DNA of 36,030 bases from Candidatus Altarchaeales archaeon ex4484_2 (GTDB lineage: Archaea; Altiarchaeota; Altiarchaeia; IMC4; QMZM01). The position numbers and the translations under genes were made by a program. The notes beneath the pieces were generated by a model. That model ran no database searches. It was not told the origin of the DNA and saw nothing but the letters and a program-made list of their open reading frames with translations. Shown here piece by piece: positions 1 to 36,030 of this stretch. The first letter of the stretch is position 1. Every line of letters begins with the position of its first letter. The stretch is taken from NCBI GenBank assembly GCA_002254565.1, contig NJEG01000021.1, positions 1 through 36,030 of the forward strand. Reading direction: 5' to 3'.

Positions 1-2
1 AG

Positions 3-2063
3 GATAAGAGGGCTGAGGATAAGAGGGCTGAGGAGAAGAAGGCTGAGGAGAAGAAGGCTGAGGAGAAGAAGGCTGAGGAGAAGAAGGCTGAGGAGAAGAA
101 GGCTGAGGAGAAAGAAGAAGTGTCTCGTAAAAGGGCTGAGGACAAGAAGGCCAGGGTTGAGGAGAAAGAGGCGGTTGTTTCTGTGAAGGAAGGGAAAGTC
201 AAGCAAAAAGAATACAAGATAGGTCTTCTTATGGAGATGGCTCAAGCTGATAAAGAGCTATCCAAACTAGAATCTGAAATGCAAAACCTCAAGAATAAAA
301 AAAAGAAAACCGAGGAAGAGCTTTCCAGCCTAGGGAAAAAGAAAGACAGAGTAAACAAGGAATTAGAGAGCTTGAATAAAAAAGAGCAAGAAATCCTAGA
401 GCAGAAACAGAAAGGATTTGAAGACATAAAAAATCTTAAATCAAAAATCTTGGAAATCAATAAAAGAAAAACCAATCTCCAAACCAAAAAGAATGAGATA
501 GGGGATAAACTAAGCAAGACCGTGGAAACTAGAAAAAACCTTGAAGACAAAATGAAGGGACTGGTGGAGCGGCGTACGGAACTTGGGCATACAATAGATA
601 GCATGAAAAACAAGACCGACTCGCATGAAGAACAGATATCTAATCTTGAGTACCAGATTAAGGCCATTAACGGGGATATACATAATTTGGATAAGCAGGA
701 GCAGGATATAGCTGGGTGGAAGAGGGAGCGGGAGAAGAAGATGGATGAAATCAGGTTCAAGGAGAAAGAGATAAAAGAAAAACAAGATGTGTTAACCAGG
801 GAAAAAGAAAAAATAACCCAAATCATAAACGAATTCTCTGAAAGAAAAAAGAAGCTTAGAGATGATTTTGACGAATTAATGAAGACAAAGAACAATCTAT
901 CATCAGAGTTAGATGAAATAGAAAGCGAACACTCATCACACGAGGAGAAGATATCCCAGCTTGAGAAACAGGTTAAGACCATCAATGAGGATATAGATAA
1001 CCTGGATAAGCAGGAGCAGGATATAGCTGGGTGGAAGAGGGAGCGGGAGAAGAAGGTGGATGAAATCAGGTTCAAGGAGAAAGAGATAAAAGAAAAACAG
1101 GAAATCCTGAACGAGGAGAAAAAGAAATTAACCGATAAAATCAGGGAGTTCACGAAACTGCGGGATGAAATCAAGCTGGAATACACGGGGATAATGGATA
1201 ATAGGCTTGAATTAACCAATAGATTAGAGGAATTTAGAAAAGAAAGCGCATCCTATGACCAGAAGATATCAGAGCTCGAGGATCAGGTTAATATCATCAA
1301 CAAGGAGATAAATAGCTTGGATAAGCAAGAGCAAGATATAGAACAACAGAAAAATGCGAGAGAGAAAGAATTCATGGAACTCAAAGAATCAAAGAAACTG
1401 AAAGAACAAAAAAAGAACGAACTAGAAAGAAAGAAAATAGAAATCGCTGATAAAGTCAATGAATTAATTATTGAGAGAAAAGAGATGGATAAAAAACTGG
1501 AGGTCCTAGCTAAAGAGAAATCCGAGATAGATCTCCTATCAGATAAGGCGGACAGGGATGCTTTAGTGGCAAAAGAAAATACCTTGACGGGTGCTGTTTC
1601 CAGGATTCAGGTAGAAATAGATAAGGCAGCGGAAGAGCTGGCTCCCACTGAAGAAAAACTCAAGAAAATAGATCAGGAAATAGAGTATCTGGATACAATC
1701 GAGAAAGAGAAGGTGAAGCTGAAGGGTGAGAAGGAGAGGGAGATTGAGGAGATCCGGGTGAGGGAGAATGAGATAAGGGAGAGTAAGAAAAACCTTTCTC
1801 TGAGGAAGTCGGAGCTTACTCTTTCATCTGAGTTGGAGCGGATTGATGATGAGCGTTCTTCTTATGAGAAGCAGATATCTGAGTTGGATATGCAATTGGG
1901 GGCTATCAATACTGAGATAAACGGTTTCAACAAGCAGGAGGATGATATAGAAAAGCTGAAGGGTGAGAAGGAGAGGGAGATTGAGGAGATCCGGGTGAGG
2001 GAGAATGAGATGAGAATGTCAAGGCCGAGAAGGATGGCCTTGAGGAACAGTTCAACAAGATGA
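3..2063 (+). CDS. Long repetitive coiled-coil protein, 5' end outside window
   Basis: The ORF track starts this gene at a GTG at 120, but the same frame is open back to base 3 with no stop, so the gene enters from outside the window. The visible part is almost entirely Glu/Lys/Ile/Leu heptad-like sequence, as in Rad50/SMC arms, with no ATPase motif. It opens with tandem AEEKK pentapeptides, followed by three modules of 105 residues and then more irregular coils. The frame ends abruptly in a non-coiled tail (RRMALRNSSTR). The coiled-coil sequence resumes in another frame in the next feature, so the natural protein probably continued to about 2434. The family is not recognised. A structural or filament role is inference only. 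It is an unlikely DNA-repair SMC because no Walker motif is visible in this part. Confidence 0.75.
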   Translation, partial: DKRAEDKRAEEKKAEEKKAEEKKAEEKKAEEKKAEEKEEVSRKRAEDKKARVEEKEAVVSVKEGKVKQKEYKIGLLMEMAQADKELSKLESEMQNLKNKKKKTEEELSSLGKKKDRVNKELESLNKKEQEILEQKQKGFEDIKNLKSKILEINKRKTNLQTKKNEIGDKLSKTVETRKNLEDKMKGLVERRTELGHTIDSMKNKTDSHEEQISNLEYQIKAINGDIHNLDKQEQDIAGWKREREKKMDEIRFKEKEIKEKQDVLTREKEKITQIINEFSERKKKLRDDFDELMKTKNNLSSELDEIESEHSSHEEKISQLEKQVKTINEDIDNLDKQEQDIAGWKREREKKVDEIRFKEKEIKEKQEILNEEKKKLTDKIREFTKLRDEIKLEYTGIMDNRLELTNRLEEFRKESASYDQKISELEDQVNIINKEINSLDKQEQDIEQQKNAREKEFMELKESKKLKEQKKNELERKKIEIADKVNELIIERKEMDKKLEVLAKEKSEIDLLSDKADRDALVAKENTLTGAVSRIQVEIDKAAEELAPTEEKLKKIDQEIEYLDTIEKEKVKLKGEKEREIEEIRVRENEIRESKKNLSLRKSELTLSSELERIDDERSSYEKQISELDMQLGAINTEINGFNKQEDDIEKLKGEKEREIEEIRVRENEMRMSRPRRMALRNSSTR
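12..116 (+). repeat. 15-bp tandem repeat encoding AEEKK
   Basis: Five perfect copies of GCTGAGGAGAAGAAG run from 27 to 101. They are preceded by a diverged GCTGAGGATAAGAGG copy and followed by a diverged copy at 102-116. The unit is five codons, so the array is in frame with the coiled-coil CDS and encodes AEEKK repeats. Such arrays change copy number easily by slippage, and the array may continue to the left of the window. Confidence 0.95.
621..1565 (+). repeat. Three 105-residue modules in the coiled-coil gene
   Basis: Equivalent landmarks recur exactly 315 bp apart: the (S)HEE(Q/K)IS-type motif at about 624, 939 and 1254, and the LDKQEQDI motif at about 689, 1004 and 1319. Between the first two modules a stretch of about 100 bp encoding DKQEQDIAGWKREREKK and DEIRFKEKEIKEKQ is nearly identical in DNA. 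The third module is more diverged. A length of 105 residues equals fifteen heptads, so each duplication keeps the coiled-coil register. Confidence 0.85.
1953..2011 (+). repeat. 59-bp perfect direct repeat (other copy 1716-1774)
   Basis: The 59 bases beginning AAGCTGAAGGGTGAGAAG at 1716 recur without a mismatch at 1953, 237 bp (79 codons) later. The second copy ends at 2011, exactly where the reading frame of the coiled-coil gene is lost. A perfect repeat ending at a frameshift is a classic position for recombination or for an assembly join. Confidence 0.9.
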
Positions 2064-2434
2064 TGCAGGAAAAAAATGATTGCGTGTCAGAGCTAGAGTA
2101 TCTCGAGAAACAATCAGAGAACATAAACAAAGAAATACCTGAACTGGAGAAGAAGATGATGGAAATCAATGAATCCATCAAAAGTCTACATTTTACCCGA
2201 GAGAGTCTGGAACAGAAAAAAGACCAGAGAAAGAAGGAGCTGGATAATGTCGAGGAGGAAATAAAGGGTATGAAAGAAAAACTAATTAAGGAACAATCTG
2301 AGATTGATGATAAACTAGATGAATTCAATAAAAATAAATCCGATTACAAGAAGAAGCTGGAGAATTTCAAGAAGAACAGGGAGGCGCTGGAATCTGCTCT
2401 GGAAAACCGGTTGATTAAACTAGATAAACTCTGA
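2060..2434 (+). pseudogene. C-terminal part of the coiled-coil gene, out of frame
   Basis: This frame is open from 2009 and reads smoothly as coiled-coil sequence (DENVKAEKDGLEEQFNK and onward) before the first ATG at 2060. It therefore looks like the natural continuation of the preceding gene after a one-base-scale frame change near 2009-2015. Its composition and heptad pattern match the upstream part, and it ends LIKLDKL followed by a stop and a run of nine T. It has no convincing start signal of its own. It could be a separately translated small coiled-coil protein, but a frameshifted tail (real mutation or assembly error) is more likely. Confidence 0.6.
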
Positions 2435-2443
2435 TTTTTTTTT
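2435..2443 (+). terminator. Poly-T tract after coiled-coil gene
   Basis: A run of nine T directly follows the stop codon of the coiled-coil gene. Archaeal RNA polymerase commonly terminates at U-rich stretches without a strong hairpin, so this is a plausible terminator. It also lies directly before the next start codon, so it may equally be part of that gene's upstream region. Confidence 0.35.
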
Positions 2444-2445
2444 AT

Positions 2446-2955
2446 ATGAAACCAATCATTGCTGTTATCGGGGGCGAGACTGATGTTTCCGAAGAGTCAC
2501 TTGATATGGCAGAGGAGATAGGCTCTGATATCGCAAGAAACGATTGTATACTTGTATGTGGTGGTAGGGGGGGTATTATGGAGGCGGCATGCAGGGGCGC
2601 CAAGGCAGCTGGCGGTTTAACTGTTGGTATATTACCCTCCTTGGACAAAAGAGAGGCCAATAAATTTGTTGACATACCGTTGTCGACTGGGTTAGGTTAT
2701 GCAAGGAATTCATTGGTCGTTTCCTGCGCTGATGCTGTAATAGCTCTGGAGGGGCGGGTGGGGACACTTTCTGAGATAGGCATGTCTTTATGCAACAACA
2801 GGCCTGTGGTGGTAGTTAAAGGCTCCGGGGGTGTGTCTGATTTCCTGGAATCAGGGAGGGATAAGCTGGAATTCGGTGAGCGGATACATGTAGCTACTCT
2901 GGGAACTGCTGTAGATAAGGTCTTGGATACCATAAAAAAGCTAGATAGGCAGTAA
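2446..2955 (+). CDS. SLOG/LOG-fold nucleotide-binding protein (TIGR00725-like)
   Basis: This 169-residue Rossmann-like protein resembles the TIGR00725 branch of the LOG/SLOG superfamily, which includes cytokinin-type nucleoside-monophosphate phosphoribohydrolases and putative lysine decarboxylases. It starts IAVIGG, has the glycine-rich CGGRGGIMEAACRGAKAAGG block at about residues 38-57, a YARN segment, and GTLSEI at about 107-112, which corresponds to the PGGxGTxxE motif of LOG enzymes. The first part of that motif is changed (EGRVGT), so hydrolase activity cannot be assumed. The length is normal for the family. It starts with ATG directly after a T-run and has no Shine-Dalgarno sequence. 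Its end overlaps the convergent TraB gene by 15 bp. Confidence 0.82.
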   Translation: MKPIIAVIGGETDVSEESLDMAEEIGSDIARNDCILVCGGRGGIMEAACRGAKAAGGLTVGILPSLDKREANKFVDIPLSTGLGYARNSLVVSCADAVIALEGRVGTLSEIGMSLCNNRPVVVVKGSGGVSDFLESGRDKLEFGERIHVATLGTAVDKVLDTIKKLDRQ

Positions 2956-4167
2956 TGCTATTAACTCATCCTGTATGCTGGTGAATATACTAAACCCTGC
3001 TATGTATGTTCCCAACCCGCTGCCCAGGTTGGCGAAAGCAATCACTAGCAGTATCCTGGTGACGCCGTTTCTCCAGTAGTCTCTCAGGCTGTTTAACTCC
3101 AGAAGGCCGTCGAAGTCCTTAACCTTAGGCTTCCTCATCTTAGCTTCCATCAACCCCGCAAACCAGCCAGCAGCAAGCAATGGATTCAGGGATGTTAGGG
3201 GAGCAGCTACGAATGCGGTCAAGATAGAGAGTGGGTGCGCGAAGGCTATCAAAGCACCTAACGCAGAGAGGCTTCCGTTGATAACAACCCACTTCACCAG
3301 GGACTCAAAAACAAAGGCATCACCCTTCAAAAAGAAACCAGCTGCAACCAAAACCACAACCAATACAGGAACCAGGTAACCCATGTATCTCCAAACAGAC
3401 CTGGATTCAGGGATTTCCTCAAGCTCTCTTAATTCACTTCCCCTGTCTTTTTTTGATTTACTGTGCTCTGACTCTATTATACCCTTTATCCCGTTTATGT
3501 GTCCAGCACCCAAGACCGCCACAATACTCTTGCCTTCAATATCCAACAGCTTGTTAGCTATATATCTATCTCTCTCATCAAGCAGTGTTTTCTTGATGGA
3601 GGGAACCTCCCTGCCAAGCTCTTCAACCATTGATGTGACTATATCCCCCTCATCAAGCTGTTTCATCAACTCATCAGCTGATTCCCGCTCCCCGAACATC
3701 TCCCAAACCATACCATAGAGTAGCTTAAACTTCTCCTTTAGGGATAAGAAGTCAAGGGTTCTCTTTAAACTAATCTTGATGTCTCTATCAACCAAGGCCA
3801 CGTCTATATTCCTTTCTTTAGCTATCTTTATTGACTCAAGCATCTCGGAGCCTGGCTTAATACCCAGTTCATCACCAATGCTCCTCTGGAAGTTAGTTAA
3901 CATCAACTGCATCAGAAACAGATAAGTCTTACCTTCCCTGATTACCTTCTCTATCTCAGTATCATCCCATCTTCTCTGATCCAGTATCGCATCGTGTCTC
4001 TGCTGGCATAACTCAACAGCAACAACATCCGGCTCCACTTCATTAATTGTCTTCCTGACTAAATCAACAGACTCCCTGGACACGTGCGCTGTACCTACCA
4101 GATGGATTACCTCTCCATCAAGCTCTAGCCTGACTACCTGATTCAGCATTTTAGAACATTCATTCAT
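2941..4167 (-). CDS. TraB/PrgY-family membrane protein
   Basis: This 408-residue protein has the TraB-domain signatures. HLVGTAHVSRESV near residue 22 is the GTAH motif, with VAVELCQQRHDAI soon after and LGAGHINGI at about residue 220. The C-terminal third contains several hydrophobic membrane segments, such as YLVPVLVVVLVAAGFFL, LSALGALIAFAHPLSIL and ILLVIAFANLGSGLGTYIAG. The family is related to PrgY/TraB pheromone-shutdown proteins and the Tiki/erythromycin-esterase-like fold. A protease-like role has been proposed for it, but its function in archaea is unknown. It is divergent from the helicase gene, with only 31 bp between the two start codons. An internal ATG (MLNQ) is an alternative start. 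Confidence 0.88.
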   Translation of the reverse strand: MNECSKMLNQVVRLELDGEVIHLVGTAHVSRESVDLVRKTINEVEPDVVAVELCQQRHDAILDQRRWDDTEIEKVIREGKTYLFLMQLMLTNFQRSIGDELGIKPGSEMLESIKIAKERNIDVALVDRDIKISLKRTLDFLSLKEKFKLLYGMVWEMFGERESADELMKQLDEGDIVTSMVEELGREVPSIKKTLLDERDRYIANKLLDIEGKSIVAVLGAGHINGIKGIIESEHSKSKKDRGSELRELEEIPESRSVWRYMGYLVPVLVVVLVAAGFFLKGDAFVFESLVKWVVINGSLSALGALIAFAHPLSILTAFVAAPLTSLNPLLAAGWFAGLMEAKMRKPKVKDFDGLLELNSLRDYWRNGVTRILLVIAFANLGSGLGTYIAGFSIFTSIQDELIALLPI

Positions 4168-4198
4168 ATTTATTGCTATTCAGGGATAATATATCGAG
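4168..4198. promoter_or_regulatory. Short divergent promoter region traB/helicase
   Basis: Only 31 bp separate the start codons of the divergent TraB and helicase genes. The A/T-rich GATATATTAT on the minus strand is a candidate TATA element for TraB. The helicase TATA element (ATATTTATTG on the plus strand) would lie inside the first codons of traB. Both messages would be nearly leaderless. The assignment is by motif position only. Confidence 0.4.
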
Positions 4199-6199
4199 AT
4201 GAGTTCGTTACTGCATGTTGATGGATACGTGAAAAAATTCAAGCATCTGGTGCAGCTTGAGAGGGAGGAGGAGATGCTCCAGCATGAGAGCGAAATCAAG
4301 TCCATGTCAGGCAGGGAAAGAGAGAGAAAAGGCAGAGCCCTTTTGAACCTTAAGGGTAAAAGAGTCGGCACCGGTTTAGGTGGTAGAATACTTGTGAAAT
4401 TCAGCAAGACCAAAACAGGAGTGAAGCTACCTGACACAGAGATTTCGGTAGGCGACTTGGTGATGCTAAGCCAAAACAATCCCATGAGGCCAGACAACCC
4501 TACCGCAACCGTAACAGAAAAGACCTCCTACTCCCTTACCGTAGCCTTCGAGTCCCCACCCCCTAAATTTCTGCTTAAAGATAATTCCCGGCTGGATTTA
4601 TACGTCAACGACGTTACATTCCAGCGGATGCTTGAGGCTCTTAATGAGGTAGGTGATGCTACTTCCCGGCTTAAGAAGTTGGTGGCTGTCATGCTTGGAT
4701 TCAAGGCTCCGGAGTTCAGGGCAGTAGAGTATCATTACACCAGAAACCAAATGCTTAATAAGTACCAGATGGAGGCTGTTGAGAATGCACTTTCTGCCAA
4801 AGACATCTACTTGATTCACGGGCCTCCTGGTACTGGGAAGACCATCTCCTGCGTGGAGGTAATCCATCAGGCGGTGGAGCGAGGTGATACTGTTCTGGCT
4901 ACAGCAGACTCCAACATCGCAGTAGACAACCTTCTGGAGAAGCTGGTTGATGTGGGAGTCAAGACCGTCCGGGTAGGGCACCCTGCCCGGGTAACACCTC
5001 TGCTGAGGGAACATACCCTGGACAACATGATAGAAAACAATAAACGCTTCAGGGAGGTGCAGCAGCTGAGGGAGAAAGCGTTCGCTTTATTGGATGAACG
5101 CTCCAATCACTCTTTCCCCCAGATGAAGTGGAGGCGGGGGATGAGCGACCAGAAAATAAAGAATATGGCAGATAAAGGAGTCGGCTTCAGGGGCGTTCCA
5201 TCCCAGAAAATCAAGGAGATGGCTAAGTGGATCAAGCTACAGGACAGAATCAACAGCTTTTTCAGTGAAGCCGGGAGAATCGAGGAGGAGATTATGGAGG
5301 AAATATTTGAGGGTGTGGATGTGGTTTGCACCACCAACTCAACCGCCGGCTCGGAGCTATTGCAGGAAATGTTTTTTGATTTGCTGGTGATTGATGAAGC
5401 CACCCAGTCCACGGAGCCCTCCTGCCTGATACCTCTAGTTCACGCGAGGCGGGTAGTTATGGCAGGAGACCACAAGCAGCTGCCTCCAACCATATTAAAT
5501 CAGGAGGCTGAGCGGAAAGGCCTGTCCAAGACCCTGTTCGAGCGTGTTCTGGGGTTGTATGGCAATGAAATCAGGAGTGTCCTGCGGATACAATACCGGA
5601 TGCACAAGGACATAATGGATTTCTCCAACCAGGAATTCTATAACAACAACATTATTGCAGACGACGTAGTTGAATTCCACAGGTTAAGCGATTTAGGCAT
5701 TGAGGAGGAAAGTAATCCTGTTATATATCTTGACACAAGGGGCTTAGACTCAATGGAGAAGACAAGAAGGGGTTCCACCTCCAAGGAGAATCCTCTTGAG
5801 GCCGGGCTTGTTTCCGCGATAGTGGATTTGTTGCTGTGCAAGGGTGTGAAAGCCAAAGACATTGGTATCATCTCACCCTACGACGATCAGGTGGATTTAT
5901 TGCGGAGGAACCTTCTTCCAGATATCAGGGAAGAATTGGAGGTGAAGACAGTGGACGGCTTCCAGGGAAGGGAAAAAGAGGTAATCATCGTTTCATTTGT
6001 GCGCTCCAACCCCCAGGGAGTTATCGGATTCCTCTCCGACCTAAGGCGACTTAATGTTTCCTTGACCCGGGCTAGGAGGAAACTAATCCTTCTAGGAGAC
6101 TCCAAAACCCTGCGTGGACACGAAACCTACAGAAAGCTTATTGATTACCTGAGAGAGAGGGCTTTTGTGTTTTCCTGCATGGAGGAGTTCAGGATATAA
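4199..6199 (+). CDS. Upf1/IGHMBP2-like superfamily 1 helicase
   Basis: This 666-residue SF1 nucleic-acid helicase is of the IGHMBP2/Upf1-like type (TIGR00376-like). The N-terminal 190 residues form a charged helix and a beta-barrel-like region (VGTGLGGRILVKF, VGDLVMLSQ). The RecA core follows: Walker A GPPGTGKT at about 208-215, motif Ia ATADSNIAVDNLLEKL, motif II VIDEATQ, motif III AGDHKQLPPT, motif IV-V QYRMHKDIMDFSN and TVDGFQGREKEVII, and motif VI NVSLTRARRKLILLGD. All catalytic motifs are intact and the length is typical. It probably unwinds RNA or DNA 5' to 3', but the substrate cannot be read from the sequence. It converges on the DRG gene, 13 bp apart. Confidence 0.93.
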   Translation: MSSLLHVDGYVKKFKHLVQLEREEEMLQHESEIKSMSGRERERKGRALLNLKGKRVGTGLGGRILVKFSKTKTGVKLPDTEISVGDLVMLSQNNPMRPDNPTATVTEKTSYSLTVAFESPPPKFLLKDNSRLDLYVNDVTFQRMLEALNEVGDATSRLKKLVAVMLGFKAPEFRAVEYHYTRNQMLNKYQMEAVENALSAKDIYLIHGPPGTGKTISCVEVIHQAVERGDTVLATADSNIAVDNLLEKLVDVGVKTVRVGHPARVTPLLREHTLDNMIENNKRFREVQQLREKAFALLDERSNHSFPQMKWRRGMSDQKIKNMADKGVGFRGVPSQKIKEMAKWIKLQDRINSFFSEAGRIEEEIMEEIFEGVDVVCTTNSTAGSELLQEMFFDLLVIDEATQSTEPSCLIPLVHARRVVMAGDHKQLPPTILNQEAERKGLSKTLFERVLGLYGNEIRSVLRIQYRMHKDIMDFSNQEFYNNNIIADDVVEFHRLSDLGIEEESNPVIYLDTRGLDSMEKTRRGSTSKENPLEAGLVSAIVDLLLCKGVKAKDIGIISPYDDQVDLLRRNLLPDIREELEVKTVDGFQGREKEVIIVSFVRSNPQGVIGFLSDLRRLNVSLTRARRKLILLGDSKTLRGHETYRKLIDYLRERAFVFSCMEEFRI

Positions 6200-6212
6200 T
6201 GGCACGGGCAGG

Positions 6213-7313
6213 TTACTTGGTTATTATTATGCTGATGACGTCCCCGTCCTTTAACATGTGATCCAGTCCCTTCTTCTGTCCCGGGTGTTTAGCTGATTTA
6301 CCCCACACTCTAGCATACCTGAAATTTCTCTCAAAGTCCCTGTGTATCTCCCGGCATACGTCCCTTACCCTGGAACCTTTCTTCATAATCAGGGGCTCCT
6401 TAAGGTCTGCTTCCTCACCCTGAGGTTTCATATAAATCCTTATGAGATTCAGCTTCCCGTAGATTTTTTTCTTCAGCTTTCCGAGGTTGGTTCCCTTCTT
6501 CGCTGATACTGGTACAAAATCCCCCGTAAAAGACTCTAAAAGCATCTCGAGTTGTTCACTTCCGAGGGTGTCTATCTTATTCAATGCAATTACTGAGGGA
6601 ATATATGCTCTGTTATCCAGTACGACATCAATTAACTCATCCACGGTAGCGTCTTGGTGGAATATAATCTCCGCTGAATGTATCCCATATGTTGAGAGGA
6701 TTTCCTTAATCAGTTTCTCATCCAGATTCTTCAGTTCTACACTGGATATTATTTTTATGCCGCCCCGGTCTACTTTTTTGATTCGTATGTTTGGTTTTTT
6801 GGTGTCCAGCCTGAGGCCCGCCTCATATAACTCTTTTTTTATTTCCCCTATCTGGTGGGTTTTAGCAACGTCCACCAGAATCAACACCAAATCTGTTGTC
6901 CGCACCATGGAAAGTATTTCCCTACCCCTGCCTCTACCCCGATATGAGCCCTCTATAATCCCTGGCAGGTCGAGTATCTGTATCCTGGCGTTATTATACT
7001 CCATAACCCCGGGTATGGCATCGAGGGTGGTGAACTCGTAGCTTCCTATCCTGGATTTCGCCTGAGTTAATCTGTTAAGAAGGGTTGATTTACCGCTTGA
7101 AGGGAATCCCACAAGCACTATTGACGCATCACCCTCCTTTCTAACACCAAATCCTTCCCCTCCACCCCCACCTGATTTCTTCTTGGTCAGCTGCTCTTTA
7201 AGCTGCGCCAGCTTGGCCTTGAGTTTCCCTATATGATGCTGTGTTGCCTTATTGTAGGGTGTGTTGCTGATTTCCTCCTCTATCCCACTGATTTTTTCCA
7301 TTAAGTCACCCAT
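6213..7313 (-). CDS. DRG-family GTPase (OBG-related, TGS domain)
   Basis: This 366-residue GTPase matches the developmentally regulated GTP-binding (DRG) family of archaea and eukaryotes. It has an N-terminal helical stretch with HIGKLKAKLAQLK, G1 GFPSSGKST at about residue 71, G3 DLPGIIEGSYRGRGRGRE, G4 ALNKIDTL and G5 PVSAKKG, then a C-terminal TGS domain (about 290-366) ending DGDVISIIITK. A six-glycine-rich linker precedes G1. DRG proteins bind ribosomes and are linked to translation; the exact archaeal role is unsettled. The length and domain order are canonical. It is divergent from the DUF202 gene. Confidence 0.94.
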   Translation of the reverse strand: MGDLMEKISGIEEEISNTPYNKATQHHIGKLKAKLAQLKEQLTKKKSGGGGGEGFGVRKEGDASIVLVGFPSSGKSTLLNRLTQAKSRIGSYEFTTLDAIPGVMEYNNARIQILDLPGIIEGSYRGRGRGREILSMVRTTDLVLILVDVAKTHQIGEIKKELYEAGLRLDTKKPNIRIKKVDRGGIKIISSVELKNLDEKLIKEILSTYGIHSAEIIFHQDATVDELIDVVLDNRAYIPSVIALNKIDTLGSEQLEMLLESFTGDFVPVSAKKGTNLGKLKKKIYGKLNLIRIYMKPQGEEADLKEPLIMKKGSRVRDVCREIHRDFERNFRYARVWGKSAKHPGQKKGLDHMLKDGDVISIIITK

Positions 7314-7398
7314 CTTATAAACGAAACAGTTTTATTGCACGCGGATACATTACTTATTATATCAGTTGAGGTTGAATAATCAAGGAGAGTTTACGAGA

Positions 7399-7728
7399 AT
7401 GCCTGCAAATGATTTAGATGAAATCAATCTCTCAGATCTCCTATCAGAGGAGAGGACGCTTCTGGCGAAAGAGAGAACAAGCCTGTCTTACATAAGGACG
7501 GGCACTGCGTTGGTGGCTGTGGGCTTAGCTGCCCTGAAGTTTTTCGAGATGAATCCGGTGGTGGTTATCCTAGCCGCTGTCATGGTTGCAATAGGCTTTA
7601 TTATGATAGTATATCATGCAATGTGGGACAGGCGTTACATCCACAGAATCCACTACTTCGAGAAGAAGATACATAATCTCTCCACTCATGAGGAAATCAC
7701 CGACGAGTCACTGAAAAACAACCCTTGA
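7399..7728 (+). CDS. DUF202-family small membrane protein
   Basis: The conserved DUF202 opening ERTLLAKERTSLSYIRTGTALVAVGLA is followed by a second hydrophobic segment (VVVILAAVMVAIGFIMIVYHAMW) and a charged cytoplasmic tail. It is a two- to three-helix membrane protein of about 109 residues. The ORF track starts at a TTG at 7366. The ATG at 7399 is preferred because the candidate TATA element (TTATTATAT near 7354-7362) lies about 40 bases upstream and an AGGAGAG stretch precedes it. The family's function is unknown. Confidence 0.85.
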   Translation: MPANDLDEINLSDLLSEERTLLAKERTSLSYIRTGTALVAVGLAALKFFEMNPVVVILAAVMVAIGFIMIVYHAMWDRRYIHRIHYFEKKIHNLSTHEEITDESLKNNP

Positions 7729-7733
7729 TTGGT

Positions 7734-8567
7734 TTATTTCTTCCTGATTCTACCCCTGCCTGAGGGAATCAATCTCTGGATATCCTGCAGATTCACCTTA
7801 CTAATCAACTCCTTACAGTCCTTTTTTGCCATGGAGTGGATTTTCTCCCGTATCTCTAAAGCAAGCTCCTTGCTCTTCTTCCTGCCAGATGTTAACTCCA
7901 CAAGATAGTCGGTTCTCTTCTTCACGGCATTAACAGGTCCACCGTAGACTTCAACCTCATCCTTTCCCACCCTGAACCCTACTGCCACACGCAAGGGGGT
8001 GTTCCTATACCATTTTTTCCGCCCATATATCATGAAGGCGCCCTTACCCAGGTATTCCCCAGCGGGAGCGTCCTTGGAAACCTGTCCAGGCCCTACCTCA
8101 TAAACATCCACTGAACCGATGCCCTGACTCCATGCCTTGCTATAGGAGGCGGCCGCCTGAGCTGCCTCCATCCTCGTGGAGTCTGGAACCTCCCCACCCT
8201 CCGGATTTTTTACCACGAAAAAAGGAGCACCATGGACGTGGGAGTGAAACACTAAATCATCTTTCGTTGTGTGTTTCTTAATCAAGCTCTCGTTGGTTGA
8301 TGCGTCCTTACCTCCTACTACAAGCAGGTCGTCGCTGCTATTAAAGAAACGAAATTTCTCAAACCACTTCTTCTCCCTCCTTGGTTTCTTTTTCTCCGGA
8401 ATCCTTTTCTCCACAATTTCATCTCTATTCAGTTCATCAAGCTTCTTTCTGGTCTTCTCAAGAGCCTTCATGGCTCCCATAATCTTTTTTTTAGCCTTCT
8501 TGGATTTCCTGTAGTAGTATTCCGCGTTCTCGGAGACTGATTTATTGGAGTCGATCGTGAACCTCAT
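7734..8567 (-). CDS. RqcH/NFACT C-terminal half (NFACT-R domain)
   Basis: This 277-residue protein consists only of the C-terminal part of the archaeal NFACT/RqcH (Rqc2/NEMF) family. It begins at the conserved IDSNKSVSENAEYYYRKSKK segment, which lies in the middle of normal full-length proteins. It continues through KWFEKFRFFNSSDDLLVVGG and HSHVHGAPFFVVKN, and carries the DUF814/NFACT-R signature QVSKDAPAGEYLGKGAFMIYG. The missing N-terminal domains are encoded at 10448-11605 on the other strand, with no obvious residues lost between the two. The start ATG overlaps the stop of the R15P-isomerase gene (ATGA), so the two are translated together. RqcH binds stalled 50S/peptidyl-tRNA complexes and recruits tRNA to add C-terminal tails. 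The two halves presumably assemble; that part is inference. Confidence 0.92.
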   Translation of the reverse strand: MRFTIDSNKSVSENAEYYYRKSKKAKKKIMGAMKALEKTRKKLDELNRDEIVEKRIPEKKKPRREKKWFEKFRFFNSSDDLLVVGGKDASTNESLIKKHTTKDDLVFHSHVHGAPFFVVKNPEGGEVPDSTRMEAAQAAASYSKAWSQGIGSVDVYEVGPGQVSKDAPAGEYLGKGAFMIYGRKKWYRNTPLRVAVGFRVGKDEVEVYGGPVNAVKKRTDYLVELTSGRKKSKELALEIREKIHSMAKKDCKELISKVNLQDIQRLIPSGRGRIRKK

Positions 8568-9490
8568 TGTCTGAGCTCCCAGCTGAATTTCTCCTTCACC
8601 ACCTGGTAGACTGCCTCTGGGGGCATGATGCCCAACTCTGTGACCACTATGTCCACCATGCTGGCGTCTGTTATATCAAATGCGGGATTATATACTCCTA
8701 AAATAGAGGGACGGTCTCGCCATACCTCATCAGGGTTTCTCTCCTCTATCTTTACAATCGAGCCCATCATCGACTGGGGTGAGAACTTGATGGACTCAAC
8801 GGCGACGATGAAATCTATGCCGTGTTTTCTCGCGCACAAGGCAACCTGGGAGGTCCCTATCTTGTTGACCACGTCCCCGTCCACGCACACTGTGTCTGCT
8901 CCGACCAGGACCTTATCAACCTTCTTTGTTTCCATGGTAATGCAGGCTGCGGAGTCAACGATTAAGGTAACAGGTATTCCAGCATCAAGCAATTCCCCGG
9001 TTGTTATGTGTCCCTGCATCCTTGGCCTGGTTTCTGTGGCATAAACAGTGAATTTTTTCCCCTTACTGTGGGCTCTCTTGAGAATCTCTATCACCGTATC
9101 AGAGTTGCAGTGCGTCAATAATACGTCATCGTCTCTTATTATATTGGAGCCTATCTCCGCGATCTCGTCCAGCGAGTTCTCCATCTCCTGGATGAACCTG
9201 CCTATGTCATCCAGCAATTGTTTCCTGAATTCTTCATCCCCTAGGTGGGAGTTTTTTTCAGCAAGGTAAAGTATGTAATCAACGGAGTTTGGTAATGAGA
9301 CAGCAGTAGGCCTTGCACTCTTCAACCTCTGCCCAGCATCCTGCAAGGTCTCAATGACCCCTCCTTCTTTAACAAGTTTTTTCATGGATTTAGCTGCTGT
9401 GACGGCGATATTCAGAGCTCCTCTAACCCTCATGGACTTTATGTCATTAACTACTGAGTCAACATCAGATAACACAATCTTTTTGACCAT
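8564..9490 (-). CDS. Ribose-1,5-bisphosphate isomerase (eIF2B-related)
   Basis: This 308-residue member of the eIF2B alpha/beta/delta superfamily is closest in pattern to archaeal ribose-1,5-bisphosphate isomerase. That enzyme converts R15P to ribulose-1,5-bisphosphate in the AMP/pentose-bisphosphate pathway. LLTHCNSDTV carries the cysteine (about C128) and VLVGADTVCVDG the aspartate (about D199) that correspond to the catalytic pair described for the Thermococcus enzyme. The substrate loops TRPRMQG and GTSQVALCARKHG are intact. It could be labelled translation initiation factor eIF2B subunit, but the Cys/Asp pair favours the isomerase. It is the first gene of a two-gene operon with the NFACT-R half, and its promoter lies in the 61-bp gap shared with the divergent ornithine carbamoyltransferase gene. 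Confidence 0.88.
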   Translation of the reverse strand: MVKKIVLSDVDSVVNDIKSMRVRGALNIAVTAAKSMKKLVKEGGVIETLQDAGQRLKSARPTAVSLPNSVDYILYLAEKNSHLGDEEFRKQLLDDIGRFIQEMENSLDEIAEIGSNIIRDDDVLLTHCNSDTVIEILKRAHSKGKKFTVYATETRPRMQGHITTGELLDAGIPVTLIVDSAACITMETKKVDKVLVGADTVCVDGDVVNKIGTSQVALCARKHGIDFIVAVESIKFSPQSMMGSIVKIEERNPDEVWRDRPSILGVYNPAFDITDASMVDIVVTELGIMPPEAVYQVVKEKFSWELRQ

Positions 9491-9551
9491 ATTTATCTAT
9501 TCAAATACATAAAAATATATCACTGGGGTTCCCGGATATAATACACGGAAA
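9491..9551. promoter_or_regulatory. Divergent promoter between R15P isomerase and OTC operons
   Basis: The 61 bp between the two start codons is A/T-rich. Minus-strand GATATATTTTTATG is a likely TATA region for the isomerase-NFACT-R operon. Plus-strand GGATATAATAC, about 20 bases before the carbamoyltransferase ATG, is the likely TATA region for the other operon. Because the two halves of RqcH are the second genes of these two operons, this single gap could coordinate their expression. No operator is evident. Confidence 0.55.
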
Positions 9552-10451
9552 ATGCACCTGCTTTCGATGTCTGATTTAAGCAAACAGGAACTCGAGTATT
9601 TTTTAGCTGAGACTAGAGCGATAAAAAACAATCCAGCCAGGTACCGGGATTCTATGTCTGATAAAACGCTTGTTTTGTTGTTTGAGAAACCAAGCACAAG
9701 GACTAAGGTATCCTTCGAGGTTGCGATGGTGCAGCTTGGAGGCTATCCAATAACCCTGGACTCCAGATCGTCACAGATGTCCAGGGGCGAGAGCATGGGG
9801 GACAGCGCCAGGGTATTAAGCAGGTACAGTGATGCTATAGCAGCAAGAGTATATACGCATGAGACCCTGGTGGAGTTGGCGGAGAACTCATCTATTCCAG
9901 TGATTAATGCATTATCGAATCTGGAGCACCCCTGTCAGGCCATAGCAGACCTGTACACCATGAAAGAATATAAGGGCTCTTTGGAGGCTGTTAAACTAGC
10001 TTACGTGGGGGATGGTAACAACGTCTGCAATTCCCTGCTCCTCGGTTGTGCGATGACGGGCGTTGATTTATCTGTTGCGTCCCCGCCTGATTATAAACCG
10101 GATGAGACTATACTCTCAAGGGCGCAGTCATTGGCTGATTCGAAGATTAAGCTCTATAATGATCCTTTGGATGCGGTCCAAGATGCTGACTTCATATACA
10201 CTGATGTCTGGGTGGGTATGGGTGATGAATCCGAGGAGGAGGAACGCCTTAATGCCTTCCAGGACTATCAGGTGAATACGGAGCTTATAAGGCAGGCAAA
10301 AAAGGACTGCCGGGTGATGCACTGCCTGCCAGCCCACAGGGGCCTGGAGATAACCGATGAAGTATTGGACAGCAGCAAGTCGATTGTATGGGAGCAGGCG
10401 GAGAACAGGTTACACACCCAGAAAGCAATAATCCTCAAGCTGATAGAATGA
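9552..10451 (+). CDS. argF: Ornithine carbamoyltransferase
   Basis: This 299-residue enzyme condenses ornithine and carbamoyl phosphate to citrulline in arginine synthesis. It shows the carbamoyl-phosphate motif FEKPSTRTKVSFEVAM (STRTK in place of the usual STRTR), HPCQAIADLYT, the nucleotide-like AYVGDGNNVCNSLL segment, TDVWVGMG, and the ornithine-loop signature MHCLPAHRG. The length is typical. It starts with ATG at 9552, just after the divergent promoter. The last codon and stop overlap the ATG of the RqcH N-terminal half (ATGA), so the two are translationally coupled. Confidence 0.96.
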   Translation: MHLLSMSDLSKQELEYFLAETRAIKNNPARYRDSMSDKTLVLLFEKPSTRTKVSFEVAMVQLGGYPITLDSRSSQMSRGESMGDSARVLSRYSDAIAARVYTHETLVELAENSSIPVINALSNLEHPCQAIADLYTMKEYKGSLEAVKLAYVGDGNNVCNSLLLGCAMTGVDLSVASPPDYKPDETILSRAQSLADSKIKLYNDPLDAVQDADFIYTDVWVGMGDESEEEERLNAFQDYQVNTELIRQAKKDCRVMHCLPAHRGLEITDEVLDSSKSIVWEQAENRLHTQKAIILKLIE

Positions 10452-11605
10452 AGTCCGAGCTCTCCTCCCTGGATGTTTCCGTCCTGGTTGATGAACTAAA
10501 TGACCTGCTCGGGGATTCCAGGGTCCGGAATGTGTACCAGATAGGGGAGAAAGAGCTTAAGATCAAGTTTTTCATCTCCGGGAAGGGGAATGTGGACCTA
10601 ATTATTGCGGCAAACTATCTATGTGTTTCATCCTACAGCAGGCCTTCACCCCAGGAGCCAACATCTTTCGCGATGCAGTTGAGGAAGTACCTGAAGGGTT
10701 TATTCCTCAAGGAAGTTCGACAGCATGACTTCGACCGCATTGTTGAGTTCTTGTTCAGGGGGAAAGAAAAATATTTCCTCTTAATTGTTGAGTTGTTCAG
10801 CTCCGGTAACGTGATACTATCCAGTATGGATGGAAAAATCATCGGTGTCCTGGAGTGGCAGAAGTGGAGGCACAGGAGGCTTGGCGTGGGCCAGGACTAT
10901 AGTTATCCTCCTGGGGGGGTTAATCCCCTGGAGATTGAAAGAGAAAAATTTAGTGATATGCTGGCTGGCTCAGATAAAAAGATTGTTTCGGCTCTTGCCT
11001 CTGAGCTGAACCTTGGGGGTCTGGTTGCGGAGGAAATCTGTTTAAGGTCTACAGTTGACAAGGATGTGAGTGCGTCCTCTCTTGGCGTTGATGTAATCAA
11101 CCGCCTCTATGAGAGCATCAGGGAAGTCAGGGATGAGCTGGATAAAGAGGATGTGAAGCCGGTGCTGGTTTTTGATTCAGAGGATAATCCAGTAGATGCC
11201 TTACCTTTCCCCTTCAAAAAATACGATGATTCCAGACTTAAGCTGATGGATTCATTTAATCAGGCGGTGGATGAGCTATTCAGCCTCAGGGAGATAGATG
11301 AGATAGAGTCCAGTATGGATAAGTGTTTTGCGGAGAAAAAAGAAAAGCTTGAGCGTATCAGGGCCAGCCAGGAGGGGACTATTGAAAGCATGGAGCGCGA
11401 GAGCGTGGATATGAAGCGGGTTGGGGACCTGATCTATCAGAGCATGTCCCAGATAGAGCAGTTGATTAAAGCAGTTAATGAAGCAAGGGATAAGGGCTAC
11501 GACTGGGATGATATAAACATGAAGCTTTCCGGCAGGCGGATAGAAGGGTTGACTATTGTTGAGGTTAAGCGTAACGGCTCCATATTACTTGATGAAGTAG
11601 AATGA
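10448..11605 (+). CDS. RqcH/NFACT N-terminal half (NFACT-N, HhH, coiled coil)
   Basis: This 385-residue protein contains the first three domains of RqcH/NFACT and stops before NFACT-R. NFACT-N spans about 1-200, with EPTSFAMQLRKYLKG and the functionally important Asp-Arg pair in HDFDRIVEF (D96/R97). An aspartate at residue 9 matches the conserved early Asp of Rqc2. A helix-hairpin-helix-like block follows (LGGLVAEEICLRSTVDKDV), then the coiled-coil M domain (KKEKLERIRASQEGTIESME to GYDWDDINMKL), ending GSILLDEVE. The ATG at 10448 is preferred over the track's 10388 because it overlaps the argF stop (ATGA). Its own stop overlaps the phosphodiesterase start (ATGA). The missing C-terminal domain is at 7734-8567. 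Confidence 0.93.
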   Translation: MKSELSSLDVSVLVDELNDLLGDSRVRNVYQIGEKELKIKFFISGKGNVDLIIAANYLCVSSYSRPSPQEPTSFAMQLRKYLKGLFLKEVRQHDFDRIVEFLFRGKEKYFLLIVELFSSGNVILSSMDGKIIGVLEWQKWRHRRLGVGQDYSYPPGGVNPLEIEREKFSDMLAGSDKKIVSALASELNLGGLVAEEICLRSTVDKDVSASSLGVDVINRLYESIREVRDELDKEDVKPVLVFDSEDNPVDALPFPFKKYDDSRLKLMDSFNQAVDELFSLREIDEIESSMDKCFAEKKEKLERIRASQEGTIESMERESVDMKRVGDLIYQSMSQIEQLIKAVNEARDKGYDWDDINMKLSGRRIEGLTIVEVKRNGSILLDEVE

Positions 11606-12087
11606 TTGGTTTAATAGCTGACACACACGACAACATGAAGGCTATCCAGGAGGCGGTGGACTTCTTTAACTTTCGGGATGTGGCTTTGGTCCTGCATGCA
11701 GGAGACCTGGTATCTCCCTTCACGGCCAGAGAATTCAAGCGGTTGAATGCTCCCTTCCATGCGGTATACGGCAACAACGAGGGTGAGCGGGAGGGCTTGA
11801 GGGATAAGTTTAGGGGTTTATGCGAGCTCTCGGATTTCATCGAGCTAGAGCATAATAAAAAGAAAATCTGCATATACCATGGCACCATCCCTTTCATACT
11901 GAGGTCCCTTGTGGAGTCACAGATTTATGATCTGGTGGTATCCGGGCACACTCACAACCCGGAATCCAGGAGGACTGGTAACACACTATTGGTTAATCCC
12001 GGGGAATGCTGTGGATATCTCACGGGCAAGAAGACCATAGCGTTGGTGGATTCAGCGGATTTATCTATTGAGTTTATTGAGCTTTAG
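11602..12087 (+). CDS. YfcE/MJ0936-like metallophosphodiesterase
   Basis: This 161-residue calcineurin-like phosphoesterase belongs to the small YfcE/MJ0936 group. The metal-binding motifs are all present: IADTHDN, LHAGDLV, YGNNEGER, CIYHGT and VVSGHTHNPE, followed by LLVNPGECCGY. Proteins of this group hydrolyse model phosphodiesters; the physiological substrate is unknown. Its ATG overlaps the stop of the RqcH N-half, making it the third gene of the argF operon. The 3' end overlaps the remains of an isochorismatase gene on the minus strand. Confidence 0.93.
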   Translation: MIGLIADTHDNMKAIQEAVDFFNFRDVALVLHAGDLVSPFTAREFKRLNAPFHAVYGNNEGEREGLRDKFRGLCELSDFIELEHNKKKICIYHGTIPFILRSLVESQIYDLVVSGHTHNPESRRTGNTLLVNPGECCGYLTGKKTIALVDSADLSIEFIEL

Positions 12088-12204
12088 GCATTCCTTGCGA
12101 GACTTAAAATCTGGAATTATTTCCCTGCAGCGCTCGCATGCGAGCTTCCCGTACAGGAAGTCATAGAGCATGTCTATCACCAGAACAGCCTTCACATCTG
12201 CCAT
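12061..12204 (-). pseudogene. Truncated isochorismatase/nicotinamidase-family remnant
   Basis: This minus-strand ORF of 47 codons is too short for the ORF track. It starts with ATG at 12204 and reads MADVKAVLVIDMLYDFLYGK, then LACERCREIIPDF. This is the N-terminal signature of archaeal cysteine hydrolases of the isochorismatase family (VIDMxxDF with the catalytic Asp, then GKLxCERAxxIIP). Family members are about 170-200 residues, and everything after the first helix is missing. The rest of the reading frame runs into the end of the phosphodiesterase gene. It is interpreted as a gene decapitated by a deletion or insertion at the island boundary. Confidence 0.6.
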
Positions 12205-12226
12205 ATACAGTACATAGGATCGAGTT

Positions 12227-12442
12227 GTTAAGTTTTGCGGAATATGGGCAGCTACACGCTTCCGGCGCTGCGCTTAACGTTTAGCGGTTAAGAGAAGTCC
12301 TGCTGAGCAGGATTTGGGCGGAGTGCCGAAGGCTGTGGCCAGATATGTGTTTGTTATATGACCTGAAGGGCTGGGTTGCCCTGCACAAATACTCTGTATT
12401 ATGTGGGGTAGAACTCCGCAATCGCAGAGTTCCGAACCCCGC
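12227..12442. other. Hairpin-rich non-coding stretch, possible ncRNA or repeat element
   Basis: No ORF explains this stretch, which is visibly richer in G/C than the flanking island genes and holds a series of inverted repeats. GTTAAG at 12227 pairs with CTTAAC at 12273. A nine-base-pair stem AAGTCCTGC/GCAGGATTT (12295-12315) has a three-base loop. AGGGC/GCCCT spans 12367-12382. A two-part terminal stem GTGGGG..GAACTC/GAGTTC..CCCCGC spans 12403-12442. The direction of transcription is unknown. It could be a structured RNA, a MITE-like interspersed repeat or an extended terminator. It does not carry the conserved cores of tRNA, RNase P, SRP RNA or 5S RNA that could be recognised by eye. Confidence 0.4.
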
Positions 12443-12450
12443 CTAAAATA

Positions 12451-13224
12451 TTAATCCAATAATCCTCGAATCTTTTTCTGTTCATCGTTGCTTAACTTTT
12501 TCATCCCATCTTTAATAATCCATCTCGCATCCTTACCTGGATTTGCTTTAGCCCATTTCATTAAGTGTTTTGCTACCTCATCAGGATTCTTTTTGGTTAT
12601 CTCTCTCAAAATCCATGAAACTGCTTTTTTAACATCTGGTTCGTTATCCCCCATAACGGAATCAAGAATCTCGAAAACAGTATCTGTTGTTTGGATTCTC
12701 TTGTATCCTCGTAAACTCACTACTCCAAAACGTCTAATCCATTTATTCTCGCTCTTACTCCATTTTTCAGAGAGAGGCAGAACGAGTTCAGGATTGGAAT
12801 AGACTATCGGCTCTACTCCAAACATGGCAAGGTTGTCACAAACCGACCAGTTATCAAGATCAGGCAATACTGAGGAGATAAAATCTAGACAAATTTCCGG
12901 ATTCCTTGGACCGAACTTCTCCAAGCATTTCCCTGCTATCTGTCTTGCTTCAAAAGAAGCTTCGCCCCAGATAGTCTCTAACAAAAGTTTCGCTTCTGTT
13001 GATTCCTTCTGGATAAATTCCCCTATCTCGGCAGCTATCACTCTCAAGATAGGAATTGGAACCCCGAAAAACCTTCCAGTACCTGGAATGATCCTCTGGT
13101 AATTTTTTGTTGCGTCTCCATCCACATAGGATTCAAGGAGTTCCTGCAATCCCTTCGTGAATTCCTTTGGATTCTCTGCTTTTTCAAGCAATTTCTTTGT
13201 TCTTTTTTGAATTAATGTTTTCAT
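12451..13224 (-). CDS. AlkD-like DNA alkylation repair protein (HEAT-like repeats)
   Basis: This 257-residue all-helical protein resembles AlkD-family DNA glycosylases and their relatives. Typical blocks are FFGVPIPILRVIAAEIGEF, ARQIAGKCLEKFGP, LDNWSVCDNLAM (the Trp/Asp segment near residues 126-130), and KWIRRFGVVSLRGYKR with the conserved arginines near 164-165, followed by VKKAVSWILREI. AlkD excises alkylated bases by capturing exposed backbone, and many family members are uncharacterised. The ATG overlaps the stop of the radical SAM gene by one base (TAATG), so the two are co-translated. It could act on other damage, and the assignment is at family level only. Confidence 0.82.
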   Translation of the reverse strand: MKTLIQKRTKKLLEKAENPKEFTKGLQELLESYVDGDATKNYQRIIPGTGRFFGVPIPILRVIAAEIGEFIQKESTEAKLLLETIWGEASFEARQIAGKCLEKFGPRNPEICLDFISSVLPDLDNWSVCDNLAMFGVEPIVYSNPELVLPLSEKWSKSENKWIRRFGVVSLRGYKRIQTTDTVFEILDSVMGDNEPDVKKAVSWILREITKKNPDEVAKHLMKWAKANPGKDARWIIKDGMKKLSNDEQKKIRGLLD

Positions 13225-14063
13225 TATTTTTTCAATTTTGTTTGTGTGGGGTGCCTGAAAATCAAATTCAGGGAGAACTCATATCTATTGCATAAAGTTA
13301 TTACCTTGCTCCTGATACCTTCATAGTATTCATTCGTAAGCCACTTCCTGCGGTAATCTGTGGCTAACTCAGGATAATGTTTATCAAGAACTTTTTTAAT
13401 CTCCGGCCAGTTACCGCATTTAAGATTTAGCTTATCCAGGAGGATTGTTTTAACTCCTGCTTCTCTAAAATGTTTGAATAATTCCTCCAGGTTTTTATCG
13501 CTAATCCCGGGAATAAATGGGCCGATAAAAACGGAAGTGGGGATTCCAGATTCGCTCATTTTTTCCAACGCTTTTAGGCGGCTTTTAACTGATGGGGCTT
13601 TTGGCTCAAAATTCCTAGCATCTTTTTCATCCAAACAGGTTATAGTAACTCCTGGCTGATGAATGGAATTACCGAATTTCTTTAGGATATCAATATCTCT
13701 TGTAATCAGTGGTGATTTAGTTAATAGGGCAATCTGGAAATTATTCTCCGCCAGAATCTCTAAGCAGTGGCGGGTAATCTGGTATTTCTTTTCCACTGCC
13801 TGGTAGGCATCTGTCACGGAAGAAATCATCACTATGCCTGGTTTTAGATGTTTAACCTGTTCCTCTAAAGCATCAGGGATATTGATTTTTACATCAACAA
13901 ATTCACCCCATTTCTCCCTGCCTTCTCTGTAAAAACACATAAAACGGGCGTAACAGTAAACACATCCATGAAGACAGCCGATATACGGATTGAGGGTATA
14001 GTCAAATCCCTTTATTTTACATGGATTCAGGGCTCTTTTACATCTAACCTCTCTGATTATCAT
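13224..14063 (-). CDS. SplB-like radical SAM protein
   Basis: This 279-residue radical SAM protein has the cluster motif CLHGCVYC (Cx3Cx2C; C30, C34, C37) preceded by DYTLNPYIGC, as in the spore-photoproduct-lyase-related, Rv2578c-like group. Downstream lie PGIVMISSVTDAYQAVEKKY, LLTKSPLITRDIDILKKFG, VTITCLDEKDARNFEP and the TIM-barrel segment GIPTSVFIGPFIPGISD. These match the family order, and the length is near complete. The biochemical function of this subgroup is not established. Its pairing with an AlkD-like protein suggests DNA or nucleic-acid repair, which is inference. It is the upstream gene of a two-gene unit inside the island and lies just downstream of an insertion sequence. Confidence 0.85.
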   Translation of the reverse strand: MIIREVRCKRALNPCKIKGFDYTLNPYIGCLHGCVYCYARFMCFYREGREKWGEFVDVKINIPDALEEQVKHLKPGIVMISSVTDAYQAVEKKYQITRHCLEILAENNFQIALLTKSPLITRDIDILKKFGNSIHQPGVTITCLDEKDARNFEPKAPSVKSRLKALEKMSESGIPTSVFIGPFIPGISDKNLEELFKHFREAGVKTILLDKLNLKCGNWPEIKKVLDKHYPELATDYRRKWLTNEYYEGIRSKVITLCNRYEFSLNLIFRHPTQTKLKK

Positions 14064-14094
14064 TCTTCAGCGAACCAGTATTTTTTCCCTTTAA

Positions 14095-15614
14095 GAAATT
14101 CTTAAATTCCCAGCACTTTAGGGACTAGGACATCCAACCCCTCAAATAGTCCCCTCTGCTTCTTGGTCATCTCAGGGATGAGCATCTCATCCTTGAACAC
14201 CTTTGCTTTGAGGTTTCTGAGAAGGAGCAGGGCCTCCTCAACAGTAACCTTCTTCCCCAGCTTCTTTTTCAACAGCAAAAACGCGCTCAACGTTATGAAG
14301 GTCAACAACAGATAGCCACGCATGCTCTCCTCCTTGTGCACCCGCAAAGGCAGTAGTTCCAGATCATCCTTTGAGAACCTGAAGAGTTGTTCCGCAGTAT
14401 GTCTGCTGTAGTAAAACGATACTACATCGTTCCTCGGAAGATCGATAGACGAAACAAGGATCATAATGCCTTTCTTCTTCAGGAGGAATTCTTTATCGTC
14501 TGTGATCTCATCCGTCTCACCCAAGCGAAGAATGAGTTTCCTCGTCTCCCTGCCCTTACGCTCCGGATCAAGCACGACATAAGCAAAGGCCTTTTTTCCG
14601 AAGAGGTGTATTCCATGCTTCTTCACAAAAAGCCCTCTCTCACCATATGCTGAGGCGTGTTTCATACTTTCCAGATCACTGCTCTCCTTAATAAGCTCTT
14701 TGTAGAGCACCCTGTTTGAGGGCAGCCTTACCATGAAGGGAATCCCTTTCTCATGCATCGCCCTTATGTTGCCTTCAGAGTAGAAACCTGCGTCAAAGAT
14801 GCAGTAGGTATCCTTTATGCCGAGCTTTTTCAGTTCCTCTATTGTGGGCTTCAAACTTGAAACATCCGGGACACTTCCCGGGATGTATCTGAAGAACAGC
14901 GGCATCGAACTCGCCTTGTCAACTACAAGCATAAGATTCACCTGCTTGTCTATGTCCTCATCGTGATAATCCCACTGTGAGAAGGGTATGTGTATCTGGT
15001 TAGGCATCGCGGTCACGTCTAAAAGCAGGCCGTCTGAAGAGTGGTCTATGAAGGAAAGGTAGTTTTCGAAGAACAGACGGTAGTTGTCTTCATCCCCTAT
15101 CTCAACCATCAACTCACTGATCCTCTGCGACTTCAGCTCCGCCTTGCATAAGTGCCTTATCACATTGCCGTTCTGCCAGGTCTCCGCCAGCCTCATCGCG
15201 GAGGGGTGGCGGAGTTTATAGCAGACCAGGTTGAATAGCATGTTTGTCTTATCGCCGAACGTATCTTCAAGCACCTTGGTGAAGCCCTCCTTCTCCAGGA
15301 ACCGGTGCAGAAGGAACGTGTCGCCGAAGTCGAGGATAAGCTCTTCCTTCAAGAGCTTCTCCTTCAACGTCTTTTTGAAGACCTTCTTTTCCTTATCGAT
15401 TACAACGCCAAGGTACTTTGATTTATGTCTTGATTGTTTGGCTTTCTTGTCCCAGTAGCTGGTTAGTTCGTAGGCATACTCTTTGTTTCCGATTTTTTTG
15501 TAGGATACAAAAGACATAGTTACAATTAGGGACTATGAGTATAACAATACAAGCGTCTCTTGATGCGAAAAATACCTAGCTAGTACCTAAGAATTCGGGA
15601 ATTTAGGAAATTTG
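14095..15614 (-). mobile_element. IS1634-like insertion sequence
   Basis: A complete transposase gene is bounded by imperfect inverted repeats. On the left, at and just before the transposase stop, the sequence is TAAATTCCC, six bases, then TTTAGG (14103 onward). The right end, read on the minus strand, is TAAATTCCC, six bases, then CTTAGG (15586-15605). About seven further bases outward (AAATTC-like) also match with mismatches, giving approximate ends at 14095 and 15614. No clear target-site duplication is visible, so the exact ends are uncertain. Confidence 0.65.
14102..15517 (-). CDS. IS1634-family (IS4-like) DDE transposase
   Basis: This 471-residue transposase has the DDE triad in the IS4/IS1634 arrangement: LLLDVTAMP (D167), CIFDAGFYSEGNI (D242) and YSRHTAEQLFRFSKDDLEL (E376, the Y(2)R(3)E(6)K-type signature). 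The N-terminal region carries the short KYLG segment common in this family. No internal stop or frameshift is present, so it may be active. The stop codon lies within the left inverted repeat. It starts with ATG at 15517. Confidence 0.9.
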   Translation of the reverse strand: MSFVSYKKIGNKEYAYELTSYWDKKAKQSRHKSKYLGVVIDKEKKVFKKTLKEKLLKEELILDFGDTFLLHRFLEKEGFTKVLEDTFGDKTNMLFNLVCYKLRHPSAMRLAETWQNGNVIRHLCKAELKSQRISELMVEIGDEDNYRLFFENYLSFIDHSSDGLLLDVTAMPNQIHIPFSQWDYHDEDIDKQVNLMLVVDKASSMPLFFRYIPGSVPDVSSLKPTIEELKKLGIKDTYCIFDAGFYSEGNIRAMHEKGIPFMVRLPSNRVLYKELIKESSDLESMKHASAYGERGLFVKKHGIHLFGKKAFAYVVLDPERKGRETRKLILRLGETDEITDDKEFLLKKKGIMILVSSIDLPRNDVVSFYYSRHTAEQLFRFSKDDLELLPLRVHKEESMRGYLLLTFITLSAFLLLKKKLGKKVTVEEALLLLRNLKAKVFKDEMLIPEMTKKQRGLFEGLDVLVPKVLGI

Positions 15615-15722
15615 GATGGAACAACCATAGGGAGTGGAATCTCATAATCCGTGTTATGTGAAGTTTGCCAATTAGTCCAATAATAAGAACTGACAAATTG
15701 ATATGTCAAAGGTTTGCAGATA
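15518..15722. other. Intergenic stretch containing the right IS end
   Basis: The first 95 or so bases are the non-coding right end of the insertion sequence, including the inverted repeat at 15586-15605. The remaining 110 bases up to the small-gene operon contain no ORF or recognisable motif. Confidence 0.5.
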
Positions 15723-15902
15723 TTATTTTTTCCTAATAGGTTTTACGATTGTGCAATATACCGTAGTTGAAAGTGTTGTTTTCTTTCTTCCAGTCTCTTC
15801 ATCTTCAGTATGCCCACTTTTAGGTTGAAAACTTCTGAATTCTGCATATATGCGTTCCCCTTCCAATATATCTCCGTGTCCTGTTAAGATTTCTCCACTC
15901 AT
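15723..15902 (-). CDS. Small unknown protein, paralogous to its neighbour
   Basis: This 59-residue ORF was found by reading the minus strand below the track's length limit. It begins MSGEILTGHGDILEGERIYAE and ends VYCTIVKPIRKK. It follows the 65-residue ORF by only 5 bp in the same direction, so it is the last gene of the island operon. It shares a pattern with that neighbour (L-x-G-E-R ... T-G ... V-x-C-T-x3-P-I-R-basic), so the two look like tandem paralogues of a small, probably beta-strand-rich protein. No known family is recognised. Confidence 0.55.
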   Translation of the reverse strand: MSGEILTGHGDILEGERIYAEFRSFQPKSGHTEDEETGRKKTTLSTTVYCTIVKPIRKK

Positions 15903-15907
15903 GATAA

Positions 15908-16105
15908 CTACAAGTTATATATTCTTCTCCGAATTGGATATTCCAATGTACAAACAACATCTCCTATAAATGTGTTGCTCATTCTTCTATGAAAACTCGA
16001 TCCCGTTTTAACAATCGATTTGTTCATGGGATGTTCCGTTTCATTAAATAAAACAACAACACGTTCTCCTTTCAATGAATTGCCATATTCTCTTCCCACC
16101 ACCAT
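15908..16105 (-). CDS. Small unknown protein of the island operon
   Basis: This 65-residue protein reads MVVGREYGNSLKGERVVVLF and ends VVCTLEYPIRRRIYNL. It lies 1 bp after the stop of the 144-residue-ORF gene and 5 bp before the 59-residue gene, all on the minus strand, so it is very likely co-transcribed with them. It has no transmembrane segment and no recognised domain. The C-terminal V-x-C-T-x3-P-I-R pattern is repeated in the downstream small protein. The strong linkage makes it more credible than its size alone would. Confidence 0.55.
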   Translation of the reverse strand: MVVGREYGNSLKGERVVVLFNETEHPMNKSIVKTGSSFHRRMSNTFIGDVVCTLEYPIRRRIYNL

Positions 16106-16106
16106 T

Positions 16107-16526
16107 TTATCCAGAATTAACTACCTCAATCCTTTCATCTTTCTCTAATTCATCCAGAATATTCATAACCCTTAAAAAGTCTATACCCAACTTATTTGCG
16201 ATTTCATCGGGATAAATCTGTTCCCCCTCTTTAAGACCGTCAAGAAGTTCTTTAATCCTCTGCTTGGCTTCTTCACGAGAAATTTCCTGTAGAACTATAA
16301 CATGAGGTTCATTTGCCTTTTTAAGTTCCTCAATTTCTTTTTCAAGTTTTGATACCCTATTAAGAAGTTGAATCTCATTATCACTTAACCCAGATGGTGT
16401 TTTCATAGCCAGAATAGTTGTAGTTCCTGCCCTAATAGTGAAATCTATGCTAGGTTCCACTTCTAATACTTCTCCATCTATAGGCACGGTTGCAGGCATG
16501 GTTTCAAGTTTTAATTTCTCTTCCAT
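16107..16526 (-). CDS. Unknown coiled-coil protein with winged-helix-like C-terminus
   Basis: The N-terminal 45 residues look beta-rich (VPIDGEVLEVEPSIDFTI). A short coiled coil follows (LLNRVSKLEKEIEELKK). The C-terminal part, ISREEAKQRIKELLDGLKEG then YPDEIANKLGIDFLRVMNILDEL, resembles a compact winged-helix DNA-binding unit of the kind found in archaeal antitoxin-like and regulatory proteins. The track starts at 16541. The ATG at 16526 is preferred because AAGGTGA, which includes the upstream stop region, sits six to ten bases before it. The role is unknown. As the second gene of the operon it may be its regulator or a partner of the 213-residue protein, which is inference. Confidence 0.6.
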   Translation of the reverse strand: MEEKLKLETMPATVPIDGEVLEVEPSIDFTIRAGTTTILAMKTPSGLSDNEIQLLNRVSKLEKEIEELKKANEPHVIVLQEISREEAKQRIKELLDGLKEGEQIYPDEIANKLGIDFLRVMNILDELEKDERIEVVNSG

Positions 16527-16527
16527 A

Positions 16528-17169
16528 TCATTCACCTTCAATAGATTGAATAATTTTTGTGATTTTATCTTCCAATGATTCCTGAAATGAAATTATATCC
16601 CCAGTATCCCTGGATCGGTATTGTAACCTAACGGCAAATCTGTTCCTTGGACTAGTTGGATTTGGTTCTATAATTAAACTAAATAATTCATACTCCTGAG
16701 CCTCCTCTTTATTACTTATCAACACGCCCGTTACTCCTATATCTTCTATATCCTCCAATGGACTTAGATCTATTTTTGAAGACTTGCTCAGAATATCTCT
16801 AGGGTTTTTATTTGATTTCATATTCATGTTTGTAAGAACTTCATAAAAGAGAACTATTGCTTTAGGATCATAACCAATATCTGATAAAAACTGGGTCACT
16901 TCCTTAAAAATATTTAACACACTGGTTGGCTCTTTACCCACTGTATTAAGAGCATGTGCCACATAATTTAATTCTACATTTGTGTTTTCTTTAGCACCTA
17001 TTACCCCCTTTTTTATAACACGGCTTTCAGCATCAACGAATGCCTCACTAACAGGCTTATATCCATGTTCAGGCAGTATCTTTTCTATTTTTTCCTTCAG
17101 TATATTCAGATCTACAATTGGCTTGAGCTTAATGCCTATATGGCAACGATCGTATGCTTCTATTTCCAT
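16528..17169 (-). CDS. Unknown protein, first gene of the island operon
   Basis: This 213-residue soluble protein has alternating strand/helix character. It begins MEIEAYDRCHIGIKLKPIVD and contains NVELNYVAHALNTVGKEPTS and the late block NRFAVRLQYRSRDTGDIISF. No catalytic motif, signal peptide or membrane segment is seen, and no family is recognised with confidence. It starts with ATG, with TATATAAAT about 35 bases upstream, and is followed without a gap by three more same-strand genes. The sequence is markedly A/T-rich compared with the chaperone genes to its right, consistent with foreign origin. Confidence 0.6.
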   Translation of the reverse strand: MEIEAYDRCHIGIKLKPIVDLNILKEKIEKILPEHGYKPVSEAFVDAESRVIKKGVIGAKENTNVELNYVAHALNTVGKEPTSVLNIFKEVTQFLSDIGYDPKAIVLFYEVLTNMNMKSNKNPRDILSKSSKIDLSPLEDIEDIGVTGVLISNKEEAQEYELFSLIIEPNPTSPRNRFAVRLQYRSRDTGDIISFQESLEDKITKIIQSIEGE

Positions 17170-17230
17170 TGTTAGTCCGCCTTTATCAATTCAATGATTT
17201 ATATAGTATTAAAAATATAAATGTATGTTG
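17170..17230 (-). promoter_or_regulatory. Promoter of the island small-gene operon
   Basis: Reading the minus strand toward the 17169 start codon, ACTATATAAATC lies about 30-35 bases before the ATG and AAGGCGG about 7-13 bases before it. This gives a standard archaeal TATA element plus a weak ribosome-binding site, supporting the first gene and the operon as transcribed units. No operator repeat is obvious inside it. Confidence 0.5.
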
Positions 17231-17289
17231 GATTATTTGATCGGATAGTTAAATTGTGATATAACGTTTTATCTATCTCGGGCAAATTT

Positions 17290-17351
17290 CAGATAACTAG
17301 TTTTTATGCGAATTTTTGTTCGCATAAACTCCTTAATGAGTATCTTATCTG
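17290..17351. repeat. Nested inverted repeat (cruciform-like)
   Basis: A perfect ten-base-pair stem TTTATGCGAA/TTCGCATAAA (17303-17312 and 17319-17328, loop TTTTTG) is nested inside a second perfect inverted repeat CAGATAA (17290-17296)/TTATCTG (17345-17351). No ORF covers it. It sits between the promoter of the minus-strand island operon and the chaperone operon. Possible roles are a terminator, a protein-binding site or the end of a mobile element. Confidence 0.6.
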
Positions 17352-17695
17352 AACTTTTATTAATATTATCCTCTAATTGAGGGGTTTGAATAATTTAGGT
17401 GATAGCTAACTGATACCATGTCTCCCTAGCATTATGGCCCACAGGAGACAGTATGGGCGTGTTCAAGGGCTTGAGTAACCCTTTGGTTGAATATGTGTTC
17501 CATGAACCGCTTGTGTCAGTTCATCAATTTTTCCTATTTCACATTCTCTGATTCTGGCAGCAGCCTTAACAGCCATAGCTTCCCTGCTTTATTATTGCTT
17601 CAAGGGTGCTCTAAAACAGGGGGGATATACAGTCAAACCCATTAGTTGTTTGTGTTTTTAATCACTGAATCCAAAGTATTTTTCAGGTGGTTTCC
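17352..17695. other. Intergenic region upstream of grpE with a stem-loop
   Basis: About 340 bases without a convincing gene. TGTCTCC (17419-17425) and GGAGACA (17444-17450) form an inverted repeat. It can be extended by CCAT/ATGG across a small bulge, so a hairpin with an 18-base loop is possible. AAGGG/CCCTT near 17465-17483 is a second short stem. A GATATAC element near 17628 and the A/T-rich stretch before grpE may contain the heat-shock promoter. A 37-codon minus-strand ORF here is not supported. Confidence 0.4.
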
Positions 17696-18199
17696 TTGAC
17701 CAAAGAAGGCAAAAAAGCAGAAGACGTAAAGGAAAAAAGCATACCCAAGAAAAAACTCCGGGAGAAGCTTGTGCAACAGGAGAGGGAATACAACGAACTC
17801 AGAGAACACATGACCCGACTACAGGCCGACTTCGAGAACTACCAGAAACATGTGGCAAGAGACCAACAAAACATCATCAAGACAGCCAATAAAGACCTGG
17901 TGAAGGATTTACTGGATACAATAGACAGCCTCGAATCAGCAATCACCTCCCTGAAAGAAAAAGATGGGGAAGCAGCCAAAGGCTTGGAATTAATCTACGG
18001 GAACCTTATGAAAACCCTCCAGAAACACGGGCTCAGAAAAATCAAGGCAGTGGGAGAAAAACTAGACCCTTACTACCATGAGGTGGTGATGCAGGAGCCC
18101 TCCAAAAAAGAGGAGGGAACCATCCTGGAGGAACTGCAGAAGGGATACACTCTAAACATGAACGTTATAAGACACTCGAAGGTGAAAACAGCAAGGTGA
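17696..18199 (+). CDS. grpE: GrpE nucleotide-exchange factor
   Basis: This protein of about 167 residues is the DnaK nucleotide-exchange factor. A long N-terminal coiled coil ([32 protein letters not shown]) is followed by the four-helix dimer region ([17 protein letters not shown]) and the beta-wing with the family signature [17 protein letters not shown], ending [14 protein letters not shown]. The start is uncertain: the track uses GTG at 17687, but AGGTGG at 17685-17690 fits a Shine-Dalgarno sequence for TTG at 17696. Its stop overlaps the region just before dnaK, so the two are coupled. Archaeal GrpE-DnaK-DnaJ sets are thought to derive from bacteria. Confidence 0.93.
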
Positions 18200-18210
18200 A
18201 TGAAAAAAAA

Positions 18211-19953
18211 ATGGCTAAAGAAAAAATTATAGGAATCGATTTAGGAACAAGCAACTCGCAGGCATCTGTTATGATGGCAGGGAAGCCGACAATCATCCCA
18301 TCAGCTGAGGGAGCTACTGTGGCAGGTAAGATGTTCCCCTCAGTTGTTGCCTTCACCAAAGATAAACAGTTGCTGGTAGGGCAGCCAGCGAAGAGACAGA
18401 CCGTGTCCAACCCAGAAGGCACCGTGTTGGAGGCGAAGAGGAAGATGGGAACAGACCATAAATACAAAATCCACGGCAAAACATACACCCCCCAGCAGAT
18501 ATCCGCCTACATACTCCAAAAAATTAAGGCAGACGCTGAATCCTTCCTTGGAGAAGACGTTAACAAGGCAGTGATTACCGTGCCCGCATACTTCGACGAC
18601 AACCAGAGACAGGCAACAAAGGATGCGGGAGAGATCGCAGGCCTTGATGTTGTCAGGATAATAAACGAGCCAACCGCCGCATCACTCGCCTATGGAGTGG
18701 ATAAGGCAGAAGAGGAACACACCATACTAGTCTTCGACTTCGGCGGAGGGACACTCGATGTCACAATACTGGAGTTCGGTGGAGGCGTGTTCGAGGTTAA
18801 ATCCACCTCCGGGGACACAAAGCTGGGTGGAGCGGACATGGATGAGGCTCTCATGAATTACGTGATAGAGGAGTTCAAGAAGGAATCAGGGATAGACTTA
18901 AGGAAAGATGGCATGGCAGTCCAGAGAGTCAAGGAGGCCTCAGAGAAGGCCAAGATAGAGCTTTCGGGAGTGCTTGAGACAGAGATAAACCTGCCCTACG
19001 TGACAGCTGATGAAAGCGGGCCCAAGCACCTGCAGATGAAAATCACACGCGCCAAGCTGGAGGACCTGATCAAGCCCATAATAGATAAATGCGGTGAACC
19101 AATCGACAAGGCTATAAAAGAAGCCAAGGTATCCAAGGATGAAATAACAAAGGTCATACTCGTTGGGGGTCCTACAAGGATGCCAATAGTCCAGAAGTTT
19201 GTGGTAGACCACGTGGGAAAGAAAATCGAGAGAGGAATCGACCCCATGGAGTGTGTTGCCATGGGGGCGGCAATCCAGGGAGCGGTGCTGGCCGGGGAGA
19301 TAAAAGATATCGTGCTCCTGGATGTGACACCCCTCACCCTGGGAATAGAGACATTAGGTGGTGTAACCACCCCCCTGATTCCAGCCAACACCACGATACC
19401 CACCAAAAAAAGTCAGATATTCACAACCGCAGCAGATAGCCAGACGGCGGTGACAATAAACGTGGTGCAGGGGGAGAGACCGATGGCCAAGGACAACACA
19501 AGCCTGGGGCAGTTCAACCTGGTTGGTATCCCACCCTCCCCGAGGGGTGTTCCACAGATTGAGGTAACCTTCGACATGGACGCTAACGGCATATTGAATG
19601 TTTCAGCGAAGGACATGGGTACAGGCAAAGAACAGAAGATCACCATCACAGCCTCCACTAAGCTGTCTAGGGATGACATTGATAGAATGAAGAAGGAGGC
19701 GGAGCAGCATGCAGAAGAAGACAGGAAGAGGAAGGAGGAGATAGAGTTAAGAAATAACGCTGACTCACTGGTTTATGAGACAGAGAAGTTTTTAAGGGGA
19801 CGGAGGGTAGATACCGGAGCCTTCTTGAAAAAAGACCTGAATACAGGAACTGGGTTACCTTCAGGGCAGCTAAGAAGGAGCCAGTCTATAACTGGTTCCA
19901 CTATAAGGAGGGCTTCTCCCCGCAGCTGGTGTGGTCTCTTCTGGAGGAACTGA
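18211..19953 (+). CDS. dnaK: DnaK (Hsp70), C-terminal lid lost
   Basis: The ATPase domain is complete: [52 protein letters not shown]. The substrate-binding beta domain is also complete ([20 protein letters not shown] to [19 protein letters not shown]), and the first lid helix is present to [14 protein letters not shown]. After that the reading frame continues as unrelated, arginine-rich sequence ([13 protein letters not shown] to CGLFWRN), because it has run out of frame into the methyltransferase gene. Roughly the last 80-100 residues of a normal DnaK are missing. The ATG at 18211 gives the usual [14 protein letters not shown] start; the track's GTG at 18196 adds five residues. A lid-less Hsp70 may still bind ATP and peptide weakly. 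It may be a real deletion or an assembly fault. Confidence 0.88.
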
Positions 19954-21017
19954 ACGTGAAGAGAGGTTCCTCCGTAATTGACCCCTTCTGCGGTACAGGT
20001 ACAACACTACTAGCCTGTAGGGATAAATCCTACAACTCTATTGGCTTCGACATCCTGCCCCTGAGCGTTTTAGTCTCCAACACGAAACTGCAGACAGGCT
20101 ACGACATGCGACAACTTAAGGAAAAAATCAGGGAGTTAACCTCCTCCAAGTTCGACAAGAAAAAGAGGAGGTGGCCTGAGCTCAAATTCTTTAACGTGGA
20201 GAAGGCTTACTCCAGGTATGCTTACTCTGACATCCTCTTTTATAGGGATAAGATAATGGAAGAGGAGGATGAGAAAACAAGAAACTTTCTCTTTCTGGGG
20301 CTTTTGAGCATAGTCGTCGGCTGTGGAAACATAAAAAAAGACGGTGGTGTGTTGAAGATAATGAAGAGGAAACACATCCCTCCAGTGAAGGTGCTGCTGA
20401 AGAACAGGCTGAAGAGGATGTACGGGGATCTTGAGAATAAAAAAACAATCCCTGGTGCGGAGGCTGAGGCAATGCTGGGGGATGCCAGAGGCCTGCCAGT
20501 AGATGATAACTCATTTCATGCGTGCATCACCTCACCACCCTATCTGAACTGGGTTGACTACACCAAGGTTTACGCTATCGAACTATCACTGCTTTTGGAC
20601 TCGGGTAGTGAGCTAAGGAGACTGCGCAAGGAAACTATGAGGTCCCATGTCGGCTCCAGGAGAAGAAAAAAGAAACTCCCTGAATCCACAAAATTATCCG
20701 AGATTATGGACAGCCTCTGGGAGAATCCTGATCCAAAGAAGAAACCGGAGGTTGTGGTGGACTATTTCACTGATTTAGGTGAGTCCCTGAAAACAATCCA
20801 TAACTCGCTGGTTGATGGTGGTGGGGCTGCGTTGGTAATATCCAATACCTGCATGTCCTCACTCACTATAGACTCTGACTTAATCACGGCAGAGCTTTCA
20901 GAGAACATTGGTTTTAGTGTCGAGAGGATACTTGTGTCCAACGTCAGATGGTGTGACGTTGGTGGCATAAAAAAAGAGAGGCCGGTCAGGGAGAGCATAG
21001 TTGTTTTAAAGAGATGA
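19929..21017 (+). CDS. Putative DNA methyltransferase (N4/N6-type), start lost
   Basis: A SAM-binding motif [15 protein letters not shown] lies near the N-terminus and a catalytic [16 protein letters not shown] motif near residue 200, preceded by [13 protein letters not shown]. This indicates an amino-methyltransferase of the N4-cytosine/N6-adenine type, probably acting on DNA. The GTG at 19929 is the first usable start. The frame is open upstream from 19779 and encodes conserved-looking sequence ([20 protein letters not shown]), with no ATG, GTG or TTG. The natural N-terminus therefore extended further left, where dnaK now sits. No restriction nuclease is adjacent. Expression may be poor, or the gene may be fused to dnaK if a one-base indel exists in the T run at 19789-19793. 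Confidence 0.75.
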
Positions 21018-21064
21018 TCCTTTTTATACATTGAGTATAATATAGTTATACGGGATGGTAAGAA

Positions 21065-21310
21065 ATGTTTAAACTAAAGAGTAGGATTGGACCGAAGGGG
21101 CAGGTTGTAATACCTAAACCAATAAGAGACAACCTTGGATTTGAACCTGGAAGAGACGTTTATTTCTACGTGCATAAAAACGAGGTAATACTCGAAAAGA
21201 AATCCGGCGAAGAGATCCTAGATGAATTTATCAAGGAGATAGAAAAGAAAAAACCCCCCAAGAACATAGACTGGGATAGATTACATTACTCACAGTTTAA
21301 GAGAAAATGA
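21065..21310 (+). CDS. AbrB/SpoVT-type antitoxin (VapB-like)
   Basis: This 81-residue protein has the swapped-hairpin AbrB DNA-binding domain at its N-terminus: RIGPKGQVVIPKPIRDNLGFEPGRDVYF, followed by VILEKK. The C-terminal acidic/basic tail would wrap the toxin. It overlaps the PIN-domain gene by four bases (ATGA), the usual order antitoxin then toxin. Such antitoxins repress their own promoter together with the toxin. The pair sits between the methyltransferase and dnaJ. Confidence 0.9.
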   Translation: MFKLKSRIGPKGQVVIPKPIRDNLGFEPGRDVYFYVHKNEVILEKKSGEEILDEFIKEIEKKKPPKNIDWDRLHYSQFKRK

Positions 21311-21705
21311 AATATCTAGACGCAAACGTTTTCATCTATGCTGCATTATACACTGGGAAAAAAGCAGAGCATGCGCGGGAAATATTAAGGACGATGGTTG
21401 AAGGTGATGTGGCTATCACCTCAACCCTAACGATAGATGAGGTTGTCTGGGCCGTATGGAAGGAATCAAACAGAGAGAAGGCGATAAAGGAGGGTGTTAG
21501 AATCCTTGAACTCCCGAATCTGAAGGTATTATCTGTGGAGGTGGAGGATGCATACTCTGCATTGAATCTAATGAATAAATACCAGAAACTAAGGTCAAGA
21601 GACGCTATTCATCTGGCGGTCTCACTTCGTGCAGGAGTATTCAAGATTATCTCCGATGATTCTGATTTCGATGATGTGGATGATATAGAAAGGGAGAAAC
21701 TCTAG
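21307..21705 (+). CDS. vapC: PIN-domain ribonuclease toxin (VapC-like)
   Basis: This 132-residue PIN-domain protein has the acidic active-site residues in order: [10 protein letters not shown] (D5), [13 protein letters not shown] (Glu), [11 protein letters not shown] (Asp) and [10 protein letters not shown] (Asp). VapC toxins cleave tRNA or rRNA and are neutralised by the cognate antitoxin, here the AbrB-like protein encoded immediately upstream with ATGA overlap. The stop is followed after one base by the dnaJ ATG, so the toxin gene is embedded in the chaperone operon. Confidence 0.92.
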
Positions 21706-21706
21706 G

Positions 21707-22864
21707 ATGGCGAAGAGAGACTACTACGAGGTTCTTGGCATAAAAAAGGGAGCTAGCAAGACAGAGATAAAGAAGGCCTACAGACGGCTTGCCAGAAAAT
21801 ACCATCCTGATGTTAACAAGGAAAGTGATGCTGAAGAAAAATTCAAGGAGATATCGGAGGCCTATGAGGTTTTAGCCGATAAAGACAAGAGAGCGAACTA
21901 TGACCGATTCGGCCATGCAGGAGCCAGGGAGGGCTTCACGGGAGGGGGTTTCAGCTGGAACGACTTCTCACACTTCGATGACATATCCGACATATTCGGC
22001 AGGGATTTCTTCGGCAGGGATATCTTCGACGTCTTCTTTGGTGGTGGACACAGAAGGAGGACATCAGCGAGGCGGGGCTCTGATCTGAGGTTTGATCTAT
22101 CCATAGACTTGGAGGATGTCATATATGGTGCCAGGAAGGAGATTATGGTGTGGAGGACTGAATCATGCAGTAAATGCAACGGCTCCGGTGCCAAAGACGC
22201 TAACTCCATAAAAACATGCGACCAGTGTCAAGGTGCTGGGAGGGTTAATAGACAGCAGAAGACTCCTTTTGGCAGCTTTGTTACCGTGGCCACATGTAGT
22301 GCATGCCATGGTACGGGAAAGATTATAACAGAACCCTGCAATAAATGCAAGGGCTCCGGTAGAGTCAGGGTCAAGAAAAAAATTATGGTGAAAATACCGA
22401 AGGGTGTGGAATCAGGCTCATATCTACTGCTAAGGGGTGAAGGTGATGCTGGTGTTAACGGCGGCTCATCAGGTGATTTATATGTGGTGATAACGGTGAA
22501 ACCACACAAGCTCTTCAGGAGAGACGGTAATGATTTATACTATGAGCTACCTGTAACCTTCTCCCAGGCCGCTTTAGGGGATGAGGTGGAGATACCATCC
22601 TTTGACGGGGCTGTGAAGATGAAGATCCCATCCGGTACACAGACAGGTACCGTCTTCAGGTTGAAGGATAAGGGAGTTCCTCTATTGAACTCCAATCGTA
22701 GAGGTGATGAGATGGTTAAGGTAAAGGTTTTAACCCCTGAAAAATTAAACAGCAGGCAGAAGGAGTTATTCCATGAGCTGGCTGAGGTGGGTGGCAGGCC
22801 GATGCAACAGGATGAAGGATTTTTTGATACCTTCCTTAACGGGATAAAAAAGAGGTTATCGTGA
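21707..22864 (+). CDS. dnaJ: DnaJ (Hsp40) co-chaperone
   Basis: This 385-residue type I DnaJ has a J domain at residues 1-70 with the HPD motif in [11 protein letters not shown] Gly/Phe-rich region follows ([20 protein letters not shown]). The zinc domain holds four repeats ([36 protein letters not shown]). The C-terminal substrate-binding domains span [20 protein letters not shown] to the end. It stimulates DnaK ATPase and delivers substrates. The gene is intact, unlike dnaK. It starts one base after vapC, so its transcription now depends on the inserted genes or on internal promoters. Confidence 0.96.
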
Positions 22865-22902
22865 CTTTTAAGCCCTGGATTCGATAGATATAGTATACCA
22901 AG

Positions 22903-23106
22903 ATGTCTTTCGTGGATGAAAAAATCATGGCGTTGAAGCAGAACCCCCCCATGGCCTTAGCCAGTCTGGTGGTTTCACTGGCGGTTGTTGCCATACTGAT
23001 TGTCTTAATAGCCTGGTTCTTTTTTGGATACAGCTATGGTGTGGTTCGCATCTCAACGGGCACTATGGAGCAAGCCGCATCTTCTTTGATGCTTTGCTTA
23101 CTCTAG
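22903..23106 (+). CDS. Small single-span membrane protein, unknown
   Basis: This 67-residue ORF has a charged N-terminus (MSFVDEKIMALKQN) and one strong hydrophobic segment of about 25-30 residues (LASLVVSLAVVAILIVLIAWFFFGY). It starts with ATG at 22903, and the A/T-rich GATATAGTATACC lies about 10-25 bases upstream. The 3' end overlaps the convergent PadR gene by 9 bp, and the last residues look irregular, so it may be truncated. No family is recognised. Confidence 0.5.
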   Translation: MSFVDEKIMALKQNPPMALASLVVSLAVVAILIVLIAWFFFGYSYGVVRISTGTMEQAASSLMLCLL

Positions 23107-23421
23107 TTTCTCTATCATCTCGTTTATGTAGGTTATACCATTTTCCAGAAGTGTTAATCCCTCCCTTGTGATGGTGTAGTATTTCCTTTGCCTCTCTTCT
23201 TGGCGCCATTCAGTGTCCACGTAACCCTCTTTTAGCAGCTTGTAGAGTATCACATAAGCGCTGACTGTGCCTATCTCGAAGTCGAATCTTTCCTGGATGT
23301 TTTTATTGAGCTCGTAGGCGTACATTGGTTTCTCTTTCAAGAGTCTGAGGATGTATATCCAGAGGTTTTCTGTGGTGGTTTTTTTCTTGAGTCTCTTAAG
23401 TGGTTTATCTCCGTGGGTCAT
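23098..23421 (-). CDS. PadR-family transcriptional regulator
   Basis: This 107-residue winged-helix protein shows the PadR pattern: LWIYILRLLKEKPMYAYELNKNIQERF, VSAYVILYKLLKEGYV, and the wing RQRKYYTITREGLTLL, ending in a short dimerisation helix. PadR proteins usually repress neighbouring genes in response to small ligands. The gene is divergent from the inositol-1-phosphate synthase gene, with 60 bp between the two, so autoregulation and control of inositol-lipid synthesis are plausible. The ligand is unknown. Confidence 0.9.
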   Translation of the reverse strand: MTHGDKPLKRLKKKTTTENLWIYILRLLKEKPMYAYELNKNIQERFDFEIGTVSAYVILYKLLKEGYVDTEWRQEERQRKYYTITREGLTLLENGITYINEMIEKLE

Positions 23422-23481
23422 TTTGAGAAATTAAAGTTTTATGACTATAAAATATTTATTTAATAAAAGATATATACTTAC
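23422..23481. promoter_or_regulatory. Divergent promoter padR / inositol-phosphate synthase
   Basis: This 60-bp, almost purely A/T gap holds CTATAAAATATTTATT at about 23445-23460, a TATA element some 30 bases before the ino1 ATG. The same A/T-rich sequence is roughly self-complementary (ATATTTATTTAATAAA), so it may also serve the padR promoter and hold the regulator's binding site. Both mRNAs would be nearly leaderless. Confidence 0.5.
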
Positions 23482-24555
23482 ATGACTAAAAAAATCAAGG
23501 TAGCCCTGGTGGGAGTGGGAAACTGTGCATCATCCATAGTGCAGGGAGTTGAATACTACAAAGACATAGACGGAAACGACCCCCTGATACCTGGACTAAT
23601 GCACAACGTCATCTCAGGCTATAAAATAGCTCACATAAAATTCGTAGCCGCATTCGATGTGGACTCAAAGAAAGTTGGAAAGGATCTGTCTGAGGCAGTC
23701 TTCAGCCAGCCAAACTGCACACAAAAATTCTCCAACGTACCTAAACAGGATGTGGAGGTAAAAAAGGGTCCTGTGCTGGATGGAGTGGCGGAGACAACCC
23801 GGGAAAAGTTCACGGTGGACGTGAAACAGAAACCTGTGGACGTAGCATCCCACCTGAAGGAGACGAAACCGGATATCCTGATAAGCTACCTTCCCGTGGG
23901 ATCTGAGGAGGCAACGAGACACTACGCCAGAGAGTGCCTTGAGGTAGGCGTTGCATTCATAAACGCCATACCAGTATTCATCGCATCAGACCCCGGATGG
24001 GCTAAAAAATTCGAGGAAAAAAAGCTACCTATTGTGGGAGATGACATAAAATCCCAAGTGGGGGCAACAATAGTGCACAGGGCACTCACAAGATTGTTCG
24101 TTGACCGGGGAGTGAAATTAGATCATACCTACCAGCTGAATGTTGGAGGGAACACTGATTTCCTGAATATGCTGGAAAGGCAGAGGCTCAGCAAAACCCA
24201 GTCCGTGCAATCCCAGCTGCCCACACAGTTGCCGGAGCATGATATACACATAGGACCCTCAGACTACGTACCATGGCTGAAGGATAAAAAGCTGGCCTTC
24301 ATACGACTTCAGGGAAGAAAATTCGGTGACGTGCCCCTAAACGTTGAACTGAGACTGGATGTGGAGGACTCACCTAACTCTGCAGGTGTTATGGTGGACG
24401 CGGTAAGGTGTGCCAAGATAGCCCTGGATAGGGGTATCGGGGGTCCATTGTTGAGTGCATCATCTTATTTTATGAAGTCCCCGCCCATACAGTACCAGGA
24501 TTCCGTGGCAAGGGATATGGTGGATGAATACATTAAAGGGGAAAGGGAGAGATGA
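23482..24555 (+). CDS. Inositol-1-phosphate synthase (INO1-like)
   Basis: This 357-residue NAD-dependent enzyme converts glucose-6-phosphate to L-myo-inositol-1-phosphate. The Rossmann start is [20 protein letters not shown]. Catalytic-domain blocks include [42 protein letters not shown] and the C-terminal [13 protein letters not shown]. The length matches the short archaeal/mycobacterial form. The stop overlaps the next ATG (ATGA), coupling it to the lipid headgroup transferase, so the product probably feeds archaetidylinositol synthesis. Confidence 0.95.
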
Positions 24556-25166
24556 TTAAATCAAGACTTGATGTTGAATGGTTCAGCGTTAAAGCAGGCA
24601 CCCTGTTCGCGAGACTGGGATTGTCGCCTAATATCTGGACCCTTATGGCCCTGGTACCTGCATCAGTTGGCTTTTTTGCCCTCTATCAAGGGTATCTGCT
24701 CTGGGCCCTTGTACTGTTTATCATCTCCGGGGCTATTGACGCCATAGACGGGGCGGTTGCTCGGGTAACCGGCTCTGTAACAGAGCTTGGAGCCTTCCTT
24801 GATGGCGTGATTGACAGATATGTGGAGATATTGCTCTACATTGGTTTATTGTTTTACCTGAAAACGGTGGATGAGGTATTATTAGTTCCTTATGAGGTGT
24901 GGATTGTTCTCCTTGTTTACGGGGCTCTGATGCCCTCTTTCGTGCGGGCTTACGCAGACCACCGGAAGGTAATAACCGGAGGAAAGGAGCATAAAAGGAT
25001 GGGCGGTCTTTTGGAGAGAGCTGAACGCCTCACCCTGATATATGTAGGGATGCTCTTGGGGCTTTTCCAGGGACTATGGCTTCTCTACATAGTGATTTTA
25101 ACCGCAATACTAGCTAATTTCACAGCACTTGAGAGGATATATTATGTCCTATCACACCACAAGTGA
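24552..25166 (+). CDS. Archaetidylinositol phosphate synthase (CDP-alcohol transferase)
   Basis: This 204-residue membrane enzyme has the CDP-alcohol phosphotransferase motif D-x2-D-G-x2-A-R...G-x3-D-x3-D, visible as [20 protein letters not shown] then LDGVIDR. About five to six hydrophobic helices are present. With the overlapping inositol-1-phosphate synthase gene upstream, the likely reaction is transfer of CDP-archaeol to inositol-1-phosphate, giving archaetidylinositol phosphate. It acts in the cytoplasmic membrane. Other CDP-alcohol transferases are possible, but the gene pair makes this assignment strong. Confidence 0.9.
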
Positions 25167-25217
25167 AGTCGGATAGTAGCTGGTATTTAATAAAACAAAC
25201 ACTATTTCTTTATCGAT

Positions 25218-25601
25218 ATGATTTCACCTACTAAGATAACACCCAAAAAGCTTTCAAAGCAGCTGGTGAAGAAACACAAGGACCTACTCAAGAACTACGA
25301 TAGAGAACAGGGGTTACTGAATCGGATATTCATTCTAGAGGAGAAAAAAGACCAACTGGAGCATTGGGTTAACACATCAGATGAGGATGAATTAAAATCC
25401 GGGAATATTATGAAACAAAAATCATCGGTTGATAAAGAATTAAGTGAGCTAAGAGATGAATACGAGAAAAACAGGGGTCTATTGAATAAAGTAAACGCCA
25501 AGAAGGGGCGCAGCGAATTAGAGTCTGTCATCAAAAAACACGAGGAGGCTCTTGAGCACTGGAAAAACAAAAACAGGGAGTACGCAAAAAAGAAAACATG
25601 A
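25218..25601 (+). CDS. Coiled-coil protein, unknown
   Basis: This 127-residue, highly charged helical protein has two related segments (GLLNRIFILEEKKDQLEHW and GLLNKVNAKKG...EEALEHW), suggesting an internal duplication. It has no membrane segment or enzymatic motif. It starts with ATG after an A/T-rich stretch (GTATTTAATAAAAC) that may hold the promoter. Its stop overlaps the next gene's ATG (ATGA), so it probably forms a pair with the COG1340-like coiled-coil protein. Confidence 0.7.
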   Translation: MISPTKITPKKLSKQLVKKHKDLLKNYDREQGLLNRIFILEEKKDQLEHWVNTSDEDELKSGNIMKQKSSVDKELSELRDEYEKNRGLLNKVNAKKGRSELESVIKKHEEALEHWKNKNREYAKKKT

Positions 25602-26503
25602 ACGAGAAGGAGTTGAAGAACAAGGTTAACAGCATCAGAAAGGAGATGGAGAAGAGAAACAAGAAAATAGATTCATCATTCAACGAGTTCAATCTACATA
25701 AAACAGAGGCTGACAAGCTAAGGTTGGAGAGGGATTCCCTGAACGATAAAACAAAGGAGGATATCCTCAAGGCAAAGGAGTTGACGGAAAAAAGAAACCA
25801 GTTGAACAATAAGGTTTCGAAACTCAAGAAAGAAAGAGAAAAAATAATATCCCTCATGAAGTCCCTGGGATCTGGTATAACCAAAGTGAAGGCAGAGAGA
25901 AATGAGTTCAACAAGAAAGCCAGGGGCAATACTGACTCACTTAATGAGTTATACAACAAGAAAACCCAAATCCTGCTGGAAGAGGATATCCCTTTAACGG
26001 ATGAGATTAAACTATTCGACAGGATTTTTAAGATAAAAGAACGAATTGTTGCAGCAGAGAAAGCGGATAAGCTCCATAGCAAGGTTGTGGAGGAATACGA
26101 TAAAATAAAGAGGCTAGAGGCTAAGGCCCATGAGATAACTAAGAGAATAGAGTTCGCGGCTGATGAATCACAGCAATACCATAAACAGGCTATGCAATTA
26201 TACCAGGGGGTTGATGCTGTAAGAAACGAGGCGAATAAAATCCACCAGAAGCTTTTGGAGAAATACAAGCTGATGGATGCGTTAAGGGATAAAATCTCTA
26301 AAATAAAAGAGGAATTAACTGAATACAAGAAGGAGATGGATCCCTTCAGTGATGAACTTAAATCCATCCGGTTAAACAAGGAAGAGAAAAAGAAGGACAA
26401 GGATGCGATTAAGGCAAAAAAGAAACTCAGGACGAAGGGTAGGGTTAACCTAAACGACTTGAAGCTTCTTTTGGATAGGAATGAGTTGGATTTGAAGGAA
26501 TAA
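25598..26503 (+). CDS. COG1340-like archaeal coiled-coil protein
   Basis: This 301-residue protein is coiled coil over most of its length. It has the characteristic centre LFDRIFKIKERIVAAEKADKLHSKVVEEYDKIKRLEAKAHEITKRIEFAADESQQYHKQAMQLYQGVDAVRNEANKIHQKL pattern in a breaks-and-hydrophobic-patch arrangement known from the uncharacterised archaeal COG1340 proteins. The C-terminus is a short basic region ending DLKLLLDRNELDLKE. Its function is unknown. It is co-translated with the preceding small coiled-coil gene and converges on rpl11, with one base between the two stops. It is clearly less repetitive than the coiled-coil gene at the window start. Confidence 0.8.
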   Translation: MNEKELKNKVNSIRKEMEKRNKKIDSSFNEFNLHKTEADKLRLERDSLNDKTKEDILKAKELTEKRNQLNNKVSKLKKEREKIISLMKSLGSGITKVKAERNEFNKKARGNTDSLNELYNKKTQILLEEDIPLTDEIKLFDRIFKIKERIVAAEKADKLHSKVVEEYDKIKRLEAKAHEITKRIEFAADESQQYHKQAMQLYQGVDAVRNEANKIHQKLLEKYKLMDALRDKISKIKEELTEYKKEMDPFSDELKSIRLNKEEKKKDKDAIKAKKKLRTKGRVNLNDLKLLLDRNELDLKE

Positions 26504-26504
26504 T

Positions 26505-26978
26505 CTATCCACCTAGTTTATCATCGAAGTCCCCTGAATCTATCTTCTCTATGAACTCCCGGGGATCAAGCTCTTCTATGGTAACGCCGGCACTTTTACA
26601 GGTGCCTGCTATCTCTTTGACAACATTTTTCATATCCCTGCTCAACAGACTCTTGCTCTTTATTTTTGATATGGTAAGGAGCTGCTCCATGCTTATGTTG
26701 CCCACATGAGTCCCGTCCTGTGTGCCCTTTTCTATGCCCGCTTCTTTTTTGATTAAGGCCGCTGTAGGTGGAGTCCCAACCTCTATCTTATACTCCTTGG
26801 TTTCGGTATCAATTATCAGTTTAATGGGAACCTTCATGCCATTCATATCAGCTGTTTCCTCGTTTATCTTGCCTATAACCTCATTTATGTTCAAGCCAAG
26901 GGGACCTATAGCCGGGCCCAAGGGCGGGCCAGGGCTTGCTTTACCCCCCTCAACAAGTGACTCAATTGTTTGCTTCAT
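26505..26978 (-). CDS. rpl11: Ribosomal protein L11
   Basis: This protein of about 157 residues is the 50S L11 (uL11) of the GTPase-associated centre. It shows VEGGKASPGPPLGPAIGPLGLN, the linker VEVGTPPTAALIKKE in its archaeal form, and the C-terminal rRNA-binding domain NVVKEIAGTCKSAGVTIE. The ORF track begins at 26999, but ATG at 26978 (MKQTIESLVEGGK) matches the family start and is preferred; it overlaps the spt5 stop. It is the last gene of ftsZ-secE-spt5-rpl11. L1, L10 and L12, which follow L11 in many Euryarchaeota, are not here. Confidence 0.94.
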   Translation of the reverse strand: MKQTIESLVEGGKASPGPPLGPAIGPLGLNINEVIGKINEETADMNGMKVPIKLIIDTETKEYKIEVGTPPTAALIKKEAGIEKGTQDGTHVGNISMEQLLTISKIKSKSLLSRDMKNVVKEIAGTCKSAGVTIEELDPREFIEKIDSGDFDDKLGG

Positions 26979-27483
26979 CTTTTTCTTTCTCATCCTCATT
27001 TCTCTTTATTATCTTAAGGTCATCTCCCTTCACTATCACAGGAATAGGCACGGCAGCCTCAATTAACTCCACCGTTATCTCGTTCTTGTCTTTATCTATC
27101 TTCGCCACCCTGGCCTTCTCTTTCTTGAATGGACCTGAGACCAGCTCGACAAGGTCTCCCTTGTTGACATCCTCCACTACGGGGGTTGGCATCAATATTT
27201 CCTCCAAGTCCTTTATATCAATGGTGCCGGCTGAATTAATATTTCCCTTCTCTTTAAGTAGGAGGCCTTTGGTCTTGGGCGTGTTCTTAGCTATATCCTG
27301 CACCACCCCCGGGCTGTCTGCCTCCACCAGCACATAACCTTTAAGGTTGGGGCTGTAGAGTACGGAGTACACTTTCTCCTGTTCACCTCTTTTTATCATG
27401 TTTCCAACTTCCTGATAGAGCAGTTTGGCGACGACCTGCTCCTGTCTCACTGTTGCTCTGACAACATAAATTTTCGGTTCCAT
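26962..27483 (-). CDS. spt5: Transcription elongation factor Spt5 (NusG)
   Basis: This 173-residue protein has an NGN domain (IYVVRATVRQEQVVAKLL, then GYVLVEADSPGVVQDI) and a C-terminal KOW domain (VNKGDLVELVSGPFKKEKARVAKID). It clamps RNA polymerase with Spt4 to raise processivity and couples to ribosomes. The track's TTG at 27486 is replaced by the adjacent ATG at 27483. It has a short acidic tail (DEKEKDEANN). It is downstream of secE by nine bases and overlaps rpl11, the classical cluster order. Confidence 0.93.
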   Translation of the reverse strand: MEPKIYVVRATVRQEQVVAKLLYQEVGNMIKRGEQEKVYSVLYSPNLKGYVLVEADSPGVVQDIAKNTPKTKGLLLKEKGNINSAGTIDIKDLEEILMPTPVVEDVNKGDLVELVSGPFKKEKARVAKIDKDKNEITVELIEAAVPIPVIVKGDDLKIIKRNEDEKEKDEANN

Positions 27484-27492
27484 CAAAGATTC

Positions 27493-27681
27493 CTAGATAT
27501 GTCCTTCCCTGATTAATTCAGAGATGATAAAAACAATAAAACCCACCAACCCTATGACAGTCATGCCCAAGCCGGTTATCTTAGCTGTTTCCTCATACTC
27601 GGATTTCTTGGGTTTTCTGGTGAGCCTCAGTATCCGGCGGGTTTCACTGTAGGCCTTCTTTATCCTACCCTGTATGCTCAT
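27493..27681 (-). CDS. secE: Preprotein translocase subunit SecE (Sec61 gamma)
   Basis: This 62-residue protein has a basic amphipathic N-terminal helix (ETRRILRLTRKPKKSEYEETAKI) and one transmembrane segment (GMTVIGLVGFIVFIISELI). It is typical of the archaeal SecE/Sec61-gamma clamp, which stabilises SecY in the membrane. It lies one base after the ftsZ stop and just before spt5, the conserved position for archaeal secE. Confidence 0.92.
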   Translation of the reverse strand: MSIQGRIKKAYSETRRILRLTRKPKKSEYEETAKITGLGMTVIGLVGFIVFIISELIREGHI

Positions 27682-27682
27682 T

Positions 27683-28825
27683 TTATACTTCTCTCAACCC
27701 GATGTCTGCATGACTATCTCTCTCGCCTGACTCTATCCGTTCCTCAAGCTCTCTTTCGAAGGTTGGCACCTTGACTCCTGCAAGTATCAGCAGTGTCTTG
27801 ATTACGTTCCTGTCCACGCTCTCATCTATCTGGGCTCCCCAGATTATCTCTGCCTCTGGGTCAATGTTTTCGGAGACAATCTTGACTATATCCTCCGCCT
27901 CCTCCAGGGTCATATCCTTGCTCCCGATGATATTAATCAACGCTCCCTGAGCACTGCTTATGTCAGTGTCGAGCAGCGGGGACCTGAGGGCTTTCTCCAC
28001 AGACTCCCTTGAACGCTCATCCATGGTGGTATCCCTTGTTGATGAGCCTAGACCGATCATGGCTGTTCCACCGTCGCTCATAACGGCCCGCACATCAGCA
28101 AAGTCCAGATTAACGAGACCTGCTTTTGTGACCATCTCCGTAACACCCTTTACTGCATTAGCCAGTAACTCATCGCTCACCTTGAAGGCCTCGTCGATGG
28201 GTAGGTTCGGTGCGATATCAAGTAATCTGTCATTTGGTATAACAATTACTGTGTCAGCGTATTTTCTTAGCTTCTTCAATCCTGCGAGAGCATTTTTGGC
28301 TCTCTTCTTCCCTTCAACAGTGAATGGCAGGGTGACTATGGCAATACTTAAGGCGCCTAGGTCCCTTACCGCCTCGGCTATTACCGGAGCAGAACCTGTT
28401 CCTGTCCCACCACCTAAACCGCAGGTTATGAACACCATATCCGAGTTGGTTAATACATCAGATATTTTTGCTACATCAACGTCAGCGCATTGTTCGCCCA
28501 CCTCAGGGTTGTTTCCTGCGCCAATACCTCCCGTGATGGATGCACCAATAAGTACCTTGGTGTTTGCTTTAGTATAAAGTAAATCCAGTGCATCAGTGTT
28601 TATGGCGACAATATCTCCTCCCTCAAGACCCATATCCGCCAGGCGGTTTATGGTATTGTTTCCAGCACCTCCTGTTCCAACAACCTTGATGGATGTCTTT
28701 ATGCTGTCAACTATTCTCTTGAGTTCCTCGTCAGTATCTGACATAAACTCGGATTCGCTAGAGCTTTTCCTTTTTATTTTTCTCCCCTCTTCTTTTGTGA
28801 CGACGTCCTGGATAATTGCTTCCAT
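27683..28825 (-). CDS. ftsZ: Cell division GTPase FtsZ
   Basis: This 380-residue tubulin-like GTPase forms the division ring. It shows VVGTGGAGNNTINRL, the tubulin signature CGLGGGTGTGSAPVIAE, the T5/T6 region IVIPNDRLL, and the synergy-loop region after SSTRDTTMDERSRESVEKALRSPLLD. A charged N-terminal extension of about 40 residues (GRKIKRKSSSESEFMSD) is common in archaeal FtsZ1. The C-terminal tail is short. It heads the ftsZ-secE-spt5-rpl11 cluster and has a TATA-like TTTTATATATT upstream on its strand. Confidence 0.96.
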   Translation of the reverse strand: MEAIIQDVVTKEEGRKIKRKSSSESEFMSDTDEELKRIVDSIKTSIKVVGTGGAGNNTINRLADMGLEGGDIVAINTDALDLLYTKANTKVLIGASITGGIGAGNNPEVGEQCADVDVAKISDVLTNSDMVFITCGLGGGTGTGSAPVIAEAVRDLGALSIAIVTLPFTVEGKKRAKNALAGLKKLRKYADTVIVIPNDRLLDIAPNLPIDEAFKVSDELLANAVKGVTEMVTKAGLVNLDFADVRAVMSDGGTAMIGLGSSTRDTTMDERSRESVEKALRSPLLDTDISSAQGALINIIGSKDMTLEEAEDIVKIVSENIDPEAEIIWGAQIDESVDRNVIKTLLILAGVKVPTFERELEERIESGERDSHADIGLREV

Positions 28826-28901
28826 TTTGGTTCAGGTACCTATTTGCTTGAATATTATTTAGCTATACTGTTTATACTAATCTATTTGGTAGTTAATATA
28901 T

Positions 28902-28927
28902 AAAAAAAGTAATGGTAATTTCCATTA
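28902..28927 (-). terminator. Hairpin plus U-tract after porB, overlapping ftsZ promoter
   Basis: On the minus strand, TAATGG, six bases, CCATTA, one or two bases, then seven T form an intrinsic-like terminator 27-52 bases after the porB stop. The T run merges with TATATATT, a candidate TATA element for ftsZ. The same short segment may therefore end the por operon and start the ftsZ operon. Confidence 0.6.
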
Positions 28928-28953
28928 TTTATGTTTTATTTCCTAAATATGCC

Positions 28954-29865
28954 TTATAGCCCACATTCCTCGTACTTGAGGAGGTTCTCCAGGTTCTTTC
29001 TCACCCTGTTCTCCATGAACTCTATGGTTTCCTTATTTTTCTCGGGCCTAAAAAGATGCCTGTATCTGCCCTGAAGCTTCAGGTATTCCTCCAACGGCTT
29101 AAGTTTATCGATGTCCTTGGGCCTTCCGAGCTTATGTTTCCCGTCTATTATCTCATAGAGTGGGCATACTCCCGTGTCTACGGCAAGCTTGGCTATCTCG
29201 ATGCTTTTCTCTGTAGCTGAGCGCCAGCCTGTGGGGCATGTAGCAAACAGGTTAACGAATGTAGGGCCCTCTGTTTCTATAGCTGTTTTCAGTTTCTTGA
29301 AGGCATCTGTTGCATAGCCAATTGATGCATTGGCCACGTAAGGCGACCCGTGTGCTGCCAGAATATGCACTAAATCCTTCTTCCACTCCTCTTTCCCTAT
29401 GCTTTTTTTCCCGGAGGGGGATGTTGTGGTGTAGGCTCCATAGGGCGTTGAACCACTTCTTTGTATTCCCGTATTCATGTAGGCTTCGTTATCGTAGCAT
29501 ATGTATGTGAAATCATGCCCTCTCTCGAATGCCCCTGAGAGGTGCCCGAATCCTATGTCGTAGGTTGCACCATCCCCCCCTATGGCAATGACTTTGGTGT
29601 TTTCCCCACTGTATTTCAGTGCTGCCTCAATCCCTGAGGCGATTGAGGCCGCGTTCTCGAAGGCTCCGTGAATCCATGGCAGCTTCCAGGCCGTCTCCGG
29701 GTATGGTGTACTTACTACCTCTATGCAGCCTGTTGATTCAACCAGGATAGAATTTCTCCCAGCTGCCTTGGTAATTAATCTCAACGCTGTTGCTGCCCCG
29801 CATCCAGCGCACGCCCTGTGCCCGTAGCTGAAGTATTCCTCCTCAGGTAAACCCATTATAGCCAT
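28954..29865 (-). CDS. porB: Pyruvate:ferredoxin oxidoreductase beta subunit
   Basis: This 303-residue thiamine-diphosphate-binding subunit has HRACAGCGAATALRL and IAIGGDGATYDIGFGHLSGAFERG (GDG...N-type TPP motif completed by CYDNEAYMNTGIQRS), followed by STPYGAYTTT. Cys residues in GCGAA and the C-terminal ECGL can ligate the proximal cluster. It catalyses oxidative decarboxylation of pyruvate to acetyl-CoA, or the reverse for carbon fixation. It is the last gene of porCDAB, four bases after porA. Confidence 0.95.
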   Translation of the reverse strand: MAIMGLPEEEYFSYGHRACAGCGAATALRLITKAAGRNSILVESTGCIEVVSTPYPETAWKLPWIHGAFENAASIASGIEAALKYSGENTKVIAIGGDGATYDIGFGHLSGAFERGHDFTYICYDNEAYMNTGIQRSGSTPYGAYTTTSPSGKKSIGKEEWKKDLVHILAAHGSPYVANASIGYATDAFKKLKTAIETEGPTFVNLFATCPTGWRSATEKSIEIAKLAVDTGVCPLYEIIDGKHKLGRPKDIDKLKPLEEYLKLQGRYRHLFRPEKNKETIEFMENRVRKNLENLLKYEECGL

Positions 29866-29869
29866 TTTT

Positions 29870-31045
29870 TCAAAACATCCACTCCACTTTCTTTCCCCTA
29901 TCTTTCTTGGTCATCTCGTGCATTTTTTCAACGTGATCCAGTTTAACATCCCTGCCTCCTATACCAACAATGAAGTCCCTTATATCTGGCCTCTTCCTTT
30001 CGTCATAAAAGAGGGATCTGATTTCATCGAATACCGGGGGGTTAGCGCCAGGAGACACTGCTCTCTCCAAGACAGCTACCCTCCTCGCATTCTTCAGGGC
30101 TTTTTTCAAGGCCTCTTTGGGGAATGGCCTGTATACTACTATCTTAGCTAATCCAACCCTCTCGCCTTTCTCTCTCAGCTTGTCTACTACGACCTTTATC
30201 TGACCGCATATGGAGCCCATTGCAACAAAAATTATCTCAGCATCATCTGTTCTGTATTCCTCCACCATACTATATAATTCGGGTCTTGAGCCATTGATTT
30301 CCACAGGGAATCTTTCGGAGAATTCCTTGAAGACCTCTTCTATGACCTCTATCGAGTTCTCGGTTGCGTCAACCTGAGACTTCCTTAATTCCATGTACTC
30401 TGAGGGGAACCCAATCGGTCCCTGTGTCATGGGCTGCTTGGGGTCGAGAACGGCATGCAGTGGCTTATACGCTGGTAGGAACTCATCCACATCCTCTTTA
30501 GCGTAGGTGTTCATTGACTCATACAGGTGTGTTAAGACGAAACCGTCCATGCATACCATTGAAGGCAGAAGCACCCTGTGGTCTTCGGATACCTTAAACT
30601 GCATGAGTGTGAGGTCATAACATTCCTGAGCGTTCTCTGCATAGAACTGTATCCACCCAACATCTCTGGCTGAAATCGAGTCCTGATGGTCGTTCCATAT
30701 GCTTATTGGAGCGGACATAGCCCTGTTTGCTAGTGTCATACAGACGGGGAGGCGCATTCCTGAGACAATAAAAAGAATCTCAAACATTAATGCAAGCCCC
30801 TGGGATGCTGTTGCCGTATAAGACCTGACTCCTGTTGCCGAGGCCCCCAGGCAGGCGGATATAGCCGAGAACTCTGATTCAACCCTGATGTATTCGGAGC
30901 CTGTCTCTCCGTTGGCCACGTACTCTGAAATCCTCTCCACTATGTGGGTCTGCGGTGTTATAGGGTATGCTGCGATAACACCCGGTTCTGCCAGCTTAAC
31001 AGCCTCGGATATGGCGTGAGATGCCTCCATTATCTTTCTAGTCAT
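29870..31045 (-). CDS. porA: Pyruvate:ferredoxin oxidoreductase alpha subunit
   Basis: This 391-residue subunit shows the pyrimidine-domain block AYPITPQTHIVERISEYVANG, VESEFSAISACLGASATGVRSYTATASQGLALM, and NDHQDSISARDVGWIQFYAENAQE. It binds the thiamine pyrimidine side and pyruvate in the PorABCD complex. The length and order are typical of archaeal four-subunit enzymes. It follows porD by three bases. Confidence 0.95.
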   Translation of the reverse strand: MTRKIMEASHAISEAVKLAEPGVIAAYPITPQTHIVERISEYVANGETGSEYIRVESEFSAISACLGASATGVRSYTATASQGLALMFEILFIVSGMRLPVCMTLANRAMSAPISIWNDHQDSISARDVGWIQFYAENAQECYDLTLMQFKVSEDHRVLLPSMVCMDGFVLTHLYESMNTYAKEDVDEFLPAYKPLHAVLDPKQPMTQGPIGFPSEYMELRKSQVDATENSIEVIEEVFKEFSERFPVEINGSRPELYSMVEEYRTDDAEIIFVAMGSICGQIKVVVDKLREKGERVGLAKIVVYRPFPKEALKKALKNARRVAVLERAVSPGANPPVFDEIRSLFYDERKRPDIRDFIVGIGGRDVKLDHVEKMHEMTKKDRGKKVEWMF

Positions 31046-31048
31046 TTC

Positions 31049-31351
31049 TTATTTCTCCTCCATTATCATTTTGATGCATTTAACCGGGCACTCGTTGGCG
31101 CAGATGCCACAGCCTTTGCAGTAGTCCAGGTCTATCTCGAATTTCCCGTCCTCTCTCTTGCTGATACACCCTTCCGGGCATAACATCCAGCATGTTCCGC
31201 ATCCGATGCATTTATCGAAGTCAACCACCGGCCTCTTGGAGCGCCACGCCCCGGTCTTCAGGTTGGCGGTGGAGCCATTACTCTCCAACACGCATCCGAT
31301 GGTGATTTCCTTGTCGTTAACCTTCAGCTTAACCTTTTCGAAGTCAATCAT
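31049..31351 (-). CDS. porD: Pyruvate:ferredoxin oxidoreductase delta subunit
   Basis: This 100-residue ferredoxin-like subunit has two 4Fe-4S motifs, CIGCGTCWMLCPEGC and CKGCGICANECPVKC, and an N-terminal extension. It relays electrons from the TPP site to ferredoxin. Its ATG overlaps the porC stop by four bases and it is followed three bases later by porA. Confidence 0.95.
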   Translation of the reverse strand: MIDFEKVKLKVNDKEITIGCVLESNGSTANLKTGAWRSKRPVVDFDKCIGCGTCWMLCPEGCISKREDGKFEIDLDYCKGCGICANECPVKCIKMIMEEK

Positions 31352-31896
31352 TCTCTTTTTTTCTCCATCGCTTGCTGGTACGTTTCCTCAACCAGTTTCA
31401 CGTTTTTTTCCGCGATGCTTCCGGTGAAGTGTTCCTTCACTGCCTCCATAATGCTTTCTTTTTTAACATCTCCGGTGAAGGCGGAAAATGCCCCGAGCAT
31501 TGCGGTGTTAACTATGTTCCTGCCTAATATCTTGAACGCTATTTCGGTGGCATCTATGGTGTTAACATCCAAACCCTCCAGATCAAGCTCTTTAGGTGTT
31601 TTCTCGGAGTTCACAATGATTTTACCCCCCTCCTTTAACCCCTCCGTGATCTTAACCACATCAAAGAGGCTGGAGTCCAGGACCACTATTATGTCTGGCT
31701 TGTATATGGCGCTTTTTCTTCTGATGAATTCATCGCCTATTCGGGTGAATGCTTCAACCGGGGCGCCTCGTCTCTCCACCCCAAAGCGTGGGAATGCCTG
31801 GGAGAATTTCCCGTCCCTGAATGCGCCGATGGCTAGCAGTGTGGCAGCGGTTACCGCGCCCTGACCGCCTCGTCCATGGAATCTTATCTCCTTCAT
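31348..31896 (-). CDS. porC: Pyruvate:ferredoxin oxidoreductase gamma subunit
   Basis: This 182-residue subunit shows the family opening EIRFHGRGGQGAVTAATLLA and RFGVERRGAPVEAFTRI, then IVVLDSSLFDVVKITEGLKEGG and NTAMLGAFSAFTG. In the four-subunit enzyme it binds coenzyme A. It is the first gene of porCDAB, starting just downstream of the divergent region shared with rpl35ae. Confidence 0.95.
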   Translation of the reverse strand: MKEIRFHGRGGQGAVTAATLLAIGAFRDGKFSQAFPRFGVERRGAPVEAFTRIGDEFIRRKSAIYKPDIIVVLDSSLFDVVKITEGLKEGGKIIVNSEKTPKELDLEGLDVNTIDATEIAFKILGRNIVNTAMLGAFSAFTGDVKKESIMEAVKEHFTGSIAEKNVKLVEETYQQAMEKKRE

Positions 31897-32010
31897 TTTT
31901 ATTTTTTTTCACTATCTTGACAGGAAACAAAAATCATAATTATTAATCATGATAATTGATCTATTATTATAATGTACTCCAATATATAAAAATATCCTGG
32001 AAGGGAGAAA
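31897..32010. promoter_or_regulatory. Divergent promoter region porC / rpl35ae
   Basis: The 114-bp gap is A/T-rich. Plus-strand TATATAAA at 31983-31990 with AAGGGAG just before the rpl35ae ATG gives one promoter. On the minus strand, TTTTATATATTGG and CATTATAATAATAG are candidate TATA elements for por. ATTAATCATGATAAT (31942-31956) is a near-perfect palindrome and a possible operator for the por operon. Confidence 0.5.
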
Positions 32011-32268
32011 ATGAAAGCTGTTATATTAAACTATAGGCAGGGTAAAAGGACGCAGTCCACAAATCAATTGATTGTTAAACCAGAGGGTTCATCCAGCAAA
32101 GAGGATGCCTCCAAGCTGTTGGGTAAGAGTGTTGAGTGGACCACCCCCTCAGGCAAGAAGATTGTTGGGAAGGTCACAAGGGTACACGGTCGTAACGGCA
32201 CGGTGATAGCCAAGTTCAACAAGGGACTTCCCGGCCAAGCTCTCAGCACCAAGGCAGAGATTATTTAA
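32011..32268 (+). CDS. rpl35ae: Ribosomal protein L35Ae
   Basis: This 85-residue large-subunit protein of the archaeal/eukaryotic L35Ae (eL33) family shows AVILNYRQGKRTQSTNQLIVK, LLGKSVEWTTPSGKKIVGKVTRVHGRNGTVIAKFNKGLPGQAL in the family order, and a short tail. An ATG start with AAGGGAG upstream is clear. It lies 11 bp before tRNA-Phe and may be co-transcribed with it. Confidence 0.94.
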   Translation: MKAVILNYRQGKRTQSTNQLIVKPEGSSSKEDASKLLGKSVEWTTPSGKKIVGKVTRVHGRNGTVIAKFNKGLPGQALSTKAEII

Positions 32269-32279
32269 TCTCATTTTAT

Positions 32280-32353
32280 GCCGCTGTAGCTCAGCTTGGG
32301 AGAGCACCAGGCTGAAGACCTGGGTGTCGAGGGTTCAAATCCCTCCGGCGGCA
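32280..32353 (+). tRNA. tRNA-Phe (GAA)
   Basis: It folds as a complete cloverleaf. The acceptor GCCGCTG pairs with CGGCGGC (one G-T wobble) and the discriminator is A. The D arm is GCTC...GAGC. The anticodon stem CCAGG/CCTGG encloses loop CTGAAGA with anticodon GAA. The T arm is GAGGG TTCAAAT CCCTC. CCA is not encoded and no intron is present. Its 3' 21-22 bases are duplicated at 32962, so it acted as an integration target. Confidence 0.97.
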
Positions 32354-32354
32354 T
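32333..32354 (+). repeat. Attachment-like repeat, copy in tRNA-Phe 3' end
   Basis: The copy is inside the intact tRNA-Phe gene, from GTTCAAAT of the T loop through CGGCGGCAT. It is identical over 22 bases to the copy at 32962. Confidence 0.85.
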
Positions 32355-32392
32355 TCTAAGATTTTCTTTTTGTAAATATCAAAAGAAAACAG

Positions 32393-32629
32393 TTACTTTG
32401 GTCGGAGCATTTCCCTGAATTCTTTTACGGTTATTCCGGCATCTCTGAGAATGCTTTTAAGTAGTTTCGGGTGCAATATTCTCTTTGTGTGGTAGGGTAG
32501 AGTAACTCTTTTTCCTTCAGGGTTTTTGTATATCCTATGGCTTCCTGATTGTCTAACCAATTTAAAGCCTAACTTTTTTAGAATCTTCTCTGCTTTTTTG
32601 GCATCTACTCTGGGCAGCTTTTCGCTCAT
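32393..32629 (-). CDS. hicA: HicA toxin (mRNA interferase)
   Basis: This 78-residue double-stranded-RNA-binding-like toxin has KILKKLGFKLVRQSGSHRIYKNPEGKRVTLPYH. The His of GSH is the catalytic residue of HicA ribonucleases and is present. It is encoded after hicB with four-base overlap (ATGA), so antitoxin precedes toxin. It lies inside the attachment-like repeats next to tRNA-Phe. It is predicted to cleave mRNA when free of HicB. Confidence 0.93.
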   Translation of the reverse strand: MSEKLPRVDAKKAEKILKKLGFKLVRQSGSHRIYKNPEGKRVTLPYHTKRILHPKLLKSILRDAGITVKEFREMLRPK

Positions 32630-32868
32630 GCTCTGACCTTCAAGGTAGTTAATGCGACATTCTGGACGGAAGGGATTTCTTCTTTTGCCTCAATTCTATC
32701 CCTTATATGCAGCCTCATCGCATCCCTCAGATTCTCGAGAACCTCCTCATAGGTCTCTCCCTGCGTGTAGCATCCCTGCAAGATTGGGCAGGACGCAAAG
32801 TATCCCTCATCAGCCTTCTCGATAATAACCGGGAACTCAAATATTTTATCCACTACTCTTTTTTTCAT
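32626..32868 (-). CDS. hicB: HicB antitoxin
   Basis: This 80-residue protein has the degenerate RNase H-like HicB fold: FPVIIEKADEGYFASCPILQGCYTQGETYEEVLENLRDAMRLHI. No C-terminal ribbon-helix-helix or HTH domain is present, so DNA binding must come from elsewhere or be absent. It neutralises HicA. It starts with ATG, with the A/T-rich TTTAAGCAATAAATAC on its strand about 15-30 bases upstream as possible promoter. Confidence 0.92.
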   Translation of the reverse strand: MKKRVVDKIFEFPVIIEKADEGYFASCPILQGCYTQGETYEEVLENLRDAMRLHIRDRIEAKEEIPSVQNVALTTLKVRA

Positions 32869-32928
32869 TTTCTGATATTATTTAGTATTTATTGCTTAAA
32901 TTACTGACTAATAGGGAGGGTGGGGTTG

Positions 32929-32961
32929 ATAAGGGCAGGAACCGTAGGTGCATGCCCTTAT
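32929..32961. repeat. Nine-bp stem-loop abutting the attachment-like repeat
   Basis: ATAAGGGCA and TGCCCTTAT form a perfect nine-base-pair inverted repeat around a 15-base loop. The stem ends at 32961, and the 22-bp tRNA-derived repeat begins at the very next base. It may be a recombinase-arm site or a transcript-ending hairpin. Confidence 0.65.
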
Positions 32962-32983
32962 GTTCAAATCCCTCCGGCGGCAT
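32962..32983 (+). repeat. Attachment-like repeat, second copy
   Basis: This is an orphan 22-base copy of the tRNA-Phe 3' end. The preceding sequence does not complete the T stem (TTATG instead of GAGGG), so this is not a second tRNA gene. Confidence 0.85.
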
Positions 32984-33007
32984 ATCTCTTTTTCTTTAAG
33001 GAAAAGC

Positions 33008-33913
33008 TCACATCCCGCAGATTAGGGGTGTCATATATACCTCTATTATCCCCGCCAGCAGGAGGATGACAGCTGACAGCACCACAAGGTCTATGGAGTC
33101 TATGGTTACGTCTATGAACTCTCCTCTAATCTTGACCCCGTGTCTTGCCACCGCAACAGAGATGATCCCCCCGCCCAGCGCTCCCAGGAAGTAGGCTGAT
33201 ATCTCCGGTATCCCGTGTATGAGGTAGCAAAAGCTTATACTGAAGGAGCCGAAGTAGTTGTAGAGGAAGTCGATGTTTCCCAGGGGAGCGTATCTTATCA
33301 GTGCGTTCCTGATTGCGATGCCAATAGCCACCCCCACGATGGATGCATTGAGTGTTAGGATAAAGATGGCTCCACTCCCATAGAGGAAGGAGAATATTAT
33401 GCAAAAAACCCATACCCTGAAGTTGTTTTCGAGTATGGTGAACAAAGTGTTCGTGGATTCCTGGTTGAATCCTGTCATGTCCCCTGCGGTTGATATTACC
33501 CTGATTCTTTTTATCTCGTTTATCTGGAAGCTGAACAGGTTTTCTTCCATATCCACGGGTAGTATGATGTACCAGAAGGTGTAGGAGACCACCATTCCAA
33601 GGAAAAGGGCTACGAAGAGGGACAGGGCTTTCCCGTGTTCTTTTATAAGGAATGTTTCTTGGTGTGTTTTCCTATGCCTCTTCTGCAGGGAGTGGATGAG
33701 TTTCTCATCTTTTTCCTCCTCCAGCTGCAGGGTCTTGTACATTATTACCACAAGAGGTATGGTTGTGAGGAATATGCTGGCGAAGCTTGATTGGGAGCCG
33801 AAGGTGAAGTATGCCAGGAGTAATCCTATGCTTGAATAGATAAGACCGACATAGAACATGTCCCTGGGTGTTTTCTCAGCCTTCAGGGGGTCTACGATGG
33901 ATTCGAGTACCAT
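33008..33913 (-). CDS. SpoIIM-family (stage II sporulation protein M) membrane protein
   Basis: This 301-residue multi-pass membrane protein is of the SpoIIM/DUF95 family, widespread in archaea that do not sporulate. About five to seven helices are visible. Typical blocks are NTLFTILENNFRVWVFCIIFSFLYGSGAIFILTLNASIVGVAIG and LIHGIPEISAYFLGALGGGIIS. The N-terminal quarter adds two helices and a charged loop (LEEEKDEKLIHSLQKRHRKTHQE). Roles in membrane remodelling have been proposed for the family, but the archaeal function is unknown. It is transcribed toward the hicBA element. Confidence 0.88.
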   Translation of the reverse strand: MVLESIVDPLKAEKTPRDMFYVGLIYSSIGLLLAYFTFGSQSSFASIFLTTIPLVVIMYKTLQLEEEKDEKLIHSLQKRHRKTHQETFLIKEHGKALSLFVALFLGMVVSYTFWYIILPVDMEENLFSFQINEIKRIRVISTAGDMTGFNQESTNTLFTILENNFRVWVFCIIFSFLYGSGAIFILTLNASIVGVAIGIAIRNALIRYAPLGNIDFLYNYFGSFSISFCYLIHGIPEISAYFLGALGGGIISVAVARHGVKIRGEFIDVTIDSIDLVVLSAVILLLAGIIEVYMTPLICGM

Positions 33914-34001
33914 GTTTATCGATAAAGAATAGTGTAGATCTAGTATATATCCTTTAGTTTGGTTTCTTTTATTGAGTTATAGAGTATAGTCTTACTTCAT
34001 A

Positions 34002-34037
34002 ATAACCAAGAAATTTACTTCGTAAACTTCTTGTTAT
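34002..34037. repeat. Long imperfect hairpin upstream of membrane-protein gene
   Basis: ATAAC-AAGAA-TTTAC and GTAAA-TTCTT-GTTAT form three five-base-pair blocks, separated by a one-base bulge and one mismatch, around the three-base loop TTC. It lies between the divergent SpoIIM and membrane-protein genes. Possible roles are RNA processing, regulation or protein binding. Confidence 0.6.
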
Positions 34038-34095
34038 CGTGGGAGGTCTTTTTGTTTACTTTATGACTTTATGATGTTATTATCTATTATTTTTT

Positions 34096-34132
34096 TAGGC
34101 GGATTGTTAATATTTTTATACCTCCGCGCCTA
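34096..34132 (+). promoter_or_regulatory. TATA element flanked by an inverted repeat
   Basis: TAGGCGGA (34096-34103) and TCCGCGCCTA (34123-34132) are inverted repeats differing by one extra G. They bracket ATTTTTATA, a TATA-like element about 25-30 bases before the ATG at 34144. A regulator bound across both arms would cover the TATA element, so this looks like a repressor operator. The GC-rich arms stand out from the A/T-rich surroundings. Confidence 0.5.
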
Positions 34133-34143
34133 AATAGGTTTCT

Positions 34144-35583
34144 ATGGGAACAGATAAAAAATCAGCAGCCGTTATTTTCTCGCTAACACTCCTGGAGTTG
34201 CTGTTACTCCATGCATTCGGGTGGCTTCAGTTGTTCACGGGATTGCTTTTGGTTTACGTGCTTCCTGGTCTTTCATTAACTCTGTTGTTGTTCCACAGGA
34301 ATAAACTGAACCTGCTCGAATATGCTGTATCAACAATCGTGTTGAGCCTGAGCTTAAATATTCTCACGATATTATCCTCCAACCTCCTGCTGGGTGTTCC
34401 CATCACCTATGCAACTGTAACCACACAAATACTTGCAGTGTCTTCATGTTTCCTGCTGGGGTATCTCTTCCTCCGTTTCAGGTCATGGGATGGAAGCCAT
34501 GCGCTGGGGCTGGGGGTGGGGGGTTGGCAGGTTATTGCCTTAACAGCAGCTCTGCTGTTCATTTCATACACCACATACATGATCCACGAAGACTACATGT
34601 TTCCGTTACACAGCGACGAGTGGCAGGATCTTGCCCGGGCAACGTCTATCATTGAACACAGGAACATAGTAATGCGCAACCCATATCTGAAAGAGGAAAC
34701 ACACCAATTTGATTTGGAAATCGGCTTCAACCTCTTCCTTGCTGAGTTCTTCATTTTGACGGGTGTGGATCCGGTGTTGTTCTACCAGTATCTGCCGGCT
34801 ATTACTTCCTTAATCGCCGGATTAGCTCTTTTCGTATTCGTTTATGAACTATTCGGGGATTTTTATCCAGCGTTCCTGTCGACTGTGTTCCTGGCAGGTC
34901 TTAAGGGAACGATTTTTTTACTCGGCACATGGTTTATGGTGGCTATGTCTTTGAGCATACCGTTCATCTATTTTATCCTGTATTGTCTGACCCGGGCTCT
35001 AAAAGACAATAGCTTACCCTTTTATCTAGCAACATCTGTTTCACTTTTGGCCTTGACTGTGATACACCCTGGCATGGGCTCATTTCTTTACCTGACAGTA
35101 GTGTTATATCTTGCCGGGTTGCTGGTTTACCTGCTCCTGAAGAGGGAGATAGATTTTAGTTTCAGAAAAACATGTGTATGTTTTGCTGGTGTTTCCGTGA
35201 TCTTTCTGCTCCCCCTGGCTTCGTTCGCTTATTCTCTGGGACTGCTTTGGAGGGATTCTCTCCACGAGACCGTCAGGTATTTCTTCACGGAGTTCATAGT
35301 CTTCGGCAGGCTTCTACAGTATGATGGAGTATATGAGCCCCTGTTCCTTTATGAATTCTACGGCCCTGTTGCTTCCGTGTTAGCTGTTGCTGGGTTATTT
35401 TTTTTCGTGTACAGGGGGAGGGGGGGTGTTGTTTCAGCGGCCTTGTTTCTTTCATTGGTGAATCTCGTATTGTACCAGTTTGAAGGCTTTAATCTGTTCC
35501 TGTTTTATGAGCGGACTGTTTATTTCGTGTTGCTTTATTTTGTTATTCTCTCGGGGGCTGGGTTGTTCTCATGGGTTCTATAG
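34144..35583 (+). CDS. Multi-pass membrane protein, GT-C glycosyltransferase-like
   Basis: This 479-residue protein has about 11-13 hydrophobic helices. After the fourth to fifth helix a loop reads FPLHSDEWQDLARATSII, an acidic first-loop motif similar to GT-C lipid-linked sugar transferases, followed by FDLEIGFNLFLAEFFILTG and VIHPGMGSFLYL. The reading frame ends GAGLFSWVL just where a soluble C-terminal domain normally begins. That domain is found in another frame in the next feature, so the gene is probably frameshifted near 35550-35583. The donor and acceptor are unknown. It may build surface glycans. Confidence 0.7.
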   Translation: MGTDKKSAAVIFSLTLLELLLLHAFGWLQLFTGLLLVYVLPGLSLTLLLFHRNKLNLLEYAVSTIVLSLSLNILTILSSNLLLGVPITYATVTTQILAVSSCFLLGYLFLRFRSWDGSHALGLGVGGWQVIALTAALLFISYTTYMIHEDYMFPLHSDEWQDLARATSIIEHRNIVMRNPYLKEETHQFDLEIGFNLFLAEFFILTGVDPVLFYQYLPAITSLIAGLALFVFVYELFGDFYPAFLSTVFLAGLKGTIFLLGTWFMVAMSLSIPFIYFILYCLTRALKDNSLPFYLATSVSLLALTVIHPGMGSFLYLTVVLYLAGLLVYLLLKREIDFSFRKTCVCFAGVSVIFLLPLASFAYSLGLLWRDSLHETVRYFFTEFIVFGRLLQYDGVYEPLFLYEFYGPVASVLAVAGLFFFVYRGRGGVVSAALFLSLVNLVLYQFEGFNLFLFYERTVYFVLLYFVILSGAGLFSWVL

Positions 35584-35590
35584 GGTGAGG

Positions 35591-35920
35591 ATGGATAAAC
35601 AGATCACGGTAGATGATTATAGGGCGATGAGGTGGCTTTCCACTGTGGCCGGGCATAGGGTGGTGATGGCACATCCCCGGATTTCGGATGCCATATATCC
35701 TGTTAGCGGGAATTATGTGGTCAGCCCGATGTCTCATTCCTTTAGCGGGGTGGATTCCCGGATAAATGACGTGAACCGTTTTTTTCTGGCGAACTGCAGC
35801 GATAAGATGTCTTTGCTGGAGAGGTATGATGTCGACTACGTTTATTTCAGGTTCCGGATGGGGTGTGGTTTTCTGAGGGAGGTCTATAATGATTCCGTCT
35901 ACTTATATCAAGTTAGCTGA
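35591..35920 (+). pseudogene. C-terminal soluble domain of the membrane protein, out of frame
   Basis: This 109-residue segment begins MDKQITVDDYRAMRWLSTVAGHRVVMAHPRISDAIYPVSG. This is the pattern of the extracytoplasmic C-terminal domain that follows the last helix in GT-C-like membrane proteins (D-Y-x-A-M-x-W-L). The frame differs by one base from the 34144 gene, and in-frame sequence just upstream (GFYRVR) could join it to GLFSW with a single-base change. An ATG preceded closely by GGTGAGG allows separate translation, so it might be expressed alone. A mutation or sequencing indel is the simpler explanation. Confidence 0.55.
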
Positions 35921-35922
35921 GT

Positions 35923-36030
35923 TTATTTGTTCATTGTTCTGTAGATAACGAACATCAGAATCAATCCTATTGCTGCGATGGTTACTATGCTGATTTCGAG
36001 GGGTATGGTGGTTGGGGGTTGGGGTGTTGT
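35923..36030 (-). CDS. C-terminal end of a probable cell-surface protein (partial)
   Basis: Thirty-five codons on the minus strand, open to the window edge. A Thr/Pro-rich linker (TTPQPPTTIP) leads to one hydrophobic segment (ISIVTIAAIGLILMFVIY) and a short basic tail (RTMNK, stop). This is the usual C-terminal anchor layout of archaeal surface or S-layer-like proteins. The rest lies beyond 36030. It converges on the membrane-protein gene with two bases between stops. Confidence 0.65.
   Translation of the reverse strand, partial: TTPQPPTTIPLEISIVTIAAIGLILMFVIYRTMNK

Follow-up and report, generated by a model that had tools for sequence, protein, structure and literature searches.

A two-gene variant of the ribosome quality control factor RqcH/NEMF in Altiarchaeota and other DPANN archaea

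Introduction

The NFACT domains were reportedly defined by Burroughs and Aravind in 2014, and the RqcH/NEMF proteins that carry them, which aid the clearance of stalled ribosomes, are normally described as single chains. The family has been traced back to LUCA (PMC6514570). In NEMF, the M domain at the end of the coiled coil consists of three short helices and two strands and contacts the sarcin-ricin loop, and the coiled coil itself is located at the stalk (PMC4321881). The arm and M domain of RqcH are described similarly (PMC8373112).

Archaeal RqcH (NF041120) and bacterial RqcH (PDB 7AQC, 7AS8) have in common with the pair of genes described here the domain order, the Asp-Arg (DR) pair, the arm with its M hairpin and the NFACT-R domain. 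The pair differs from them in consisting of two genes, cut according to structural models at the turn of the M hairpin and mostly unlinked in relatives. Eukaryotic NEMF and Rqc2 (PDB 3J92, 9GY4, 8AAF), which gave the best PDB matches, are homologous along both chains but are themselves single chains, whereas the present one is encoded as two. Conserved fissions of translation-related genes at a fixed site, with the halves likewise on different contigs, are described for pheT and diphthamide synthase in Altiarchaeales and other DPANN archaea (PMC4975002, PMC6349945). These are different genes, and the passages of the two papers that deal with them mention neither NFACT nor RqcH. A search limited to open papers returned no description of a split RqcH, and the words NFACT and Rqc are absent from the main text of a survey of archaeal fusions and fissions.

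Identification of the two genes

The DNA analyzed (hereafter the window) is a stretch of 36,030 nucleotides, contig NJEG01000021.1 of Candidatus Altarchaeales archaeon ex4484_2, positions 1 to 36,030. The host genome is an Altiarchaeota draft of 1.395 Mb in 53 contigs, 83% complete. A first-pass annotation of the window had described two intact genes, at 10448..11605 (+) and 7734..8567 (−), as parts of one RqcH/NFACT protein; their coordinates, starts and open frames were borne out, both frames beginning with ATG and being free of internal stops. The gene on the plus strand encodes an N-terminal chain of RqcH/NFACT of 385 amino acids (the N half), which comprises NFACT-N, HhH, the first helix of the coiled coil (helix 1) and the larger part of the M domain. 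The gene on the minus strand encodes a C-terminal chain of 277 amino acids (the R half), in which the second strand of the hairpin and the second helix of the coiled coil (helix 2) precede NFACT-R.

In Pfam searches, the N half matched NFACT_N (PF05833) with 198 bits over profile positions 3–355, and it matched PDB profiles as well. The R half matched NFACT-R_1 (PF05670) with 115 bits over the full domain, residues 71–182 (8022..8357, −), and also matched the tail of NFACT_N (profile positions 370–416). The HhH domain of the N half corresponds to helices 165–232 of its AlphaFold model, and the region matched the HhH parts of Fpg and uS13 using HMMER. Against the archaeal RqcH model NF041120 (NCBI, 645 positions), the N half covered positions 1–352 with 310 bits and the R half positions 381–644 with 328 bits, the sum being about the same as the 629 bits reached by a fused relative across the whole model. 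Because the cut-off of NF041120 is 400 bits and each half alone falls below it, the model would not name either half RqcH, and model-based annotation can overlook the factor in genomes where its gene is split.

No polypeptide carrying all domains is present in the host genome, where the domains of the family are spread over the two genes, and domain searches of this 83% complete genome returned no other copy of NFACT-N or NFACT-R and no full-length gene. The pair is a two-chain variant of RqcH/NEMF; the single-chain layout is a property of the members described so far and not a criterion of homology.

Each half is the second gene of its operon, joined to the gene before it by an ATGA overlap, and the operons diverge from a gap of 61 bp (9491..9551), all as first described. 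The R half lies downstream of an IF-2B family gene (8564..9490, −) and the N half downstream of an ornithine/aspartate carbamoyltransferase (OTCase) gene (9552..10451, +). The N half is also overlapped by a calcineurin-like phosphoesterase gene (11602..12087, +), a conserved neighbor of the N half in family f1.

Position of the break

The break was placed by reference to an AlphaFold model of a complete fused relative from Aenigmatarchaeota (L069; mean pLDDT 91, pTM 0.60), for which the best structural matches in a fold search were NEMF, Rqc2 and RqcH. In this model, coiled-coil helix 1 (residues 265–326) is followed by the helices of the M domain (328–365), strands 366–370 and 375–380, a two-residue turn, strand 383–388, helix 2 (393–431) and then NFACT-R. 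Met1 of the window R half maps to about position 383. Judged by the model, the break is at the turn of the M-domain beta-hairpin, at the far end of the coiled-coil arm, and each chain retains one hairpin strand and one coiled-coil helix, with helix 2 on the R half. The break had at first been put between the coiled-coil and M region (CC-M) and NFACT-R, which the mapping of Met1 contradicts, since the cut lies inside the M domain. Of the content assigned to the N gene at the time, NFACT-N and HhH stand, but CC-M is not entire, as helix 2 and one hairpin strand are on the R half.

The AlphaFold model of the N half (pLDDT 90.5) has a helix at residues 270–331 and a terminal strand at 379–381. The helix (11255..11440, +) corresponds to helix 265–326 of the fused relative and is predicted to be coiled-coil helix 1. 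The M-domain helices and the first M-hairpin strand, up to the break (residues 333–385; 11444..11602, +), were delimited from the N-half and fused models using the published anatomy (PMC4321881), and the second hairpin strand and coiled-coil helix 2 (R-half residues 1–51; 8415..8567, −) from alignments, mapping to the fused model and a check of heptads.

Where a split R protein has a Met close to its start, this residue falls on profile position 0 or −1, with four exceptions. The N halves of Altiarchaeota stop 1–5 residues beyond the last strand, with one exception, and most of those outside Altiarchaeota likewise stop within about 5 residues, some in the phylum of genome G034 being shorter. 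The two coiled-coil helices and the two hairpin strands remain conserved at full length in split forms, in which the heptad signal of either helix is about as strong as in fused forms.

Conservation and selection on both halves

The near-invariant columns of the fused proteins are all kept in the window pair (19/19 in the R half and 13/13 in the N half). The Asp-Arg pair was correctly reported as retained: it is D96-R97 of the N half (QHDFDR; 10733..10738, +), the counterpart of D97-R98 of B. subtilis RqcH, in which the D97A/R98A substitution abolished specificity for tRNA-Ala (PMC8373112). A DR or ER pair was found in all 74 aligned rows except those of family f7.

Between the window and the congener G001, dN/dS (Nei-Gojobori counts) was 0.146 for the R half and 0.175 for the N half, values similar to those of two neighbor genes (0.209 and 0.127). 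Low ratios for both halves in relatives had been named in advance as a sign of function, and by these counts both are under purifying selection. The proposal of a fixed, functional fission as opposed to decay is upheld by intact halves in independent relatives, purifying selection and the near-invariant residues kept.

Loss of conserved residues from the halves of relatives, which had been raised as an objection to function, was seen solely in the distant family f7. In this family, of the same class (L226:4440-5315, L228:4180-5052, L229:3848-4714), the N half is about 290 amino acids long, is without the HhH stretch (profile positions 159–285) and has DK in place of the DR pair. The sequences suggest that tRNA recognition by the f7 N half is changed or lost, and the function of the factor may be altered in this family.

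Survey of split and fused forms

The state of the gene was gauged by the open frame around NFACT-R, short frames being scored as split and long frames as fused. The broken N half of G170 is due to a contig end. In Altiarchaeota, frames were short in 22/23 genomes with a match; in G006 and G021 the frame is cut by the end of the contig, and G024 is fused. All frames were short in the phylum of G036 (18/18) and in that of G034 (145/145), both of which group with Diapherotrites, the placement being by trees. PF05833 was matched in 146/146 genomes of the G034 phylum, a few showing the R-half tail only, and an N half was counted in about 141. In the Nanoarchaeota/Woesearchaeota phylum, 123/148 genomes had a match, with 11 long frames, ten of them holding both halves, and the gene is split in about 110 of the 123. 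In the Aenigmatarchaeota-group phylum, 58/96 genomes had a match and 50 frames were long; four genomes (G363, G389, G409, G430) have a full R half that starts at the same position, and the remainder are R-only forms or end with the contig. In Methanobacteriota, used as a control, all 117 matches were in long frames but for that of G545, which is truncated by the end of its contig.

Among the named cases, Bathyarchaeota, Thermococci, methanogens, Asgard archaea, Nanohaloarchaea and most Aenigmatarchaeota are examples of the fused state, and Woesearchaeota, Nanoarchaeota, Diapherotrites and Forterrea of the split state; in most of the named split genomes tested, N and R were found as separate genes. 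The split, sought in relatives of the window, thus occurs across Altiarchaeota and further phyla of the small-celled DPANN archaea. In several DPANN lineages it is the prevailing state, and in nearly all cases the cut is displaced by no more than one or two residues. The first-pass annotation regarded a two-subunit factor as unusual; the split is so relative to the fused Methanobacteriota but is commonplace in these lineages.

Three further forms were noted. L308, L309, L310 and L311, from Aenigmatarchaeota-group genomes, are NFACT-R-only proteins of 217–237 amino acids without the coiled-coil helix. G397 of the same group has a long-frame copy besides a short NFACT-R-only protein. In Diapherotrites, L302:1538-2595 encodes an N half in two overlapping frames, reflecting a frameshift or a further break.

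Gene order in relatives

The neighborhoods of the N half and the R half are joined only in genus g1 (G000–G002). In family f1 (G010, G011), the order is OTCase, N half, phosphoesterase, with IF-2B divergent, and in family f5 (G016, G020, G022) the N half adjoins a divergent IF-2B gene. The R half is 1–2 kb from a TGS GTPase gene in G004, G016 and G018. In most relatives a long distance separates the halves, for example about 200 kb in G018 and about 696 kb in G015, a single contig in which a full-length copy was not seen. The split is older than the adjacency of the halves. An origin by local inversion, which the first-pass annotation had entertained, is ruled out by synteny, the halves being distant in most relatives and joined in this genus only. 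For the same reason, co-expression from the shared divergent gap is a genus trait at best: it could apply in g1, outside which the arrangement is absent.

Phylogenetic tests of the fission

In a larger NFACT-R tree that included fused Nanoarchaeota and split Aenigmatarchaeota, split forms did not make up a single clade and 7 state changes were counted. G430 of the Aenigmatarchaeota group (L305:1295-3292) has the halves in tandem with their original order preserved; a stop and about 20 bp lie between them, and the pair is apparently the product of a fission in place. Altiarchaeota including f7 as one split clade, with the fused G024 outside, was permitted (p 0.67). A single clade of all split forms was rejected with the concatenated N and R data (74 rows, 646 columns; p-AU 4e-5), and therefore the fission, which is old, either struck the M-hairpin turn at least twice or occurred once and was followed by several re-fusions, with the event in G430 as a further fission.

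That the same M-hairpin turn was cut in parallel three times or more is a tentative choice, which we put somewhat short of even odds; the arm tip would then tolerate breaks, two-chain RqcH would be normal in most Altiarchaeota, Nanoarchaeota/Woesearchaeota, Diapherotrites and related phyla, and the ribosome may be where the chains assemble or exchange. The alternative, which concerns origin and not function, is a single ancient fission in an ancestral DPANN archaeon that passed by vertical descent to all split lineages, with several re-fusions in the fused ones. It would account for a break and start position almost identical across lineages and for a first, smaller NFACT-R tree, in which a clade (SH-aLRT 85) held all split rows and only two fused ones, and a single split clade without G430 gave a borderline p of 0.066 and was not rejected. 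We nevertheless consider it rather unlikely, given the rejection of the all-split clade, the concatenated tree, which places split forms separately and needs 5 state changes, and the nesting of G430, with its halves 20 bp apart, among fused relatives.

Proposed assembly of the two chains

We consider it probable (roughly 0.82) that the two genes encode two chains of one RqcH/NEMF-type factor, rejoined through the coiled coil and the hairpin. Chain N would bring the domains that recognize tRNA (NFACT-N and HhH), the first coiled-coil helix and the bulk of the M domain, and chain R would add the remaining M strand, the second coiled-coil helix and NFACT-R. From the retained helices and strands, rejoining would be post-translational, by antiparallel pairing of the coiled coil and closure of the M hairpin, a natural means of keeping two chains in contact. 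The rejoined factor would sit on the 50S-peptidyl-tRNA complex like the single-chain protein, with the arm tip at the stalk base. As in RqcH, NFACT-N/HhH would be placed on the tRNA, with the arm spanning the factor site and NFACT-R opposite. By analogy with bacterial and eukaryotic work, on which the presumed function of archaeal RqcH is modeled, it would bind 50S and carry out alanine-type tailing. Both halves are retained together in Altiarchaeota and in other phyla, and N and R distances have a correlation of 0.91, which fits co-inherited partners and also shared ancestry.

It is improbable that the halves have instead parted in function, the R chain working alone (for example, as an RNA-binding or rescue factor) and the N chain being a reduced RQC or tRNA-binding factor. 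Parted halves would be in keeping with genes unlinked in most genomes, with R-only proteins without the coiled-coil helix in some Aenigmatarchaeota-group genomes, with the loss of HhH and DR from the f7 N half and with eukaryotic CCDC25 (PDB 7EOE), an NFACT-R-type protein outside a full NEMF chain, among the fold-search matches of the fused model. Two independent chains would not, however, be expected to keep helix 1, helix 2 and both strands at their length and with their heptad pattern, or to be co-retained across phyla; the correlation of distances points the same way, though shared ancestry also gives such a value. CCDC25 is a stand-alone eukaryotic NFACT-R protein that is not known to have a paired NFACT-N chain and presumably has a different coiled-coil arrangement. 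An assembly artefact or pseudogene, in which an inversion misassembly or a decaying gene mimics a split, can be practically dismissed even for a draft of 53 contigs, as the independently assembled congeners G001 and G002 have the gene order of the window, which argues against misassembly at 8567–10448, the same split is found in >200 independent genomes, single-contig ones included, and both halves appear to be under purifying selection.

Fixed in several DPANN phyla, the two-chain form of RqcH/NEMF would be a natural protein split at the base of the ribosome stalk, one that lets NFACT-N and NFACT-R be studied separately. The split is also a rare genomic character for DPANN relationships, to be used with caution in view of the tree tests, by which the same site was cut repeatedly or rejoined.

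Two other genes of the window were noted beyond the N-half operon. An intact-looking IS1634-family transposase gene (14102–15517, −) lies about 2 kb away from the operon's last gene, and a radical SAM protein (13224–14063, −) resembles the PA0069/Rv2578c and mobile-pair B families, with scores below their cut-offs.

Follow-up and report, generated by a model that had tools for sequence, protein, structure and literature searches.

Archaeal integrases usually target the 3′ ends of tRNA genes, with the tRNA being restored, and in several of their classes the att core is usually 40–50 bp long (PMC8371274). Casposons, which encode Cas1, target tRNA genes or the 3′-distal regions of protein genes; one casposase recognises the T-loop sequence TCAAATC, and the studied casposase makes a duplication of 14–15 bp (PMC6614799). 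At the small end of the scale the Rickettsia palindromic elements and the REP/MITE repeats may occur within protein genes, in frame with them (PMC10969869), and the GC clusters and double-hairpin elements of mitochondria are tiny mobile hairpins, constrained in structure and with no enzyme of their own, those of yeast having direct repeats of 2–3 bp, AG or ACT (PMC4478555).

The window considered here (the whole stretch of DNA analysed, 36,030 nucleotides) holds behind its tRNA-Phe gene an insertion that belongs to a family of hairpin-ended units, whose copies are found at many genes in several groups of archaea and in part of which a duplicated piece of the neighbouring sequence follows the hairpin, often directly from its foot. 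With the SSV/pNOB8-type integrase elements it shares the use of a tRNA 3′ end and a restored tRNA, but there is no integrase inside, and the target genes of the family are many, protein-gene ends and 5S rRNA included. Its taste in targets is similar to that of casposons; the hairpin unit, however, is without a gene of its own and its duplicates are variable and mostly longer, and a casposon was rejected since the duplication is not of 14–15 bp (22 bp here; 14–57 bp in the family, with a 60-base search window). Like the Rickettsia and REP/MITE repeats the units are short, dispersed, palindromic and non-autonomous, and they have their own in-frame case (locus L028, below), but here a constant hairpin base stands at the right end together with a gene-end duplicate of about 14–57 bp or longer. 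The tiny hairpins recall those of mitochondria, with a second hairpin, as judged by eye, often directly ahead of the constant one, but the duplicate is long, gene ends are prominent and the setting is archaeal, not organellar. All in all the family behaves like a palindromic non-autonomous mobile repeat of the RPE/MITE kind, being a dispersed, many-copy palindrome with an empty site at one locus; the long gene-end duplication sets it apart, with no sequence relation to the known repeats shown. As for the genes carried in the window, they are like the type II toxin–antitoxin system HicBA in their families and overlapping operon, and are ordinary in all but their location inside a hairpin unit.

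The tRNA-Phe site, occupied and empty

Table 1. Features at and around the tRNA-Phe gene (positions in the window)
Feature	Positions	Strand	Basis or remark
L35Ae (ribosomal protein), neighbour gene	32011–32268	+	
tRNA-Phe(GAA), intact target gene	32280–32353	+	ARAGORN, Rfam
D, tRNA-Phe 3′ end inside the intact gene, GTTCAAATCCCTCCGGCGGCAT	32333–32354	+	22/22 identical to 32962–32983
Left segment of the unit, T-rich, hairpin-like	32355–32399	+	may in part be old tRNA trailer
hicA toxin gene, 78 aa	32393–32629	-	Pfam PF07927
hicB antitoxin gene, 80 aa	32626–32868	-	Pfam PF15919 + PF21748
hicBA upstream region, homologous to the hicBA locus of G004	32869–32901	-	homology 32416–32901
Right segment, AGGGAGGGTGG leader and family hairpin GGTTGATAAGGG..CCCTTAT	32908–32961	+	hairpin 32924–32961
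D′, downstream copy of the tRNA-Phe 3′ end; first base is the next after the hairpin	32962–32983	+	
Native flank, joined directly to the tRNA in the empty site of G001	32984–33007	+	
SpoIIM-family protein gene, neighbour	33008–33913	-	

The copied tRNA end is found at just two sites in the window even when 3 mismatches are allowed, where shuffled sequence leads one to expect 0.00, and the perfect downstream copy described in the initial annotation is not a product of chance. That annotation had the two copies bracketing hicB and hicA and nothing else. As to genes this is right: none other was recognised between the copies, and the two that are there are both open, overlap by 4 bp and encode products matched by Pfam HicA_toxin (E 2e-21) and HicB_lk_antitox (E 3e-10). 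Overlooked was the family hairpin, whose 9-bp stem pairs 32929–32937 with 32953–32961 and whose last base adjoins the second copy. That second copy was also considered as a possible part of an unrelated gene, and is intergenic.

In a genome of the same genus (G001, contig C92) the order is POR genes, L35Ae, tRNA-Phe and SpoIIM, with a single tRNA end, and from the spacer of about 55 bases between tRNA-Phe and SpoIIM both hicBA and the hairpin are absent. This spacer starts ATATC..TTTCTTTAA.GAAAAG, ends ACATCCCGCAGATTAG and resembles the window sequence after the second copy. Relative to G001, therefore, 32355–32983 is a 629-bp insertion at tRNA-Phe, as had been suspected, the same downstream flank being joined up in the relative. 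Clean empty sites were examined at this one locus, and formally the state of G001 might be a deletion instead. In G001 and in G002, both incomplete genomes, the search for HicA homologues (E ≤ 0.001) was without a hit.

In G002 (contig C34, positions 1–110 of L241) a copy of the tRNA-Phe 3′ end, near the contig start, follows a double hairpin of another kind (GACCCAC..GTGGGTC and GTCGG..CCGAC), and therefore tRNA-Phe was probably entered more than once; after the copy come a 2.5-kb open frame, which by eye looks like a PAS-type histidine kinase, and then SpoIIM. The relatives are all draft genomes, and a number of their hairpin copies are near contig ends. Two further arrangements may be recorded. 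G010 (L243, C34:10400–10582) has a 94-bp unit twice in tandem, both times a double hairpin (GTGCTATCgaaGATAGCAC, GTGCACCgatttGGCGGTGC) and then the tRNA-Phe 3′ end, and in G004 (L246, about 2004–2130, contig C30) a 16-base copy of the tRNA-Phe end lies 91 bp downstream, behind a third type of hairpin (CACGCTTTTCTTTAGAAAAGGGTG).

Could such copies be home-made, a hairpin downstream of a gene causing replication to jump back and copy the gene end in tandem, with no foreign insert? The tRNA-Phe end copies of G002, G010 and G004, standing behind hairpins of other sequence, are in keeping with local duplication of this kind, as are arrays with hairpin-foot junctions at four further loci (L043, L051, L139 and L024). 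However, it leaves unexplained why one conserved hairpin is at scattered genes in several archaeal groups, and why the hairpin is missing from the G001 empty site; we consider it rather unlikely for the window.

The hairpin family and the gene ends behind it

The family hairpin has the form GGGTTGATAAGGG(variable stem-loop)CCCTTAT, and in the window its final base directly precedes the tRNA end copy. A search of the window's own genome (G000) with the unit gave a second locus, on contig C28, of 49 bases at 82% identity, the match covering the bases just before the copy and running into it; there too it stands ahead of a copied tRNA end, in this case of tRNA-Pro. In all, 59 hairpin copies were counted in 9 of the 13 genomes of this Altiarchaeota family (reversed-pattern control 0; slightly looser pattern) and 49 in 9 of the 29 genomes of the phylum (control 0; stricter pattern). 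A scan of GTDB genomes gave at least 113 stretches, some of them chance matches or unrelated repeats; among the matches listed most are from Woesearchaeota and other DPANN archaea, the groups besides Woesearchaeota being Pacearchaeota, Aenigmatarchaeota, Nanoarchaeota, Altiarchaeota, Methanophagales, Atribacteria and others. Viral contigs of IMG/VR gave 5 hairpin matches only, phage sequences a single weak 58-base match and the plasmid sequences searched no match. Matches in Saprospiraceae were set aside as family members, being GGTTGATAA-type repeats; at five loci of Saprospiraceae and other Bacteroidota (L085, L093, L101, L108 and L164) the pattern is matched by GGTTGATAAG-type tandem and inverted repeats, which are probably unrelated. 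Among the open-access papers searched no relevant one contains the hairpin core (the letters occur in two unrelated papers), nor was a report of archaeal or DPANN hairpin elements at tRNAs found there; this is weak evidence of novelty, and these short hairpin-ended elements are apparently new to the literature.

Some variants deserve mention. In G000 itself contigs C42, C31 and C34 (L256, L264 and L270) have a variant unit with ..GGGTTGATAC / GAGTTGATAC.. and GCGAGGGCGGG..CCCTTA(T) hairpins, and these variant units stand ahead of copied Gly, Met and other tRNA ends. At four Woesearchaeota loci (L086, L087, L138 and L165) the hairpin is mid-way in MITE-like repeats of about 240 bp with terminal inverted repeats of about 41 bp.

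At the first three positions inside GGG/CCC, 106 distinct stem-loops preserve the pairing through changes in both arms, these positions being paired in 90%, 89% and 74% of cases vs 41%, 63% and 41% after shuffling, and therefore the hairpin itself, and not only its letters, is kept. Is it then a gene for a structured non-coding RNA, made up of hairpin and tRNA-end copy with a promoter of its own, kept for its function and adjoined by hicBA merely by chance? Besides the stem covariation this would accommodate the low folding energy of the 61-nt piece (z = −3.6) and an A/T-rich, TATA-like stretch, seen by eye, that in the Phe and Pro copies precedes the G-run by about 25 bp. Yet no Rfam family except tRNA reaches threshold (with gathering and lax thresholds alike, nothing credible besides tRNA was found in the window and ten related loci), the distribution over the phylum is patchy (9 genomes of 29), and what follows the hairpin is dictated by the neighbouring gene, protein genes included, with no shared function apparent. 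An RNA gene is thereby very improbable. Two other structured candidates, an H/ACA guide RNA and an integron attC, were dropped, no matching box sequences being seen by eye.

A duplicate of the post-hairpin sequence is present within 900 bases upstream at 54 of the 164 hairpin copies vs 3 of 150 control stretches (p = 2e-14, which is generous since some copies are related or tandem); about two thirds of the copies have no detectable duplicate. In half of the 54 (27) the duplicate begins at the first base after CTTAT, and the lengths found, bounded by the search window, may be greater in reality. Left boundaries of the units are variable and blurred by T-rich tRNA trailers. Commonly the duplicated pieces are gene ends, those of tRNAs Phe, Pro, Leu, Gly, Gln, Arg, Val and others, and those of protein genes through the stop codon (FGNWLSGFL* at L017, SQKGLSEWL* at L025). 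The gene names at related loci come from short translations judged by eye (thermosome, ArgRS, histidine kinase). At L047 (G009:C50) a thermosome-like C-terminus is present twice, VDAEYEVIDDEKKKGKKG* beside VEAEYEVIDEEEKKGKKK*, the differences between the copies being 7 silent codons, 4 residues, mostly conservative, and a swapped stop. At L008 (G009:C17) a gene that by eye is 5S rRNA has its 3′ end repeated behind the family hairpin, 405 bp downstream; short open frames lie between the two, and a duplicated 5′ part of the 5S is upstream, with another hairpin. L094 has a tRNA 5′ half duplicated in antisense, and at L028 (G007:C43) the hairpin has inserted, with a duplicate of 14 bp, in an ArgRS-like gene whose frame can be read through it.

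Seen from the side of the tRNAs, 6 of 25 in the own genome and 7 of 17 in G004 (one of these seven being a match to the neighbouring tRNA-Gln and not a copy) have a copy of their own end downstream vs 0 of 42 in a shuffled control (p = 8e-5). The tRNA-to-copy distances in the own genome are 113, 113, 155, 171, 212 and 608 bases, the window unit being the longest.

The initial annotation had likened the two tRNA-Phe repeats to att sites lacking an integrase, and one of its proposals was that hicBA is the addiction remnant of a former element. On this reading a tyrosine recombinase would have integrated a larger element at tRNA-Phe, of which all but hicBA was later deleted. The direct repeats of the tRNA 3′ end and the empty site are there, the preference of archaeal integrases for such ends is on its side, and a search of the genome, as had been advised, does give a tyrosine recombinase gene. 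But that gene is not inside the unit, which has no integrase, a single att site is not what is found, and 22 bp is short for an att core of the classes mentioned at the outset. The hairpin end is common to tRNAs, 5S rRNA and protein genes, and one site-specific integrase would not give the same end at such unrelated places. Across 13 genomes none of the TnpB, Y1_Tnp and Phage_integrase genes, recombinase genes thus included, tracks hairpin copy number. The integrase reading of the repeats is not supported, and a remnant of this origin is unlikely.

Other candidate enzymes were looked for. A Y1 transposase is present in 3 of the 13 genomes only, all of them incomplete, and in neither G000 nor G004, on which ground a REP or IS200-type repeat was rejected; IS200/IS605 with TnpB was also rejected, the hairpin pattern being absent from the TnpB loci examined and the 3′ flanks inspected there carrying other hairpins. 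Clustering of the ORFs around hairpin copies gave local neighbourhoods and single-genome groups with no family-wide gene, and no transposase, integrase or other recurrent gene going with the hairpin family was found, nor a duplicate more than 600 bp upstream, which would be the mark of an autonomous copy.

The hicBA pair in its unit

A special hicBA cassette, as first pictured, does not fit with the same hairpin end and duplicated ends at many genes, usually with no recognised gene inside, and the proposed search for further copies of the cassette beside tRNAs led elsewhere: the closest hicBA relative in the family, at G004:C23 (HicA 64% identical), has no tRNA and no family hairpin nearby. 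Homology to this G004 locus extends over 32416–32901, with 358 of 484 bases identical, takes in the hicBA upstream region and then stops, the hairpin segment starting at about 32908. At the left end of the unit AAAAGAAAACAGTTACTTT (32381–32399), which provides the hicA stop codon, is identical to part of a G001 tRNA-Leu hairpin unit without hicBA. Since hairpin ends and duplicates elsewhere usually come without a recognised gene, since hicBA in G004 is elsewhere, and since the five other units of the own genome span 113–212 bp, hicBA looks like a passenger; the simplest reading, and the best, is that it rides within one hairpin unit of roughly 100 bases.

How such an element might move

We regard it as probable that in this interval a small palindromic, non-autonomous mobile element has inserted at the tRNA-Phe 3′ end, with hicBA as cargo. 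The hairpin, GGGTTGATAAGGG-stem-loop-CCCTTAT, would be its right end, and its arrival would duplicate the end of the target gene, D remaining in the intact gene and D′ lying past the hairpin foot, so that the tRNA is left unbroken. Where an insertion disrupts a needed gene it is presumably lost, and the copies that remain would be those at gene ends. Mobilisation may be in trans, by an enzyme that recognises the hairpin base, and because this base is so constant the mobilising enzyme is a well-defined question. Two versions can be envisaged: either the enzyme would make a long and variable target duplication, or a circle or donor end would bring along a gene end of its own and integrate at the resident one. 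In the latter version the circle junction would be CCCTTAT followed directly by the gene end, for the window unit a predicted GCCCTTAT joined to GTTCAAATCC and on into TCTAAG; the predicted empty junction has the tRNA body and then GGCGGCAT joined to ATCTC.

The duplicated coding ends (L024 and L037 set aside) have 18 silent or stop-to-stop vs 10 amino-acid differences, a small count in which few loci dominate, L047 above all, and for which the search pattern selects intact hairpins. Its binomial p is 1e-5 against 25% silent, and 0.008 against 40%, our own rough figure for selection on one copy only. Such ends look like functional gene ends from two lineages, and because they differ mostly at silent sites our slight preference is for the circle or imported-end version over target duplication. 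Could there be a whole class of cross-phylum archaeal mobile DNA, roughly 35–200 bp without cargo, with the hairpin foot as recombination end, that attaches, circular or as a guided end, to a replacement gene end, thus entering many genes without breaking them, and occasionally takes a small cargo such as a toxin–antitoxin pair? Tempting as this is, it is as yet a doubtful extension.

If the element is mobile as it appears to be, a very small element common to uncultivated Altiarchaeota and DPANN is giving tRNA, 5S rRNA and protein genes an additional, duplicated end. This would help explain tRNA-end copies that are taken for att sites, give a handle on the movement of very small DNA in small-genome archaea and provide a route for lodging a toxin–antitoxin pair next to an essential gene. 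One small feature of the window may be added: at 32921–32975 the GGGTTGA ahead of the stem can pair with TTCAAATCC in the adjacent T-loop copy, as if tRNA T-loops had shaped the element.
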